DNA from: Kangiella marina
GTDB lineage: Bacteria; Pseudomonadota; Gammaproteobacteria; Enterobacterales; Kangiellaceae
DNA: 64,000 nt
Direction of reading: 5' to 3'
Assembly (NCBI RefSeq): GCF_039541235.1
Contig: NZ_BAABFV010000002.1
Coordinates: 496,001 to 560,000, forward strand
The stretch's first letter is position 1. Every line of letters starts with the position of its first letter. The notes beneath the pieces were generated by a model that saw only the letters and a program-made list of their open reading frames with translations, searched no databases and had not been told where the DNA came from. The position numbers were made by a program, and so were the translations under genes. Shown one piece after another: positions 1 through 64,000 of this stretch.

Positions 1-545
1 TCATGGAAATCATCAAGTGGGATTTGTGCTTGGTCAGCGAGGGGAAGTAACGCTGCCACCGAAAAGTCAGCCAATGTTAATGCATTACCGACAAGGTATT
101 CTTTATCGTGTAAATGGTCATTAAGAATGGTGGCGTAGTATTTAAAATCTTTTCCTGCGTTTTGGATAGCTTGGGCATCGGGCTCTCCGAGACCGTATTT
201 AGGCTTGATGATATTTTCAAAGTAGTAAACGCCAGTTGCCGGTAAGAAGTGAGCCATATCCCAGCTGAGCCAGCGTAACACTTCGACTTGACGCTCATCA
301 GTGGGCCACAATTCAGAATTAGCCTGCCGAGCGAAGTAACACATGATGGCTATGGATTCCCAAAGAAAGCCATCATCAGTTTCTAATAGCGGTACTTTAC
401 CGTTCGGATTCTTACCTAAGAACTCAGGCTTTTTATGCTCTCCTTGACCGAGATCAACTCGGATAAATTCAACGGGCAACTGTAGGTATTTAGCCACGGC
501 ACAGGTTTTGTAGCAATTTGCGGTTTGTTCGTAATACAGTTTCAT
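1..545 (-). CDS. Glutathione S-transferase family protein (C-terminus cut by window edge)
   Basis: The reading frame stays open from the ATG at 545 down to the window edge (181 codons), so the gene is partial. The N-terminus (MKLYYEQTANCYKT) starts a thioredoxin-like fold. It continues with an NPNGKVPLLE segment containing the cis-proline expected for glutathione binding and a WESIAI segment where GSTs bind the gamma-glutamyl group. The all-helical C-terminal domain follows and is truncated. Family members conjugate glutathione to electrophiles or reduce peroxides in the cytosol; the substrate cannot be told. Its ATG overlaps the stop of the upstream MarR gene (ATGA at 542-545), so the two are translationally coupled and probably co-regulated. 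Confidence 0.88.
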   Translation of the reverse strand, partial: MKLYYEQTANCYKTCAVAKYLQLPVEFIRVDLGQGEHKKPEFLGKNPNGKVPLLETDDGFLWESIAIMCYFARQANSELWPTDERQVEVLRWLSWDMAHFLPATGVYYFENIIKPKYGLGEPDAQAIQNAGKDFKYYATILNDHLHDKEYLVGNALTLADFSVAALLPLADQAQIPLDDFH

Positions 546-961
546 GGTGTCTCCTTGTCTGTTTGCACTGTCCCAGGGTTTTTGAGGGATTGCTGTACCT
601 CTTTCCAAGAAGGATACGCTTCCTCCAACTTGTTTTTGCCTAACTGCGTAAGCTGCCACGCCCTGACCCTTGCGTCGTCTGTGGCCGCTGGCTCAATCCA
701 GCCTTTCTTTTCCATAACAGCGGCTCCTCGCGTCATCGTGGTACGCTCCAGAACCAGAAAGTCCGCCAACTCAGTGACTGGTGTTGGACCCTTAAGCTTT
801 AACGTCGCCAGCACTGAAAACTGTGTTGCTCGAAGACCGTGAGGCCTTAACTTTTCTTCATACAAGCGTGTAATGGCTCTAGCTTGTCGTCGAGCTTCTA
901 AGCAGTAGCAATCCTTCGTTTCATAAAACTTAGGCATTTCGGGATTAGAGGGACTATTCAT
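542..961 (-). CDS. MarR-family transcriptional regulator
   Basis: This 139-residue protein has the MarR winged-helix layout. An N-terminal dimerisation helix carries two cysteines (DCYCLEARRQARAITRLYEE), then come a helix-turn-helix (TPVTELADFLVLERTTMTRGA) and the wing (KKGWIEPAATDDARVRAW). The size is typical of the family. MarR proteins are dimeric repressors of detoxification or stress genes, and the Cys pair near residues 18-20 could be redox-sensitive (inference). It is followed with a 4-nt overlap by a GST gene, its probable target. The ATG at 961 has no good ribosome-binding site; an internal ATG eight codons later is an alternative start. A 12-bp palindrome sits directly upstream. Confidence 0.9.
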   Translation of the reverse strand: MNSPSNPEMPKFYETKDCYCLEARRQARAITRLYEEKLRPHGLRATQFSVLATLKLKGPTPVTELADFLVLERTTMTRGAAVMEKKGWIEPAATDDARVRAWQLTQLGKNKLEEAYPSWKEVQQSLKNPGTVQTDKETP

Positions 962-968
962 TTTTTAA

Positions 969-980
969 GTGTATATACAC
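969..980. promoter_or_regulatory. Palindrome upstream of the MarR gene, candidate autoregulatory operator
   Basis: GTGTATATACAC is a perfect 12-bp palindrome 8 bp upstream of the MarR start codon. MarR regulators commonly bind such dyads in their own promoter. The binding assignment is inference. Confidence 0.4.
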
Positions 981-1097
981 GCATCTGCTTATGTCAAGAA
1001 TTGATTGTTTTATAATCAATATTTGCAATCAGGTTGACGTTTAGTTGAATTTAAACCTGTTGAAATACAGAAATATAGCGTTTTGGAATGTTCTCGT

Positions 1098-1103
1098 TAT
1101 AAT
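1098..1103 (+). promoter_or_regulatory. Possible -10 element for trpS
   Basis: A consensus TATAAT lies about 50 nt upstream of the trpS start. No convincing -35 hexamer is seen 16-18 bp before it, so this is a weak call. Confidence 0.3.
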
Positions 1104-1150
1104 GGACAGTCTTATAAATTTATATAAAAAGTTACTTCAAAGGATATCCA

Positions 1151-2368
1151 TTGAGTTCTATATCTGTTGGCCAAAAGCGCGTTCTATCCGGCATGCGTCC
1201 TACGGGACCATTACATTTAGGGCATTACCATGGGGTTTTAAAGAATTGGGCACAAATGCAGCATGAGTATGAGTGCTTTTTCATGGTTGCTGATTGGCAT
1301 GCCTTGACCACCAATTACGATGATACGTCGAAAATTGAAGGCTATGTCTGGGACACAGTGATTGATTGGCTGGCGGCGGGGATTAATCCGAGTGCATCGA
1401 CTATTTTCGTGCAGTCGAAGGTGCCGGAGCATGCTGAGCTGCATCTGCTCATGTCGATGACGACTCCTTTGGGCTGGTTAGAGCGAGTTCCGACTTACAA
1501 AGAGCAGCAGGAAAAGCTTCAAAATAAAGACTTATCGACTTATGGCTTCCTTGGCTACCCATTATTACAAGCGGCTGATATCTTGGTTTATCGCGCTGGC
1601 AATGTTCCAGTAGGGGCTGATCAAGTGCCGCACGTTGAAATGACGCGTGAAGCAGCTCGCCGGTTTAATCATTTCTTTGGTAAAGAGCCGGGCTTTGAAG
1701 AAAAGGTCATCGAAGCCATCAAGAAAATGGGCAAGAAAAATGCTAAGTTATACAAAAGCTTACGCAAGAAATTCCAAGAGGAAGGCGATCAGTCTTCTTT
1801 AGAAACTGCTCAAGCTTTAGTGGAAAGTCAGGCCAATATTTCGTTGAACGATCGTGAGCGCCTGTATGGCTATTTAGATGGCGCAGGAAAAGTTATATTG
1901 CCTGAGCCGAAAGCTCTGCTAACACCAGTATCGAAAATGCCAGGGCTCGATGGACAGAAAATGTCGAAGTCTTACGGCAACGCTATTTCAATGCGCGAAC
2001 CAAGAGAGTCTGTGGAAAAGAAAATTCGTACGATGCCAACCGATCCGGCACGTGTTCGCCGCGATGATCCGGGTGATCCTGAGAAGTGTCCTGTGTGGGA
2101 GTTCCATAAAATCTATTCTTCTGACGAAGTGAAAGAGTGGGTGAAAAAAGGCTGCACTTCTGCGGGCATTGGTTGTGTTGAGTGTAAACAACCTGTGATT
2201 GATGGCGTTTGTGCAGAGCAGCAGCAATTCCTAGAGCGTGCAAAAGAATATGAAGAGAGCCCAGAGATTATTCGCAATATTGTCTCGGAGGGCTGTGATA
2301 AAGCCCGTGATGTGGCTCGCGAGACGATGGATGATGTCCGCCAAGCCATGGGGCTTTCGTACAAGTAA
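1151..2368 (+). CDS. trpS: Tryptophanyl-tRNA synthetase, long form with four-cysteine motif
   Basis: The protein attaches tryptophan to tRNA-Trp. At 405 aa it is longer than the common form of about 330 aa. The class I signatures are present: HLGH at residues 22-25 (HIGH-type) and KMSKS at 270-274. The C-terminal part has four cysteines, C313, C335, C342 and C345 (spacing CX21CX6CX2C). This closely resembles the [4Fe-4S] motif described for Thermotoga maritima TrpRS (CX22CX6CX2C), so a cluster near the anticodon-binding region is plausible (inference). The start is TTG at 1151, supported by AAGGA about 7 nt upstream; no upstream ATG fits. scpA follows 22 nt downstream on the same strand. Confidence 0.95.
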   Translation: MSSISVGQKRVLSGMRPTGPLHLGHYHGVLKNWAQMQHEYECFFMVADWHALTTNYDDTSKIEGYVWDTVIDWLAAGINPSASTIFVQSKVPEHAELHLLMSMTTPLGWLERVPTYKEQQEKLQNKDLSTYGFLGYPLLQAADILVYRAGNVPVGADQVPHVEMTREAARRFNHFFGKEPGFEEKVIEAIKKMGKKNAKLYKSLRKKFQEEGDQSSLETAQALVESQANISLNDRERLYGYLDGAGKVILPEPKALLTPVSKMPGLDGQKMSKSYGNAISMREPRESVEKKIRTMPTDPARVRRDDPGDPEKCPVWEFHKIYSSDEVKEWVKKGCTSAGIGCVECKQPVIDGVCAEQQQFLERAKEYEESPEIIRNIVSEGCDKARDVARETMDDVRQAMGLSYK

Positions 2369-2390
2369 TTCTACATATTGAGAACCGATA

Positions 2391-3317
2391 ATGACTGAGC
2401 AAAACGGCGAAAGCCAAGAACAGGTTAAAACGACTGAGCAAGAGCAGCATCCTAGTGCTGACCATGTTCAGGAGGAGATGCCGTTTGCTTTAGTTGACGG
2501 TGAGCAAGTTGAAGATTTTCCTCAGGATCTTTATATCCCGCCCGATGCGTTGGAGGTGTTTCTAGAGGCATTTGAAGGGCCTTTGGACTTACTTCTGTAT
2601 TTAATCAAGCGCCAGAATGTCGATATTCGTGATATTCCTATTGCTCATATTACTGAGCAATACATGGAGTACGTCGAGTTGATGAAGGCGTTACACCTTG
2701 AGCTTGCAGCAGAGTATTTGGTGATGGCTGCCATGTTGGCGGAGATTAAAAGTCGCGTCTTGTTACCGAGACCGCCTTCTAATGAAGAGGAAGAAGATGA
2801 TCCTCGTGCGGATTTGATTCGCCGCCTCCAAGAGTATGAGCAGTTCAAACAAGCTGCTGAGGATATTGACGAATTACCTAGAATGGGGCGCGACACTTAT
2901 CAGGTTAGTGCCAAAAAACCTGATATGAACATCATCAAGCCTGAGCCTGAAGTTGAGATGAAAGAGCTTCTGCTTGCATTGAGAGATGTGCTTAAGCGTG
3001 CTGAAATGTTTTCAAGCCATCAGGTTAAATTTGAAGCTTTGTCTGTGCGTGAGCGTATGGGTAAGGTGCTCGACCGAATTTCGGCACAAACGTTTACTGA
3101 TTTCGCTAAGCTATTTGACCCGGAAGAGGGGAGAGCAGGCGTGGTGGTGACCTTTTTGGCCATTATGGAGTTGGCAAAAGAGTCGTTGCTAGAAATCATT
3201 CAAAGCGACAATTATGGTCCTATCCATGTTAGAGCGAAAACTAGCGGAAGTCTCGAAGGTGAAGAGGATATCGAGGACGTGTTGGCTGAAGTTGAAACCA
3301 CAAGTGATCAAGCATGA
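2391..3317 (+). CDS. scpA: Segregation and condensation protein A (kleisin)
   Basis: ScpA is the kleisin subunit that bridges SMC heads together with ScpB in chromosome condensation. The N-terminal family signature is visible around residues 50-130: EAFEGPLDLLLYLIKRQ, the DIRDIPIAHITEQY segment, and EYLVMAAMLAEIKSRVLLP. The C-terminal winged-helix end (VVVTFLAIMELAKESLLEI) is also present. The first 45 residues are an acidic, Gln-rich extension. The stop overlaps the scpB start (ATGA, 3314-3317). The position trpS-scpA-scpB-rluB is a standard gammaproteobacterial arrangement. Confidence 0.95.
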   Translation: MTEQNGESQEQVKTTEQEQHPSADHVQEEMPFALVDGEQVEDFPQDLYIPPDALEVFLEAFEGPLDLLLYLIKRQNVDIRDIPIAHITEQYMEYVELMKALHLELAAEYLVMAAMLAEIKSRVLLPRPPSNEEEEDDPRADLIRRLQEYEQFKQAAEDIDELPRMGRDTYQVSAKKPDMNIIKPEPEVEMKELLLALRDVLKRAEMFSSHQVKFEALSVRERMGKVLDRISAQTFTDFAKLFDPEEGRAGVVVTFLAIMELAKESLLEIIQSDNYGPIHVRAKTSGSLEGEEDIEDVLAEVETTSDQA

Positions 3318-4192
3318 GTATGAATATAGACAAGATCAAATGCATCATTGAAGCTGCTTTGTTAGCCGCAGGTAGTACCTTATCGAAAGATCGAATGGTG
3401 GAGTTGTTTGCGGAAGAAGAAAAAGTGAAGACCGCTGATATCACCAAAGCTTTAGAGATGTTAGAGCAGGAAACTGCTGGGCGTGGTGTAGAGTTGGTTG
3501 AGGTTGCTACCGGCTTCAGGTATCAAGCGAGACAAGATTACGCCGAGTGGATAGCCAGATTATGGGAAGAGCGCCCATCACGCTATTCACGGGCCTTGCT
3601 TGAGACCTTATCATTGATTGCCTATCGCCAGCCGACGACTCGTAGTGATATTGAACAGGTGCGCGGTGTTGGCGTTAGCTCCTCGATTGTTAAAACGCTT
3701 CTTGAGCGTGAGTGGATTCGGGTGGTTGGGCATCGTGATGTTCCGGGCAAGCCAGCGCTTTACGCTACCACCAAATACTTCCTAGATTACTTTGGTTTAA
3801 AGAGCTTGGATGAATTGCCGTCTTTGGCTGAAATTAAAGATTTAGACAACTTAAATCCTGAGCTTAAGTTTGATGGTGATGAAGATACTGTTGAAGAGAA
3901 TAAGACTGCTGACGATGAAAGTTCAGCCGCTCAAGATGGCGTAGAAGTACCTGAACAAAATTCAGAGCAGGAGTCTGCTTCTGTCGAAGAAGACAGCGAT
4001 GCAGATGGAGCTGATGCTAGTGAAGAGTCTAGTGAGGCAGAAGAATTAACTAGCGACGATAAAGCCGAATTAGAATCCGAGGCAGCTGAGCAGCCAGAGC
4101 AGTTTCCGGCTGATACTGATGAGCAGGAAACGGGCTCTTCTGAAGGCGAGGAAGAAAGCGAGTCTAGCTTAAAGCCTACAGAGCTTCATTAG
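3314..4192 (+). CDS. scpB: Segregation and condensation protein B with long acidic tail
   Basis: ScpB is the winged-helix partner of ScpA in the SMC complex. The conserved core spans about residues 5-185 and includes LETLSLIAYRQPTTRSDIEQ and the GVGVSSSIVKTLLEREWI and GHRDVPGKPALYATT segments. From about residue 190 to the end (292) the protein is almost entirely Glu/Asp/Ser, a low-complexity acidic tail of roughly 100 residues beyond the usual family core. It is translationally coupled to scpA through an ATGA overlap. Confidence 0.94.
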   Translation: MSMNIDKIKCIIEAALLAAGSTLSKDRMVELFAEEEKVKTADITKALEMLEQETAGRGVELVEVATGFRYQARQDYAEWIARLWEERPSRYSRALLETLSLIAYRQPTTRSDIEQVRGVGVSSSIVKTLLEREWIRVVGHRDVPGKPALYATTKYFLDYFGLKSLDELPSLAEIKDLDNLNPELKFDGDEDTVEENKTADDESSAAQDGVEVPEQNSEQESASVEEDSDADGADASEESSEAEELTSDDKAELESEAAEQPEQFPADTDEQETGSSEGEEESESSLKPTELH

Positions 4193-4295
4193 TAAAACCT
4201 ATAAAAAAGAACATATTTGCAAAGCCCATCTAGGTATTGATTTACTGATTTTTATATAATTAATCGATAATAACGATATTACCTAAGATGTAACT

Positions 4296-4817
4296 ATGGG
4301 GGTTGGCTTGAGTATATTTGATAAAATCCGCTCATCCTTGTCGACATCTCGTGTCGATGATGAAGCGGAGCAAGATGAAGTTACAAGAGAGCGCCGAAGA
4401 AATAAGCGTATTAATGCCCGTCCAGGCACAAAGATGCTGATCATTGATGACTCTAAAACGATCTGTACTTTGCTGAAGAAAATGCTGATTCAGAATCGAT
4501 ATGAAGTCGGAGTCGCGCTTGATGGTGAAACGGGACTAAAACTGGCTTTAGAGCATCAGCCGGACTTGATTTTCCTAGACATCGTGCTTCCTGGAATCAA
4601 TGGCTTCCAGGTTTTAAGAGAGCTGCGCAAGGATAATAGAACTAAGAATATTCCGGTTATCATGATCAGCGGTAACGTTCTAGCGACAGAAAAGTATTAT
4701 GCGGAACGTATTGGTGCCGATGATTTTATGAAAAAACCTTTCTCGCGCTATGAAGTGTTCCATCGATTAGAAAATTTTATTGGCTTGGATAAGCGCATTC
4801 GACGCCTAGCCTCTTAG
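4296..4817 (+). CDS. Single-domain response regulator, PilG/PilH-like
   Basis: The protein has a receiver domain from about residue 47 to 165. MLIIDDSKT gives the acidic pocket, FLDIVLPGINGF the phospho-acceptor Asp, MISGN the Ser/Thr switch region, and MKKPFS the conserved Lys. No output domain follows. About 45 charged residues precede the receiver. Receivers of this type act in twitching or chemotaxis-like pathways (PilG/PilH), but no pil/che genes are nearby, so the pathway is not established. Start choice is uncertain: ATG at 4296 has no ribosome-binding site, whereas the in-frame TTG at 4308 is preceded by GGGGG. Confidence 0.8.
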   Translation: MGVGLSIFDKIRSSLSTSRVDDEAEQDEVTRERRRNKRINARPGTKMLIIDDSKTICTLLKKMLIQNRYEVGVALDGETGLKLALEHQPDLIFLDIVLPGINGFQVLRELRKDNRTKNIPVIMISGNVLATEKYYAERIGADDFMKKPFSRYEVFHRLENFIGLDKRIRRLAS

Positions 4818-4903
4818 TTAAACACCAAAATAAGTGCAGTTATACTCGACTGCACGTCTCTAAACCCCTAAAATTGTACCAATATTCATGTTTTAAGGCC
4901 GTT

Positions 4904-5746
4904 ATGTCTAAACAGAGAGCTGACTCACAGCGCAAAAATGACAAGTCAGAAAAGTTACAAAAAATCCTAGCCAATGCGGGACTCGGTTCACGTCGTGAAA
5001 TTGAAAAGTGGATTGCTGATGGCCGCGTGAGTGTTAATGGTTCGATTGTTCAATTGGGTGAACGCGCCACTGACAAAGACACGATCCGCGTAGACGGCCG
5101 GGTGATTAAGATTATGCCATCGGAGGAGGTTTATACTCGAGTGATTGCGTATCACAAACCTCTGGGCGAAGTGTCTACTCAGAAAGATCCTGAGGGCAGG
5201 CCGACAGTATTTGATAAATTACCACGAACCAGCTTTGGCCGCTGGATTAGTATTGGCCGTCTTGATATTAACACCACGGGATTGCTGCTATTTACCAACA
5301 ATGGCGAGCTGGCTCATCGACTGATGCATCCGTCCTACCAAGTGGAGCGTAAATATGCCGTGAGAATTCATGGTGAAGTCACCGATGAAATGCTTAAGAA
5401 CTTGAAAGACGGTGTTTTGATTGATGGTGATATGTGCCAATTCAATTACATTCAACCGGGCGGTGGTGAAGGCGCTAACCAGTGGTATGAAGTTGGTCTG
5501 TCCGAAGGTAAGAATCGCGAGGTCAGAAAATTGTGGCAGTCGCAAGAGGTTGATGTTTCTCGCCTCATTCGGATCGAGTACGGCCCCGTGGAGCTTCCTA
5601 AGAGTCTGAGCCGAGGCCGTTGGATGGATTTGAATGAAGAGCAGATAAAGAAAGTTGCTGACTTGGTGCAATTAGAAGTTAAGCCGAGAAAAGCCCAACC
5701 AAAGCCAAGTAGCAGCAAACGCAAAAATATTTGGAAAAAGGGGTAG
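4904..5746 (+). CDS. rluB: 23S rRNA pseudouridine(2605) synthase
   Basis: RluB isomerises a uridine in helix 93 of 23S rRNA. The N-terminal S4 RNA-binding domain (KLQKILANAGLGSRREIEKWI, and VSVNG) is followed by the RsuA/RluB catalytic domain with GRLDINTTGLLLFTNNGEL, which holds the catalytic Asp. The GKNREVRKLWQS motif follows. A Lys/Pro-rich tail ends the protein. The ATG at 4904 was chosen because AAGG lies 5 nt upstream; the frame also extends to a TTG ten codons earlier without support. It sits downstream of scpAB, as in many gammaproteobacteria. Confidence 0.92.
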   Translation: MSKQRADSQRKNDKSEKLQKILANAGLGSRREIEKWIADGRVSVNGSIVQLGERATDKDTIRVDGRVIKIMPSEEVYTRVIAYHKPLGEVSTQKDPEGRPTVFDKLPRTSFGRWISIGRLDINTTGLLLFTNNGELAHRLMHPSYQVERKYAVRIHGEVTDEMLKNLKDGVLIDGDMCQFNYIQPGGGEGANQWYEVGLSEGKNREVRKLWQSQEVDVSRLIRIEYGPVELPKSLSRGRWMDLNEEQIKKVADLVQLEVKPRKAQPKPSSSKRKNIWKKG

Positions 5747-5752
5747 AGGCTA

Positions 5753-5770
5753 AAGTCACAAAACTGTCAC
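5753..5770 (+). promoter_or_regulatory. Pho-box-like site upstream of ppk
   Basis: AAGTCACAAAACTGTCAC matches the 18-bp Pho box (two 7-bp repeats separated by 4 A/T) at 14 of 18 positions by eye, with the second repeat nearly perfect. It covers the -35 position of a TGTAAT -10 element at 5787-5792 (17-bp spacing), the geometry expected for PhoB activation. The regulator gene is not in this window. Confidence 0.55.
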
Positions 5771-5838
5771 ATTAGCTAGACGTGGCTGTAATGCAGATTT
5801 GCTATATTCATAAGTCATTTTTGAAGCGGCAGATCTCG

Positions 5839-7980
5839 ATGAATAAAGCTTTAGCACGACCTTCACAGCAAGCTATACCGGCTAAGAGCAGGGAATTAAC
5901 GTTTGATAAGCTTACGGGGATGAATCTGACTAATCCTACGCACTATCTCAATCGAGAGCTGAGCCTATTGGCATTCAACTGGCGTGTGTTACAGCAAGCT
6001 CTCGATCCGAGCATTCCTTTACTGGAACGGATTCGCTTTATCTTTATTTGTAGCAACAACCTCGACGAGTTCTTTGAAGTTCGTGTCGCAGGCTTGCGCC
6101 ACAATTTAGCGCGCGGCGATACAAAGCCCAGCCTTAATGGTGCTTCTACTGAACAAGTATTACGTGAGATTAATATTCGAGCGCATGAGCTAGTAGACGA
6201 GCAGTACCGGATTTTCAACGAAGAGCTGTTGCCCAAGTTAGCCCAAGAGTCGATTCAGTTTTTGCCGTCTCATGAATGGAACGATGATCAGTATAAGTGG
6301 CTAAAAAAGTATTTTAAGCATCAAGTGATGCCAGTAATTAGTCCTATCAGCCTTGATTTAACGCATCCATTTCCGCGGTTGGTAAACAAAAGTTTGCACT
6401 TTCTTTTGCATCTCCATGGCAATGACGCTTTTGGCCGTGATTTAGAGTATGCAGTGCTTCATATGCCTCGCTCATTGCCTCGAATCATTGAGTTACCAGA
6501 CAATGTCGGTGGCACTAAAGCGCATAATTTTGTCTATTTATCATCGGTGATTTCGGAGTTTGCCGAAGACTTGTTTCCGGGGATGGAAATCCACGGTTGT
6601 TATCAGTTTCGCCTGACTCGAGATAGTGATTTGCTGCTCGAAGAAAACTCGATTGAAGATTTAGCCAGCGCGCTTAAGCGTGAACTGCAGTCTCGTAATT
6701 TTGGAGCAGCGGTTCGATTAGAGGTTGGGAAGTCTTGCCCCAATAAGATTGTAAACTTCCTACTACAAAAATGTAATTTAACCGCTGATGAGTTGTATCG
6801 CGTTGATGGCCCGGTCAATCTAAATCGCTTAATGTCGTTGCCTGAGCTGGTCGAGCGGCCGGATCTGAAGTTCAGTGGTTTTACGCCTAAAGTCCCTGCG
6901 GATATGGTTCGTCGAGGGATTTTTGAAGTTATCAGTGAAAAGGATGTTTTGCTCCATCATCCGTATCAAAGCTTCCAGCCTGTTGTAGACTTGATTAGAC
7001 AAGCTGCGGCAGATCCTGCTGTGATGGCGATCAAACAAACCCTTTATCGGTCGGGGAGTCATTCGGCTATTGTAGAGGCCTTGATTGAGGCGTCTCACGC
7101 CGGAAAAGAAGTCACGACCGTGGTTGAGCTGCGAGCACGATTTGATGAGGCGGATAATATTGAGTTAGCACAAAAACTTCAGGAGGCTGGGGTTTTAGTG
7201 GTGTACGGTGTGGTCGGCTATAAAACACACGCCAAGATGACACTGGTCGTTCGTAAAGAAGAAAAAAGCAAAAAACTGATGCGCTTTGTGCATCTTGGGA
7301 CGGGAAATTACCATGCGGGAAATGCCCGCTTGTACACTGACTATAGCTTGCTAACGGCTAACCAAGAAATCTGTGAAGATGTGCATAAGGTTTTTCAGCA
7401 GCTTACAGGAATGGGGAAAGTGTATGAACTCAATCAGTTGTGGCATGCACCTTTTACCTTACACAAAAATTTACTCAAAGCCGTCGATCGCGAAACTAAG
7501 AATGCTTTAGCCGGCAAAAAAGCTCGTATGATCATTAAACTGAATTCACTTACCGATCAGTCTTTAATCGAGGCACTGTATCGTGCGTCAATTGCTGGAG
7601 TCAGTATTGATTTAATCGTGCGCGGTGTTTGTTGCTTGTCTCCAGGCGTCGAGGGTGTATCGGAAAATATTCGAGTTCGTTCCATTATTGGTCGTTTCCT
7701 AGAGCACTCTAGAGTGTATTATTTTTATAATGATGGCGATGAAAAGTTGTATGCTGCTTCGGCTGACTGGATGGAACGGAACTTGTATCATCGAGTTGAA
7801 ACATGCTTTCCTATTTTGCAAAACGACCTAAAGGCGAGAATGCTTAAAGAGTTGAACATGATGCTGGAAGACACCGAGCAAAGTTGGATCTTGCAGCCGA
7901 ACGGAGAGTATCAAATTCAATCTAGCGCTAAGCCTAAGCAGAAAGTACAGCAGCTTTTATTGGACCGCCTTTCGCGGTAA
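5839..7980 (+). CDS. ppk: Polyphosphate kinase 1
   Basis: PPK1 reversibly polymerises the gamma-phosphate of ATP into polyphosphate. The typical N-terminus (YLNRELSLLAFNWRVLQQALD, then ERIRFIFICSNNLDEFFEVRV) and the catalytic-domain segments DPAVMAIKQTLYRSG, GYKTHAKMTLVV (with the His that is phosphorylated in the family), HLGTGNYHAGNARLYTDYSL and ADWMERNLYHRVE are all present. The frame is open back to 5782, but that region holds the Pho box/-10, so ATG 5839 is preferred. ATG 5920, nearer the E. coli-type N-terminus, is also possible. It converges with ppx. Confidence 0.93.
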   Translation: MNKALARPSQQAIPAKSRELTFDKLTGMNLTNPTHYLNRELSLLAFNWRVLQQALDPSIPLLERIRFIFICSNNLDEFFEVRVAGLRHNLARGDTKPSLNGASTEQVLREINIRAHELVDEQYRIFNEELLPKLAQESIQFLPSHEWNDDQYKWLKKYFKHQVMPVISPISLDLTHPFPRLVNKSLHFLLHLHGNDAFGRDLEYAVLHMPRSLPRIIELPDNVGGTKAHNFVYLSSVISEFAEDLFPGMEIHGCYQFRLTRDSDLLLEENSIEDLASALKRELQSRNFGAAVRLEVGKSCPNKIVNFLLQKCNLTADELYRVDGPVNLNRLMSLPELVERPDLKFSGFTPKVPADMVRRGIFEVISEKDVLLHHPYQSFQPVVDLIRQAAADPAVMAIKQTLYRSGSHSAIVEALIEASHAGKEVTTVVELRARFDEADNIELAQKLQEAGVLVVYGVVGYKTHAKMTLVVRKEEKSKKLMRFVHLGTGNYHAGNARLYTDYSLLTANQEICEDVHKVFQQLTGMGKVYELNQLWHAPFTLHKNLLKAVDRETKNALAGKKARMIIKLNSLTDQSLIEALYRASIAGVSIDLIVRGVCCLSPGVEGVSENIRVRSIIGRFLEHSRVYYFYNDGDEKLYAASADWMERNLYHRVETCFPILQNDLKARMLKELNMMLEDTEQSWILQPNGEYQIQSSAKPKQKVQQLLLDRLSR

Positions 7981-8009
7981 TGACACCTTTAAGCTTTAAC
8001 TCTTAAGCT

Positions 8010-9554
8010 TTAAACAAGCTCAACTTCGAGCTTGATTCCATGATAGTCCAGATAGGCCGCTTCACGTTGTAATTCAGCGAGGATGAGTTGATGCTCGTTG
8101 GCCCACTCTTTGGGAATAGAAACCTTCAAGTCATGTCCTTTAAGAACGGTGAATGTCAGAGGCTCAATATTGTGTGGGTCTCTTTTGACGTTAAACAGAA
8201 TAGCTAACCGTAAAATTTGTACAATTGATAAGAGCGCTGCCTGTGGGTCATATTTATTATCGAGCTGTTCGATAAACAATTTCTTTTTTTGATTGGCAAT
8301 GATAGCTGCAAGCGAATCTTTGGTTTGCTGGCTAAACCCTGGCATATCACCATATTGCACTATATAAGCGCTGTGCATTCTGAGTTTAGAGAAGCTAATG
8401 GATAAGCCCACTTCATGGAGCTGGCAAGCCCAATCCAAGTAGTTTTTATAAATTGGATCATAGATTCCCCATTTATCAGCAGTTTGATCAAAAATGGATT
8501 GCGCACTGAGTTGAACTTGTTGAGCGTGATCAAAATCAACGTTAAAACGTTTCATCAAACTCACCGAGGTTTGATGGCGAATGTCATTACCTTTAAGTTC
8601 TTCAGCGAGCTCCAGTAAAATGCCTTCGCGTAACGATGCGTCTGCGATGTGCATTTTCTCAATGTTTAATGTCTCAAATAGACCGTACAAAATCGCGACA
8701 CCACAAGTAAAAGTACTCTTTCGACTATCACTTAGCCCTGAAAAATTTACTCCCTCAAAGTCACCAATATCGATAAGCTTTTGTTTGAGGAACTTTAAGT
8801 GCTCGAAAGTTATACAGCCTTGCGCTAAATTGAGATTCGACAGTACTTTATAAATCGATTCAATACTACCGGAAGATCCCAAGCAGTGTTCCCAGTTACC
8901 AGCACGATAGAACTTTTTAACTTCAGAAACTTCAATCGATGTATTGATGACGGCTTGGTTAAAAAATTCTTCAGTAATTTTGTTATCAGGGAAAAACTTT
9001 TTTGTCGTGACGCAGCCTATCGATAAACTATCGAGTACTTCTGGCTCAAACTTTTCGCCAAGAATAACTTCAGTACTACCACCGCCGATATCAATGACTA
9101 AGGCTCTCTGTAAGTCGGGGTGATTATGGGAGACACCATCATAAATAAGACGTGCTTCCTCACGGCCAGGTAAAATATCAATAGCATGATTGAGGATTTT
9201 TTCAGCTTTTTTGACAAAGTCTGAGGCGTTGACCGCTTTACGTAGGGTGTAGGTAGCAACGACAGTTACGAATTGATGATCAATATCTTGGATTCTTTCT
9301 GCGAACAGTTGTAGACAGTTGAGTCCTCTTTGGATAGCTTCCTCAGATAAGACATCGTTGTTGTCAAGGCCTGCTGCTAGCTGAACTTTTTCCTTTAAAC
9401 GACCAATTACTCTAAGCGTATGGCCATCGAACTCCGCAATGGCAAGATGAAAGCTGTTAGAACCTAAATCAATCGCAGCAAATTGAACCGGAGTCATCGG
9501 TTCCGAGGTCTGGGAACCCATGGCTGCGACGTTAGTTGATTTGAGGTTCTTCAA
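8010..9554 (-). CDS. ppx: Exopolyphosphatase (Ppx/GppA family)
   Basis: The enzyme removes terminal phosphates from polyphosphate, opposing the convergent ppk. The N-terminal ASKHA fold is visible in AAIDLGSNSFHLAIAEFDG and in VIDIGGGSTEVILG (phosphate-binding loops). The C-terminal half (about residues 330-514) is the HD-like helical domain typical of the long, 500-residue Ppx. The start is a TTG at 9554 with AAGGA 7 nt upstream; an internal ATG at codon 12 is the alternative. It lies 23 nt downstream of yciK on the same strand, so the two are likely co-transcribed. GppA activity (pppGpp hydrolysis) cannot be excluded. Confidence 0.9.
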   Translation of the reverse strand: MKNLKSTNVAAMGSQTSEPMTPVQFAAIDLGSNSFHLAIAEFDGHTLRVIGRLKEKVQLAAGLDNNDVLSEEAIQRGLNCLQLFAERIQDIDHQFVTVVATYTLRKAVNASDFVKKAEKILNHAIDILPGREEARLIYDGVSHNHPDLQRALVIDIGGGSTEVILGEKFEPEVLDSLSIGCVTTKKFFPDNKITEEFFNQAVINTSIEVSEVKKFYRAGNWEHCLGSSGSIESIYKVLSNLNLAQGCITFEHLKFLKQKLIDIGDFEGVNFSGLSDSRKSTFTCGVAILYGLFETLNIEKMHIADASLREGILLELAEELKGNDIRHQTSVSLMKRFNVDFDHAQQVQLSAQSIFDQTADKWGIYDPIYKNYLDWACQLHEVGLSISFSKLRMHSAYIVQYGDMPGFSQQTKDSLAAIIANQKKKLFIEQLDNKYDPQAALLSIVQILRLAILFNVKRDPHNIEPLTFTVLKGHDLKVSIPKEWANEHQLILAELQREAAYLDYHGIKLEVELV

Positions 9555-9577
9555 GCACGAATCCTTGGTGGTATGAC

Positions 9578-10336
9578 TTAAGATTGTTGTATAAAATCTC
9601 TAGCATTAAGCGCTTGCCCATTGGTTTCTTTAGACGCTGAGTCCATCAACCATAAGTATGCGGGCAGCAGGTCTTTAGGCGCTGGTAAGGTTTCAGGATC
9701 TTCTCCAGGATAAGCGTTAGCACGCATCTTAGTGCGAGTTGCACCGGGGTTAATACTGTTTACTCGGATAACACTGTTTTCCAGTTCATCAGCGAGTGTT
9801 TGCATCATACCTTCGTTAGCGAATTTTGATGCGGCATAAGCGCCCCAATAGGCACGACCTTGTCGTCCTACGCCTGAAGAGGTAAATACGAGCGATGAGC
9901 TTTGTGACTTTTTGAGTAGAGGAATGCAGTATTTTGTGAGTAAAAACGGTGCGTTAACATTGATCTGCATGACTCGGAACCAAGTCTCATCATCAAAGTG
10001 CTCATAAGGGCTTAGCAAGCCTAAGTCCCCAGCATTGTGCAAGAGACCATCTAAACGACCGAACTCTTCCTCAATAACGTCTGCGACGCGCTGATAGGTC
10101 TCTGGGTTATTATCCTGCAAGTTGACCGGTAAAAGTGCTGGTTGAGGGTAACCCAGTGCTTCTATTTCATCGTAGACCTTCTCCAACTTGCGAGTGTCGC
10201 GGGATAATAAAACCACGGTAGCGCCATATTTTGCGTACTCTAACGCCACTTCTTTGCCTATACCGTCGGTTGCACCGGTCACTAGAATGATTTTATCGTT
10301 AAGAAAATTATCGTTTGGTTGGTAGTTTTGCATCAA
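9578..10336 (-). CDS. yciK: YciK-family short-chain dehydrogenase/reductase
   Basis: This is a classical SDR of 252 aa. It has the cofactor loop TGATDGIGKE near residue 20, the NAG motif (LLHNAGDLG), the catalytic Ser in LVFTSSGVGRQGRA, and YAASK with the catalytic Tyr/Lys. The GRQGRAYWGAYAASKFANEG stretch is characteristic of E. coli YciK, whose physiological substrate is unknown. In Pseudomonas yciK follows ubiG and a HAD phosphatase; here it lies upstream of ppx instead, with the ubiG-HAD pair about 6 kb away. Confidence 0.9.
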   Translation of the reverse strand: MMQNYQPNDNFLNDKIILVTGATDGIGKEVALEYAKYGATVVLLSRDTRKLEKVYDEIEALGYPQPALLPVNLQDNNPETYQRVADVIEEEFGRLDGLLHNAGDLGLLSPYEHFDDETWFRVMQINVNAPFLLTKYCIPLLKKSQSSSLVFTSSGVGRQGRAYWGAYAASKFANEGMMQTLADELENSVIRVNSINPGATRTKMRANAYPGEDPETLPAPKDLLPAYLWLMDSASKETNGQALNARDFIQQS

Positions 10337-10570
10337 AAAAGTCTTAAAATGGTTGGATTATTCAGTAAAGATATTTTACCTTACTTAGGGCGTATACCCA
10401 ATCTACTTATAAAAAGTAGATTCAGGCAACTTTATACCGCGCTATTGATTTTAGCAAGAAAATCGCTATTTCCTTCGGCCAGGTTTTGGCCAAAGTACCT
10501 CGAAAGCCTATTGAGGTGGAGGTAATTAGCAAATTGGTTAATGAGTCAATAAATAACAATAGGACAATTC

Positions 10571-11263
10571 ATGGGCAAGCGAATCGCAGTTGTAGAAGAT
10601 GAGCCACTATTGCAACAAAACTACAGCATGGCACTAAAAAAATCTGGTTATGAAGTTGTGGTTTATGAAACCAAGCAAGAGGCGGAAAAAGCCTTTGCTA
10701 ATCGCTTACCCGATCTGGTGTTACTTGATATTGGCCTAGGAAATGAGCAGGAAGCGGGGTTTGAAATTTGTCGTAGCTTGCGCCAGAAGTCGACCCAGCT
10801 GCCGATTATTTTCTTAACAGCTTTAGACAGTGATCTGGATATTATTTCCGGTCTCAGGCTTGGCGCTGATGATTATTTAACCAAGGATATCAGCTTGCCG
10901 CATTTATTAGCGCGGATTTCTGCATTATTCAGACGTTTAGATTCCTTACAAACGTCGCCTAACGCAAACGCTATCCATGAAGTGGGTTCGCTAGAAATTG
11001 ACAATGAGCGTTTGAGCGTCAAGTGGAATGGTCAATTAGTCGATTTAACCGTCAGTGAATTCTGGATTGTGAATGCTTTAGTGTCCCGTCCAGGCCATGT
11101 TAAAAACCGGGAGCAACTGATGCAGGCGGTAAAAGCTGTGGTTGATGACAGCACCATTACGTCACATATTAAGCGGATACGTCAAAAATTCCAGCGTATT
11201 GATCAAACGTTTGATTCTATTGAAACGGTTTATGGTATGGGTTATCGCTGGAATCAGGCTTAG
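10571..11263 (+). CDS. pdsR: OmpR-type response regulator of the proteobacterial dedicated sortase system (PdsR-like)
   Basis: The 230-aa protein has a receiver domain (residues 3-118; VVEDE, LLDIGLG, FLTA, LTKDIS) and an OmpR/PhoB winged-helix DNA-binding domain (about 135-228). The wording of its motifs, LLDIGLGNEQEAGFEICRSLR, ISGLRLGADDYLTKDISLPH and DDSTITSHIKRIRQKFQ with IETVYGMGYRW, matches what I recall of the family named proteobacterial dedicated sortase system response regulator (TIGR03787). AGGAC gives a good ribosome-binding site. The cognate kinase starts 9 nt after the stop. No sortase gene is adjacent. Confidence 0.82.
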   Translation: MGKRIAVVEDEPLLQQNYSMALKKSGYEVVVYETKQEAEKAFANRLPDLVLLDIGLGNEQEAGFEICRSLRQKSTQLPIIFLTALDSDLDIISGLRLGADDYLTKDISLPHLLARISALFRRLDSLQTSPNANAIHEVGSLEIDNERLSVKWNGQLVDLTVSEFWIVNALVSRPGHVKNREQLMQAVKAVVDDSTITSHIKRIRQKFQRIDQTFDSIETVYGMGYRWNQA

Positions 11264-11272
11264 TAAACCGCT

Positions 11273-13276
11273 ATGAAGTCGTTATCACTCAAATGGCGAA
11301 TTCTTCTGATCAGCTGCGTGTTTTTGCTCATTCCACTCGCAAGTTGGTTGATTGATAGTAAATTTGAAAGTGATTTAGAGCGTGATAACTTCCAGCAAAC
11401 GGTTCAGCAAGCAAACAATCTTCGCAGCTTTTTTGAGCAGCTCATTCAGCACGATAATAACTTTAGACAGAAATTGGATACCAACGGTGTTAAACCCACG
11501 CTGCAAGTTGCACTGCGTGAAACAGGGATCTTGGTTGATGGGTTTTCTGATGAATGGTATCCCTACCATGGTTTTACCAAGCGCATTCAAAACTTCGGAC
11601 AAACGGCTGAGCTCAGCTTAGTTGAAGACCAAAAACATATGTTTTTACTGGTGACGGTTGAGGATGATGATATTGCTTATCGACAAAATCTCGATATGAC
11701 AGGCATGTCCGATAAGGTTGAGTTACAACTGGATGGATATCGGTTACAGTTTGCACCACTGGCTCCGGGCAGAGTGGCCGCATTGCGACAAACCAGTAAT
11801 GGTTTTCGAGAGGTCGCTTCAGTTTATGCCGTATGGCAGGAGTTAACAGAAGGATACCAGCTCGAAATACGTATACCGCGTAATCAAATTGGTACTCTAT
11901 TCAGCGCCGAGATTCATGATGTTGATAAGAATGTAAATTCAGCTCCTGTGCTGCAAGGGCTATACTCATTCACCAACTTTGAGCAAGTCGCTCTAAACAG
12001 CATGCTCAGTGTCGGAGCCTTGTCGAGACTTAGCGCAGATGATTACCGTGTGATGATCACCAATCTAAGTGGTGATATTGTTTATGGATATGGTCAGCCT
12101 CACCAAGACATCAAGGGCCACTGGCGGAATCGACTCTGGTTGAGTGATTTGAGCCCGATTCAAACCCGCGGCAGTAAAGTCAGCCTCTCTAGTGATGAGC
12201 TAGATCAAACCTTGATAGGTAAAGCTCAAGAACAGTTGGTTGACGAAGGACTGTTAACCGCCTACTCAAGAATTTTGGAACCTTTGTATGACGGAGAGCA
12301 AGTAGTTGGTGCTTTGATTATTGAGTCGTCAGCGATTAATCAAAAACTTTACTTGCGTGACTTTTGGCTCCGTATGTTGCTATTGATGCTACTGTTTTGG
12401 GTCTTAATGGTGTGGTGGCTATACCGTTCCAGTAAAGATTATAGCCGACGCATTGTTGAGTTACGTGATATTACGGAAGAGGCTGTCTCTGAGCAGGGAC
12501 AAATTCGTCATGTCATACAGCGAGAAGAGTATTATGATGATGAAGTTGCAGATTTAACCAATACTTTTTCACACCTAACGACTCGATTAAAACAGCACCA
12601 TGACTATCAAGAAAAGCTGGTAGCGAGACTGAATCATGAGTTACGCACGCCCATCGCGATTATTCGAAGTTCTCTGGATAATTTAAGCGTTGAAAACTTA
12701 TCCGAGCTCGATGCGCAAATGCTGCATACGGCTCAGTCAGGTGCGAGTAGGATGAGTCAGACGTTAAGTCGTTTGAGCGAAGCAACCCGCTTGGAGCAAG
12801 CCATAAAAAGCGCTGATAAACATAACTTTGATGTTGTCGTGGTGCTTAGAGATTTGACGCGCGCTTATGCTACTAATTGGCCTGAACACCAGTTTGAGTT
12901 TGAGACGAATGTTGATGAGGTAGAATTGAAAGGGTCTCGCGATTTATTTGTCCAGATGGTTGATAAGTTGATTACCAATGCTGTTGACTTTGATGATCAA
13001 TCGCAACCGATTCGACTTAAACTTGCCTTGGAGGAGGGGCGGTTGCTGTTTGAGGTCAGTAATCGAGGTACTCCGATTGAGCATAAGGCACTTAAATCAG
13101 TTTTTAGTTTGATGCATTCAAGTCGAAAAAATTCAGGGGGGCATCTAGGCTTGGGTTTATATTTAGCAAAGCTTATTGCTAACTTCCATAATGGGCACAT
13201 CGTTGCAAAGAATCATAATGATCAGGGTGGAGTCAGTATTGTTATTAGCTGGAAAAATAAATATTTTACCGATTGA
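11273..13276 (+). CDS. pdsS: Sensor histidine kinase, dedicated-sortase type (PdsS-like)
   Basis: The 667-residue membrane kinase has TM1 at about residues 8-27 and a long periplasmic sensor region. That region resembles a CBM9-like/DOMON beta-sandwich: DGFSDEW, then HMFLLVTVEDDDI, then KVELQLDGY. TM2 is at about 363-383. A short HAMP-like linker leads to HisKA with phospho-acceptor H455 (LNHELRTPIAIIRSSLDNL) and a HATPase domain (N-box DKLITNAVDF, G-box GGHLGLGLYLAKLIANFHNGH). The architecture fits TIGR03785-type kinases. It is paired with the preceding regulator. The signal is unknown; the sugar-binding-like fold suggests an envelope or glycan cue (inference). Confidence 0.82.
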   Translation: MKSLSLKWRILLISCVFLLIPLASWLIDSKFESDLERDNFQQTVQQANNLRSFFEQLIQHDNNFRQKLDTNGVKPTLQVALRETGILVDGFSDEWYPYHGFTKRIQNFGQTAELSLVEDQKHMFLLVTVEDDDIAYRQNLDMTGMSDKVELQLDGYRLQFAPLAPGRVAALRQTSNGFREVASVYAVWQELTEGYQLEIRIPRNQIGTLFSAEIHDVDKNVNSAPVLQGLYSFTNFEQVALNSMLSVGALSRLSADDYRVMITNLSGDIVYGYGQPHQDIKGHWRNRLWLSDLSPIQTRGSKVSLSSDELDQTLIGKAQEQLVDEGLLTAYSRILEPLYDGEQVVGALIIESSAINQKLYLRDFWLRMLLLMLLFWVLMVWWLYRSSKDYSRRIVELRDITEEAVSEQGQIRHVIQREEYYDDEVADLTNTFSHLTTRLKQHHDYQEKLVARLNHELRTPIAIIRSSLDNLSVENLSELDAQMLHTAQSGASRMSQTLSRLSEATRLEQAIKSADKHNFDVVVVLRDLTRAYATNWPEHQFEFETNVDEVELKGSRDLFVQMVDKLITNAVDFDDQSQPIRLKLALEEGRLLFEVSNRGTPIEHKALKSVFSLMHSSRKNSGGHLGLGLYLAKLIANFHNGHIVAKNHNDQGGVSIVISWKNKYFTD

Positions 13277-13310
13277 GCCAACTCAACTATGATGGTGTGA
13301 GGAACGCTTA

Positions 13311-16300
13311 ATGGATAAAGTAAATTACGTCTCATCATCTCAAGAGTTGCTGTTTGATATTTCGCGAAACTTATTAAAAAGCGAAAACGTTGAGCAGACG
13401 GCTGATATTATCGTCAAAGCTTTATACTCACATATAAAAAGCTTTGATTGTGCTTTCTTTCGCTTTGAACCTTCACATAACCAGCTGATTTGTATTTCTT
13501 ATGCCAGTCGAGAAGCACAAGGTTTGAGCTCGTTTAAGTTAAGACCTATAGAGATTGGCGTCGGTGTTGTTGGCCATGCTGCAGAGCAACAAGAGACTCA
13601 GCGCATTACTCGTAAAGAAGAGTGTGACTACTGGCTTGAGTATAATGAATCTAATACATCTGAGCTAACAGTACCGGTAGTGGTGGATGGCGAGTTAATT
13701 GGCGTTATAGATCTTGAAGATGATAGAGAAGGGTTTTTCAGCGAAGAAGCGCAACACTGCATTGAAGAAGTCGCCTTATTGGTCGGCAAGTTTTTAGAGC
13801 AACAGATTTTAAGTGAACACCGATTATTTAGACTGGAACAGGTTGATTACTCTGAAGAGCGCGCTAAAAGCAAAGATTCATATTTTTCTAAGGTTCTTGA
13901 GCAACTGGGTGACCCCGTATTTATTTTAAGCCCGTCAGGAAAAGTCATAGACCTTAATCAAAGTGCGGTATTATCGTTAGGCTATGCTAAGAGCGAGCTT
14001 ATCGGACATAGAGCCCAGAAGTTTGAGCAAATAATCAATGCAGAGAACTCAGCGCTGATCTACAGAACCATAAAGTACAATGACCCTTTAATTATTGAAG
14101 GTATCCATACTCGAAAGGATGGCTCGCGTTTCTTCGTTGAAATTAAGATGGCTTGCTTGGAAGACGATAATATCATTGCGGTAGCACGCGATATTTCGGC
14201 GAGGAGAACCGTTCTTAAGGAGCTTGAGGACAGTCAGAAATTCTTACAAGAAGTCATTAAAACGTCACCAGACGTCATCTATGCCTATGACTTTCTAAAA
14301 GGCAAGCTGATGATTGGTCGAGCGCGTCTCTCGCAACTGCTCGGCTATGACAATGAAGATGAGCAGTTTGACTCATTTGAAGACTTCGCGAAGCTAGCCC
14401 ACCCTGACGATGTCGCAGCCATAAAAAAGCATGTGGATGATGTCTTTAAGTGTCAGGAAGGACGTCTGCATATAGTTGAGGCTAGACTCAAGCATGTCGA
14501 TGGTGATTATCGATGGATACAAAGCCGTAGTTTGATTTTTCAGAGAAACCCAGACCAAAGTCCAGTGTCAAAGCTAGGTTCGCTTCGTGACATTACCGAA
14601 CAAAACCGATTAAAAAGCAAGCTAGCTCGACGTGAAAACTACTATAGAGCACTGGTCGAGAATGCGTTTGATGGTATTGCGCTTTATGATGCCGAAGGCT
14701 GTGTCACGTTTTGTTCAGGCAGTGCTTCAAAACTTCTGGGTTATACCGAAGAGGAAGTCTTAACAATGCACGGTCTGGATTTTGTGCATAAAGAGGATGC
14801 GGACCTAGCGATCAATGCCTGGCGCTGGCTACTTGAGCACCCGGGGGAAGTGTACCGTATTCCAGATTATAGATTGTTAACCAAAACGGGTGAGTCTATC
14901 TGGGTAGAAAACACCTTTATTAACTTACTCGACGATAGGAATGTTGCGGGAATTATCAGTAACTTTAGAGACATTGGTCAACGAAAGTCATCAGAGCAAT
15001 CACTATACCGCATCTCCAATTACGACAGTTTAACGGAACTGCCAAATCGGGGTTTCCTAAAAAAGCAATTACGTCGTTACATATCACAAGCTAAGGCTTT
15101 CCAAGGTTTCTTAACATTAATTTATTTTGACGTAACACAGCTCAACTTAATTAATAATGCCTGGGGGCACTCAATTGGCGACAAGGTTTTGCTTTATATT
15201 GTCGAGCAGTTGCAACGTCATACTGAAGAGTTCGATTTTATTGCCAGAACCGGCGATGATGAGTTTGCGGTAGTTTTGAATCAAAAAGATTCGTTTGAGG
15301 CCACAAAGCTTGTTGAAAGTATTGTCGAAAAATTCGATTCACTGATACGTTTTGGCGACGCTGAAGTGAAAATTTCGATCCGTGCAGGAATCGTCAGATA
15401 TCCGGAAGATGGTAATAATGCCGAAGAGTTGATTAACAAAGCTGAAATTACCACAAGACACGTAAAATCGATTGCTACTCAGTTTGCTTTTTATCAAGAG
15501 ACCGATACACGAGCTGCTAGAGATAAGTTATTGCTCGAAAAAGACTTAGTAAACGCTATTCAGAGCGACTCTTTGGAGCTGCATTATCAACCTAAGGTTG
15601 AAGTGGCAAGTGGTAGGATAGACTCTTTAGAGGCGCTCTTACGCTGGAATCACCCTCATAAGGGGCCTGTCTCGCCGCAACTTGCGATTAGCATCGCTGA
15701 AGAGAGCAATTTGATATATCGTCTTACGGATTGGGTTGTGACTCAGGCGGTAAAGCAAATTGCGCAATGGCGTGAAGAAGGTTTAGAGATTAAAGTTTCC
15801 ATCAACTTATCGGTAAAAGATTTGATGCGTAATGATTTGCAGCAAAAAGTTTCGGATACATTGAGCCGTTATCATGTTGATGCAACGCTACTCGACTTAG
15901 AGATTACCGAAAGCGCTGCAATGGTCAATACTGAGCAGTCGATATCGCTACTACAATCAGTTAAAGAGATGGGCATGTCTGTTAGCTTAGACGACTTTGG
16001 AACAGGTTATTCGTCAATAAGCCACTTAACCTCATTGCCCGTTGATATCGTTAAAATTGATCAGTCGTTTATTCGACAGTTTGATAAGCGTCCTCAAGAT
16101 GCAAAGCATGATAGTCGATTGATTATCCAAAATATTATTCGTTTAGCGAGAAGCTTTCATCTGACCTCATTGGTTGAAGGGGTGGAAACCGTTGAGCAGC
16201 TTGAGTTACTCAAAGAGTTTGACTGTGATTTGGCTCAAGGTTACCTTTTCAGCCGTCCTGTTACGGCGGAAACGCTCAAGCCAGTTATTGAGCAGGGCTA

Positions 16301-16337
16301 TATTGATCTCAAAGCATTGAAAGATGCCGACTCATGA
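13311..16337 (+). CDS. GAF-PAS-PAS-PAS-GGDEF-EAL cyclic-di-GMP protein
   Basis: This 1008-aa soluble multidomain protein reads as GAF (about residues 10-165), three PAS domains (about 185-300, 305-430, 440-555), GGDEF (about 565-720) and EAL (about 745-995). The GGDEF motif reads G648-D-D-E-F652 instead of GGDEF, which should impair cyclase activity. The EAL half keeps E774 of EALLRW, SINLSVKDL, ITES, DDFGTGYSS, the Lys of VKIDQSF and the VEGVET and QGYLFSRP motifs, so it is predicted to be an active c-di-GMP phosphodiesterase. It starts 34 nt after the PdsS-like kinase with a GAGGA ribosome-binding site and may belong to that operon. Confidence 0.92.
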   Translation: MDKVNYVSSSQELLFDISRNLLKSENVEQTADIIVKALYSHIKSFDCAFFRFEPSHNQLICISYASREAQGLSSFKLRPIEIGVGVVGHAAEQQETQRITRKEECDYWLEYNESNTSELTVPVVVDGELIGVIDLEDDREGFFSEEAQHCIEEVALLVGKFLEQQILSEHRLFRLEQVDYSEERAKSKDSYFSKVLEQLGDPVFILSPSGKVIDLNQSAVLSLGYAKSELIGHRAQKFEQIINAENSALIYRTIKYNDPLIIEGIHTRKDGSRFFVEIKMACLEDDNIIAVARDISARRTVLKELEDSQKFLQEVIKTSPDVIYAYDFLKGKLMIGRARLSQLLGYDNEDEQFDSFEDFAKLAHPDDVAAIKKHVDDVFKCQEGRLHIVEARLKHVDGDYRWIQSRSLIFQRNPDQSPVSKLGSLRDITEQNRLKSKLARRENYYRALVENAFDGIALYDAEGCVTFCSGSASKLLGYTEEEVLTMHGLDFVHKEDADLAINAWRWLLEHPGEVYRIPDYRLLTKTGESIWVENTFINLLDDRNVAGIISNFRDIGQRKSSEQSLYRISNYDSLTELPNRGFLKKQLRRYISQAKAFQGFLTLIYFDVTQLNLINNAWGHSIGDKVLLYIVEQLQRHTEEFDFIARTGDDEFAVVLNQKDSFEATKLVESIVEKFDSLIRFGDAEVKISIRAGIVRYPEDGNNAEELINKAEITTRHVKSIATQFAFYQETDTRAARDKLLLEKDLVNAIQSDSLELHYQPKVEVASGRIDSLEALLRWNHPHKGPVSPQLAISIAEESNLIYRLTDWVVTQAVKQIAQWREEGLEIKVSINLSVKDLMRNDLQQKVSDTLSRYHVDATLLDLEITESAAMVNTEQSISLLQSVKEMGMSVSLDDFGTGYSSISHLTSLPVDIVKIDQSFIRQFDKRPQDAKHDSRLIIQNIIRLARSFHLTSLVEGVETVEQLELLKEFDCDLAQGYLFSRPVTAETLKPVIEQGYIDLKALKDADS

Positions 16338-16342
16338 GTCGG
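16327..16342. terminator. Palindromic hairpin between convergent genes
   Basis: CCGACTCATGAGTCGG is a perfect 16-bp palindrome spanning the stop of the EAL gene, just before the stop of the converging HAD phosphatase gene. It may form a 6-bp stem with a CATG loop. There is no U-tract, so termination is only a guess. Confidence 0.3.
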
Positions 16343-16343
16343 G

Positions 16344-17018
16344 TCAATAACTGAAGTTCTGCCAAAAGTAGTCAGCCAGCTCCGTTGAGTTTTCAATACT
16401 GGTATCTGCTTGCCACTTTTCGGGCGAGTCTTGCGGAGTAATATAACCCCAGTTTGCCAAGATAGTCTTCATACCTGCTGCACGCCCAGCGGCAATGTCT
16501 CGCTCGGCATCACCGATATAAATACACTGTGCGGGAACTAAACCTGCTTCTTTGCAGGCTGCAAAGAGCGGGGCGGGGTTGGGTTTTCTCGGCTCTATGG
16601 TATCGCCACTGATAACGCTGGAAGCTGACTGATCGAGCTTTAATGCCTGAACCAATGGTTGAGTCAGAAAGGCCGGTTTATTGGTCACAATCCCCCATTT
16701 TATAGACTGCGCTTTCAGCTGCTTTAGAAACGCTTCCAAACCGTCAAACAAAGTTGTTTTGACAGCGAGGTTTTCACTGTAAATATGAAGGTACTGCTCG
16801 CGCATCGCATCAAAGTTTTTATCGGAAGGAATGATACCAAAGCCAATCTTTAGCATGGCCAAAGCGCCATGAGAAACGAAAGGTCTAACGTCTGAAAATG
16901 CGAGCGGCTTTAAGTTATGAAGCTCTCTTTGAATATTAAGCGCCAGCGCCATGTCTGGAGCCGTATCCAGAAGCGTGCCATCAAGATCAAACAGCACCCC
17001 TTTAATCAGTGGCTTCAT
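16344..17018 (-). CDS. HAD-family phosphatase: phosphoglycolate phosphatase or MupP
   Basis: The 224-aa HAD hydrolase has motif [14 protein letters not shown], motif II VTNKP, the conserved Lys in EPRKPNP, and motif [17 protein letters not shown]. Its start overlaps the ubiG stop (TCAT at 17015-17018). Genes here are usually called gph (2-phosphoglycolate phosphatase). In Pseudomonas, however, the gene directly after ubiG (PA3172) is MupP, the N-acetylmuramic acid 6-phosphate phosphatase of cell-wall recycling. Context favours MupP; sequence alone cannot separate the two. Confidence 0.85.
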
Positions 17019-17752
17019 GGTTGTAGTTTTGGCTCGGTATGAACGATATAGTTAACATCCACGTTATCACTCATCCAGTATTTTTTAGTCAGTGGATTGT
17101 AGTGCATACCCTCAATACTTTTGAACTCTAAACCTTGAGGTCGGCTCCAGGCTTCAAGTTCAGAAGGGCGGATGAATTTTTTAAAGTCGTGAGTCCCTTT
17201 CGGTAACATTTGCAATAAGTACTCAGCGCCAACAATCGCGAATAAGAAACTTTTAGGGTTGCGATTAATGGTAGAGAAGAACACATCGCCATCATCTTTA
17301 ACCAGTTTGCGGCATGCTTGAATAATTGAACTTGGGTCAGGAACATGCTCAAGCATTTCTAAACAAGTGACTAGATCAAACTCTCCCGCATGCTGTTCAG
17401 CGAACTCTTCCGCGGTTGTCTGCAAGTAATTGACTTCTACGCCAGACTCTAGCTTATGAAGTTTGGCAACTTGCAGCGGCATTTCGCCCATATCAATACC
17501 GGTAACGATGGCGCCTTCTTTAGCTAGTGACTCAGACAAGATACCACCGCCACAACCAACATCGAGAATTTTTTTGCCGTGTAAGGTACCGACACGATCC
17601 ATGATGAACTTTAGTCTAAGCGGGTTAATGTCGTGTAACGGTTTAAAGTCACCTTCTTTGTCCCACCAGCGAGAAGCCATCTGCTCAAATTTATTGATCT
17701 CATGGGGATCAACGTTTGCTTTAGGTGCGTCTTGATGTTCTGTTTGTGACAT
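17015..17752 (-). CDS. ubiG: Ubiquinone biosynthesis O-methyltransferase
   Basis: UbiG performs both O-methylation steps of ubiquinone synthesis using S-adenosylmethionine. The 245-aa protein has the family N-terminus ([30 protein letters not shown]), SAM motif [13 protein letters not shown], and [14 protein letters not shown]. The [21 protein letters not shown] and [14 protein letters not shown] segments are also typical. It lies 10 nt downstream of the mtaD-like gene and overlaps the HAD gene, so the three form an operon. S-adenosylhomocysteine, its by-product, is a substrate of the enzyme encoded just upstream. Confidence 0.95.
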
Positions 17753-17762
17753 AGGATCGGCC

Positions 17763-19094
17763 TTAAGAGGTTTGAATTTTATTGCGCCAAGATTTCGCCA
17801 TGTGGAGCAGCTTTTGGTGCTCCATAGTGGTCAGCTTGCCTTCGGCAACTTGCAGTTTGCCATTAACCCAGACATGACTAACTTGCTCACGCCCGGCAGT
17901 ATAAACGATTTGTGACACAGGATCATACATCGGTTGGGCCTGTAACGTGTCTAAATTGATTGCCGTTAAGTCGGCTGCTTTGCCGACTTCAATTGAACCG
18001 CAAGTCTCTTCAAGTCCTAGCGCTCTAGCACCGCCCATGGTCGCTGCGTAGAGTGTTTCCTTGGCGGAACAAGCTTGTGCTGAGCCAGTGTAAACTTTGC
18101 TGAGCAATGACGCCGTCTTCATTTCTGAGAACATATTGAGATCGTTGTTGCTGGCGTTGCCATCGGTGCCAAGAGCTACGTTGACCTCAGCTGTTAACAG
18201 GTCTTGAATTGGACTGATTCCACTGGCTAACTTCATATTGGATTGAGGACAGTGGACAACAGAGACGCCATGGCTGGCAATCATTTCGATTTCATTGCGT
18301 TGTAGTTGCGTCATATGAACAGCGATAAGATTGGGGTTAACTAGCCCCAGCTCTTGCAAGCGTTTCAGTGGACGTTTGCCGTACTCAGATAAACTTTCTT
18401 TTACTTCATGGGCTGTCTCATGGATGTGCATATGAACAGGGATCGACAGCTCGTTACTCAATGTTGCAATCTTACTCAGTGGCTCGTCAGACACGGTATA
18501 CGGCGCATGTGGAGCAAAGGCAAAACTGAGTAAATCGCTGTGTTTGTAATCATCTCTAAGACTTAAGCCTTTTTTGAGATAAGCTTCCCAGCCAGAACCC
18601 CAAACGGATGGGAAGTCGAAAACCAGCATCCCAACCATGGCTCTCATGCCTACCGTTTGCGCCACTTTCGCCGTCATATTGGGCTGAAAGTACATATCAT
18701 TGAAGCAGGTGGTGCCTGAAAGCAACATCTCGGCAATGGCTAAGGTAACGCCATCTTCACAAAACTTATCGTCAACCCACTTTTTTTCGGCAGGCCAAAT
18801 ATGGTTTTCGAGCCACATCATAAGCGGCAAGTCGTCGGAAAGCCCTTTAAACAAGCTCATAGCGGCATGAGTGTGGCAGTTTACGAAGCCTGGAATTAGC
18901 GCTTGTCCGGGTAACGATAGGTGGCTTTCTGACTGATACTCTTGAAGTAGAATTTTGGTCGGCTTGATAGCCACAATCTTGTGCTTATCAATCGCGACAG
19001 AATAGTCCTGCAAAGGCTCTAACTGGCGTTTACCGTTGTGGCTAACTGGGATAATCCACTCAGGACTGATGATTTGCTCGACGCTGTTGCTCAA
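17763..19094 (-). CDS. mtaD: TRZ/ATZ amidohydrolase, likely methylthioadenosine/SAH deaminase
   Basis: This amidohydrolase-superfamily metalloenzyme of 443 aa carries [10 protein letters not shown] (HxH metal ligands, about residue 70), [14 protein letters not shown] and [15 protein letters not shown] (catalytic Asp). The family deaminates 5'-methylthioadenosine and S-adenosylhomocysteine. The Pseudomonas PA3170 neighbour of ubiG is of this type, matching the context here. It starts the mtaD-ubiG-HAD operon, divergent from gyrA. Related guanine or triazine deaminases cannot be fully excluded. Confidence 0.85.
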
Positions 19095-19322
19095 AGCACT
19101 CTCACTTGTTATTTCAAGGGGTTAACTGGCGTTATTATACCCAACAAAAGTCGAATTCCTAACCGAACAAAAATATATTGAGAAATCGTACAAAAAACAT
19201 ACGGATAGGAAGATAAAAATTAGCGTAAAAAAGAGGCCTGTGTTAGAATTATCTGCTTAAATCGAAGCATAATGTCTTTGACTTTCTAACTATAACTATC
19301 AGAATTTAAAGGGTTTTTCAGA

Positions 19323-21929
19323 ATGGGTGAACTTGCCAAAGAGATCCTGCCGGTCAACATCGAAGATGAGTTAAAAACGTCCTATTTGGACTACGCTATG
19401 AGCGTTATCGTTGGTCGTGCACTCCCGGATGTCAGGGATGGATTAAAGCCTGTACATAGACGTGTTCTTTACGCGATGAATGTATTGGGTAATGATTTTA
19501 ATAAGCCTTATAAAAAATCTGCGCGTGTGGTCGGTGATGTAATTGGTAAATACCACCCTCACGGTGATTCTGCTGTTTACGACACCATTGTTCGTATGGC
19601 GCAACCATTCTCCTTACGCTACATGTTGGTCGATGGTCAAGGTAACTTCGGTTCCATTGATGGCGACTCGGCGGCTGCGATGCGTTATACGGAAGTCCGT
19701 ATGATGAAATTGGCGCATCAGCTTTTAGCCGATCTTGATAAAGAAACCGTAGATTTTGAAGATAACTATGACGGTTCTGAATCTGAGCCGACGGTACTAC
19801 CGACTCGAGTTCCCAATTTATTGGTCAATGGCTCTTCGGGCATCGCAGTTGGTATGGCGACGAATATACCGCCACACAACCTTAATGAAGTTATTGATGG
19901 CTGTTTAGCCCTTATTGAAAACCCTGACATCACTATTTCAGAGTTGATGGAATATGTGACGGGGCCTGATTTCCCAACCGCTGCGATCATTAATGGTCGT
20001 GCTGGTATCATCGATGCTTACAACACGGGCCGCGGTAAGATTTACCTTCGTGCTCGTAGCCACATTGAAACTGATGAAAAGAATGGTAAAGACTCGATTG
20101 TCGTTACTGAGCTACCTTATCAGGTTAACAAAGCACGCCTTATTGAGAAAATAGCAGAGTTAGTTAAAGACAAAAAAATAGAAGGCATTACCGGCCTGCG
20201 CGACGAGTCTGATAAAGATGGTATGCGCATGGTTATTGAGTTGCGTAAGGGTGAAGTACCAGAAGTGGTCTTGAATAATCTTTATGCGCAGTCTCAGATG
20301 CAAAATGTCTTTGGCATCAACATGGTCGCTCTGGATAACGGTCAGCCGCGCTTATTTAATTTAAAAGATGCGCTGGATGCATTCGTTACTCACCGTCGTG
20401 AAGTGGTGACACGTCGTACGATTTTTGATCTGCGCAAGGCGCGTGAAAAAGCTCACGTCTTAGAAGGTTTAGCGATTGCTTTGGCCAATATTGATGAAGT
20501 CATTGAGCTTATTAAAAAGTCGCCAACGCCAAAGGATGCAAAAGAAGAATTGATGGACCGTCAGTGGGCGCCTGGACAAGTTGCGGACATGTTGGCGCGA
20601 GCCGGCACTGAAGCTTGCCGCCCGGAACATTTGGCGGCTGAGTTTGGTTTCCATGATGGCTATTACAAGTTATCTGAAGAGCAAGCGAAAGCGATTCTTG
20701 AATTACGCCTACACAAATTAACAGGTCTTGAGCACGACAAAATCATCAGTGAATACAAAGACTTGCTAGGCTTGATCGAAGAGTTGCTTCACATCCTGAT
20801 GAGCAAAGAACGTCTGCTTGAAGTGATTCGTGAAGAGTTAGAAGAAGTGAAGGAAATCTTTGGTGACGAGCGTCGCTCAGAGATTCTAGAAAGTAAGTTA
20901 GACCTTACGATTGCTGATTTAATCACTGAAGAAGATGTGGTTGTGACACTGTCTCATGAAGGCTATGTGAAGTATCAATCGTTATCAGATTACAAAGCAC
21001 AACGTCGTGGCGGTCGTGGTAAATCTGCGACCAAAATGAAGGACGAGGACTTTATCGACCGCCTATTGGTGGCTTCGACGCACGACATGATTTTATGTTT
21101 CTCGTCTCGCGGTAAAGTTTACTGGCTCAAAGTATTCGAGTTACCGAATGCTGGGCGCGGCTCTCGCGGTAAACCGATTGTGAATGTTTTACCGTTAGAA
21201 AAAGATGAAAAAATTAGCGCTATTTTGCCAATTCGCGAGTTCTCAGAGGACCGTTTTGTGTTTATGGCGACAGCAAATGGTACGGTTAAGAAAACCTCGC
21301 TTGAGCAATTTTCGCGCCCACGTGCCAACGGTATTATTGCATTAACCATTGCTGATGATGATGAGTTAATCGGTGTGGCTGAAACTTCAGGCGAAGATGA
21401 AATCATGCTCTTTAGTGATGCTGGTAAAGTGATTCGATTCGGTGAAGATGCCGTACGTGCCATGGGCCGTACCGCACGCGGTGTTCGCGGTATGAAGTTG
21501 CCTGACGATGCAAAAGTTATTCAAATGCTGGTTGCTGAAGATGACTGTTCGGTTCTAACTGCTACTGAAAATGGTTACGGTAAAAGAACAACTGTTGAAG
21601 ACCATCCTTTACGTGGCCGCGGTGGTCAGGGCGTGATCTCGATTCAGATGAGTGAGCGTAATGGTCAAGTCGTATCGGCTGTACCGGTCATTGAAGGCGA
21701 TGAGGTGATGTTGATCAGCAAGGGTGGAACCTTGATTCGTACCGGTGTTGATGATATCCGAATTATGGGCCGTAACACGCAAGGTGTTCGTCTTATTCGT
21801 CTCGATGACGGTGAAACATTGGTCGGCTTGCAGCGAATTGTAGAGCTTGATGTTGATGATGACGAATTAGATGACGGTGAGGTAGCAGACGTTTCTTCAG
21901 AATCAGATGACGATTCGATAGAAGAATAA
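19323..21929 (+). CDS. gyrA: DNA gyrase subunit A
   Basis: GyrA is the DNA-cleaving subunit of gyrase. The 868-aa protein starts with an [22 protein letters not shown]-type N-terminus. It keeps E. coli numbering through the quinolone-resistance region ([10 protein letters not shown] with S83 and D87, the susceptible residues) and has the catalytic Tyr in AAMRYTEVR. The GyrA box QRRGGRG is present in the C-terminal beta-pinwheel, followed by an acidic Asp/Glu/Ser tail. The start ATG at 19323 is preceded by AAAGGG. Confidence 0.97.
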
Positions 21930-21942
21930 GCTATTAGACCTG

Positions 21943-21965
21943 GGGCTAACAATTCGTTAGCCTTT
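21943..21965 (+). terminator. Hairpin between gyrA and serC
   Basis: GGCTAAC-AATTC-GTTAGCC is a 7-bp perfect stem with a 5-nt loop followed by only TTT. It is a likely weak or leaky terminator after gyrA. Confidence 0.45.
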
Positions 21966-22010
21966 GGTCATATCAATAATGTGTACTAGGTTATTAGGAT
22001 GGGATTAGAC

Positions 22011-23102
22011 ATGACTCGCGCATTTAATTTTAGTGCCGGGCCTGCTGCAATACCGACAGAAGTATTAGAGCGAGCACAAAAAGAGCTTTTGAACTGGAAT
22101 GGGTACGGCTGTTCGGTCATGGAACTGGGCCACCGCACTCCAGACTTTCAGGGTATACTCGATAAAACGGAAGCTAATTTACGCAAGCTCCTTAAAATTC
22201 CCGACACCTATAAAGTGCTGTTCATGCACGGTGGTGCTTCGCATCAATTTTCAATGGTCCCGATGAACTTTTTGGCGCCAGAGGAAACGGCGAACTACCT
22301 GGAAATGGATCACTGGTCTAGGATGTGTATTAAAGAAGCACAACGCTTTGGCAATATCCACCTCCAGCAAGGCATACGAACCAACTCTGAGGGTCTGATG
22401 GAGCTAGTGCCAGAAAATGAATGGCAGCTTGATGAGAAGGGCAAGTATTTACACTTTACGTCAAACGAAACTATTGTTGGTGTTCAGTTCCAAGAAGATC
22501 CGCATACCTTTTCAGGTAAGTTAGTCAGTGATATGTGCTCTGACATTTTGTCTCGTCCTATTGATATAGAAAAGTACGCTTTAATCTATGCGGGTGCTCA
22601 AAAAAACATTGGGCCATCAGGCATGACCGTCGTTATTGTCCGAGAAGATTTGTTTGAGAGTTTCCATACTGAGCGTGTGCCGAGTTTATTCCAATACCCT
22701 TACGTATCAGAAAAAGGCTCGATGCCGAATACGCCACCAAGCTTTGGGATTTACTTTGCTGGGATGGTGTTTGAGTGGCTTTTGGAAAACGGAGGGGTTG
22801 AGCAAATGTATAAGCGCAATCTAGAAAAAGCCCATTTGTTGTATGACTATGTTGATCAGTCGAACTTTTATCATTCGCCAGTCGCTAAAGGCTCTCGTTC
22901 GTTTATGAATGTTGCTATTCAGATGAAAGACAGAACCCATGAAGAGCGTTTTTTGCATGAGGCTCGTGAAAATCACCTGATAGCACTTAAAGGCCACAAA
23001 ACCTTTGGAGGTTTGCGAGCCAGCATTTATAACGCAATGAGCTTAGATGGTGTAAAAAGCCTTATCCGTTTCATGGAACAATTCGAACGTAACGTTACAT
23101 AA
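22011..23102 (+). CDS. serC: Phosphoserine aminotransferase
   Basis: SerC is the PLP enzyme making 3-phosphoserine (serine pathway), also acting in pyridoxine synthesis. The N-terminus RAFNFSAGPAAIPTEVLERAQ and the PLP-lysine segment YAGAQKNIGPSG are family hallmarks. The C-terminus has KGHKTFGGLRASIYNAM. ATG 22011 was chosen over 21999 because GGGA lies 6 nt upstream and the protein then begins MTRAFNF as in relatives. It follows gyrA, as in Pseudomonas, but is not followed by pheA. Confidence 0.95.
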   Translation: MTRAFNFSAGPAAIPTEVLERAQKELLNWNGYGCSVMELGHRTPDFQGILDKTEANLRKLLKIPDTYKVLFMHGGASHQFSMVPMNFLAPEETANYLEMDHWSRMCIKEAQRFGNIHLQQGIRTNSEGLMELVPENEWQLDEKGKYLHFTSNETIVGVQFQEDPHTFSGKLVSDMCSDILSRPIDIEKYALIYAGAQKNIGPSGMTVVIVREDLFESFHTERVPSLFQYPYVSEKGSMPNTPPSFGIYFAGMVFEWLLENGGVEQMYKRNLEKAHLLYDYVDQSNFYHSPVAKGSRSFMNVAIQMKDRTHEERFLHEARENHLIALKGHKTFGGLRASIYNAMSLDGVKSLIRFMEQFERNVT

Positions 23103-23543
23103 GGTTATTCGAGACTTTGAAGCCGTTTCTACCTGCTGATTGAGTTTTATACCACTCTATCAGCAGGATAGATCAGGTTGTAAACCTTAAAAACATTTTC
23201 CGTAAAAACACTGTAATACCAGTATTTTCCCTGTTTCCGCACATTAAATATTAACACCGTCCCGATTAACCGTTCTTAAGTCCTATTGCATTTAGCAATG
23301 TTAGCGAAAATTTTGCACTGAGCTAACTTGTTGTTGGGAAGGGAAAATGCAGGCTCCTCCCCGACAAATCAATCATGGATGTCATGGTAGCTATCGCTAG
23401 CAGTTAAGCGATTATCCCCACACTTTAATGATTTGTTGGAGATTGTTGGCGATATGGGGTGAAAGTTGCGGCTGTTTCTTGGATAATGTGGCGCAAATTT
23501 AAATAGCCTTTTTTAGGTTAAGAGAATAGTAACGGAGTCTCTT
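23103..23543. other. 441-bp gene-free gap between serC and hisC
   Basis: No convincing protein gene is seen where Pseudomonas-type genomes carry pheA. Two items stand out. The first is a 13-bp stem with one mismatch at 23132-23167 (CCTGCTGAT...ATCAGCAGG) with no U-tract. The second is a 17-codon ORF at 23347-23400 (MQAPPRQINHGCHGSYR) preceded by AAGGGAAA. Either could be part of a hisC leader, but nothing proves it. Confidence 0.4.
23132..23167. other. Stem-loop downstream of serC
   Basis: CCTGCTGATTGAG pairs with CTCTATCAGCAGG across a 10-nt loop (one T-T mismatch). It lies 30 nt after the serC stop and has no T-run, so it could be a 3' processing or stability element rather than a canonical terminator. 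Confidence 0.4.
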
Positions 23544-24644
23544 ATGAGTTGTGATTTTATTCAGTTAGCGAACCCAGGCGTGCAAGAGTTGCACCCATAT
23601 CAGCCAGGTAAACCAATTTCTGAGCTGGAGCGAGAGCTTGGTATCAGCAATATTGTGAAGCTTGCGAGTAATGAAAATCCGATCGGTATTAGCGCAAAAG
23701 CCCAGGCAGCTATGGAGAAAGAGTTTTCTGACTTAGCACGTTATCCTGATGCGAACGGTTACTATCTTAAAGCTAAAATCGCTGAACGTGTCGGTGTCGA
23801 ACTTAATCAAATCACCCTTGGAAACGGCTCTAACGATGTCTTAGAGTTGATTGCACGTGTTTTTGTGGCTCCCGAGCATGAGGTCATTTTCTCGCAGCAT
23901 GCCTTTGTGGTTTACCCTATCGTAACTCAAGCGATTGGCGCTAAGAAGGTGGTGATTCCTGCGAAAGAGTGGGGACATGACTTGGAAGCAACGGCTCAAG
24001 CGATTACGCCAAACACGCGCATGATTTTTATTGCTAACCCCAATAATCCGACTGGAACTTGGGTAAAGTCTGCTGAGCTTAAGGCCTTCATGGACAAGGT
24101 CCCAGAAAATGTATTGGTGATTTTGGATGAGGCTTATTACGAATACGTCGAAGATAAAGATTATCCGCAGACGATTCCTTGGATTAAAGACTATCCAAAC
24201 CTAATCGTGACTCGTACTTTCTCGAAAGCTTACGGCTTAGCTGGTGTTCGTGCGGGCTATGCGGTCGCGAATGAAGAGATTACGGGTTTAATTAACCGTC
24301 CACGACAGCCGTTTAACATGAACTCATTAGCACTTTCCGCTGCTGAGGCGGTATTGGATGATCATGCTTACCTACAAAAAGCTCTGGATGTTAACAAGTC
24401 TGGTATGCAACAACTTGAAGCTGTCTTTAAAGAGCTTAACTATGACTATATTCCATCGGTCACCAACTTTATAACCGTGGATATGGGCAAGCCAGCCGGA
24501 TCTATTTATCAACACATGCTAGAGCAAGGCGTTATTGTTCGCCCTGTGGCTAATTATGAAATGCCTAATCATCTGCGCGTCAGTATTGGCTTAGAAGAAG
24601 AAAATGCTAAGTTCATTAAAGTATTACGTGAGATGACGAAGTAG
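23544..24644 (+). CDS. hisC: Histidinol-phosphate / aromatic aminotransferase
   Basis: This 366-aa class II PLP aminotransferase carries VKLASNENPIG, NGSNDVLELI, NPNNPTGTW, LDEAYYEY and the PLP-lysine segment TRTFSKAYGLAGVRAGY. Family members convert imidazole-acetol phosphate to histidinol phosphate. The copy in the gyrA-serC-cmk block (hisC2 of Pseudomonas) is often involved in aromatic amino acid transamination. It is followed after 3 nt by cmk; the tyrA/aroA genes that usually lie between are absent. Confidence 0.93.
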   Translation: MSCDFIQLANPGVQELHPYQPGKPISELERELGISNIVKLASNENPIGISAKAQAAMEKEFSDLARYPDANGYYLKAKIAERVGVELNQITLGNGSNDVLELIARVFVAPEHEVIFSQHAFVVYPIVTQAIGAKKVVIPAKEWGHDLEATAQAITPNTRMIFIANPNNPTGTWVKSAELKAFMDKVPENVLVILDEAYYEYVEDKDYPQTIPWIKDYPNLIVTRTFSKAYGLAGVRAGYAVANEEITGLINRPRQPFNMNSLALSAAEAVLDDHAYLQKALDVNKSGMQQLEAVFKELNYDYIPSVTNFITVDMGKPAGSIYQHMLEQGVIVRPVANYEMPNHLRVSIGLEEENAKFIKVLREMTK

Positions 24645-24647
24645 GGC

Positions 24648-25340
24648 ATGGCTGTGAATGACGCGATACAAGCTCCAGTGGTGACCGTCGATGGTCCAAG
24701 TGGTTCAGGCAAAGGCACTATCAGCCAAATTCTGGCAACGACACTGAATTATCATTTGCTTGATAGCGGTGCGCTTTACCGCCTAACGGCGTTGGCAGTG
24801 ATTAAAAATAAGTTGGATATCAATGATACAAGCGCGATATCCAAGGCTGCGCTCGATCTTGATGTGGTTTTTGAACCTCAGGCTGACGGTGAGCAGAGGG
24901 TGTTGCTGAATGGTGAAGATGTTGGTGTCCAGTTGCGTTTGGACGAGACCAGCGCCATGGCCTCAAAAGTGGCGGCGATCCCAGAAGTGCGTGAAGCGTT
25001 ATTGATTCGTCAAAAGCAGTTCAGACAAACCCCAGGTTTGGTGGCGGATGGTCGTGATATGGGAACGGTAGTTTTCCCCGATGCTGAACATAAGGTGTTT
25101 TTGACTGCAAGCCCCGAAATACGGGCAGAAAGACGCCACAAACAGTTGATCGAAAAGGGCGTTGATGCTAATATTTCGCACCTTCTAAAAAGCATCATCG
25201 AAAGAGATGAGCGTGATCGCACTCGTACTGTGGCCCCTTTGGTGCCAGCAGAGGGTGCTTTTGTTATTGATAGCTCAGATTTAACGATTGATGAAGTGGT
25301 TCAGCAAATCCTTGATTTTATAGGTTTTTCTGAACAATAA
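24648..25340 (+). CDS. cmk: Cytidylate kinase
   Basis: Cmk phosphorylates CMP/dCMP. The 230-aa protein has a P-loop ([13 protein letters not shown]), LLDSGALYR, the substrate segment [15 protein letters not shown] and the LID region [14 protein letters not shown]. It is nearly fused to hisC (3-nt gap) and precedes rpsA, the order known from many proteobacteria. Confidence 0.96.
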
Positions 25341-25473
25341 ATTGGAAAAGTTGATTCGCACGGATGATGAATCGATAAAACTCATTGACCCATGGCAACG
25401 GGATCGTCGCATGGTGATTTTAACTAAGTCTCTGACTAAGGTTTTCTTAGCAGGGTGTATCAGGTACTAACGA
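25341..25473 (+). promoter_or_regulatory. rpsA leader, possible S1 autoregulatory region
   Basis: 133 nt separate cmk from rpsA. In gammaproteobacteria the rpsA mRNA leader folds into a structure bound by S1 itself, so translational feedback is expected here. I see A/T-rich segments with GGA/GGG motifs but have not folded it. Confidence 0.3.
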
Positions 25474-27150
25474 ATGAGCGAGAATTTCGCAGAACTATTT
25501 GAACAGAGCCTACAGAACGTAGAAATGCGTCCAGGCGCTATCATCACCGGTACGGTTGTTGATATTGATAATGAAGTTGTTGTTGTTAACGCAGGCTTAA
25601 AGTCTGAAGGCGTTATCCCACGTAGCCAGTTTATGAGCGACAAGGGTGAGCTAGAAGTTAACGTTGGCGACGAAGTTGAAGTTGCACTAGACGCAGTTGA
25701 AGACGGTTTCGGTGAAACTCGTCTATCACGTGAGCGTGCTAAGCGCTTCGCTGCTTGGGGTGTGCTTGAAGCAGCTCACGAAGCAGAAGAAACGATTACA
25801 GGTGTTATCACTGGTAAAGTTAAGGGTGGTTTCACTGTGGAAGTACAATCTATCCGTGCTTTCCTACCTGGTTCATTAGTTGACGTTCGTCCGGTACGTG
25901 ACACATCACACCTTGAAGGTGTTGATCTTGAATTTAAAGTTATCAAGCTTGACCAAAAACGTAACAACGTAGTGGTTTCTCGTCGTGCTGTTATCGAGTC
26001 TGAGAACAGTGCAGAGCGTGAAGAGCTTCTGGCTAACCTTGAGGAAGGTTCAGAGCTTAAAGGTATCGTTAAGAACCTTACTGATTACGGTGCATTCGTT
26101 GATTTGGGTGGTGTTGATGGTCTTCTACATATCACAGATATGGCGTGGAAGCGTATTAAGCACCCAAGTGAAGTGGTACAAGTAGGCGACGAAATCGACG
26201 TTAAAGTATTGAAGTTTGACCGTGAGCGTAACCGCGTATCGCTAGGTATCAAGCAACTTGGTTCTGATCCTTGGGTTGATATCAACGATCGTTACCCTGA
26301 AGGTGCTCGTCTACAAGGTCGCGTAACTAACCTTACTGATTATGGTTGTTTCGTTGAAATTGAAGACGGCGTTGAAGGTCTTGTACACGTTTCTGAAATG
26401 GATTGGACTAACAAAAACATTCACCCATCTAAAGTGGTTAACTTGGGTGATGAAGTTGAAGTTATGGTTCTCGATATTGATGAAGAGCGTCGTCGTATTT
26501 CTCTTGGTATTAAGCAGTGTGTGCCTAACCCTTGGAACGAATTTGCAGCGACTCACAACAAGAACGACAAAGTTTCAGGCAAAATCAAGTCAATCACTGA
26601 CTTCGGTATCTTTATCGGTCTAGACGGCGGTATTGACGGTCTTGTACACCTTTCTGACATTTCTTGGACGGTATCTGGCGAAGAAGCCGTACGTGACTTC
26701 AAGAAAGGCGATGAAGTTGAAGCGGTTGTATTATCTGTAGACGCTGAGCGTGAACGTATCTCACTTGGTATCAAGCAAGTTGATTCAGATCCATTTGCTG
26801 AGTACTTAAGCGAGCATCCGAAAGGTTCTGTGGTTAAAGGCAAAATCATCGATGTTGACGCTAAAGGCGCAACGGTTGAGCTAGCTGAGAATATCGAAGG
26901 TTACGTTCGTGCTTCTGATATCGCTCCTGAGCGTATCGAAGATGCGAGCAAGCACTTGAGTGTTGGCGACGATATCGAAGCTAAATTCGTTGGCGTAGAC
27001 AAGAAAAACCGTAATTTGACTTTGTCTATCAAAGCGAAAGACGCAGCTGAAGAAGCAGAAGCAATTAAAGAGTTCAGCAATGAGCAAGGCTCTAACTCTC
27101 CTGCGACTCTAGGTGATTTATTGAAAGAACAGTTAGGTGACGACGAGTAA
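25474..27150 (+). CDS. rpsA: 30S ribosomal protein S1
   Basis: The 558-aa protein has six S1/OB-fold repeats, recognisable by recurring units such as [36 protein letters not shown] and [12 protein letters not shown], each followed by RISLGIKQ-type endings. S1 binds mRNA on the 30S subunit and helps translation start. Codon use is biased, as in highly expressed genes. A strong terminator follows. Confidence 0.98.
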
Positions 27151-27177
27151 TTCACCACTGATTTTTCTTAAAATCAT

Positions 27178-27207
27178 AAAAGCCCGGCATCAGCTGGGCT
27201 TTTTTTT
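27178..27207 (+). terminator. Rho-independent terminator after rpsA
   Basis: AAAAGCCC pairs with GGGCTTTT (stem extended by GGC/GCT with one G-U pair) across an ATCA loop. It ends in a run of eight T. It lies 28 nt after the rpsA stop. Confidence 0.9.
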
Positions 27208-27323
27208 GCTTTCCTGAAAGATGCAAATTTGTAAAAAATACCATATAATTAAAATAGTTAGATGATTTTTGCACCGAAATACTCCATACTATTGGGTATT
27301 CATTCAAATGGAGGTCTAGGCCA

Positions 27324-27626
27324 ATGACAAAATCACAATTGATTGAGTGTCTAGTGGATAAAAATCCTCAGTTATCGGTTCGCGACGTAGAGCTTGTTGT
27401 TAAGTCGCTGATTGATCAAATGTCAGATACCTTGTCTGATGGTGGTCGAATCGAAATTCGTGGCTTTGGTAGCTTCTCGTTACACTACAGAGCGCCGCGT
27501 GTGGGCAGAAACCCAAAAACAGGTGAATCTGTCACTTTGCAGGGCAAGCATGTTCCACACTTCAAACCTGGTAAAGAGCTGCGTGAAAGAGTTGATGATG
27601 GGAAGGATCAACCGATTAAGCCTTAG
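27324..27626 (+). CDS. ihfB: Integration host factor subunit beta
   Basis: This HU/IHF-fold DNA-bending protein of 100 aa starts [21 protein letters not shown]. It carries [19 protein letters not shown] and the DNA-intercalating arm [10 protein letters not shown]. With IhfA it forms IHF. The position after rpsA is conserved. A GGAGG ribosome-binding site (27311-27315) precedes the ATG. Confidence 0.96.
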
Positions 27627-27697
27627 CCATTCACTCTAGCTGCTTGTGGTGCTGATTGAAGGGCACTAACAGGCACCTGAAATATCTTGGAGCAAGT

Positions 27698-27997
27698 TTG
27701 CGTAAAATTATCGCCATCATCTTATTTGTGGTTGTGTTGATTATAAGCACTGTCTTTGCACTGAATAATAACCAAGAGACTGCTGTTAATTACCTATTTG
27801 GCAGCACAAACCTATCCCTTTCAATGATTGTGTTTTGGTCGGGGTTATCGGGGCTCGCTCTGGGGATTTTAGGCATGCTTATTGCGGTGTATAAGTATCG
27901 TCACCGCGTCAGTAGACAAAAAAAGCAAATAGCCAAACTAGAAAAAGAACTCAACCACCTTCGACAACAGCCTGTATCGAGCAAGGACCCTTTTTAA
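27698..27997 (+). CDS. lapA: LapA family inner-membrane protein (LPS assembly)
   Basis: LapA works with LapB in controlling lipopolysaccharide synthesis. The 99-aa protein has two TM helices (about residues 4-22 and 42-65) separated by a short periplasmic loop (NNNQETAVNYLFGSTNLSLS), then a basic coiled-coil tail. The start is TTG at 27698: GGAG lies 5 nt upstream and the protein then begins MRKIIAIILFVVV as in E. coli YciS. An upstream TTG (27656) would add an unlikely hydrophilic stretch. It abuts lapB directly. Confidence 0.9.
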   Translation: MRKIIAIILFVVVLIISTVFALNNNQETAVNYLFGSTNLSLSMIVFWSGLSGLALGILGMLIAVYKYRHRVSRQKKQIAKLEKELNHLRQQPVSSKDPF

Positions 27998-29167
27998 ATG
28001 GAACAGTGGCTTCTCTATGGGGTCTTATCGCTTTTACCCCTAGCGGCTTTATCAGGTTTCTTAATGGGGCGGAAGCATCGAAAAGGCAAGCAGGATAGCA
28101 GCTTATCAAGCAATTATATCAAGGGATTAAACTACTTACTGAATGAACAGCCAGATAAAGCGGTAGATACTTTCATTGATCTACTAACAGTAGATACCGA
28201 TACCGTCGAAACTCACCTCGCGTTAGGTAACTTATTCCGCAAACGTGGTGAAGTGGATCGCTCCATACGATTGCACCAAAATCTTATCGCTCGGCCACAG
28301 TTATCTTCGGAAGACCGCAACACCGCCTTATTTCAGCTTGGGCTGGATTACAATGCTGTTGGCATGTATGACCGCTCAGAAAAGCTGTTTAAAGAGCTTT
28401 TAGCGGATCCTGTGCATAAGAACGAGTCTTTAGTCCAACTTCTCAATATTCACCAGCTAACCCGCGATTGGGATGATGCTGCGAAGGTCGCTGAAGAATT
28501 ACAATCGAGCCTGGGGGTAGAGCAGAGTAAGCCTATTGCCCACTTTTATTGTGAGTTAGCACAGCAAAATAGACAAGAAGGCGATGTTAAGTCTGCGCTC
28601 TCCAATGTTAAGAAAGCGCTTGCGATTAATCCAGACTCTGTACGAGCAAGTTTGCTGCAAGGTGACATTCACCTACAGCAAGAAAACTACAAACAAGCCA
28701 TTAAGTCCTATCAAAGAATTTTACAGCAAGATATCGCTTTTTTACCTGAGGCTTTACCCAAAATTGCAGACGCTTACGATAACAGCAAAGATAAAACCGG
28801 TTATAAAGCGTTTCTGGATAAAAGCTTGGAGCGTGGCGCGGGAGTGTCTGTCTTGGTCGAGCTTTCTAAAATCGTTCAAGATGACAAAAATGACCGAGCA
28901 GCGGCCGCACTCATCGGTGACTTTTTGCAGGAGAGACCGTCGCTTAAGGGCTTGCAGCGGTTGATTGCATTGCATATCGAGCATGCTCAGGATTCTGCCA
29001 AGCCAAGCTTAGAGTTGCTGGATGGCATTGTAGAGAAACTCATATCAAGAAAGCCTCGCTATGCTTGTCATAATTGTGGCTTTGAGGCGAAAGCTATTTA
29101 TTGGCAGTGTCCAAGTTGTAAAGAATGGAGCTCTGTTAAGCCTATTAAAGGGATTGAAGGCGAGTAA
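27998..29167 (+). CDS. lapB: Lipopolysaccharide assembly protein B (TPR + rubredoxin-like)
   Basis: The 389-aa protein has one N-terminal TM segment (about residues 5-22), then roughly nine TPR units. It ends in a zinc/rubredoxin-type domain with two CxxC pairs (ACHNCGFE and CPSCKEW), all LapB hallmarks. In E. coli LapB links LpxC degradation by FtsH to LPS assembly. It begins at the nucleotide after the lapA stop. Confidence 0.95.
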   Translation: MEQWLLYGVLSLLPLAALSGFLMGRKHRKGKQDSSLSSNYIKGLNYLLNEQPDKAVDTFIDLLTVDTDTVETHLALGNLFRKRGEVDRSIRLHQNLIARPQLSSEDRNTALFQLGLDYNAVGMYDRSEKLFKELLADPVHKNESLVQLLNIHQLTRDWDDAAKVAEELQSSLGVEQSKPIAHFYCELAQQNRQEGDVKSALSNVKKALAINPDSVRASLLQGDIHLQQENYKQAIKSYQRILQQDIAFLPEALPKIADAYDNSKDKTGYKAFLDKSLERGAGVSVLVELSKIVQDDKNDRAAAALIGDFLQERPSLKGLQRLIALHIEHAQDSAKPSLELLDGIVEKLISRKPRYACHNCGFEAKAIYWQCPSCKEWSSVKPIKGIEGE

Positions 29168-29189
29168 TTTTCAATATGTAAGGTAAGTC

Positions 29190-29891
29190 ATGTCAGATCC
29201 TAAAATTTTAGTCGCCCTAGACTACAACGATAAAAATCAAGCGCTCGCACTGGTCGAGCAGTTAACCCCTAAACTTTGCGGACTTAAAGTTGGCAAAGAG
29301 ATGTTCACCTTATTCGGCCCTGAGTTTGTGAAAGAGCTTGTAGCCAAAGACTACAATGTCTTTCTTGATCTAAAATTTCATGACATACCAAACACGGTAG
29401 CGAAAGCTTGCCAGGCAGCCGCTGACTTAGGCGTTTGGATGGTTAATGTCCATGCGTCGGGTGGTCGTGTCATGATGGAGAAGGCGCGGGAAGCTATACA
29501 GAAGTGTGATAATAAGCCTATGCTGATTGCTGTGACTATGTTGACCAGTATGGACGAGCATGCTTTTAGCGAGCTTGGTTACGAAAGAGATCTTGCCGCT
29601 CAGGTGAGTCTATTAGCAAAAATGACACTAGACTCTGGACTGGATGGTGTTGTTTGTTCATCCTGGGAAGCTGAGCGACTAAAACAAGAGTGTGGAAGCC
29701 AGTTTAGACTTGTTACGCCTGGAATACGGCCAGAAGGAAGCGACAAGGGTGATCAAAGTCGAATTATGACTCCAGCTGAGGCTTTGAAGGCGGGGTCAGA
29801 CTTTCTTGTGATTGGCAGACCTATTACCAAAGCGGACGACCCTTACCAAAGCTTGTGCGATATTTCTGATTCTATCGTAAGCCACTTGTAA
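29190..29891 (+). CDS. pyrF: Orotidine 5'-phosphate decarboxylase
   Basis: PyrF makes UMP. The 233-aa TIM barrel shows VALDYNDKNQAL, the catalytic FLDLKFHDIPNTV (Lys/Asp relay), VTMLTSM, and the phosphate-binding VTPGIRP. It lies 22 nt after lapB, the order known from enterobacteria and pseudomonads. Confidence 0.97.
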   Translation: MSDPKILVALDYNDKNQALALVEQLTPKLCGLKVGKEMFTLFGPEFVKELVAKDYNVFLDLKFHDIPNTVAKACQAAADLGVWMVNVHASGGRVMMEKAREAIQKCDNKPMLIAVTMLTSMDEHAFSELGYERDLAAQVSLLAKMTLDSGLDGVVCSSWEAERLKQECGSQFRLVTPGIRPEGSDKGDQSRIMTPAEALKAGSDFLVIGRPITKADDPYQSLCDISDSIVSHL

Positions 29892-29909
29892 CCTAATAGC
29901 TGTTGCATT

Positions 29910-29976
29910 AATCTCCTCCTTGTTAATTGGTGACTTTGCCCGTTAACAAGGAAATTACATACCATATAAGGAGATT
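29910..29976 (+). promoter_or_regulatory. Inverted repeats that can mask the ribosome-binding site of the ComEA-like gene
   Basis: TCCTTGTTAA (29917-29926) pairs perfectly with TTAACAAGGA (29943-29952). The adjacent AATCTCC (29910-29916) can pair with GGAGATT (29970-29976), which is the Shine-Dalgarno region of the next gene. A structure hiding the ribosome-binding site is therefore possible. Confidence 0.4.
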
Positions 29977-29980
29977 ACTC

Positions 29981-30289
29981 ATGAAATTTTTCGCATCTCT
30001 TGCGATAGTCATCAGCTGTTTTTTAACTCAAACTGTTACAGCACAAGATAAAGTCGATCGTCCCTCTAAGCCCAACCAAACTCAACAAACATTGTCTAAA
30101 GTTAACATCAATACTGCATCAAGTAGCCAGCTAGCTGCGACCTTGAAAGGTGTTGGCTTAAAAAAGGCTCAGGCGATAATTGATTACCGTAACAAATTTG
30201 GACCTTTCAAGTCGGTCGATGAGCTGACTGCCGTGAAAGGAATTGGTAGTAAGACGCTACAAAAGAATAGAGCAAAAATTTCTATTTAG
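29981..30289 (+). CDS. ComEA-like helix-hairpin-helix protein, secreted
   Basis: The 102-aa protein has a signal peptide (MKFFASLAIVISCFLTQTVTA, cleavage near AQD), a short Gln/Ser/Pro linker, and a ComEA-type HhH domain (KVNINTASSSQLAATLKGVG, AQAIIDYRNKFGPF, AVKGIGSKTLQ). These periplasmic proteins bind DNA during natural transformation. ATG 29981 is preceded by AAGGAG at 7 nt, so the in-frame upstream start at 29927 is rejected. Confidence 0.9.
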   Translation: MKFFASLAIVISCFLTQTVTAQDKVDRPSKPNQTQQTLSKVNINTASSSQLAATLKGVGLKKAQAIIDYRNKFGPFKSVDELTAVKGIGSKTLQKNRAKISI

Positions 30290-30298
30290 TATCCCAGG

Positions 30299-30898
30299 TT
30301 AGATCTTGGCCTTTGCATCCTTGGGTTTACGCAAACGATGTTTTGGCCAGGATAAGCCTAAAATCAACCCCTGAATAAACCCAATAATGTGAGCCTCCTC
30401 AATCACATTACCGCCTAGCCATTCGTTGTATTCTGTTTCTGAGCCCAATAGCTGCGGCAAAAAGATTTTCAAACCAACTATCACCAACAATAGACCGCTA
30501 AGTTTAACGCCTAGCCTTAGTTCGCCTACCGCTGCGGCTGCAATAAGTCCATAAAGTGCCCCAGACATACCAACATAATGCTCTAAAGAAGGCACCCAGA
30601 GATGCAGTCCCACAATATTGCCAATAAAAAGTAATGCGAACCAGATGAGCCAGTCCGAGTTTTTTATAAGGTTAATGAACAGAAGCATAGTGAACCAGAG
30701 GCCAGCTAAGTTGAGCAGGGTGTGCCATAAGCCCAAATGGACAAAATTGGGGGTCAGAAAGCGCCAAAACTCGCCATCATTGACAGCTAGCCGGTCATAA
30801 GCCAGCCATAAGTTTAGCTTGGGGGATGCAAATATGAGAATAATGCAAATATGACTTAATATCAAAGGGATAGCATATTTCTGTAAAGTTCGTGACAT
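30299..30898 (-). CDS. rrtA: Rhombosortase (rhomboid-family GlyGly-CTERM protease)
   Basis: This 199-aa rhomboid-like membrane protease has about six TM segments. It shows HxxxN (GLWHTLLNLAG), the nucleophile motif GMSGALYG, and a late TM His in EEAHIIGFIQGL. The size and the FWRFLTPNFVHL start match rhombosortases, which cleave GlyGly-CTERM proteins at the cell surface (family TIGR03902). No GlyGly-CTERM target is seen in this window. It diverges from the first peptide cassette, whose promoter begins within 25 bp of its start codon. Confidence 0.85.
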   Translation of the reverse strand: MSRTLQKYAIPLILSHICIILIFASPKLNLWLAYDRLAVNDGEFWRFLTPNFVHLGLWHTLLNLAGLWFTMLLFINLIKNSDWLIWFALLFIGNIVGLHLWVPSLEHYVGMSGALYGLIAAAAVGELRLGVKLSGLLLVIVGLKIFLPQLLGSETEYNEWLGGNVIEEAHIIGFIQGLILGLSWPKHRLRKPKDAKAKI

Positions 30899-30916
30899 AA
30901 GTAGTATTTATCAAAT

Positions 30917-31122
30917 GTAAAATTTACTTCACGCTTTTATTTAATTATATTGATTAAAATTTATACACAAAAACCCATAACACAGGTTCTTTACAATAAT
31001 AATATCGTTTAAAAGCAATAAGTTATGGTAATTACTCGGCGGATGCGTATTTCGTCATCCATTATTTATTTTGTTTTATATCCTATTTTTTTATCAATAA
31101 CTACTGTTAGAGGAATTTAATT
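30917..31122 (+). promoter_or_regulatory. Cassette 1 promoter, dyad and structured leader
   Basis: The dyad GTAAAATTTAC (30917-30927) overlaps a -35 (TTTACT, 30923-30928), followed after 17 bp by -10 TATATT (30946-30951). The leader of about 165 nt contains CCATAAC/GTTATGG (30975-30981 with 31022-31028) and a compact hairpin at 31041-31060 (GGATGCG...CGTCATCC). The same elements recur before A2 and A3 at the same distance from the start codon. Confidence 0.6.
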
Positions 31123-31281
31123 ATGTTTGAATCTATCGCAATGATCTGCTATTTATCTATGGTACAGCCTCAAGAAATTCAACAACCTTTGTTTGATCCG
31201 AAGGAAGTTGCTCTTGGAGTATATACTGGAAGTAATGGTGGGGAGCCTGAAGAGGATCCTGAAGAAAAGGAAAGAAATTAA
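31123..31281 (+). CDS. Small peptide A1 (52 aa), cassette 1
   Basis: This short gene has a good ribosome-binding site (AGAGG, 9 nt upstream). The product begins MFESIAMICYLSMVQPQEIQ, continues through QPLF, and ends with an acidic part containing VYTG, GGEPEEDP and a charged tail. Three paralogues (A1-A3) share an identical first 24 residues and the VYTGxxGGEPEEDP region, and differ in between. There is no clear signal peptide or full TM helix. The next gene (B1) starts 2 nt after the stop, so translation is coupled. I do not recognise the family. Peptide signal, modified-peptide precursor or small toxin are possibilities, none proven. Confidence 0.72.
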   Translation: MFESIAMICYLSMVQPQEIQQPLFDPKEVALGVYTGSNGGEPEEDPEEKERN

Positions 31282-31283
31282 TA

Positions 31284-31877
31284 TTGCAGAACTTAATTAT
31301 TGAATTGAACTTAGATAGTTTATTTACCGACTGGTTTACTGTTGGTCTGGTTCTTTGTCTAGTTCTTCACTTGTTATTCACCAAGCGTAAAAGCTTGGTG
31401 AATTTCTGTATGTTTTTGGTGGTGGTACAATTTATTAACTGGCAACTTAGCCCTTGGCTTTACGGGCACGAGCACGCAAAGTACCTATGGTATTTAACAT
31501 GGATGATAACTGACATTGCAATTCTATTATACGTTGCCTACCGAGCGGTGATCAAAAAGTCGGTTACTAAAGAAGAACTTGCGGTCAGTGTGTTTACGAC
31601 GATAGCTATATTCTTTTATATAGGCCGTTATATTGAACGCCACTTTACAGAATTTAGTTTTATAAAAGGTGCGCAGGGCTATGCACTTCCGTCTGTGAAT
31701 ATATGTATATTACTAGTTTTACTAACGCCAGTGTTGAAAGAGTTAGTACTGATATCAGGGAAACATTTGAATGGCATTACTATTTTTGGCCTACGGTTTA
31801 GTGTTAGCAGCATTCGCAGCAATGCTGTTCTGGCTGATCCTAAGGGCATATCGAAGCAAAAACGCAGAATCCTTTGA
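31284..31877 (+). CDS. Multi-spanning membrane protein B1, cassette 1
   Basis: This 197-aa protein of unrecognised family has five predicted TM segments, at about residues 18-33, 38-56, 66-88, 97-117 and 134-155. Conserved features among B1-B3 are HExA-YxWYxTWMxTD, a GRxIERHFTEF loop, and a C-terminal NGITIFGLRFSVSS segment followed by a basic KRR tail. An odd TM number with a basic C-terminus would put the C-terminus inside and the N-terminus outside (inference). The start is TTG 31284, 2 nt after A1, suggesting translational coupling. The last 107 nt overlap ORF C1 in another frame. Confidence 0.75.
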   Translation: MQNLIIELNLDSLFTDWFTVGLVLCLVLHLLFTKRKSLVNFCMFLVVVQFINWQLSPWLYGHEHAKYLWYLTWMITDIAILLYVAYRAVIKKSVTKEELAVSVFTTIAIFFYIGRYIERHFTEFSFIKGAQGYALPSVNICILLVLLTPVLKELVLISGKHLNGITIFGLRFSVSSIRSNAVLADPKGISKQKRRIL

Positions 31878-32163
31878 AGCCGGGTTTTCGGAGCAGGGAC
31901 TCTTCGGTGAAGAAGAGAACATCGTTGATCTGTCGGCCTATCGCCGAGCGGATATTGTAGCCCTACGCCTACTGCAAGAGTACTCTCAGATAGAGACGAG
32001 CAACTTATCGGAGAAAGATAAGTTGAGAGAAATTTTAGTGTGGAACCAAAAGCTAGAAGATTTTGAGCGAAAGAATCGTAAGATCATTCAATCTCGTGGC
32101 TTTTTAAGGCCGGTCCAAGCGAGCTCAAAGAGCTCAACGGTCACTCCCCTAACTCGGATATAG
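31771..32163 (+). CDS. Small membrane-anchored protein C1, overlapping B1
   Basis: The 130-aa ORF begins with one strong TM segment (about residues 2-25, ALLFLAYGLVLAAFAAMLFW). A polar, probably cytoplasmic, helical region of about 100 residues follows (NIVDLSAYRRADIVALRLLQEY; LREILVWNQKLEDFERKN). It overlaps the last 107 nt of B1 in a different frame and continues about 285 nt beyond, up to a strong terminator. Family unknown. It looks like a genuine protein, but cassette 3 lacks it, so it may be accessory. Confidence 0.6.
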   Translation: MALLFLAYGLVLAAFAAMLFWLILRAYRSKNAESFEAGFSEQGLFGEEENIVDLSAYRRADIVALRLLQEYSQIETSNLSEKDKLREILVWNQKLEDFERKNRKIIQSRGFLRPVQASSKSSTVTPLTRI

Positions 32164-32184
32164 TGATCGTACGAACGACAACAG

Positions 32185-32209
32185 AAGCGCCTTTTTAGGC
32201 GCTTTTTTT
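32185..32209 (+). terminator. Rho-independent terminator after C1
   Basis: GCGCC-TTTTTA-GGCGC followed by seven T, with AA upstream able to extend the stem. It lies 21 nt after the C1 stop and separates cassette 1 from cassette 2. Confidence 0.9.
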
Positions 32210-32254
32210 ATAACTAAAAATAGATTAATAAAAAGAATAGGTTTAAGTCAATCT

Positions 32255-32272
32255 TGCATTGCTTTTAATGCA
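32255..32272. promoter_or_regulatory. TGCATT/AATGCA dyad between cassettes 1 and 2
   Basis: TGCATT-GCTTTT-AATGCA is an inverted repeat upstream of the cassette 2 promoter. The same dyad recurs at 33837-33854. It resembles the AATGCATT motif in front of the nearby XRE regulator gene, so it may be that regulator's site (inference). Confidence 0.35.
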
Positions 32273-32345
32273 TAAAAGACATGACAATTCAATCATTTAA
32301 CTTGTCCTATCACCCGAATATTTTAATAAGTAAAATTTATCAAAT

Positions 32346-32550
32346 GTAAAATTTACTTCACGTTTTTATTTAATTATATTGATTAATATTTATACAGTTA
32401 AACCCATAACGCTTGCTCTTTACACTAATAATATCGTTTCAAAACAATTAGTTATGGTACTCATTTGGCGGGTGCGCACTTCGTAACCCATTAATTATTT
32501 TGTTTAATTCAATTTTTTACGTGTAATCACAACTGTTGGAGACAATTATT
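32346..32550 (+). promoter_or_regulatory. Cassette 2 promoter, dyad and structured leader
   Basis: The dyad GTAAAATTTAC (32346-32356) overlaps -35 TTTACT; -10 TATATT is at 32375-32380 after 17 bp. CCATAAC (32404-32410) pairs with GTTATGG (32451-32457). A hairpin at 32470-32489 (GGGTGCG...CGTAACCC) shows a compensatory base-pair change relative to cassette 1. Confidence 0.6.
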
Positions 32551-32709
32551 ATGTTTGAATCTATCGCAATGATCTGCTATTTATCTATGGTACAGCCTCA
32601 AGAAATTCAACAACCTCTGTTCGAGCCTAAAGAAACGGCTTTAGAGGTGTATACAGGTAACGGTGGTGGGGAGCCAGAAGAGGATCCTACCGAGGAAGAG
32701 CGTGATTAG
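32551..32709 (+). CDS. Small peptide A2 (52 aa), cassette 2
   Basis: This is a paralogue of A1 with the same length, the same first 24 residues, then EPKETALEVYTGNGGGEPEE and an acidic tail ending ERD. The ribosome-binding site is GGAGA before the ATG. Unlike A1 and A3 it is followed by a 157-bp gap before its B gene, so coupling is lost here. The gap contains a TTAGTTAAACTAA palindrome but no other gene. Function unknown. Confidence 0.72.
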   Translation: MFESIAMICYLSMVQPQEIQQPLFEPKETALEVYTGNGGGEPEEDPTEEERD

Positions 32710-32866
32710 TCTCTATAAGCAAGTAAAGTAAGTGACGAGATTTTTTAAAACCATTTTGTCATTTAGTTTTAGTTAAACTAAGCTTCTAAGGCTCATCACA
32801 CTTACAAGTAATTAATCTGGCTAAGGCTAGTATTTAGGTGAAGGCGTAAGAAGAGGGTAGAACTCG

Positions 32867-33460
32867 TTGTTTAACTTTGTATTAGAGCTAAATTTATGGC
32901 AACCACTTAAGGATATTTTCACATTATCCTTAGTGGCTTGCCTGTTCTTACATCTGCTTTTTACTAAAGAAAGCCGTCTAGTGAGCTTTTGCATGTTGCT
33001 GGTTGTCGTGCAGTTTTTAAACTGGGCAATAAGCCCTGCTCTCCGTTCGCACGAGATTGCTATATATATTTGGTATATCACCTGGATGATTACCGACATA
33101 CTTATTCTTGCATACGTTGCTACAAGAGCCGTTTTATCCGGAAAAGTACTCAAAGAAGAGTTTGCGATTTCTGTTCTAACGGTAGTGGCGATAAGTTTTA
33201 GTTTAGGACGTTTCATTGAAAGACATTTTACTGAGTTTGATTTTATCGGAAGCATACAAGCCTACGCCCTACAATCAGTCAATATCTGTATTGTTGTTGT
33301 GCTGGCTTTACCGGTAATCAAACAATTGGTGTTCATAGCTGGGAAAGAGTTAAATGGCATTACTATTTTTGGCCTACGGTTTAGTGTTAGCAGCATTCGC
33401 AGCAATGCTGTTCTGGCTGATCCTAAGGGCATATCGAAGCAAAAACGCAGAATCCTTTGA
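32867..33460 (+). CDS. Multi-spanning membrane protein B2, cassette 2
   Basis: This 197-aa paralogue of B1 aligns without gaps and has the same five-TM layout, HEIAIYIWYITWMITD, GRFIERHFTEF and the identical C-terminal segment. The last 35 or so residues lie in the near-identical repeat block; upstream of it B2 has diverged clearly from B1. The start is TTG 32867 with AGAGGG 9 nt upstream. Family unrecognised. Confidence 0.75.
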   Translation: MFNFVLELNLWQPLKDIFTLSLVACLFLHLLFTKESRLVSFCMLLVVVQFLNWAISPALRSHEIAIYIWYITWMITDILILAYVATRAVLSGKVLKEEFAISVLTVVAISFSLGRFIERHFTEFDFIGSIQAYALQSVNICIVVVLALPVIKQLVFIAGKELNGITIFGLRFSVSSIRSNAVLADPKGISKQKRRIL

Positions 33461-33745
33461 AGCCGGGTTTTCGGAGCAGGGACTCTTCGGTGAAGAAGAG
33501 AACATCGTTGATCTGTCGGCCTATCGCCGAGCGGATATTGTAGCCCTACGCCTACTGCAAGAGTACTCTCAGATAGGACGAGCAACTTATCGGAGAAAGA
33601 TAAGTTGAGAGAAATTTTAGTGTGGAACCAAAAGCTAGAAGATTTTGAGCGAAAGAATCGTAAGATCATTCAATCTCGTGGCTTTTTAAGGCCGGTCCAA
33701 GCGAGCTCAAAGAGCTCAACGGTCACTCCCCTAACTCGGATATAG
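33354..33745 (+). pseudogene. Frameshifted copy of ORF C (C2)
   Basis: Identical to C1 through LLQEYSQI (residue 74). A single base is then missing (CAGATAGAGACG in C1 against CAGATAGGACG here, near 33576), and the frame ends early at 33608. The remaining sequence still matches C1 in the original frame up to 33745. Either the gene is inactivated or this is a sequencing error in a repeat. Confidence 0.75.
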
Positions 33746-33766
33746 TCATCGTACGAACGACAACAG

Positions 33767-33791
33767 AAGCGCCTTTTTAGGCGCTTTTTTT
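33767..33791 (+). terminator. Rho-independent terminator after C2
   Basis: Same GCGCC-TTTTTA-GGCGC stem and seven-T run as after C1. It separates cassettes 2 and 3. Confidence 0.9.
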
Positions 33792-33836
33792 ATAACTAAA
33801 AATAGATTAATAAAAAGAATAGGTTTAAGTCAATCT

Positions 33837-33854
33837 TGCATTGCTTTTAATGCA
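33837..33854. promoter_or_regulatory. TGCATT/AATGCA dyad between cassettes 2 and 3
   Basis: Second copy of the inverted repeat described at 32255-32272, inside the duplicated block. Confidence 0.35.
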
Positions 33855-33927
33855 TAAAAGACATGACAATTCAATCATTTAACTTGTCCTATCACCCGAA
33901 TATTTTAATAAGTAAAATTTATCAAAT

Positions 33928-34132
33928 GTAAAATTTACTTCACGTTTTTATTTAATTATATTGATTAATATTTATACAGTTAAACCCATAACGCTTGCTC
34001 TTTACACTAATAATATCGTTTCAAAACAATTAGTTATGGTACTCATTTGGCGGGTGCGCACTTCGTAACCCATTAATTATTTTGTTTAATTCAATTTTTT
34101 ACGTGTAATCACAACTGTTGGAGACAATTATT
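33928..34132 (+). promoter_or_regulatory. Cassette 3 promoter, dyad and structured leader
   Basis: Essentially identical to leader 2: dyad 33928-33938, -35 33934-33939, -10 33957-33962, pairing of 33986-33992 with 34033-34039, and a hairpin at 34052-34071. Confidence 0.6.
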
Positions 34133-34291
34133 ATGTTTGAATCTATCGCAATGATCTGCTATTTATCTATGGTACAGCCTCAAGAAATTCAACAACCTCT
34201 GTTCGTGCCACCCCATAAAGAGGTCGAGGTATACACTGGAACTCACGGTGGTGAGCCAGAGGAGGATCCGGATAAAGAAGAGAGAGATTAA
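34133..34291 (+). CDS. Small peptide A3 (52 aa), cassette 3
   Basis: This is the third A paralogue. It has the identical 24-residue start, then a different middle (VPPHKEVEVYTGTHGGEPEE) and an acidic tail ending ERD. The total length of 52 is unchanged although the middle differs, as if length matters. The stop is 2 nt before the B3 reading frame. Function unknown. Confidence 0.72.
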   Translation: MFESIAMICYLSMVQPQEIQQPLFVPPHKEVEVYTGTHGGEPEEDPDKEERD

Positions 34292-34293
34292 TT

Positions 34294-34890
34294 ATTAGCA
34301 ACTTTGTACTCGAGTTAAACCTTGAGGATCTACTAAACAACTGGTTTACATTAGGTTTAGCTAGCTGTCTAGGTTTCCACCTTTTGCTCACTAAGCAAAA
34401 AAGCTTAGTGAGCTTTTGCGCTTTTCTGGTCGTTTTACAATTTATTAATTTGCAACTCAGTCCCTGGGTATATGCTCACGAGCATGCAAAATACCTATGG
34501 TATATCACATGGATGGTTACCGATCTCTCTATTCTTTTCTTTGTAGGTTATCGGGCTGTGTTCAAAGGTACTGTTACGAAGGAAGAGTTAGCTATTAGCT
34601 GCTTCACTCTTATAGCTATTATCTTTCATATCAGCAGATTTATAGAAAGGCACTATTCAGAGCTTACCGTCATAAAAGACACTCAAGCCTACGCATACAC
34701 AGCTGTGAATGTTTGTATTCTTCTCATTTTATTTGCTCCAATAGCCAAGCAATTGGTTGTAGTCGCTGGCAAGCAGATCAACGGCATAACTCTATTTGGT
34801 TTGCGCTTCAGCGTCAGTAGCGTGAACAACAACTCATCAGTATCGAACTCAAAAAACTTTTCCAGAAGGAAAAGAAGAAGAATCCCCTAA
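34294..34890 (+). CDS. Multi-spanning membrane protein B3, cassette 3 (possible ATT start)
   Basis: This B paralogue of about 198 aa shows the conserved SNFVLELNLE N-terminus, HEHAKYLWYITWMVTD and RFIERHYSEL. The tail is NGITLFGLRFSVSS plus RRKRRRIP. The codon aligned with the TTG starts of B1 and B2, at the same 2-nt distance from the A stop, is ATT (34294). No ATG, GTG or TTG lies nearby; the first is TTG at 34384, which would remove most of the first TM segment. Either an ATT start with coupling is used or B3 is degraded. There is no C ORF here, yet the B C-terminus is kept, so that part of B is under protein-level constraint. Confidence 0.65.
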   Translation: MSNFVLELNLEDLLNNWFTLGLASCLGFHLLLTKQKSLVSFCAFLVVLQFINLQLSPWVYAHEHAKYLWYITWMVTDLSILFFVGYRAVFKGTVTKEELAISCFTLIAIIFHISRFIERHYSELTVIKDTQAYAYTAVNVCILLILFAPIAKQLVVVAGKQINGITLFGLRFSVSSVNNNSSVSNSKNFSRRKRRRIP

Positions 34891-35039
34891 GTTATAGCGC
34901 CTCACTTATAAAATCCTATCTTTGGTATTTCACCAGATAAGTCTTGTTTGTCAGTAATTTACAATGAATATTATTACTCTCAAATAAAGACTTTGTATGT
35001 TGGGGAGTGGGCTAATAGTGGTAACTGAGGTGATATAAA

Positions 35040-35063
35040 CAAAAACAGCGCCGATGGGCGCTG
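35040..35063 (-). terminator. Terminator downstream of the XRE regulator
   Basis: CAGCGCC-GATG-GGCGCTG is a perfect 7-bp stem; on the minus strand it is followed by TTTTTG. It lies 22 nt after the XRE gene stop. Confidence 0.75.
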
Positions 35064-35084
35064 CTTAGTACGTAGTTAAGGATT

Positions 35085-35474
35085 CTATTTCAAATTTACA
35101 ATACGCATTCCAAGCTCTTCTTTGGAGCTGTTGGCCCTGTAATTAGACAATATCATCTCAGCTTTTTCTTCAGGAGTCAGTTCAATGCCTCTAGCATTTG
35201 CTAACGACTCTACCAGAGTGATTATACGCTTTAGTGTATCAACTTCAGAAGAGTAGTCTATTTGGTTCGTGGTCTCATTGATGGGTACCAGTGTGAGTCT
35301 GAAACCAAGAGCTCGAGCTAGTGTATCAATTTTGTGAACGCCAGGATCTGTGGTCTTTCGTTCAAGGATCCGGTAAATAGTGGATTGGCTTATATTTGAC
35401 TTGCGCTGCATTGAATAATCAGTTTCACCAAAATTATTCATCAGTTGCTTTAGTTGATCAATTATTTCACTCAT
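35085..35474 (-). CDS. XRE-type helix-turn-helix regulator
   Basis: The 129-aa protein has a Cro/CI-like HTH at about residues 15-65 (DYSMQRKSNISQSTIYRILERKTTDPGVHKIDTLARALG). A helical C-terminal part follows (EVDTLKRIITLVESLA; TPEEKAEMILSNY) and may mediate dimerisation. ATG 35474 is preferred to the TTG five codons earlier. Tandem AATGCATT motifs lie just upstream, and similar dyads occur between the peptide cassettes. It therefore may control itself and the cassettes (inference). It is transcribed toward the cassettes. Confidence 0.75.
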   Translation of the reverse strand: MSEIIDQLKQLMNNFGETDYSMQRKSNISQSTIYRILERKTTDPGVHKIDTLARALGFRLTLVPINETTNQIDYSSEVDTLKRIITLVESLANARGIELTPEEKAEMILSNYRANSSKEELGMRIVNLK

Positions 35475-35509
35475 ATTGTATTCCAACAATGCAATTTTGA
35501 CTTGATTTC

Positions 35510-35525
35510 AATGCATTAATGCATT
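35510..35525. promoter_or_regulatory. Tandem AATGCATT palindromes upstream of XRE gene
   Basis: Two perfect 8-bp palindromes in direct succession, about 35 bp upstream of the regulator's ATG. They are a likely autoregulatory operator. Confidence 0.4.
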
Positions 35526-35637
35526 AATATATATCCAAGATGTACTTTAATCTACTAGTTTAGTTTTATCACAGTCTTGCTAACAAATAAAGCAAACTTG
35601 AAAAAAATCGTAAGCTACTAAGTTTAAAGTAAAAATC

Positions 35638-35711
35638 AGACAATGTCTGATACAGTTTTCCTTCAGCTATATGGTGGGATTTGGCCGAGAATCATTTCTC
35701 GGCTTTTTTTT
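35638..35711 (+). ncRNA. Candidate small RNA ending in a terminator
   Basis: A hairpin CAGACA-A-TGTCTG at 35638-35650 and the terminator at 35684-35711 lie in a region with no plus-strand gene within 790 bp upstream. A short independent transcript is plausible. A -35-like TTGAAA at 35598 has no clear -10 partner, so the 5' end is unknown. Confidence 0.3.
35684..35711 (+). terminator. Strong orphan Rho-independent terminator
   Basis: GCCGAGAA-TCAT-TTCTCGGC, an 8-bp perfect stem, followed by eight T. No protein gene precedes it on this strand. Confidence 0.85.
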
Positions 35712-36042
35712 GCCTATCAAAAAGTAATTCTACGCTTTTCAAGGACATAGGCATTGTTGTCACAGGGTAAGACTTTTCTTGCTAATCCGCCAAATGTGAG
35801 TCACTTTTGATGTATTACTAAGTTAATACTGACTTACAACCTAATCAGTTAACATCGAATTTAACGTGCTCATTACTGCCCAACAATCGTAGTAACTGAG
35901 GAGTAACAGTCATGTTTTTCAGTATTCGAACAATTCTACCTGGGAGTATTTTCCTTTGAAAGAATAAACGGATTATTACTGGCGATCATGAGCTGATGGT
36001 TCATAGGTAGAGTCGGAAAGCGTCAAGCTTTTTCGCAGATAT

Positions 36043-36073
36043 AAAAAAGGCCTCGCATCGCTGCAAGGCCTTT
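36043..36073 (-). terminator. Terminator of tRNA-Asn
   Basis: On the minus strand AAAGGCCT...AGGCCTTT forms a stem followed by a T-run, 7 nt downstream of the tRNA 3' end. Confidence 0.85.
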
Positions 36074-36079
36074 AAAATA

Positions 36080-36155
36080 TGGCTCCCCCTGCTGGATTCG
36101 AACCAGCGACATATGGATTAACAGTCCACCGTTCTACCGACTGAACTAAGGGGGA
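36080..36155 (-). tRNA. tRNA-Asn (anticodon GTT)
   Basis: The minus strand reads TCCCCCTTAGTTCAGTCGG and onward, ending GGGGGAGCCA. The acceptor stem is 7 bp with an encoded CCA, the D-loop is AGTCGGTAGA, the anticodon GTT lies at 36120-36122, and the T-arm is GCTGGTTCGAATCCAGC. All tRNA landmarks fit. Confidence 0.97.
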
Positions 36156-36240
36156 ATTGTTCGTTCAACGTTGTGTGCTGAACGGGGCGAGATAATAGAC
36201 ATATTTCGCCTCTTGGTCAACACCTTAGGTGAAAAAAATT

Positions 36241-37422
36241 TTAATTTGCTACTTTTTTGAGCCTTTCTATCGCTTTTTCAAGAGTTTCCATACTGGCTGC
36301 ATAAGATAGCCGCATATGACCTGGTGCTCCGAACGCTGAGCCTGGTACTAAAGCCAAATCAACTTTCTCAATTAGAAGCTCTGCTAAATCCAAGTCAGAG
36401 TCACAGCCATGCTTATCGATTAGCCCTTGAACATTAGGGAAGGCGTAAAATGTACCGTCGCTTGGTAAACAAGTAATACCTTCGATAGCATTCAATTCTT
36501 TAAGCAAATAATCATGACGCTTTTTAAATGCGTCTAGCATGGGTTTAATGCAACTTTGATCACCGTTTAGTGCTTCGGTTGCGGCTGCTTGGCTCGGTGC
36601 TGCAGGGTTTGATGTGCTTTGCGACTGTATTTTTTTCATGGCTGCAATCAGGTTTGCAGGGCCGCCAGCATAACCGATACGCCAACCTGTCATTGAATAT
36701 GCTTTTGAGACGCCATTGAGAACAATGGTGCGATCAAAAAGCTCTGGGCAAGCATTCAATATGTTGGTAAACGAGCCTTCTTCCCACAAGATATGTTCGT
36801 ACATGTCATCGGTGGCGATAATGATATTCGGGTAGTCTTTCAGAACCTCACCGAGGGCCTTCAGTTCGTCTTTAGAGTAAGCAACGCCGGTTGGGTTGCT
36901 TGGACTGTTAATGACAAAAAGGCGAGTGCGCTCTGAAATAGCATTTTTGAGCTGTTCTGGCGTGATTTTCAGGTGCTGCTCAATATCGGTTTCGATGATA
37001 ACAGGCTGCGCCTCTGCTAAGAGTGCCATATCTGGGTAGGATACCCAGTAAGGTGCCGGGATGATCACTTCATCGCCTGGATTTAATAGCGCTTGGCACA
37101 AGTTATAAAAACTTTGCTTGCCACCGGATGAGACCAATATTTGGTTAGGCTCATAGTTAAGACCATTGTCCCGCTGGAACTTATTGATCACTGCTTGCTT
37201 AAGCTCTGGGGTGCCGTCTACGGCAGTATATTTAGTCGCGCCATCATTGATGGCTTGAATCGCCGCTTGCTTGATATGGTCGGGTGTATCAAAGTCCGGT
37301 TCACCGGTTCCTAAGCCGACAATATCACGGCCTTGGGCTTTTAGTTCTTTTGCTTTCGCTGCAACCGCCAGTGTTGGCGATGGCTTGATCAGCTGTACTC
37401 TTTTGGATAGTTCGATTGTCAC
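36241..37422 (-). CDS. aspC: Aspartate aminotransferase (class I, subgroup beta-type)
   Basis: The 393-aa PLP aminotransferase has IVGLGTGEPDFDTPDHIKQAA near the N-terminus, SSGGKQSFYN, and NSPSNPTGVAYS. The PLP Lys lies in NGVSKAYSMTGWRIGYAGG and the C-terminal Arg in HMRLSYAAS. It interconverts aspartate/oxaloacetate and glutamate/2-oxoglutarate. Some relatives also use prephenate or aromatic acids, which could matter given the reduced aromatic genes upstream in this window. It is divergent from uvrB. Confidence 0.92.
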   Translation of the reverse strand: MTIELSKRVQLIKPSPTLAVAAKAKELKAQGRDIVGLGTGEPDFDTPDHIKQAAIQAINDGATKYTAVDGTPELKQAVINKFQRDNGLNYEPNQILVSSGGKQSFYNLCQALLNPGDEVIIPAPYWVSYPDMALLAEAQPVIIETDIEQHLKITPEQLKNAISERTRLFVINSPSNPTGVAYSKDELKALGEVLKDYPNIIIATDDMYEHILWEEGSFTNILNACPELFDRTIVLNGVSKAYSMTGWRIGYAGGPANLIAAMKKIQSQSTSNPAAPSQAAATEALNGDQSCIKPMLDAFKKRHDYLLKELNAIEGITCLPSDGTFYAFPNVQGLIDKHGCDSDLDLAELLIEKVDLALVPGSAFGAPGHMRLSYAASMETLEKAIERLKKVAN

Positions 37423-37546
37423 CGTGATCCCTCGATTTTTTTACAAAGTATGAGACAATAAGCGTCAATCATACTCCAAGTTATATCGCTACCCAAGCAG
37501 TTCTGGCGACCGTAAGTTAACGAAAGTAACCAAAAGATATAAGTCT

Positions 37547-39535
37547 ATGAACCAAATTTTTGACATGAAGTCTCAGTTTCAGCCTGCTGGAGATCAGCCG
37601 AAAGCAATTGAACGCTTGCTTGAAGGGTTGGATGATGGTTTGTCACATCAAACACTTCTGGGTGTGACGGGGTCAGGGAAAACTTACACCATGGCGAACG
37701 TTATCGCCCAAAGTGGACGTCCGGCTATTATTATGGCCCACAATAAAACGTTGGCTGCGCAATTATACGGTGAGATGAAGGAATTCTTTCCTAATAATGC
37801 GGTGGAGTATTTCGTGTCTTACTACGACTATTATCAACCAGAAGCTTATGTACCAGCCTCGGATACGTTTATTGAGAAAGATGCGTCGATTAATGAGCAC
37901 ATTGAGCAGATGCGCTTGTCAGCGACTAGAGCGCTGCTCGAACGCCGTGATGCCATCATTGTAGCGTCGGTATCGGCAATATATGGCTTGGGTGATCCTA
38001 AGGCTTTCCACAGCATGGTGATGCATCTTAAAGTCGGAGATGCGATCGACCAGCGTTACATTTTAAGACGTTTAGCGGAGCTGCAGTATACGCGTAATGA
38101 TATGGAGTTACAGCGTGCGACTTACCGTGTACGAGGCGACTTGATTGATATTTATCCCGCTGAGTCCGACAAGAACGCCATACGGATTGAGCTGTTTGAT
38201 GACGAAGTAGAAACGATTCAAACATTTGACCCTTTGACGGGGGAAGTTCTAAAAAACCTTACCCGAGCAACTATTTTTCCTAAAAGCCACTATGTTACCT
38301 CTCGCCAGACTATCTTGGACGCGATTGAGCAAATTAAAGAAGAGTTGAAAGAGCGTCTTGCGCAGTTATATGACATGAATAAGTTGGTTGAGGCTCAACG
38401 CCTTGAGCAACGCGTTAAATTCGATATTGAGATGATGCAGGAGCTGGGGTATTGCTCAGGGATTGAAAACTATTCACGGTATTTATCAGGCGCTCAACCG
38501 GGTGAGCCGCCGCCGTGCTTGCTGGATTATTTGCCGCCAGATGCCTTGATGATCATTGATGAGTCACATGTGACGGTTTCTCAAATCGGAGCTATGTACA
38601 AAGGTGACCGCTCACGTAAAGAAACCTTGGTAGAGTTTGGTTTTCGGCTTCCTTCAGCGCTAGATAACCGACCACTCAAGTTCGATGAGTTTGAGCGAAT
38701 TGTGCCACAAACAATTTTCATTTCTGCGACACCAGGAAATTATGAAGCAGAGCACTCAGGACAAGTAGTCGAGCAAGTGGTTCGTCCTACGGGTTTAGTT
38801 GACCCTGATATCGAGGTTCGTCCAGTTGGGACACAAGTGGATGATTTACTCTCAGAAATCAATAAGCGTGTTGCTGTGAATGAGAGGGTGTTGGTGACTA
38901 CCTTGACCAAGAAAATGTCTGAAGATCTGACGGACTACCTTGCCGAGCATGGTACACGAGTCCGTTACCTGCATTCGGATATCGATACCGTTGAAAGAAT
39001 GGAAATTATTCGAGACTTGAGGCTGGGTGAATTTGATGTTTTGGTCGGTATTAACTTGCTTCGAGAGGGGCTAGACATGCCGGAAGTATCTCTAGTGGCA
39101 ATTTTGGACGCGGATAAAGAAGGCTTTTTGCGTTCCGAACGCTCCCTGATCCAAACCATAGGACGAGCTGCTCGAAATCTGAATGGCAAAGCAATTCTTT
39201 ACGGCGACCGCATTACTGGCTCGATGAAGCGCGCCATTGATGAAACCGAGCGTCGTCGTGCAATCCAGTTAGCCTTTAACAAAGAGCACGGCATCACGCC
39301 ACAAGGAATTAAGAAGAAAATTAACGACGTTATGGATACCGGTGGCTCAGGAAGAGGCAAGAAACGAGTAGCTGAGAAAAAAGGTGCTTACGACGTTCGA
39401 AGCCTGGCCGATAGTGTTGAAATGATAGAAAAACTAGAGAAAGAGATGCTTGAGAAAGCTAAAAACCTTGAGTTTGAGAAAGCAGCTGAAATTCGAGACA
39501 GAATTGAGAAAATTCGAGAGCGAAGTATTGCGTAG
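37547..39535 (+). CDS. uvrB: UvrABC excinuclease subunit B
   Basis: UvrB is the damage-verification helicase-like subunit of nucleotide excision repair. The 662-aa protein has Walker [11 protein letters not shown] and the beta-hairpin [43 protein letters not shown] and the C-terminal UVR motif ([24 protein letters not shown]) follow. The 124-bp divergent promoter region shows no clear LexA box. Confidence 0.97.
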
Positions 39536-39709
39536 GTCACAAAATAAATAAAACCAAGGAATTAATTGGTAAGAAACCGCTCTGATGATAAAATTCGGTG
39601 GTCATCATCTAAGTAGCTCCGGTTAACCACTATGTAAAGGATTAAGCTTATATTAAGCAAGGCTTACATATTATCTGGTTATCAAATTTTGGGGCGAGGA
39701 ACAATAATA

Positions 39710-40345
39710 ATGAAACGATTGACGAGCTTGTTGCTTTTTATATTTCTAGCCTTCTTTAGTGCATCAGTGTTAGCCAACTCTGGTGTGGTTGATTTTTTTG
39801 ATAAAAAAGTTAATAAAATCAATAGCTTCCTTACCAATAATCATCAAAAAGCTCGTCAGAATCCTGAAAAAATAATTCAATTTGTGGACAGTGAACTGTT
39901 AGAGGTGTGGTCGGCTAGAAATACCATGCGTGCTTTGCTCGGTCCATCACGCTGGAAGCAGCTATCACAGGATGAGGTTCTTGAGCTCACTCGCGCTTAT
40001 GAGCAGACCATTAGGCGCTACTTATTTGAACTACTAGATCAATACGATCAGCAAGTAGCGACGGTAAAGGACGTTCGGTTGAATGACCGAGGCAATAAAG
40101 GCTGGTTGCGAGTTAATATCGAAAGCCCTTCTTTGCCAACATTACCCGTAGACCTGAAGATCTACAATGAAAATGAACAATGGACGATCTATGACTTTAG
40201 TTTTCAAGGGATTAGCTTTGTTAACATGAAGCGAAGCTTGTTCAGAAGCACTTTTGACTCGAAAGGCGCTGCTGGTGTCGTTCGGTCCTTAAATGAAAAG
40301 AATCAAGAATTCAATCAAACAGTAGCGACAATCGGTAATGAGTGA
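39710..40345 (+). CDS. MlaC/Ttg2D-like periplasmic phospholipid-binding protein
   Basis: The 211-aa protein has a signal peptide (KRLTSLLLFIFLAFFSASVLA, cleaved near NSG) and an MlaC-type fold signature: FVDSELLEVWSARNTMRALLG, LTRAYEQTIRRYLFELL, WTIYDFSFQGISFVNMKRSLF. MlaC shuttles phospholipids between the membranes. Here it stands alone without mlaABDEF, and its stop overlaps the rfaH start by 8 nt. ATG 39710 has a GGCGAGGA site upstream, so the TTG at 39689 is rejected. Confidence 0.85.
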   Translation: MKRLTSLLLFIFLAFFSASVLANSGVVDFFDKKVNKINSFLTNNHQKARQNPEKIIQFVDSELLEVWSARNTMRALLGPSRWKQLSQDEVLELTRAYEQTIRRYLFELLDQYDQQVATVKDVRLNDRGNKGWLRVNIESPSLPTLPVDLKIYNENEQWTIYDFSFQGISFVNMKRSLFRSTFDSKGAAGVVRSLNEKNQEFNQTVATIGNE

Positions 40346-40856
40346 CAAAGACAAAAGTGAAGCTACAGCTTGGTACTTAGTGCACTGTAAGCCTCGTCAG
40401 GAGCTAAGAGCTGAAGAAAACCTTGAAAATCAATCGATTAACAGCTTTTTACCGTTAATGTCTATAGATAAAGTGGTTCGAGGAAAAAGGCAGATGGTTG
40501 AAGAAGTGATGTTTCCGGGCTATTTGTTCGTCGAGCTTCCACTTAGTGGTGAGTTATGGGCCAAAATACGCTCAACCAGAGGTATTCGAGATTTCGTTCG
40601 TTTTGGGGGGAAACCTGCTCGAATTTCGCTAGAACTGCTAGAGCAGTTGAAAGTGCTTGAAACTAATCTTGTCACAAACACTGACGTGGGTACGCCTAAA
40701 GAAGGTGATCGAGTAAGAATTTTAAGAGGCCCTTTCAAAGATTTAGAAGGTGTGTTTCAGATGGCCGATGGTGAGCGTCGATCAATAGTCTTACTCAATA
40801 TCTTAGGAAAAGAAAGTAAGCTTGAGCTTTTAAATAAAGACATTGAGAAAACCTAA
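40338..40856 (+). CDS. rfaH: Transcription antitermination factor RfaH
   Basis: The 172-aa NusG paralogue has an NGN domain (WYLVHCKPRQELRAEENLE, then FPGYLFVEL, then STRGIRDFVRFGG) and a KOW domain (EGDRVRILRGPFKDLEGVF). RfaH loads onto RNA polymerase paused at ops elements and recruits ribosomes to long surface-polysaccharide operons. An ops element stands 143 bp downstream at the start of such an operon, which strongly supports RfaH rather than NusG. Confidence 0.93.
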   Translation: MSDKDKSEATAWYLVHCKPRQELRAEENLENQSINSFLPLMSIDKVVRGKRQMVEEVMFPGYLFVELPLSGELWAKIRSTRGIRDFVRFGGKPARISLELLEQLKVLETNLVTNTDVGTPKEGDRVRILRGPFKDLEGVFQMADGERRSIVLLNILGKESKLELLNKDIEKT

Positions 40857-40910
40857 ACTAGATTTTTTAATTATTAGCTATTTCTGGTTTCGACTAGATT
40901 CTTAAACCTA

Positions 40911-40916
40911 TATAAT
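40911..40916 (+). promoter_or_regulatory. -10 element of the polysaccharide operon promoter
   Basis: Consensus TATAAT, 83 bp upstream of the ops element. The -35 region is poor (TTTCGA at 40888-40893, 17-bp spacing). Transcription from here would place ops in the leader RNA region as expected. Confidence 0.5.
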
Positions 40917-40998
40917 AGCGCTCGCTTGGAAAAGTGCGGATATATAAAAATTACAATAAAAAACAGAAGGATAGGCACTTTGGGGGCCATAACCCACG

Positions 40999-41010
40999 GG
41001 CGGTAGCGTG
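40999..41010 (+). promoter_or_regulatory. ops element (RfaH recruitment site, JUMPStart core)
   Basis: GGCGGTAGCGTG matches the ops consensus exactly. It lies in the untranslated leader of the polysaccharide operon, 43-55 bp before the first gene and downstream of rfaH. Confidence 0.93.
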
Positions 41011-41052
41011 TCTAAGGCAGTGGTACCGAACTATAGTTGAATGGAATATTGG

Positions 41053-41835
41053 ATGAACTTAGAATTAATAAACAAAGACTTTGTTTCAAAAATCAATGAT
41101 ATAGCCATTGATGCAGGCCGAAAGGTCATGTCTATTTACGAGAGAGACTTTGATATTCAAGAAAAGTCTGATAACTCGCCTCTAACAGAAGCTGATTTAG
41201 CTTCGCATCATTGTATTGTCGAATCACTTTCTACGATAACTCCCAATATACCCATCCTTTCTGAGGAGTCGGCTGATATTGACTGGGCTGAACGCTCACA
41301 ATGGCATGACTATTGGCTTATCGATCCGTTAGATGGAACCAAAGAATTCATCAAAAAGAATGGTGAGTTTACGATTAATATCGCTTTAATTTCAGGTGGA
41401 GAACCTATATTTGGTGTCGTATATGCCCCGGTTTTAGATGAGTTATATTTTGGTGGAGAAAGTATCGGTGCCTGGAAAAGAGCAGCCACTAGCACGACAT
41501 CTATTTCAGTATCCGAGTCTACCGCTACTCCTGTGACTGTGGTTGGTAGCCGCTCGCATCAGTCAGAAGACATGAAGACGTACCTCGAAAGATTTGATGA
41601 TTACGAGTTGGTACCCATGGGGAGCTCGTTAAAAATTTGTCTTGTGGCTGAAGGAAAAGCAGATATTTACCCAAGACTCGGTCCTACTTCAGAGTGGGAT
41701 ACTGCAGCAGCTCATGCAGTGTTAAAAGCTGCAGGTGGTCGCTGTATTCTGTATGATACTGAGCGAGAATTAACCTATAACTCAAAAGAATCATTATTAA
41801 ACCCTTATTTCATAGCGCAAGGCCCGAAATTATGA
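41053..41835 (+). CDS. cysQ: 3'(2'),5'-bisphosphate nucleotidase
   Basis: CysQ hydrolyses 3'-phosphoadenosine 5'-phosphate, the by-product of sulfate activation and sulfotransfer. The inositol-monophosphatase fold shows DNSPLTEADLASH, the metal motif DPLDGTKEFI, and SEWDTAAAHAVLKAAGG. It is the first gene of the ops-controlled operon, so it may serve nucleotide turnover linked to sulfated glycan formation (speculative, as no sulfotransferase is seen). ATG 41053 has TGGA upstream; ATG 41041 is the alternative start. Confidence 0.92.
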   Translation: MNLELINKDFVSKINDIAIDAGRKVMSIYERDFDIQEKSDNSPLTEADLASHHCIVESLSTITPNIPILSEESADIDWAERSQWHDYWLIDPLDGTKEFIKKNGEFTINIALISGGEPIFGVVYAPVLDELYFGGESIGAWKRAATSTTSISVSESTATPVTVVGSRSHQSEDMKTYLERFDDYELVPMGSSLKICLVAEGKADIYPRLGPTSEWDTAAAHAVLKAAGGRCILYDTERELTYNSKESLLNPYFIAQGPKL

Positions 41836-44543
41836 TGAAGAATACACTTGGCTTGGTTATTGGAGCTTTTTCTCTTTTTTCTTTAAACATTAGTGCTGCA
41901 AATGAGATGTCTCAAGCTAAGCAGCTATGTGAAAACGCTACTGAGCAACAGCGACAGATGGCAAGAGCTGCAGGTTATGATGTGGACTCAATGTGTGCAT
42001 CTTTGAAGCAGCAAGGCAGTGCGTCTTCTTCTGAGGAACAGTCAGGCTCGTCTGTTCTACCAAGAGAGCTTGCAGACTTCCCAAAGAAAAGAGAGCAGAA
42101 ATCAAAAGACCAAAAAGAAATCGAACAAGAAAAGCTGCCAAGAGTTGAGCGCGAACTGAAAAAATTTGGTTATGATTTGTTTGCTGGAGTTCCAACTACT
42201 TATACCCCTGTCAACAATATTCCTGTTCCATCGAATTATATTATTGGTCCTGGTGATGTCGTTAAAGTGCAACTTTATGGCAAGGAAAATAACAGCTATG
42301 AGCTTGCCGTTGAACGTGATGGCTCTATTCAATTTCCTGAGTTAGGCCCAGTTAACGTTGCTGGCTTATCTTACTCTGAACTTAAAGAGGCGTTAACTCA
42401 GAAAGTTAGTGAGCAGTATATTGGCGTCCAATCTAACATTAGCTTAGGCGAGTTACGCTCTATCCAAGTTTTTGTTTTAGGTGAGTCTTTCAAGCCCGGT
42501 GCTTATACGGTCTCCTCACTCTCAACAGTGATGAATGCACTCTACGCTAGTGGCGGTCTTACCGATATTGGATCGCTAAGAAATATCCAGCTAAAACGAA
42601 ATGGTAACCTTGTCACAACTATCGACCTTTACGATCTATTGCTCAAGGGTGACACTAGTGATGATCAGCGCCTTCGTTCAGGTGATGTCATTTATATCCC
42701 TTCAGCTAAGAAAACCGCTTCAGTCGCTGGAGAAGTAGTTCGACCGGCAATTTATGAGCTGAAAAATGAAAGTACTATTGGTGAGCTTATTAAGTTAGCA
42801 GGTGGCTTACTGCCTAGCGCTTATAAGAGCGACGTGAGAGTGGAGCGTTATAGTGACTCTGGTCAACGGACAGTTGTAGATGTTGATTTAGCAACAGCTT
42901 CAGGCAAAAGAACAAAGATTAAAAGTGGTGATATTGCGAAGGTGTATCCTGCGGTTGAGCGAAAAGAGAATGTTGTTGAATTAATAGGACATGTTTATCG
43001 TCCGGGCTCGTTTAAGTGGGCTGAAGGTCTTAAGTTAACTGATGTTATTAAAAGTCAGGTTCATCTTAAGCCCCACGCTAATATTGATGCTGTACTCATT
43101 TTAAGGCAAAAGAACGAACTTGGTGTTGTGTATCCGATAAAGGTTAGTTTAAGAGAACAGTGGTCTTCAAGGGCTCCATTCTTTCTTAAACCTCGCGATG
43201 AAGTTTATGTGTTAAGTAATATGATTTCTCAAGAACAAATAGAAGCATATCATGAAGAGAAGAGGGAGCAGAAGATCGAAGGACTAACTAAAGATCTAGA
43301 AATTGCCGAGTTACAAAGGGCAATAGGAGGAGAGAACAGTGTATTTGTGCAAGAGCAAAATGTACTAGAAAAGATAAAGCAAAATAAAAAATCTGCTTGG
43401 CTGGAAAAAGAGCTAGGTGAAGACGAGCAAGCTGAAGCGGAATTGTTAGAATTAAAGCAGATCAAGCTTGAGCTTAGAAACAAAGAAATTATAGAAATTG
43501 TAGAAAAGTTAAAGCAACAGTCAACAAATAATGAGCGCTCTCAGATTGTCAAGGTGAGTGGTGCTGTTAAATTTCCTGATGAGTACCCCTTAACAAAGGG
43601 TATGACTCCACTTGACCTTATTCAACTCGCTGGAGGGTTATCAGAATCTGCTTATGCGATAGAAGCCGAATTAACTCGTCAAGAATTTAATTCTGAAGGC
43701 TCAATTGAAATAAATCATCTAAGGATTGATCTGAAAAGTGAGTTTTTAGGTGGGACCGGTGTCGAGCTAACATCTTTTGATGAACTAAACGTTAGAATTA
43801 CTCCAGACTTTAGAGAGGATGTCTATGTAGAAGTGCAAGGTGAGGTTAAGTTCCCTGGCCGTTATAAGATTGCTCGAGGTGAAACTTTGAAGCAGTTGAT
43901 GGAGCGTGTAGGTGGCTTTAGCCAGTTTGCGCATCCAAAAGCGACTGTATTCTCTAGAAAGGCTTTACGGGAGCACGAGCAGAAAAAGCTTGATGAACTA
44001 CAAGTTAGGATTCGACAAGATATTGCAATATCAGAGCTTGAAGATGCCAATATTGGAAAATCAGCCGACGTTGGCACAGCCCAATCACTTTTAGATGTAC
44101 TTGATACAGCTGAAGCAACTGGTCGACTTATTGTTGATATGGACTCAGTGTTAGCAGGCACCTCACAAGACATAATATTGAAAGACGGTGATAAGCTGAT
44201 AGTACCGAGCTTTAGGCAAGAGATTACCGTTGTTGGAGAGGTACAAGTAGCAACTTCGCATTTATTTAACCCTAATTTTGATTTTGAAGATTATATTGAG
44301 CGTAGTGGCGGTGAAAAAGAAACGGCGAATAGCGACGCGGTTTATATCGTAAAGGCTGACGGCTCAGTCATATTACCAAATGAGTCCTCGTGGCTAACTC
44401 ATAAGTCAGCGGATATAGAGCCGGGTGATACTATAGTTGTGCCATTAGATACGGCTAGAGTCGATAACTTAGAGCTCTGGTCTAAAGTTACACAAATTGT
44501 ATATCAACTAGCTCTAGGTGCTGCAGCGGTAAATAGCTTCTAA
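41832..44543 (+). CDS. Large multi-SLBB polysaccharide export protein (Wza-like)
   Basis: The 903-aa protein has a signal peptide (residues 1-23). A Poly_export domain is at about 130-205 (NYIIGPGDVVKVQLYGKE, then RDGSIQFPELGPVNVAGLS). About six SLBB-type repeats follow (for example VFVLGESFKPGAY, SVAGEVVRPAIYEL, ELIGHVYRPGSF, VSGAVKFPDEYPL, VQGEVKFPGRYKI, VVGEVQVATSH). A Glu/Lys-rich coiled coil at about 470-565 splits the repeats. It should form the outer-membrane/periplasmic export channel. It is more than twice the size of E. coli Wza (about 380 aa). I see no lipobox Cys. Its ATG overlaps the cysQ stop and its stop overlaps the wzi-like start. Confidence 0.9.
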   Translation: MMKNTLGLVIGAFSLFSLNISAANEMSQAKQLCENATEQQRQMARAAGYDVDSMCASLKQQGSASSSEEQSGSSVLPRELADFPKKREQKSKDQKEIEQEKLPRVERELKKFGYDLFAGVPTTYTPVNNIPVPSNYIIGPGDVVKVQLYGKENNSYELAVERDGSIQFPELGPVNVAGLSYSELKEALTQKVSEQYIGVQSNISLGELRSIQVFVLGESFKPGAYTVSSLSTVMNALYASGGLTDIGSLRNIQLKRNGNLVTTIDLYDLLLKGDTSDDQRLRSGDVIYIPSAKKTASVAGEVVRPAIYELKNESTIGELIKLAGGLLPSAYKSDVRVERYSDSGQRTVVDVDLATASGKRTKIKSGDIAKVYPAVERKENVVELIGHVYRPGSFKWAEGLKLTDVIKSQVHLKPHANIDAVLILRQKNELGVVYPIKVSLREQWSSRAPFFLKPRDEVYVLSNMISQEQIEAYHEEKREQKIEGLTKDLEIAELQRAIGGENSVFVQEQNVLEKIKQNKKSAWLEKELGEDEQAEAELLELKQIKLELRNKEIIEIVEKLKQQSTNNERSQIVKVSGAVKFPDEYPLTKGMTPLDLIQLAGGLSESAYAIEAELTRQEFNSEGSIEINHLRIDLKSEFLGGTGVELTSFDELNVRITPDFREDVYVEVQGEVKFPGRYKIARGETLKQLMERVGGFSQFAHPKATVFSRKALREHEQKKLDELQVRIRQDIAISELEDANIGKSADVGTAQSLLDVLDTAEATGRLIVDMDSVLAGTSQDIILKDGDKLIVPSFRQEITVVGEVQVATSHLFNPNFDFEDYIERSGGEKETANSDAVYIVKADGSVILPNESSWLTHKSADIEPGDTIVVPLDTARVDNLELWSKVTQIVYQLALGAAAVNSF

Positions 44544-46012
44544 TGAAATTTTTAGCTTCTATATTATTAGTCAGCTCTTTTCTTTTGGGAGCTAGTGGGG
44601 CAAGAGCCGAGCCTTGGCTGGATACCAGAGATGCTTGGCTGAGGGCTGATGTCGAAGCTTTATCTGCTCATGGTGTTATCAATACCCCAATAACAACTTG
44701 GCCCCTACCTTGGGCTAGGGTGGTTAAGGAAATAGACAATGCAAACTTAGACGACGTGCCTGATGTACTAATGCCAGCTTTGATGAGATTAAAAAGAAAA
44801 GCTCGAATAGAGACCTCGAAGGAATCACGTACAGAGTTTACCTTACGTGGCGGAAATGAAGGCAAGGTGCTACGCCACTTTGGTGACTCTAGAAGGGAAA
44901 AGGCGGAGGTTAGCTCACGTACAACCGGCATGACTAAAAGTTTTGCATGGAATATTGAAGCAACAAGAGCTTTTGAACCTCATGATGGTGAAGATCAGCG
45001 TTTGGACAACAGTTATGTCGCGGCAATTTGGGGCAATTGGATTTTTTCTGCGGGTGCTCAGGAGCGCTGGTACGGCCCCGGTTGGGATAGCTCGTTAATT
45101 TTAAGTAATAATGCTCGCCCCGTTCCAGCTTTGTCTATTCAACGTAACTATGCAGACCCCTTTGAAAGTGACTGGCTTTCATGGATTGGACCTTGGTCTG
45201 TTACTGCTTTTGCAGGGCAGTTAGAAGATAGGCGTTTTGTTCCTCACGCTAAGCTGCTAGGTATGTCGGTCACATTTAAACCATTTGACTCGTTAGAAAT
45301 AGGGTTAAGGCGGACAGCGCAATGGGGTGGAGAAGGAAGACCAGAGTCTTTATCGAGCTTAATAGATTTAGCAATTGGACGAACAAACTGTGATGAAATT
45401 GAAGATGGTTGTGATGACCGACTGAACTCAAGTGAAGCAGGAAATCAGTTGGCGGGAGTTGATTTTAATTGGAGACTTCCTACAAAAAAAAACTATGGCT
45501 CAGTTTACGGCCAGTTAGTTGGAGAAGATGAAGCGGGTTATGCGCCCTCAAGAAAATTTTACCAATTAGGGTATAAAAATAGTTTTAGTTACGGTGATAG
45601 CTTAATAACTAGTTATATTGAGTATGCAGACACCGAAAATGAATACGCTAAAAACGTAACATATGAACATTCAATATATCAAACGGGTTATAGAACCGAA
45701 GGACGAAGTATTGGTTCGACTTACGATGCAGATACCGAAAGTATTACTATAGGTCTGCTTGCCTCAACAAAAGGCGGGCAACGCTATAAAGTATCAGTAT
45801 CTAGTGTTGATATGAATAAAGATGGTACTGGAGATAATCACACTATTTCTAGCAACCAAACTAGCTTCTATAAAGCCGAAATTAGTTTCGAAAAACCGTT
45901 AAGCCAAGGTCTATTGTCATTAAATATGACCTATCAAGACAAGGCTTTTGAAGGCTTATTAGGAGCAGAAGATAAACTTAATGTAGGTTTATCATGGAAA
46001 AAGGAACTATAA
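44543..46012 (+). CDS. Wzi-family capsule assembly outer-membrane protein
   Basis: The 489-aa protein has a signal peptide (about residues 1-22, cleaved after ARA). Beta-barrel-type alternating sequence and aromatic-rich strands follow, including NWIFSAGAQERWYGPGWDSSL and RPVPALSIQR. The start WLDTRDAWLRADVEALSAHGVI is the usual Wzi/capsule-assembly N-terminus. Wzi anchors capsule at the surface. It sits between the export protein and the Wzz-like gene. Confidence 0.88.
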   Translation: MKFLASILLVSSFLLGASGARAEPWLDTRDAWLRADVEALSAHGVINTPITTWPLPWARVVKEIDNANLDDVPDVLMPALMRLKRKARIETSKESRTEFTLRGGNEGKVLRHFGDSRREKAEVSSRTTGMTKSFAWNIEATRAFEPHDGEDQRLDNSYVAAIWGNWIFSAGAQERWYGPGWDSSLILSNNARPVPALSIQRNYADPFESDWLSWIGPWSVTAFAGQLEDRRFVPHAKLLGMSVTFKPFDSLEIGLRRTAQWGGEGRPESLSSLIDLAIGRTNCDEIEDGCDDRLNSSEAGNQLAGVDFNWRLPTKKNYGSVYGQLVGEDEAGYAPSRKFYQLGYKNSFSYGDSLITSYIEYADTENEYAKNVTYEHSIYQTGYRTEGRSIGSTYDADTESITIGLLASTKGGQRYKVSVSSVDMNKDGTGDNHTISSNQTSFYKAEISFEKPLSQGLLSLNMTYQDKAFEGLLGAEDKLNVGLSWKKEL

Positions 46013-46090
46013 GTCTAAGAAAGAGGTGCATAATGACTGCAAACAAAGTCCTCCTGTTAGACATGAATTCTTAACAAAAAAATAGAAACT

Positions 46091-47008
46091 ATGAGTACTC
46101 AAAATACACAAGAAAATGAGACAACCTATAGAGAAGATGAAATTGACTTGCGTGAATTGTTCTCTATTTTATGGAAGGGCAAGTGGATCATTGTTGGGGT
46201 AATTTTTTTATTTACTATCGCTTCAGTTGCTTACGCTTTGTATTTGCCGAACGAATATAAAGCTACAGCAATCGTTCAGCCAAATGAGAGTGGAAGTGGC
46301 GGAAAATTAAGCCAACTAGCTGGTCAGTTTGGTGGTCTAGCATCGCTTGCTGGTATCAACATAGGTGGTGGTGAGTCTTCAGATGCCATCATTGCTATGG
46401 AGATAATGAAAAGCTGGGGGTTCGCAGAAAAGTTCATAGAAAGACACAGCTTGGCTGTACCATTATTCGCAGCGAAAGGGTGGAGCCAAAGCTCAAATGA
46501 ATTAGTTATTGATGGAGAGCTTTACAACACACAAACCAAAAATTGGGTTCGCGAGCCACCTAAAGGCAAAACTATAGAGCCAACAAGCTGGGAGCTTTAC
46601 AAGGAGTTTAAAGAAAGCGTTTCTGTTAGCCAAGATAAAGAAACTGGTTTGATAAGTATTTCCGTTACCTATTATTCCCCGAATATCGCAAAGCGATGGA
46701 CAGATTTATTGGTGCAAGAAATCAACCAATACATGAAAGATCGGGCTTTAAAAGAAGCAAATGAAAGTATTCAGTACCTCGAGCAACAAATAAACCAAAC
46801 ATCTGTTGCAGAGATTAGAACGGTATTTGGCGAACTCATTCAAGAGCAACATAAAACTAAGATGCTGGCGCAGGTGTCAGATGAGTATATATTTAAAACG
46901 ATAAGCCGGGCGAAAGTTCCCGAAGAGAAAAACAAACCAAATAGGTTGATTATTTGCATTTTAGGATTTTTGTTAGGCTTAATACTTAGCGTTATATATA
47001 TATTTTGA
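46091..47008 (+). CDS. Wzz-type chain-length determinant protein
   Basis: The 305-aa protein has TM1 at about residues 30-52 and a Wzz domain start (EIDLRELFSILWKGKWIIVG). A Gly-rich stretch (SGGKLSQLAGQFGGLASLAG), a periplasmic helical region, and TM2 at 285-304 preceded by the Pro-rich PEEKNKPNR complete it. It regulates polymer length together with Wzy. There is no cytoplasmic tyrosine kinase domain and no Wzc-like gene is seen in the window. Confidence 0.9.
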   Translation: MSTQNTQENETTYREDEIDLRELFSILWKGKWIIVGVIFLFTIASVAYALYLPNEYKATAIVQPNESGSGGKLSQLAGQFGGLASLAGINIGGGESSDAIIAMEIMKSWGFAEKFIERHSLAVPLFAAKGWSQSSNELVIDGELYNTQTKNWVREPPKGKTIEPTSWELYKEFKESVSVSQDKETGLISISVTYYSPNIAKRWTDLLVQEINQYMKDRALKEANESIQYLEQQINQTSVAEIRTVFGELIQEQHKTKMLAQVSDEYIFKTISRAKVPEEKNKPNRLIICILGFLLGLILSVIYIF

Positions 47009-47048
47009 CAAACAGCTATATTACAAAAAAATAAATTTTGAGGGTTGA

Positions 47049-48068
47049 GTGGTGTTAAATAATAAAAGCGTATTAATCACAGGCGGAACAGGTTCTTTTG
47101 GTAAGAAGTTTATCGAGACTATATTATCTCGTTATCCTGCAGTGAAGAAAATTATTATCTATTCACGTGATGAGCTAAAACAGTCTGAGCTAAGATTGAA
47201 ATATCCACATCAAGAGTTCCCTCAGTTAAGGTTTTTTATTGGCGATGTAAGAGATAAAGACCGCATTAAGCGAGCGTGTGAAGGGGTTGATGTGATAATC
47301 CATGCAGCAGCCATAAAACAAGTTGATACCGCTGAATACAATCCTACTGAATGTATCCGAACGAATGTTGATGGTGCCGAGAATGTCATTCATGCAGCTC
47401 TTGAATGTGGTGTTAAAGATGTAGTGGCTCTGTCAACAGATAAAGCCTGCGCTCCAATTAATCTATATGGTGCAACAAAGCTAGCTTCAGATAAATTATT
47501 TGCGGCTGCAAATAATATTCGGGGGTCTAAAGACACCAAGTTTAGTGTTGTCCGATATGGAAATGTAATGGGCTCTCGTGGTTCTGTAATTCCATTTTTC
47601 TTAAAGAAACGAAGTGAAGGTGTTCTTCCTATCACCCATCCGGAAATGACTCGTTTTAATATTTCTCTTCAAGATGGTGTGGACTTGGTTATGTTTGCTA
47701 TAGAGCATCACTTAGGTGGTGAAATATTTATTCCCAAAATCCCGTCATACAAAATTTTGGATGTTGCAAAGGCTGTTGCTCCAGATTGCGAAACTGAAGT
47801 TGTAGGGATTCGTCCTGGCGAGAAGTTACACGAAGAGATGTTAACAGAAACAGACTCAATCAATACAATAGACCTTGGTGACAAATATGCGATTTTGCCT
47901 TCGGTTTCATTTATGAATACCGAAGAAAATTTTATTAAACACCATAAAGCTAAGAAAGTACCATTTGGTTTTAAATATAATTCAGGTACTAATACTGATT
48001 GGGAAACAGTCGAATCATTAAGGTCTTTGATAAAAGATCATGTTGATCCAACATTCAAGGTTTTATAA
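47049..48068 (+). CDS. pseB: UDP-N-acetylglucosamine 4,6-dehydratase (inverting)
   Basis: First enzyme of CMP-pseudaminic acid synthesis. The 339-aa SDR has the Rossmann loop TGGTGSFGKKF, RDELKQSELR, IHAAAIKQVDTAEYNP, and STDKACAPINLYGATK with the modified catalytic triad typical of PseB, then VRYGNVMGSRGSVIPFF. The start is GTG 47049 with GAGGG upstream. It heads the pse block, directly followed by pseC. Confidence 0.95.
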   Translation: MVLNNKSVLITGGTGSFGKKFIETILSRYPAVKKIIIYSRDELKQSELRLKYPHQEFPQLRFFIGDVRDKDRIKRACEGVDVIIHAAAIKQVDTAEYNPTECIRTNVDGAENVIHAALECGVKDVVALSTDKACAPINLYGATKLASDKLFAAANNIRGSKDTKFSVVRYGNVMGSRGSVIPFFLKKRSEGVLPITHPEMTRFNISLQDGVDLVMFAIEHHLGGEIFIPKIPSYKILDVAKAVAPDCETEVVGIRPGEKLHEEMLTETDSINTIDLGDKYAILPSVSFMNTEENFIKHHKAKKVPFGFKYNSGTNTDWETVESLRSLIKDHVDPTFKVL

Positions 48069-48072
48069 GACT

Positions 48073-49230
48073 ATGATTCCCTATGGAAAACAGGATATTA
48101 ATCAACAAGACATTGATGCTATTTTTAGTGTTCTTAAATCCGACTTTTTGACTCAGGGCCCCCAGGTTCCAGCATTCGAAAAAGTAGTTACTGAGTTCAC
48201 CGGAAGTAAGTTTGGTTGCGCTGTTAACAGTGCGACTTCCGCTTTACATATCGCATGCCTTGCTCTAGGTTTGGGTAATGGCGATATTCTATGGACAACG
48301 CCAGTTACCTTTGTTGCATCATCAAACTGTGGTTTATATTGCGGGGCTAACGTTGATTTTGTTGATATTGATTCTCGAACCTACAACTTGTGCCCCGAAA
48401 AATTAGAGCGAAAACTTATCCAGGCTGAAGAAACAGGTAAGCTACCTAAAGTCTTAGTTGCTGTGCATTTGTGTGGTCAACCATGCGATATGAAGAGAAT
48501 TCATGAGCTATCTAAACGATATGGTTTCAAAATTATTGAAGACGCCTCGCATGCTATTGGTGGAAGTTATCAGAATACAAAAATTGGATCTTGCGCTTAT
48601 TCTGATATAACCGTGTTTAGTTTTCATCCAGTAAAAATTGTTACAACCGCTGAAGGCGGTTTGGCTGTAACCAATAATCAGGGGTTGTTTGATAAAATGA
48701 ACCTCCTCCGAAGTCACGGAGTTACTCGCGACGAGAACATGATGAAAGGGGAGTCTCATGGTGGTTGGTATTACGAACAAATAGAGCTTGGTTATAATTA
48801 CCGTATGACAGAATTGCAAGCAGCTTTAGGTGTTTCTCAAATGCAACGCTTGGAAGAATTTATAGTTGCGCGTCATGCGCTAGCTCGTAGATATAATGAA
48901 AATCTAAAAGATCTGCCAATCACCCTGCCATTTCAGCTCGAAAATACTTATTCAGGGTTGCACTTATACGTAATTAGGCTGCAATTGGAAGAGATTAACA
49001 AAACGCATAAACAAGTATTTGACGAGCTAAGAGAAAAAGGTGTTGGTGTGAATCTGCACTATATCCCGGTTCATACACAACCCTATTACAAGGCAATGGG
49101 TTTTAACTGGGGCGATTTCCCTGAAGCGGAAAAGTACTACCAGGAAGCTATCTCTATTCCTATGTTTCATGGTATGAGTGTTGAACAACAAGATAAGGTT
49201 GTTGCAACTCTCAAGGAAGTATTAGTTTAA
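48073..49230 (+). CDS. pseC: UDP-4-amino-4,6-dideoxy-AltNAc aminotransferase
   Basis: This DegT/DnrJ/EryC1 PLP aminotransferase of 385 aa carries MIPYGKQDINQQDIDAI, TQGPQVPAFE, EDASHAIGGSY and the PLP Lys in FSFHPVKIVTTAEGG. It aminates the 4-keto sugar from PseB. ATG 48073 was chosen because it begins the family N-terminus; the longer frame from 48040 overlaps pseB. Confidence 0.94.
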   Translation: MIPYGKQDINQQDIDAIFSVLKSDFLTQGPQVPAFEKVVTEFTGSKFGCAVNSATSALHIACLALGLGNGDILWTTPVTFVASSNCGLYCGANVDFVDIDSRTYNLCPEKLERKLIQAEETGKLPKVLVAVHLCGQPCDMKRIHELSKRYGFKIIEDASHAIGGSYQNTKIGSCAYSDITVFSFHPVKIVTTAEGGLAVTNNQGLFDKMNLLRSHGVTRDENMMKGESHGGWYYEQIELGYNYRMTELQAALGVSQMQRLEEFIVARHALARRYNENLKDLPITLPFQLENTYSGLHLYVIRLQLEEINKTHKQVFDELREKGVGVNLHYIPVHTQPYYKAMGFNWGDFPEAEKYYQEAISIPMFHGMSVEQQDKVVATLKEVLV

Positions 49231-49235
49231 AATAA

Positions 49236-49922
49236 ATGAACCTTTGTATTATTCCGGCCAGAGGGGGAAGCAAGCGTATCCCTCGAAAAAACATCAAAGA
49301 GTTTCATGGTAAGCCAATGATAGCTTATTCAATTGAAGCAGCGAAGGAATCTGGCTGCTTTGACCGGGTTATTGTCTCAACTGATGATGCCGAAATAGCC
49401 GAGGTTGCAAAGTTATGGGGGGCTGAAACACCCTTTTTCAGGCCAGATAACATCTCTGACGACTACGCAACAACCATGGATGTTATTCAACATGCAATCG
49501 AGTGGTGCGAGAACCAAGGCTGGAAGATTGATAACGTTTGCTGCATTTATGCAACGGCACCATTTGTTCAGGCCACGGATATCAAATGTGGTTTAACCCT
49601 GTTGGCAGAGTCAGACATAAAATATGCGTTTTCTGCGACCTCTTATGCGTTTCCAATTCAAAGAGCCTTCTATCTTGATGAGAATGAACATGTAAATATG
49701 TTCCAGCCAGAGCACATAAACACGCGTTCACAAGATCTGATTGAGGCGTATCATGATGCGGGTCAGTTTTATTGGGGGAAAGTTTCTGCGTTTAAAGCCG
49801 GACTTGCGTTTTTCGCTCCCCACAGTAAACCAGTTTTGCTGCCCAGAAAGCGAGTTCAAGATATCGACACGCTTGAAGACTGGGAAATTGCCGAAGTGAT
49901 GTATACGGCACTAAGCAAATGA
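49236..49922 (+). CDS. pseF: Pseudaminic acid cytidylyltransferase
   Basis: The 228-aa CMP-sugar synthetase has IPARGGSKRIPRKNIKEFHGKP, VSTDDAEIAEVA, YATAPFVQATDI and a RVQDIDTLEDWEIAE C-terminus. It activates pseudaminic acid with CTP. It overlaps pseG by 4 nt. Confidence 0.94.
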   Translation: MNLCIIPARGGSKRIPRKNIKEFHGKPMIAYSIEAAKESGCFDRVIVSTDDAEIAEVAKLWGAETPFFRPDNISDDYATTMDVIQHAIEWCENQGWKIDNVCCIYATAPFVQATDIKCGLTLLAESDIKYAFSATSYAFPIQRAFYLDENEHVNMFQPEHINTRSQDLIEAYHDAGQFYWGKVSAFKAGLAFFAPHSKPVLLPRKRVQDIDTLEDWEIAEVMYTALSK

Positions 49923-50989
49923 AGGTTTACTTTCGGGTAGATGCCTCTGTGCATATTGGTAGCGGGCATGTTATGCGTTGTTTATCTTTGGCAGATGCGT
50001 TGCAAAAGCTAGGAAGTGATGTGGTTTTTGTCATGCGCGTACAGCCCGGTGATTTGTGTGACTATACAAAAAAACGTGGCTTTAAGGTTGAACAGTTAGC
50101 GCAACCGGATGAATTGATAAACCCGGAAAGCACCACTGATTATCATGCCTGGCTTCAGGTCTCAGAAACGGAAGACGCAGAGGATTTCTTGGCAGTTGCA
50201 GAAGATGCAGACCTAGTTGTAATTGACCATTACGGAATAAATGTGCATTGGGAGACCCTTGTGAAGTCTACCACCTTGTGCAATTTGATCGCTATCGATG
50301 ATTTGGTACGTGCTCATAATTCCGACATGATCATAGATCAAACATTAGCCAGGAAAGTAAGCGAGTACCACGTAACTTCCCCAGGCAGTCATGTACTGTC
50401 GGGAACTAAATTTGCTCTTCTTAAGGAGCAGTTTTCCCTTTTGCACTCAGTTGCATTAGCGAAAGAAATAGATAAGCAAGTTCACCGGTTGTTGTTGACC
50501 ATGGGGGGAGTAGACAACCCGAACGCAACACTTCAAGTATTGAACGCACTTTCGCAACGAGAAACTGCAATTAAGACCACGGTGTTGCTCAGTTACAATG
50601 CTCCGCACTTTGACAGTGTCGCTTCATTTTGTGAAAGCAACAGTGATTGGCTTAGACATATACCATTTTGTGAAGACATGGCGACACTAATGTTGGAACA
50701 CACTATAGCTATAGGCGCACCCGGGTCAACATCGTGGGAAAGGGCGTGTCTTGGGTTACCTAGTATTTTGATTCCGCTAGCCGAAAATCAACTACAAATA
50801 TGTCAAAATCTGGTTAAGGAAGATGCGGCCATGTCTTTATCTTTGGGTGAAGTTCCAGCGCAGTTAAACCCTAAGCTGGATAAATTGCTACATAACTTTG
50901 AAGCGATGCGGCACAACAACCTGAGCCTATGCGATGGTAAGGGATGTAGTCGAGTAGTCGAGAAAATGCGCATGTTAGGGTGGTTTTAG
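49919..50989 (+). CDS. pseG: UDP-2,4-diacetamido-altropyranose hydrolase-type protein
   Basis: This GT28-like hydrolase of 356 aa shows the PseG start FRVDASVHIGSGHVMRCLSLADAL with the catalytic His, IDHYGINVHWE, LLTMGGVDNPN and GAPGSTSWERACLGLPSI. It removes UDP from the modified altrose sugar. It is flanked by pseF and the formyltransferase-like gene (1-nt gap). Confidence 0.92.
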   Translation: MKVYFRVDASVHIGSGHVMRCLSLADALQKLGSDVVFVMRVQPGDLCDYTKKRGFKVEQLAQPDELINPESTTDYHAWLQVSETEDAEDFLAVAEDADLVVIDHYGINVHWETLVKSTTLCNLIAIDDLVRAHNSDMIIDQTLARKVSEYHVTSPGSHVLSGTKFALLKEQFSLLHSVALAKEIDKQVHRLLLTMGGVDNPNATLQVLNALSQRETAIKTTVLLSYNAPHFDSVASFCESNSDWLRHIPFCEDMATLMLEHTIAIGAPGSTSWERACLGLPSILIPLAENQLQICQNLVKEDAAMSLSLGEVPAQLNPKLDKLLHNFEAMRHNNLSLCDGKGCSRVVEKMRMLGWF

Positions 50990-50990
50990 T

Positions 50991-51638
50991 ATGAAGGTAA
51001 CTTTACTATGTTCGGACTTAAATCATCCAGTTTATCAATATCTTAGTGCTTGGAAAAATGCAAATAAAGATAATTACAGTATTTCAATTGTCAGCAAAGT
51101 TAGTGAAATAAATGAACCTGGTGATATTTTATTCCTGATTTCATGTTCGGAAATTGTAAAAGTTCAGATCCGTGATATGTTCTCACATACTTTGGTGTTA
51201 CACGCAAGTGATCTGCCGCAAGGGCGTGGCTGGAGCCCGCATACTTGGGATGTATTGTCAGGCAAAGATGAGTTGACTCTGTCTTTGATTAATGCCGAAG
51301 ACAGTGTTGATACTGGTGACATTTGGAAGAAGAAGCATATCAAGCTTAAAGGCTCGGAGTTGTACTATGAAATTAATACGCTGCTTTTTGAAGCTGAAAT
51401 TGAGCTTATCTCATGGGCTTGCAAGAATGTTTTTACAGTAGAACCGACTCCGCAAGAGGATGGTGAAACTAGTTATTACCGCAAGAGAACACCGAACGAT
51501 AGTGAAGTTGATGTAAATAAAAGCATTAAAGAGCAATTTAATCTATTAAGAGTTTGCGATCCAAATAGATATCCTGCATTTTTCGAATTAAATGGACAGA
51601 AATACAAGTTGTTTATAGAGAAGTATGATGAAAACTAA
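50991..51638 (+). CDS. Formyltransferase-like protein in the pseudaminic acid operon
   Basis: The 215-aa protein matches the formyltransferase fold of methionyl-tRNA formyltransferase and sugar N-formyltransferases. LHASDLPQGRGWSPHTWDVLSG carries the catalytic-type His (H71), and SVDTGDIW carries the Asp (D107). The Asn that usually precedes the His is Val here. The position between pseG and pseI is where the N-acetyltransferase PseH is commonly found, and none is seen in this window. It may therefore formylate (rather than acetylate) the C4 amine, giving a 7-formamido pseudaminic acid (inference). It overlaps pseI by 14 nt. Confidence 0.85.
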   Translation: MKVTLLCSDLNHPVYQYLSAWKNANKDNYSISIVSKVSEINEPGDILFLISCSEIVKVQIRDMFSHTLVLHASDLPQGRGWSPHTWDVLSGKDELTLSLINAEDSVDTGDIWKKKHIKLKGSELYYEINTLLFEAEIELISWACKNVFTVEPTPQEDGETSYYRKRTPNDSEVDVNKSIKEQFNLLRVCDPNRYPAFFELNGQKYKLFIEKYDEN

Positions 51639-52683
51639 TTATATAGAAATAGATGGCAGAAAAATTGGTCATGGAAACCCACCTTATATTATTGCTGAGC
51701 TTTCGGCGAATCATAACGGGGATATTAATCGTGCTTTTGATATTTTGAAGATGGCAAAAGAATGTGGCGCAGATGCGATTAAAATTCAGACCTATACCCA
51801 AGACACCTTGACAATTGATTGTGATAAAGATGACTTCAAAATCAAAGGCGGGCTGTGGGACAACAGGACGCTTTATGACCTTTATACAGAAGCCCATATG
51901 CCTTGGGAGTGGCATGAGCCTTTATTCAAAAAGGCTAACGAATTAGGTATTACAATCTTTAGCTCTCCATTTGACTTTACAGCGGTAGACCTGTTGGAAG
52001 AGCTGGGTGCTCCAGCCTATAAAATAGCGTCCTTTGAAGCGATCGATATTCCTTTGATTGAATATGTAGCTAAAACCGGTAAGCCGATGATCATTTCGAC
52101 CGGTATGGCGGATGAAGAGGAAATTCAGGAAGCCGTTGATGCCGCCAGAAACGGAGGCTGTAATGAATTGGTAGTGCTACACTGTGTTAGCGGCTATCCG
52201 GCTCCTGCTGAAGACTACAATTTAGCGACTATTCCTGATATGGCCCAGCGCTTTGATGTATTAACCGGCCTTTCTGATCACACTATAGATAACACCACGG
52301 CCATTGCCTCTGTTGCATTGGGAGCTTGTATGATCGAGAAGCACGTAACTCTTGACCGTAATGGAGGAGGGCCTGACGACAGCTTCTCACTAGAAAAACC
52401 AGAACTTATTCAACTATGCCGCGATAGTAAAATAGCTTGGCAAGCTATGGGGAAAGTGAACTATGAGCGCAAAGAAAGTGAAAAAAACAATATGATATTT
52501 CGTCGCTCACTATATGTTGTAAAAGATATAGCAAAAGGAGAGCTTTTTACGCAGGTGAATGTAAGGAGTATAAGGCCAGGATATGGGGTTAAGCCGAAAT
52601 ATTTAAAAGAAATTATTGGTTTAACATCTAAAAAAGATATAAAAGCGGGCACACCTGTTACAGAAGAAATGATTGGCTTGTAA
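51625..52683 (+). CDS. pseI: Pseudaminic acid synthase
   Basis: This NeuB-family enzyme of 352 aa has PPYIIAELSANHNGDINRA, ADAIKIQTYTQDT, LSDHTIDNTTAIASVALGA and IEKHVTLDR. A C-terminal SAF/antifreeze-like domain (RRSLYVVKDIAKGELFT) follows. It condenses the hexose with phosphoenolpyruvate. It overlaps the formyltransferase-like gene, so the two are tightly coupled. Confidence 0.94.
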   Translation: MMKTNYIEIDGRKIGHGNPPYIIAELSANHNGDINRAFDILKMAKECGADAIKIQTYTQDTLTIDCDKDDFKIKGGLWDNRTLYDLYTEAHMPWEWHEPLFKKANELGITIFSSPFDFTAVDLLEELGAPAYKIASFEAIDIPLIEYVAKTGKPMIISTGMADEEEIQEAVDAARNGGCNELVVLHCVSGYPAPAEDYNLATIPDMAQRFDVLTGLSDHTIDNTTAIASVALGACMIEKHVTLDRNGGGPDDSFSLEKPELIQLCRDSKIAWQAMGKVNYERKESEKNNMIFRRSLYVVKDIAKGELFTQVNVRSIRPGYGVKPKYLKEIIGLTSKKDIKAGTPVTEEMIGL

Positions 52684-52689
52684 AAGATA

Positions 52690-53583
52690 ATGACAAAAAA
52701 TATAAAATTCAGATTAATACGAGTACTGGCAAATATATCCTTTGTAAGGAAAGTGATAGCAAGCCTAGTGAAGATTACAAGAGGTAACTTTGAAAGGTCT
52801 GATCTGGCACGAGAAGAATTAATACAATTAAAAAAATCAAATTTAAAAGATATAGCCAAACAAGTGAAACAAGATGGATATAGTGTAGATCTAAAATTAT
52901 CACCAGCTGTAGTTAACGAAATTTTTTACTTCTGTAATACTCAACCTTGCTATGCATTAAGGAATCCTCGTTGGGGGTTTTATTTGAAAGATTTAAAATT
53001 GGCTGAGGAAGCAATTGGAAAAAATATATTACTAGCACAATACTTTAATGCACAAGATGAGCTTCCAATACTAGACAAAGTAATTAGGTCACCAGTAATT
53101 CATGCGATAACACAACAATATTTAGGAAATCGTTATAAATTTGTAGGATGTAATTTATGGTGGACATTTCCTACGAGAGCATCTGAAGAAGATCGTAAGA
53201 AACATGCTCATTATTTTCATAGAGATGTTGATGATTTTAAATTCATAAAATTTTTTTTCTACATAACGGATGTTGATGAAAGTAGTGGGCCGCACGTGTT
53301 TGTAAAAGGATCACATAATAGATGCAAAGAAAATAAGTGGAAAAATCTTTTTAGGAATAGGCGATATGAAGATTCAGAGATTGTAGAGCTTTATGGGGAA
53401 CAAAGTATTATTGAAATGCTTGGAAATTCAGGTGATGTGATAATTGAAGATACTTATGGATTCCATAAAGGCTCGACTCCAATATCTAGCCCGCGTTTAA
53501 TTTTTCAAATACAGTTTGCTCTATTTGATTATGGTGTACAAAACGACACTATAGATAAATTAGAACTCATTATAAAAGATTAA
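52690..53583 (+). CDS. PhyH-family Fe(II)/2-oxoglutarate dioxygenase
   Basis: The 297-aa protein has the metal-binding HxD (H177, D179 in HYFHRDVDDF), the distal His (H259 in DTYGFHKGSTP) and the 2-oxoglutarate-binding Arg (R269). This is the phytanoyl-CoA dioxygenase family layout. In a glycan operon it most likely oxidises or hydroxylates a sugar or lipid precursor; the substrate is unknown. From here on the genes are clearly more A/T-rich than the pse genes, which suggests a different origin. Confidence 0.82.
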   Translation: MTKNIKFRLIRVLANISFVRKVIASLVKITRGNFERSDLAREELIQLKKSNLKDIAKQVKQDGYSVDLKLSPAVVNEIFYFCNTQPCYALRNPRWGFYLKDLKLAEEAIGKNILLAQYFNAQDELPILDKVIRSPVIHAITQQYLGNRYKFVGCNLWWTFPTRASEEDRKKHAHYFHRDVDDFKFIKFFFYITDVDESSGPHVFVKGSHNRCKENKWKNLFRNRRYEDSEIVELYGEQSIIEMLGNSGDVIIEDTYGFHKGSTPISSPRLIFQIQFALFDYGVQNDTIDKLELIIKD

Positions 53584-53592
53584 ATAGTTACC

Positions 53593-54813
53593 GTGAGAGA
53601 AAAAAAATTTTTTTATATTGCTTTAGTGCTTTTAAGCTCTTTATTTTCTATAACAAAAATAGCACTTTACTCTTTCTATATTGGACCGCTTGAGTTTGGA
53701 TATTTTTCAAAAGCATATGTAATTTCATCTGTTTTTGCTCTCGTAGCAAGCTTAGGTTTGACATCCATTGCTCACAGAGAAGTGCCATCTCTATTTGTTA
53801 ATGGAAAACTGGCTGATATTGTAGTTTTAAATAATGCTACCAAAAACACGATCTTCTTTAACGGAGTATTTCTAGTTCTACTAACGTTAAGTATTAGTTT
53901 AATAAGTGGGCAAAGTTACAACTTAATAGTTTTAGGTGTTGTTCACGGCATATTTACTGGTTTGTTTTTCCAAGATTTGTTGTTAATAAAATCAAAGTTG
54001 CATTTTAAAGAATATGGCAAGAGATTGTTATTAAGAACGCTAGCAATAACGATTGCAGGATTATTGGCTTTATCGTTTTATAAGTCTGCTATATCTATCT
54101 TAGTCGCAGAGTGTCTTATACTGCTCCTGCTTCAAGTCAGCTACTTGATAAACCGCTTTAAAACACCTTTAAAAATTGGAGAGGTTAAAAAGTCAATTCA
54201 GAGAGCTTTCAAAAATAAACAGCTTATATTTCTAACACTTTTATCAACAAGTTTTATTCATGGAGATAAGTGGGTTGCAGCTATTCTTTTAAATGCTGAA
54301 GAATTTGGAATATATTCTTTTTATTGGATAATGATCAGCATAGGGCTTAATTTGCAGCAAGTATTAAATATACGAATCTTTACTGAAGCTACTCTTCTCG
54401 CAAAAAATAACGAAATACTTGCTTACAAAAAAATTGTTAAATTTTCACTCTTTTTAGCTTTAGCTTTACTTTTACTTAGTCCAATTGGTTTTTATCTTAC
54501 TTGCTTTACAATAAATAAATGGTTTGTCGAATATAGTGAGAATGTAGAGATATTTGTGGTTTTAGTTTATGTTCTAATGATCATTAGAGCTTCTGACTTT
54601 ATTTCTAATATGGGGTTGATATTCAAGTGTGAGAGATATCAAGTCCGCATTTTTCTTCTAGGATTGATTACATTTGTCATTGCGGCATTCTTAGCAAACA
54701 ATTTAGATATTGGTATGAGCACTAATCTTACTATTTATATTGTAGCAATCATTACTACATTACTTAGTTTAATACTGCTTGCATTAATTCTCTATAAGAG
54801 AGTCAAAAAATGA
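53593..54813 (+). CDS. Wzx-type polysaccharide flippase
   Basis: The 406-aa integral membrane protein has about 12 TM segments and a MATE/PST-type start (YIGPLEFGYFSKAYVISSVFALVASLGL). These proteins flip lipid-linked repeat units across the inner membrane. The start is GTG 53593. With the Wzy-like gene downstream it indicates the Wzx/Wzy pathway. Confidence 0.8.
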   Translation: MREKKFFYIALVLLSSLFSITKIALYSFYIGPLEFGYFSKAYVISSVFALVASLGLTSIAHREVPSLFVNGKLADIVVLNNATKNTIFFNGVFLVLLTLSISLISGQSYNLIVLGVVHGIFTGLFFQDLLLIKSKLHFKEYGKRLLLRTLAITIAGLLALSFYKSAISILVAECLILLLLQVSYLINRFKTPLKIGEVKKSIQRAFKNKQLIFLTLLSTSFIHGDKWVAAILLNAEEFGIYSFYWIMISIGLNLQQVLNIRIFTEATLLAKNNEILAYKKIVKFSLFLALALLLLSPIGFYLTCFTINKWFVEYSENVEIFVVLVYVLMIIRASDFISNMGLIFKCERYQVRIFLLGLITFVIAAFLANNLDIGMSTNLTIYIVAIITTLLSLILLALILYKRVKK

Positions 54814-55775
54814 TGATTACTAAACTATTGAGCTTATTAATATATAAAGTTAAAAGTATTATTATTATAATCAAGTCAACGACTAGAGGTAGTTATTTGT
54901 CAATGTTTGGCAAAATAACTAGCCCAATATCTTCTTTCAATATCGGTAATAATGTTAGAGTAAAAAATGGGTATGTTCTTAATGCTGGAAAGGGGAAGAT
55001 AATTTTAGGCAATAATGTTTGGATTAATAAACATTGTGAAATCAACGCAAACAATTTAATTGATATTGGCGAAAGAACAACGATACAAAAAAATGTTACT
55101 ATTAATGGTGATGTGTCAATTGGCACAGATGTAATTATAGCTCCCAACGTTTTTTTATCATCTGGCTCACATCTTTATAGTCACCAGCCTCATTTACCTA
55201 TAAGAGTGCAGGAAAAAATATGCTCAGTACTACCTAACAAACCAATACTAATTGAGGATGATGTTTGGTTGGGTATTAATGTGGTAGTTATGCCTGGGGT
55301 TAAAATTGCAAAGGGATGTGTAATTGGTGCAAACTCTGTTGTAACAAAGGATACTACTGCTTACTCAGTTTACGCAGGAATGCCGGCTAAGCTTATTTCT
55401 AACAGATTCCAATTATCATCAAAATCAGTATATGACTTTTATGATCCGGAGACTCTCCCTCATATAAAATCAAAAATAAATTATGATGTTAATTCACTAG
55501 TTTCTGGGGAACTTTCGTTTAAACTTAAATCTGAAGTCTTTCAGTTTGAAGTAATTTCTTCTTTTTCTAAAGTCGAATTAGAAATAGAGCTGTTAAGTAA
55601 TACGGCTTCAAATATTATTTCACTATATGGCTTGGAAAAAAAATTGGAACCTGGTCGGAACATAATTATATGGGATGATATACCAAACTACTTAGTTTCT
55701 GAGCTACTTACTTTTCGCTTTTCTGAAGAGATATTGACTAAAATAAAATTAGTACAACTTAAAATAGAAGATTAA
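54810..55775 (+). CDS. Left-handed beta-helix acyltransferase with C-terminal extension
   Basis: The 321-aa protein has hexapeptide repeats from about residue 50 to 195 (VWINKHCEI, VTINGDVSIGTDVIIAPNVFL, LIEDDVWLGINVVVMPGVKI, IGANSVVTKD), ending AGMPAKLI. This is the maltose/galactoside O-acetyltransferase type. About 120 further residues (from RFQLSS) form a region I do not recognise. It probably acetylates a sugar of the repeat unit. It overlaps wzx by 4 nt. Confidence 0.82.
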   Translation: MMITKLLSLLIYKVKSIIIIIKSTTRGSYLSMFGKITSPISSFNIGNNVRVKNGYVLNAGKGKIILGNNVWINKHCEINANNLIDIGERTTIQKNVTINGDVSIGTDVIIAPNVFLSSGSHLYSHQPHLPIRVQEKICSVLPNKPILIEDDVWLGINVVVMPGVKIAKGCVIGANSVVTKDTTAYSVYAGMPAKLISNRFQLSSKSVYDFYDPETLPHIKSKINYDVNSLVSGELSFKLKSEVFQFEVISSFSKVELEIELLSNTASNIISLYGLEKKLEPGRNIIIWDDIPNYLVSELLTFRFSEEILTKIKLVQLKIED

Positions 55776-55779
55776 ATAT

Positions 55780-57336
55780 ATGAATATTGGTTTAGTAAAT
55801 ATCTATGCCTTCAGGCCTCATATGGAGCATTTATATTTTTTGGCGAAAACTCTTGAGGATGCAGGTCATAATACACACTTTCTCACTTGTGATGCCGCTC
55901 TGTCAGATTGTTACCCTAGATCTTTAAAAGATACATCTAAACTTAGTGAATGTTCCAAATGTATTATTGGTGGTATAAGAAGTTATCCTGTTGGCAATGT
56001 AACAAGTATAAAGAAGAAAACTCAGCATCATATAACAGAAGATGAACTTCGGAATATAGCACTCTCAAGTGCTTGCACTTTAAATAGAACCGAGAGTGAT
56101 GATGATCATCATTTAGCAGAAGTTGAAAAAACTGTCGAAAAGCTCATTCCCTCCATAGCAAAGACATATAACTCAGCTACCAATTGGATTAGAAATAATC
56201 AGTTAGATGGTGTTGTAGTTTTTAATGGTCGAATGGATGTTACAAGAGCTATTACCTACGCTTGTGAAATAGAGAATGTACCCTTTATCACACATGAAAG
56301 GACTTGGTTTGGTGATGGGCTTAGGTTAAACCCAGGATCTAACTGTTTGTCCATTAAGCATGTCGATAAATTGGTCCAAGAGTTTGACTCTAAGCCATTA
56401 ACCAAGGAACAAGCTCTTTTAGCCGGTAATCATATAGCGCAACGCTTTCTTCAAAGCAATACACTTGAGTGGCGTCTATATAATGCTAATCCAGAACCTG
56501 CGAAATGGCCTATCAATACTCAAGGAAAGAAAGTGTTAGTTATTCCGAGTAGTAAAAATGAATTTGCCGGGCACGATGAATGGAAAAGTACATGGAAATC
56601 TAATACAGATGCTTTAAATGATTACATGCAAGCATTTAATATTAACCCACAACAAATGGTTATAAGGTTTCATCCAAATTGGGCCGAAAATATAGGCGCA
56701 GTTAAAGGCGAGAAGTCTATTTATCATTATTCGGAATGGGCTAATGCTAAGGGCGTACATGTTGTTTCTAGTGATAGCAAATTAAGTACCTATGATCTAA
56801 TTCAGCAAGCCGATATTGTCATTATGAATGGGGGTTCTTCCGCAGTTGAGGCCGGAGCCTGTGGAAAAGAAGTTATTTGCTTAGGTCCATCCCCTTATAT
56901 GAATTGCCGTTTTGTTCGATGCTTCCAAAGAAAGGAAGAATTGTACGACTCCGAAAAAATAGTAGATATTAGTCCTGTTGAAATTATTCAATCAACTTTG
57001 CGTTATGTCTATTTAAGGGCGAGAAGGTTCCCTCAGTATATTGATAATGTTAAAGCAAGAACAACCACTAGATATGAGTATTACTCTGGCGCTGATCCGG
57101 ATGTACTAATTAGAATGTTTAAGTCGAACCAAGTCGAAGCATATGATAAGAGTTTTGAACAAACCGATGAAGATGAATTAGAAGTAATCAAGAAGATAAT
57201 TGAAAAGCGCTGGAGGGAGTTGGTTTCCCCAAAAAGTATGAACTCAAACCTTGGTCATCGTCTTAAAATATCTAGAAGAGGTGGTTTTAAATTAATAGAT
57301 GGTTTAAGAGATCACCTAAAAAGAGGCGATCGTTAA
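55780..57336 (+). CDS. Capsule-type glycosyltransferase-like protein
   Basis: The 518-aa soluble protein has an N-terminal GT-B-like half (NIGLVNIYAFRPHMEHLYFLAKTLEDAGHNTHFLTCD). A Cys-rich patch follows near residue 60 (CSKCIIGG). The C-terminal half resembles capsule polysaccharide synthesis proteins: VIRFHPNWAENIG, DLIQQADIVIMNGGSSAVEAGACGKEVICLG. The latter is a nucleotide-sugar binding-type motif. It probably transfers a sugar of the repeat unit, perhaps pseudaminic acid, but the donor cannot be read from the sequence. Confidence 0.65.
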   Translation: MNIGLVNIYAFRPHMEHLYFLAKTLEDAGHNTHFLTCDAALSDCYPRSLKDTSKLSECSKCIIGGIRSYPVGNVTSIKKKTQHHITEDELRNIALSSACTLNRTESDDDHHLAEVEKTVEKLIPSIAKTYNSATNWIRNNQLDGVVVFNGRMDVTRAITYACEIENVPFITHERTWFGDGLRLNPGSNCLSIKHVDKLVQEFDSKPLTKEQALLAGNHIAQRFLQSNTLEWRLYNANPEPAKWPINTQGKKVLVIPSSKNEFAGHDEWKSTWKSNTDALNDYMQAFNINPQQMVIRFHPNWAENIGAVKGEKSIYHYSEWANAKGVHVVSSDSKLSTYDLIQQADIVIMNGGSSAVEAGACGKEVICLGPSPYMNCRFVRCFQRKEELYDSEKIVDISPVEIIQSTLRYVYLRARRFPQYIDNVKARTTTRYEYYSGADPDVLIRMFKSNQVEAYDKSFEQTDEDELEVIKKIIEKRWRELVSPKSMNSNLGHRLKISRRGGFKLIDGLRDHLKRGDR

Positions 57337-57368
57337 TTAATGTTACAACCAGATTTTAAGAGGATTTG

Positions 57369-58532
57369 ATGAATATTATTGTTGTAGGCTCAGGCTATGT
57401 TGGGCTATCAAATGCAGTTCTGTTAGCACAAAGAAATAATGTTACAATTGTAGATATTGATAAAAGCAAAGTAGATTTACTTCAAAACAAAAAATCACCA
57501 ATTGATGAAGAAGGTATTAAAGATTACCTTTTAACAAAAAGCCTCAACCTACAAGCAAAATTAAGCCGCGAAGGAATTTTCAGTGAGGCTGATTACATTG
57601 TGATCGCAACACCAACAGATTATGATCCCGATACAAATTACTTTAATACCCAAAGTATTGAGAGTGTAATTGAGCAGGTTCTGAAAGAAAATACGCGGTG
57701 CTCTATCATTATAAAGTCGACAATTCCGGTCGGATATACCGAATCTCTTAGAAAGCAATATAACACTAACCGTATCATATTCTCACCTGAGTTCTTAAGA
57801 GAAGGAAGAGCATTAGAAGATAATTTATATCCCTCAAGAATCATTTTAGGGTGTAAATCAGAAGCAGCAAGAGCTTATGCTCAGTTGGTATCAGATGCGG
57901 CCCTATCAAGTAATACTCCAGTTCTTTTTATGGGGGCGACAGAAGCAGAAGCCGTCAAGTTATTTTCTAATACATATTTAGCTATGCGAGTAGCATACTT
58001 CAATGAACTTGATAGTTTTGCTTATGGTAATAACTTAAATGCAAAAGAAATTATAGATGGTGTAGTGTTGGATCCCCGAATAGGCTCAAATTATAATAAT
58101 CCATCTTTTGGGTATGGAGGTTATTGCTTCCCCAAGGATACTAAGCAAATGGTTGCTAACTTTAAAGGTATTCCGAACAATCTTATAAGTGCCGTTGTTG
58201 AGTCGAATGAAACAAGAAAGCAATTTATTACTCAATCGATAATAGACCAAAAATCTAAAACGGTAGGAATTTACAGACTTATAATGAAGTCTGGTTCCGA
58301 TAATTATCGCTCTTCTGCAATTTTAGATGTAATTCACAAACTAGAAAATAATGACATTGATGTGAGAATATATGAGCCTAGCATTAGTGAATGGGATGGT
58401 AAGTCAATAATCGAAAACAATTTAACTAAATTTAAAAATGATTGTGATTTGATTGTCGCAAACCGTGTTTCAGAGGAGATTGCTGATGTTAATGATAAAG
58501 TCTTCACAAGAGATGTTTATGAAGATAACTAA
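57369..58532 (+). CDS. ugd: UDP-glucose 6-dehydrogenase
   Basis: The 387-aa dehydrogenase has NAD loop VGSGYVGLSNAVLLAQ, VDIDKSKVDLL, TIPVGYTE, FSPEFLREGRALEDNLYPSRII, and the catalytic Cys in GYGGYCFPKDTKQM. It makes UDP-glucuronate, the substrate of the UXS enzyme encoded two genes downstream. ATG 57369 is preferred of two adjacent ATGs (AGAGGA upstream). Confidence 0.92.
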   Translation: MNIIVVGSGYVGLSNAVLLAQRNNVTIVDIDKSKVDLLQNKKSPIDEEGIKDYLLTKSLNLQAKLSREGIFSEADYIVIATPTDYDPDTNYFNTQSIESVIEQVLKENTRCSIIIKSTIPVGYTESLRKQYNTNRIIFSPEFLREGRALEDNLYPSRIILGCKSEAARAYAQLVSDAALSSNTPVLFMGATEAEAVKLFSNTYLAMRVAYFNELDSFAYGNNLNAKEIIDGVVLDPRIGSNYNNPSFGYGGYCFPKDTKQMVANFKGIPNNLISAVVESNETRKQFITQSIIDQKSKTVGIYRLIMKSGSDNYRSSAILDVIHKLENNDIDVRIYEPSISEWDGKSIIENNLTKFKNDCDLIVANRVSEEIADVNDKVFTRDVYEDN

Positions 58533-58552
58533 ATGTATCACAAGGTATTAAT

Positions 58553-59800
58553 GTGATTAAATGGTTTTTGTCAGCATGGATACTGTACTGGTCAGGTGTT
58601 TTACTATTACCTGTTTACTCAATTTATGCTCAAGCTATCGCCACTTTCACTTTTCAACTGTTGTTCCTATGTATGATATTATTCGGCTATACCTTGTCCA
58701 AAATAATAAATGTTCGTCCTTCAAGTTACGTAAATAAAATATACCAGCCTAACTCACAAGTTATATATTACCTATTAGCCTTAGCTGTAATAGGGACAAT
58801 ATTTTTGTTTCTCGATAAGTTGCTTGTGAAGGGACTAGATTACTCTAAAGGGTTATTAGCAGCTGGTAATGAATGGAGGCATTCTGAAGAAAATAGTTCT
58901 GGCGTATCCTCATTTTATACATTGCTGGGCTATCCACTTGCTGTTCTATTTATACCCGCAATGATTATTTTGTTTCGTATGAAAGAAAATGGGGCAAAAA
59001 ATTTAAGGTCTGCAATTATATTAATTATATTATTAGCATTGTTTAATGCAATTTTAACAGGTGGGCGTAGCGTCATATTACTCACAATAGGATATGCAAT
59101 TGCTAGCTGGAATACATACTCAGCAATCCCAAACAAACAAAATGTTAAAACTAAAAAAGTCAAGCTGATTCTTGTGAGTACTTTTGCTGGAATTGGTTTT
59201 CTTTACTATATCAGTTACATATTTGTATCAAGGGCAATGCTAAGTGATATTAAACCAAGTCACTATATTGGAAAAATGTTGGGCTATCTCGGTTTAGAAA
59301 TCTATCCTTGGTTTGAGGCATTTATTAACTCGGGTCCATTTGGATTATTGCTTGGTTTGCTAGTACTTACAGCTTCTTATATTACACACAGCTTCGCTAC
59401 TTTCTCGGGTTTGATTAACGCTGAAAACCACGGAGAGACTATTTTGTTCCTTATGCCTCTTCAGCAATTAGCAAAATTTAATATTGTAGCTGCACCTAAT
59501 GGAGAGTGGCCATTGGCTGGACGCTTTCCATCACTCCCTGGTGCTCTTTATTATCAGTTTGGAGTTTGGGGTATGATAATTATTAGTTTCTTTACGGGCT
59601 TTGTTGCAGGGCTGAGTAACACGCTAACTAGGGCATTTAGACATTCGATTTTACTTCAGCTCTTTAGAGATACTTTATTCATAACATTATTATTTTCACC
59701 GTTCTTATTTGCAATCGATTTTATGCATGCCCCAATAGTAATATTTTCAACAATTATCCTACACTATGTATTAAGAATCAGAATTAAGGAGAAAATGTGA
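58553..59800 (+). CDS. Wzy-type O-antigen/EPS polymerase
   Basis: The 415-aa integral membrane protein has about 10-11 TM segments and a large loop (around residues 290-330, [15 protein letters not shown]), as in oligosaccharide repeat-unit polymerases. It would polymerise flipped units in the periplasm. The start is GTG 58553. Its stop overlaps the next gene's GTG start (GTGA). Confidence 0.78.
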
Positions 59801-60744
59801 GTAGCAATGTAGTTGTAACGGGTGGCGCTGGTTTTCTAGGCTCGAACCTATGCCAAAAGTTATTAGATGAAGGAAGTAATGTTATCTGTATTGATAACTT
59901 TTATACTGGTAGGGAGAGTAATATTTCAAATTTACTTGATAATGACAGATTTGAATTGATTAATCATGACATCCGCGATGAAATTGAATTGGATTCTAGT
60001 CTAAAAATTGACGAAATTTATAATTTGGCCTGCCCTGCTTCCCCTCCTCATTATCAGCAAGATCCGGTGTATACATTTGAAACATCTGTACTAGGGGTGA
60101 GAAATGTTTTACAACTTGCCAGAAAGACTTCAGCCAAGGTCTTACACGCATCAACAAGTGAAATTTATGGCGACCCATTGGTACATCCACAGCCGGAGTC
60201 TTATTGGGGCAATGTTAATCCTATGGGCATTAGATCTTGTTACGATGAAGGGAAAAGAGCTGCTGAGACGATGATTTTTGATTACTCTCAGCAATATGGT
60301 GTTGCTGCCAAGTTAGTTAGAATATTCAATACTTACGGGCCCAAAATGAGGTCTGATGACGGTAGGGTCGTTAGTAATTTTATAGTTCAAGCACTCAAAG
60401 GAGAGGACATCACGGTTTATGGCGATGGTAAGCAAACAAGAAGTTTTTGCTACGTTGATGATTTGATCGACGGGATCATATCTGTGATGAATGCAGGTAA
60501 GGTTGCGACACCTTACAACTTGGGTAACCCAAACGAATTTACAATGATTGAATTGGCGGAGAAAGTTCTTCAGTTGACGTCCTCTAATTCAAAGCTGGTA
60601 ATGAAACCTTTGCCAAAAGATGATCCCAAACAGAGACAACCAGCGATTGAAAAAATTAAAAATGAATTGAGCTGGTCACCAAAAGTGCAGTTGGAAGATG
60701 GCTTAAGAATGGCCATTAGTTATTTTGCTACAGAAATTAGCTAG
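59797..60744 (+). CDS. uxs: UDP-glucuronate decarboxylase (UDP-xylose synthase)
   Basis: The 315-aa extended SDR has [38 protein letters not shown], the STSEIYGDP segment, and [13 protein letters not shown] with the catalytic Tyr/Lys. [22 protein letters not shown] follows. The PASPPHYQ and RSDDGRV segments are characteristic of UXS enzymes. It makes UDP-xylose from the Ugd product. The start is GTG 59797. Confidence 0.92.
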
Positions 60745-60756
60745 TAAAAGGTAAGT

Positions 60757-61518
60757 ATGTCTAATAATAATTTAGTTTCAATTATAATGCCTGCTTATTA
60801 TGCAAAGGACTATATTGAACAAAGTATTCGTTCCGTCATAGGGCAGACCTATGAAAATTGGGAGTTGTTTATTATTGACGATTGTTCTAAGGATAGTACT
60901 TTAGAGATTATAAAGGGCATGGCCTCAGAAGACTCTAGAATCAAAGTACTATCATTAAAGAATAACGTAGGACCTGCCTTGGCTAGAAATGAAGGGATCA
61001 AAGCTGCTGAAGGTCGGTACATTGCTTTCTTGGATAGCGATGATTTCTGGCTTCCTAATAAGTTGCTTTACAGTCTTCAAGCTATGAATGAGCAAGCAGT
61101 AGATTTGATCTATACAGCGTATAGAAGAGTAAATGCCAAAAATACCGAAGAGGGAAGACTTATTAAAGTGCCTTCTACAATGACCTATAAAAAATTGCTT
61201 TCAAACACTGCAATCACCACATCCACAGTTGTTTATGACACCAAAAGTATTGGTAAGGCCATGATGGCTAATGTGTATTATGATGATTTTGCTTGCTGGT
61301 TGGAATTGCTTAGAAGGGGGGCGAAAAGTTATGGCTTGAACGACGATCTAACACGCTATAGGGTTTCTGGCAAAGAATCGGTTTCCGGTAACAAATTTAA
61401 GTCTGCAAAAAAAGTTTGGAAGCAGCTTCGTAGTCATGAAAATCTTAATATTTTTGTAACATTAAAAGTATTTATTAGTTATTCTATCCGTGGTTATTTA
61501 AAGCATCGAAAATTTTAA
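60757..61518 (+). CDS. GT2-family glycosyltransferase
   Basis: The 253-aa GT-A protein has SIIMPAYYAKDYIEQSIRSVIGQTYENWELFIIDDCSKDST, NNVGPALARNEGI, and the metal-binding FLDSDDFW. It transfers one sugar in building the repeat unit; the donor is unknown (xylose or glucose are candidates from context). Confidence 0.88.
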   Translation: MSNNNLVSIIMPAYYAKDYIEQSIRSVIGQTYENWELFIIDDCSKDSTLEIIKGMASEDSRIKVLSLKNNVGPALARNEGIKAAEGRYIAFLDSDDFWLPNKLLYSLQAMNEQAVDLIYTAYRRVNAKNTEEGRLIKVPSTMTYKKLLSNTAITTSTVVYDTKSIGKAMMANVYYDDFACWLELLRRGAKSYGLNDDLTRYRVSGKESVSGNKFKSAKKVWKQLRSHENLNIFVTLKVFISYSIRGYLKHRKF

Positions 61519-61534
61519 TTTCAACTTATTTTTA

Positions 61535-61559
61535 AAGCGCGTAAGAACAAAATGCGCTT
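61535..61559 (+). terminator. Weak hairpin after the GT2 gene
   Basis: AAGCGC...GCGCTT with a 13-nt A-rich loop, followed by an interrupted T stretch (GGCTGTTTT). It may partially terminate the operon before galU. Confidence 0.35.
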
Positions 61560-61665
61560 GGCTGTTTTAATAGTGTAGAATTAATGGATATACGATAGTT
61601 AAAAGTAAGTTCCGATTGAAAATACACGGGCTCCCTTTATTAACACCCCTCCTCATGGAGATTGT

Positions 61666-61746
61666 ATGAAAGTTAGAACTAGCTTTAACAGATATTATTC
61701 GAAAGTCTCAATTCGTAATTCTCTGATTTATATGGTAAAAAAGTGA
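61666..61746 (+). CDS. Possible 26-aa basic peptide ORF upstream of galU
   Basis: ATG 61666 has GGAG 5 nt upstream. The product starts MKVRTSFNRYYSKVS, ends with MVKK, and is basic. I recognise no family. It may be a leader ORF for galU or chance. Confidence 0.3.
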   Translation: MKVRTSFNRYYSKVSIRNSLIYMVKK

Positions 61747-61790
61747 GCCGTCATAACACTATAAACATGAATATTAGCTAGGAGTAATGT

Positions 61791-62657
61791 TTGAGTCGAA
61801 ATCAGTTTAACTCAATGGTAGCAATAATTCCTGTGGCAGGTTTTGGAACTAGAATGTTGCCAGCCTCAAAATCCATCCCCAAAGAAATGCTTACGCTACT
61901 AGATAAGCCACTTATACAATATGTGGTGGAAGAAGCATATAGCGCTGGAATCAGAAAGGTAGTACTGGTAACACATGCTAGTAAATCGTCAATAGAAAAC
62001 CATTTTGATACTAATTTTGAGTTAGAATGGCAGCTTGAAGCAAAGGACAAAAACGAAGTTTTAAATTCAGTACGTTCAGTGTGCCCTAATGACCTTAATA
62101 TTTGCGCTGTCCGCCAATCAAGAGGTTTAGGCCTTGGACATGCTATATTGTGCGCTCAAGATATTGTTGGTAGCAATGATTTTGTCGTATTGCTCCCCGA
62201 TGTACTGATTAACCACTATCTTTCTAATCTAGCAGAAGAAAATCTTGCTGCAATGATTAAGCGTTTTGAAAATACATCAGTTGGGCAAGTTATGGTTGAA
62301 CCCGTTCAAGATGATGATATTGAGAAGTACGGCATTGCTGATTTGGATGGTAAGAGTTTGTTACCAGGGAATAGTTGTGTGGTATCTTCGTTCTTAGAAA
62401 AACCCTCGAAGGAACAAGCCCCATCTAATTATGCAGTTGTAGGCCGATATGTTTTACCACCATCCATATGGGCATTATTAGAAAAGACGAAACCCGGTGC
62501 TGGAGGGGAAATACAGCTAACGGATGCTATAGATAAGTTGATTGAAACAGAAAAAGTAGAAGCTTTCCATATTACAGGAAAGAGTCATGACTGTGGTAAT
62601 AAAACGGGTTATGTCTCAACCTTTCTAGAGTTCGCTCAATTAGACCCCAGATTTTGA
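61791..62657 (+). CDS. galU: UTP-glucose-1-phosphate uridylyltransferase
   Basis: GalU makes UDP-glucose for Ugd and the glycan operon. The 288-aa protein has IIPVAGFGTRMLPASKSIPKEM, KPLIQYVVEEAYSAGI, VVLLPDVLI, EKYGIADLDG and GAGGEIQLTDAID. The start is TTG 61791 with AGGAG 6 nt upstream; ATG 61815 is the alternative. Confidence 0.95.
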   Translation: MSRNQFNSMVAIIPVAGFGTRMLPASKSIPKEMLTLLDKPLIQYVVEEAYSAGIRKVVLVTHASKSSIENHFDTNFELEWQLEAKDKNEVLNSVRSVCPNDLNICAVRQSRGLGLGHAILCAQDIVGSNDFVVLLPDVLINHYLSNLAEENLAAMIKRFENTSVGQVMVEPVQDDDIEKYGIADLDGKSLLPGNSCVVSSFLEKPSKEQAPSNYAVVGRYVLPPSIWALLEKTKPGAGGEIQLTDAIDKLIETEKVEAFHITGKSHDCGNKTGYVSTFLEFAQLDPRF

Positions 62658-62684
62658 AATACATGACAAAACTGTGTATAGCTA

Positions 62685-64000
62685 ATGACCTCAGATAATA
62701 ATAAGATTTGGAAAAAGCTTAATTGCCTAGCTCGCTCAGTCGAACAAAGCTCAATATTTGATCTATTTGAAAAAGAGCCAGAGCGAGCGAGCCGATTTTT
62801 ACTAAACCACTCAATCTACCACCTGGATTTCACCAAACAGTTAATTAATCAGGATATATTTGAGGGTTTATTAGAGTTAGCTGAACAGTCCGACCTTGAA
62901 GATAAAATTTCATCTTTGGTTACCGGTTCGTCAGTTAACATCTCTGAAGGACGCCCAGCGTTACATTCAGCACTGCGGTTACCAGAAAGTGATAGCTTAA
63001 TGGTAAACGGAAGAAATCTGGTAAAGGATGTACACCAGACATTGAATGAAGTTGAAAGGATAGTGAGTAAGGTTCACAAGGGACAGTGGCGTGGGTATTC
63101 AGGGAGGGCTATCACAGATATCATCAATATTGGAGTTGGCGGCTCAGATCTTGGTCCTTTCATGGTCACTAATGCTTTGAAAGACTTTAAGACAAGTTGC
63201 AAGGTTGATTTAGACTTTCACTTTGTCTCAAGCATGGATGGTACACAGATATTTAAACTTCTAGATCAGCTTAACCCAGAAACTTGCCTTTTCATTATAT
63301 CGTCAAAATCCTTTACTACAGTTGATACTTTTTATAATGCGAATACCGCAATGGAATGGATGTTGGGAGCCTGTTCTAATAAAAAGCTCGTTCTTAAGCA
63401 ACATTTCGTAGGCATATCGGCTTGCCCAGAGAAAATGAAATTCTGGGGAATACCAGAACAAAATCAGTTGCTATTTTGGGAATGGGTTGGTGGGCGTTTT
63501 TCTCTTTGGTCGGCAATAGGGTTACCAATAGCATTATCCATCGGCATGGATAATTTTAAGGAACTCTTGGCCGGGGCTCATGAAATGGATAAGCACTTTG
63601 CCAAGACTCCTTTAGAGAAAAATCTTCCAGTTATATTAGGGTTAGTTGGGATTTGGAATGCAACCTTCTTAAGTATCAACGCACATACAGTGCTTCCCTA
63701 TGATGGTCGCTTGCAATACTTGCCTAATTATTTGACCCAGCTTGAGATGGAAAGTAATGGTAAGGCAGTCACCGAGAAAGGGGATACAGTTAAGTTTAAA
63801 ACATGTCCAATTTTGTGGGGTGATATTGGTCCCAATGCTCAGCACGCTTTTTATCAGTTACTTCATCAAGGCACACAAAAAGTTTCTTGCGACTTTATTG
63901 CGCCAATAAAGCGTTACCATAATACAAAAAATGGTAGTGGTACTGATGAGTACTTAATAAAACAACATCAACTCTCTTTAGCTAATTGCCTTGCACAATC
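62685..64000 (+). CDS. pgi: Glucose-6-phosphate isomerase (C-terminus cut by window edge)
   Basis: Pgi interconverts glucose-6- and fructose-6-phosphate, feeding galU. The frame starting at ATG 62685 is open to the window end (438 codons; the family has about 545). It shows NIGVGGSDLGP, ISSKSFTTVDTF, VGGRFSLWSAIGLPIAL, NYLTQLEMESNGK and GDIGPNAQHAFYQLLHQG. It closes the sugar-supply end of the cluster. Confidence 0.95.
   Translation, partial: MTSDNNKIWKKLNCLARSVEQSSIFDLFEKEPERASRFLLNHSIYHLDFTKQLINQDIFEGLLELAEQSDLEDKISSLVTGSSVNISEGRPALHSALRLPESDSLMVNGRNLVKDVHQTLNEVERIVSKVHKGQWRGYSGRAITDIINIGVGGSDLGPFMVTNALKDFKTSCKVDLDFHFVSSMDGTQIFKLLDQLNPETCLFIISSKSFTTVDTFYNANTAMEWMLGACSNKKLVLKQHFVGISACPEKMKFWGIPEQNQLLFWEWVGGRFSLWSAIGLPIALSIGMDNFKELLAGAHEMDKHFAKTPLEKNLPVILGLVGIWNATFLSINAHTVLPYDGRLQYLPNYLTQLEMESNGKAVTEKGDTVKFKTCPILWGDIGPNAQHAFYQLLHQGTQKVSCDFIAPIKRYHNTKNGSGTDEYLIKQHQLSLANCLAQ

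Follow-up and report, generated by a model that had tools for sequence, protein, structure and literature searches.

Three tandem cassettes of a peptide gene (A) and a membrane-protein gene (B), partly followed by a third small gene (C), are present in the 64,000-nucleotide stretch of Kangiella marina DNA analysed here (the window). The cassettes are real and purifying selection acts on them, and as far as the databases and literature searched go, the A-B gene pair is undescribed. The pair is conserved and is carried by both chromosomes and phages, and the N-termini of A vary around one core. We tentatively propose that A-B(-C) is an exported-peptide/membrane-partner module used as a signal and its receptor, a possible reading that we favour slightly over self-immunity and phage exclusion.

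Organization of the cassettes in the window

The initial annotation had described three tandem A-B cassettes (A of 52 aa, B of about 197 aa), and this was borne out by three direct repeats, at 30897, 32326, and 33908, and by the open reading frames (ORFs). The features are as follows.

30913..30932, + strand: promoter/operator element of cassette 1, AAATGTAAAATTTACTTCAC (genome-wide motif scan)
31123..31281, + strand: A1, 52-aa peptide (ORF list; dN<dS)
31284..31877, + strand: B1, 197 aa, predicted 5-helix membrane protein, TTG start
31771..32163, + strand: C1, 130 aa, overlapping the end of B1
about 32186..32209, + strand: hairpin and T-run 3' of C1, terminator-like (read from the sequence)
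32342..32361, + strand: promoter/operator element of cassette 2 (genome-wide motif scan)
32551..32709, + strand: A2, 52-aa peptide, TGNGGGEP core type
32867..33460, + strand: B2, 197 aa, type-2 membrane domain
33354..33745, + strand: C2, with a 1-nt frameshift, otherwise near-identical to C1
33924..33943, + strand: promoter/operator element of cassette 3 (genome-wide motif scan)
34133..34291, + strand: A3, 52-aa peptide
about 34294..34890, + strand: B3, about 198 aa, start codon uncertain, no C after it

Apart from these, the ORF list held no gene within the three cassettes. The homologous start position of B3 reads ATT, with no ATG, GTG, or TTG. The third gene, annotated as optional, is intact in cassette 1, whereas it is frameshifted in cassette 2 and absent from cassette 3. 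The annotated terminator can be read after C1 as a hairpin with a T-run but is missing from the list of the automatic scan. AAATGTAAAATTTACTTCAC, which contains the palindrome GTAAAATTTAC, matched the genome exactly three times (up to 3 mismatches), once ahead of each A, in agreement with the dyad-bearing promoter proposed for each cassette; the reversed-pattern control of the scan gave 0 matches. A sequence resembling AAATGTAAAATTTACTTCAC was found upstream of 22 A genes. A structured RNA leader was rejected, as RNAalifold on 22 leaders yielded -1.0 kcal/mol and Rfam matches fell below the gathering scores.

The promoter/leader unit is 223 nt long, with copies 2 and 3 each 81% identical to copy 1, and the three A genes share 81-86% identity. 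The 5' parts of copies 2 and 3 and the 3' parts of copies 1 and 2 are 99-100% identical, whereas the A core and B membrane domain show 47-72% DNA identity between copies (per 100-column window of the alignment). The copies are thus mosaics, near-identical at their outer parts in some pairs and divergent in the A core and the membrane domain of B. Beyond the window such homogenisation is not the rule: in four of five genomes, the B-tail and C were 0.69-0.77 identical between paralogs, the same as between genomes. For A, B, and C, dN was below dS in every comparison with an estimable dS.

The A peptide

A1 is composed of a short uncharged hydrophobic N-terminus, a linker, the core TGSNGGEPEEDP, and an acidic tail. 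When 18 A proteins were aligned, the MFE.IAMICYLS, TG, G, P, and P positions were invariant. The middle of A had been annotated as diversified; this middle is the linker, and with the N-terminus and core conserved among the 18 proteins, A is not hypervariable. The hydrophobic stretch of the window-type A spans just 11 residues and lacks charge bias, and the acidic C-terminal tail has no helix.

Distant A relatives keep a short core, a Gly-rich run followed by E/R-P or PP (e.g., GGGGxGVEPP), and the N-termini before it vary, with classes assigned by eye: Sec-like signals, double-glycine leaders, uncharged hydrophobic starts, and FlgM-like starts. By this assignment, A of nine relatives carries a double-glycine leader and the window A proteins carry none. 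Some A proteins contain 2-13 core repeats; we counted 5-13 in six rsmI-type A genes (one cut by a contig end) and 8 and 4 matched repeat units in two pyrF-locus A genes.

Presence of a C39 exporter domain, a blunt test of the A export route, was examined by genome. No match was found in 17 of 19 Kangiella genomes or in the window's own genome. A Sec-like case (G674) lacked the domain, and G631, the only tested genome with a clear double-glycine A, had it; it was also found in G028, G033, G006, and G011, where double-glycine A was not found.

The B and C proteins

B is hydrophobic, with five helices in two predictive models. The conserved W-Y..W and R..ER motifs of Kangiella B are predicted to lie at the periplasmic face. 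C1 is predicted to have one N-terminal TM helix followed by a region that is probably cytosolic. The ORF lists beside B contained no C in cassette 3 or in L130, L131, L133, L135, L139, and L173-L177.

The three families had been called unassignable, and the searches agree: none of A, B, and C of the window scored above the cut-off in Pfam or NCBIfam, and a PADLOC search with nine B/C proteins (E up to 1) gave 0 matches. Window B had no match among plasmids. Fold searches of B with Foldseek and VIA-align found nothing over the helical-bundle background. In BFVD, the top eight rows for window B had probabilities of 0.95-1.00 yet E values of 0.036-0.2, and were uncharacterised or unnamed proteins, several of them phage-named; for the phage C5a B model the best E was 0.53, and the top rows of window B ranked lower or were not among the matches listed. 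A holin or spanin was rejected because PHROG matches were at chance level only. A family whose function is not assigned, phrog_31674, matched B in four of the 394 genomes searched in the order; no match to window B was listed at E up to 1, and the window's own genome had none at E 0.001.

Occurrence and A-B matching in Kangiella

B was found in 19 of the 20 Kangiella genomes searched, at two recurring chromosomal places. The initial annotation had suggested checking whether A and B co-occur at variable copy number; in the 13 Kangiella A-type genomes they do, equal in number (1:1), in the same order, and at one to three copies. The rsmI-type cassettes adjoin RNase P RNA in 6/6 genomes, and in five of these an rsmI-like gene is adjacent to A, the L050 contig stopping short of that position. 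A helix-turn-helix (HTH) gene at 35085-35489 was rejected as a dedicated cassette regulator because its position is not linked to the cassette: it occurs in 19/20 Kangiella genomes, and among the six rsmI-type genomes it lies on another contig (five) or at a distance (one).

The correlation between A and B distances was 0.673, and swapping A among within-genome paralogs reached this value in 1 of 5000 trials. These comparisons suggest that each A core remains matched to the membrane domain of its B; ancient duplication of linked genes could suffice to explain this. The A-rhombosortase correlation, 0.735, was above that of A-B (partial correlation 0.50).

Relatives in other bacteria and phages

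Other gammaproteobacteria, the Pseudoalteromonas phages C5a and ACA1, and predicted viruses contain distant relatives. With the Kangiellaceae profile, a class-level search matched 2 of 369 genomes, namely the window's own and G128 (judged chance); its negatives are weak, since scoring was limited to 9 candidates per genome. An order-level search brought 56 of 394 genomes to E 0.05, from which nine extra-family genomes below 1e-6 and the weak L142 were followed and other weak rows dropped; L142 was judged unrelated and rejected. The phage-type B profile matched 8 of 394 genomes, one of them with 8 copies, and not the window's own. When six B queries (window B excluded) were run against phage collections, two returned the same five Pseudoalteromonas records and four returned none.

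Using hhalign, C5a B alone matched the Kangiella profile weakly (E 0.008, probability 5), whereas with intermediates added the match reached E 1.2e-7 and probability 94; the comparison of C5a with the G033 group profile was weak (E 0.006). The B proteins of C5a and ACA1 thus appear to be tied to Kangiella B through intermediates only. The genes gp5-gp6-gp7 of C5a and gp5-gp7 of ACA1, all annotated as hypothetical, have the A-B-C order seen in Kangiella, and their A, a double-glycine peptide of 39 aa, has the core GGGGGGVEPP. The ACA1 gp5 record notes that HHpred weakly detects TIGR01847; the ACA1 paper (PMC10612066) does not use the words gp5, gp6, or gp7 in its main text.

The core motif lay in a reading frame just upstream of B at 28 of 35 further B loci, or 27 after removal of one chance case, which we take to be the end of a TsaD-like frame. 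Among all small ORFs of these loci it occurred in 101/10,820, A genes included, with a pattern drawn up when most A peptides were already known. Some B genes thus stand without an upstream A motif: it was not found at L049 (one locus), L135, L140, L176, and L177 (both loci), and at L088/L092 a short peptide outside the core motif precedes B. At 11 phage or mobile-element loci (C5a, ACA1, L053, L086, L088, L136, L138, L141, L151, L152, and L154), the cassette points toward a presumed repressor gene; seven of eight repressors tested had an HTH match in Pfam, the exception being that of L088.

Proposed function and alternatives

The initial annotation had placed the cassettes in the class of peptide signal/receptor, peptide/export, or toxin/immunity systems. 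The class is right, as A proteins of relatives have export-type N-termini and are paired with B. The peptide/export option is unlikely, because relatives have ready-made tags (Sec-like, double-glycine) yet keep B. We infer that A is exported and acts on B as follows. A would be a precursor with a short core as its useful part, rich in Gly and terminated by E/R-P or P-P, and would cross the inner membrane by a host-suited N-terminus, whether Sec-like, double-glycine, uncharged hydrophobic, or possibly a flagellar export signal of the FlgM-like type. B, as an inner-membrane protein of five helices, may bind the core at the periplasmic face, in Kangiella on the face with the W-Y..W and R..ER motifs, and C, if present, could be a one-helix protein that reports to the cytosol on the state of B. 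A cell or prophage would thereby sense its own or a kin peptide. The cassettes encode neither a kinase nor a DNA-binding output, and no C was listed beside B at the loci named above; host proteins would therefore be required for signal transfer. If A acts on B, they would form a testable peptide-sensing or self-protection pair in Gram-negatives, in phages C5a and ACA1, and in culturable Kangiella; the varied leaders around one core mark the functional part of the peptide and predict a synthetic one. A wider picture, which we consider unlikely, is a novel form of communication in Gram-negatives and temperate phages, with an 'xEPP' Gly-rich peptide on shifting export routes, kinase-less 5-helix receptors, prophages sensing lysogens beside their repressor, and matched peptide-receptor types multiplied within the Kangiella core genome.

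An unlikely alternative is that A is secreted as a small antibacterial peptide from which B (with C) shields the producer. Class II microcins likewise have a double-glycine leader gene followed by a membrane-protein gene, and in the genome with 8 B paralogs the cores differ among the three chromosomal A genes examined. B genes without an upstream A motif would be orphan immunity genes, although they fit a receptor as well as an immunity gene. However, the core is short, hydrophilic, Gly-rich, and alike across genera, phages, and chromosomes, unlike diversifying killers, which argues against an arms race and fits the signal/receptor reading; the cassettes carry no visible exporter gene, the window's own genome lacks a C39 match, and the N-termini of Kangiella A would keep it in the envelope. 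Superinfection exclusion or a similar prophage-type protection, in which periplasmic A and membrane B/C block other phages and chromosomal copies are domesticated, seems quite unlikely. The orientation of the 11 phage or mobile loci toward repressor-like genes, mostly with HTH matches, agrees with it, as do one Kangiella copy adjoining a phage tail gene and nine loci in IMG/VR contigs, whereas presence in nearly every genome of one genus at two recurring places is unusual for defence and no PADLOC match was obtained.

We regard as improbable a role for A as a small membrane protein that stays in the membrane and tunes a B/C transporter or channel. Kangiella A may be membrane-tethered and act solely in cis, and both the short hydrophobic stretch without charge bias and the 1:1 amplification of A with B suit this role; the Sec-like and double-glycine leaders of relatives, which look cleavable, and their repeated cores speak against it. 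That B is a membrane enzyme processing or modifying A is highly improbable. Ten residues, some of them polar, are the same in all eight phage-type B proteins compared, one R and a Y..N pair are apparently recurrent across the family, and B has a fixed pairing with a peptide whose core repeats at some loci; however, the 13 Kangiellaceae-type B proteins share a single invariant W, and no enzyme family or fold was matched.

Comparison with known systems

Literature searches found no description of an A-B-C system, and the databases searched label members of the A, B, and C family defined here as hypothetical only. In agr-type and ComC/ComD-type signalling, a short exported peptide is encoded beside a membrane partner. 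The cassette too pairs a putative exported peptide with a membrane partner, but Pfam, NCBIfam, and the ORF list show no histidine kinase, peptidase/exporter, or dedicated processing protease in it. Some relatives resemble class II microcins and their immunity proteins in combining a double-glycine leader peptide with a small membrane protein; however, the cassette differs in its tiny Gly-rich core alike across genera, in its other leaders, and in being near-universal in Kangiella, and window A lacks the double-glycine leader that defines this class. In temperate phages, arbitrium/RRNPP systems encode their peptide within the lysogeny region and use a cytosolic TPR receptor. The phage cassettes share this location, whereas B, the partner, is predicted to be a membrane protein with five helices rather than a cytosolic TPR/HTH receptor. 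Substrates of GlyGly-CTERM/rhombosortase systems end in a C-terminal GG-TM-basic tail, whereas window A ends acidic and helix-free. Rhombosortase was rejected as the A processing enzyme because it is a positional neighbour only, the rsmI-type cassettes adjoining RNase P RNA instead.

Organization and Coding Constraint of the Cassettes

In the window, which lies in a 2.51 Mb Kangiella genome, three consecutive units were located between a pyrF - comEA-like - rhombosortase block and an HTH gene. They encode A (a 52-aa putative exported peptide), B (a predicted membrane protein of about 197 aa) and, optionally, C (130 aa).

Unit 1: element (promoter/operator sequence), leader, A1, B1, C1
Unit 2: element, leader, A2, B2, C2 (frameshifted)
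Unit 3: element, leader, A3, B3
30299-30898: rhombosortase gene (TIGR03902), divergent to cassette 1
31123-31173, 32551-32601, 34133-34183: first 17 A codons
34291-34390: B3, start region

With up to three mismatches allowed, the element preceding A matched three times in its own genome and nowhere else there, and 22 A genes from 13 genomes had a similar sequence upstream. A rhombosortase-like gene adjoined the cassette in all eight other loci of the pyrF type (window-type Kangiella cassettes at the pyrF place) among those listed. B3 has ATT at the position of the TTG start of B1 and B2, and either begins at this rare codon or uses an internal start that would cost its first helix.

Sequence comparison indicates that A, B, and C are translated and constrained: dN was below dS wherever dS could be estimated, with ratios of 0.13-0.61 for A, 0.10-0.31 for B (with dS saturated in over half of its comparisons), and 0.06-0.17 for C. 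The first 17 A codons were near-invariant even synonymously in five genomes. Among the shared degenerate codon pairs, 8 of 129 differed for type 1 and 8 of 140 for type 2; the corresponding rates were 0.31-0.39 over the remainder of A and roughly 0.55 for B, with cassette 3 left out of the comparison. The 5' end of A is likely under RNA- or DNA-level constraint; a search for a consensus fold in this region found none.

Proteins B and C

AlphaFold2 models of B from the window (7 sequences, pLDDT 74.1) and from Pseudoalteromonas phage C5a (6 sequences, pLDDT 72.1) each showed five long helices (pTM 0.66 for both), and no solved or named fold stood out. Loop charge suggests that the B1 C-terminus is inside and that two conserved segments, KY.WY..W and R[YF].ER, face outward. 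C has a single helix at its N-terminus and then some 100 further residues. As assessed with hhalign, phage-type B plus intermediates matched the Kangiellaceae profile over 127 columns (E 1.2e-7, probability 94). The C5a group alone matched the Kangiella profile weakly (E 0.008, probability 5), and the unity of the family therefore rests on the intermediates, the common gene order, and the A core.

The A, B, and C proteins that were scanned produced no above-cut-off match in Pfam, NCBIfam, or PADLOC; PHROG 31674, which has no assigned function, covers part of the B family. Pairs of an exported peptide and a membrane partner are known as a general kind; the literature searched contained no description of the A-B-C system or of leader switching in this family.

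Core and N-Termini of Peptide A

The collected A peptides had in common a Gly-rich run and, after it, E/R-P or P-P, preceded by several kinds of N-terminus (L-numbers denote relative loci).

Core examples
Window: TGSNGGEPEEDP
C5a: NGGGGGGVEPPKLN
L154: NGGGGDGIVPP and NGGGGDGIIPP
L132: LGNGAGIEPPK-like unit, three times
L044: GGGGVEPIAV, many times

N-termini (classes judged by eye)
Sec-like signal: L036, L042, L044, L047, L048, L035, L141
Double-glycine leader: L138, L139, L149, L151, L152, L154, L173-L175
Short uncharged hydrophobic start: Kangiella pyrF type, L053, L086, L087
Weak FlgM similarity: L132 (E 0.035), L136 (E 0.026)

By eye, the A starts of L131, L134, and L137 resembled the FlgM-like ones of L132 and L136. 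The core motif was present upstream of B in 28 of 35 loci outside the pyrF type (27 after one chance case was dropped), compared with 101 hits among the 10,820 small ORFs that these loci contain; these counts are descriptive and not a test, since the motif was drawn up after most peptides had been seen. L150 and L153, whose loci begin at B, were omitted from the count, and several records of the same element were entered once. Two Kangiella A genes (L051:8555-9337 and L041:8881-9348) were enlarged to repeat proteins, in which 8 and 4 TGxxGGEP units, respectively, were matched.

Mosaic Copies and Matching of A and B

Alignment of the cassettes, read in 100-column windows, indicates a mosaic structure of the three copies. 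Identity was 99-100% between units 2 and 3 in their 5' parts and between units 1 and 2 in their 3' parts, whereas the A core and B membrane domain lying between such outer parts were 47-72% identical. Five genomes with two cassettes each were compared, the third window cassette being left out. Amino acid identity of the B membrane domain was 0.59 between paralogs within a genome versus 0.69 and 0.84 between orthologs. For the B-tail and C region, nucleotide identity between genomes was 0.73 and 0.74; paralogs reached 0.99 in the window but only 0.69-0.77 in the other four genomes, so strong homogenisation of this region was confined to the window.

All type-2 A peptides in these genomes carried TGNGGGEP, and type-1 peptides TG[GS][NST]GGEP. 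Across 22 cassettes, A and B distances correlated at 0.673, a value reached in 1 of 5000 trials in which A was swapped among the paralogs of a genome; the correlation of A with rhombosortase was 0.735, and the partial A-B correlation was 0.50. Matching of A-B pairs is retained, but duplication of the linked genes long ago could by itself account for it.

Distribution and Proposed Function

The B profile matched 21 of 40 family genomes, comprising 19 of 20 Kangiella genomes (completeness of the one without a match is 55%) and 2 of the 20 remaining genomes. Kangiella-type A was found in 13 of the 40, all B-positive, and C in 21 at E 0.01, of which the match in genome G031 (E 0.008, inside a 953-aa frame) is probably due to chance. 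Thirteen Kangiella genomes had the pyrF-place type and six a diverged version, which adjoined RNase P RNA in all six; in five of them A was flanked by an rsmI-like gene (one of these gene identities was tested). A in these six was Sec-like (one start was cut off) with 5-13 counted GG[VI][EK]P units. Outside the family, B relatives were clear in nine genomes of the order (E 1e-13 to 3e-7), among them G631 (L173-L177), which has eight B paralogs. In G631, two B genes stood in tandem without A, and three chromosomal A peptides had in common a double-glycine leader rich in lysine and, near a tail ending in Cys, a YWP stretch. Kangiella genome G016 contained two further B-C pairs without recognisable A (L049:7410-8238 and 10770-11602), one with convergent C; their neighbours are presumably tsaD-like and plsY-like genes.

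Based on the different leaders around one core, the fixed A-B pairing, and the B genes without A, we propose that A would be exported, that its core would contact B at the periplasmic face, and that C, if present, would relay the state inward. A signal/receptor function is slightly preferred because the A core is conserved and almost all Kangiella genomes carry the module; this reading is weakened by the many B genes without adjoining C, and we regard it as tentative. Self-immunity is considered somewhat less likely, and phage exclusion slightly less likely again.

Phages and Mobile Elements

Using tblastn, the module was detected in the Pseudoalteromonas phage records C5a, ACA1, ACA2, and proACA1-A, with gp5-gp7 corresponding to A-B-C in the two records examined, C5a and ACA1; IMG/VR contigs contributed nine loci. 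The cassette pointed toward a repressor-like gene in eleven loci (C5a, ACA1, L053, L086, L088, L136, L138, L141, L151, L152, and L154), separated from it by nothing or by one to three genes, and 7 of 8 repressor-like genes tested had an HTH match. The exception to this layout was L035, a second copy in a Kangiella genome, which adjoined a phage tail gene. In the mobile element L086 (1326-2589), two additional function-unassigned genes lay between C and the HTH gene.
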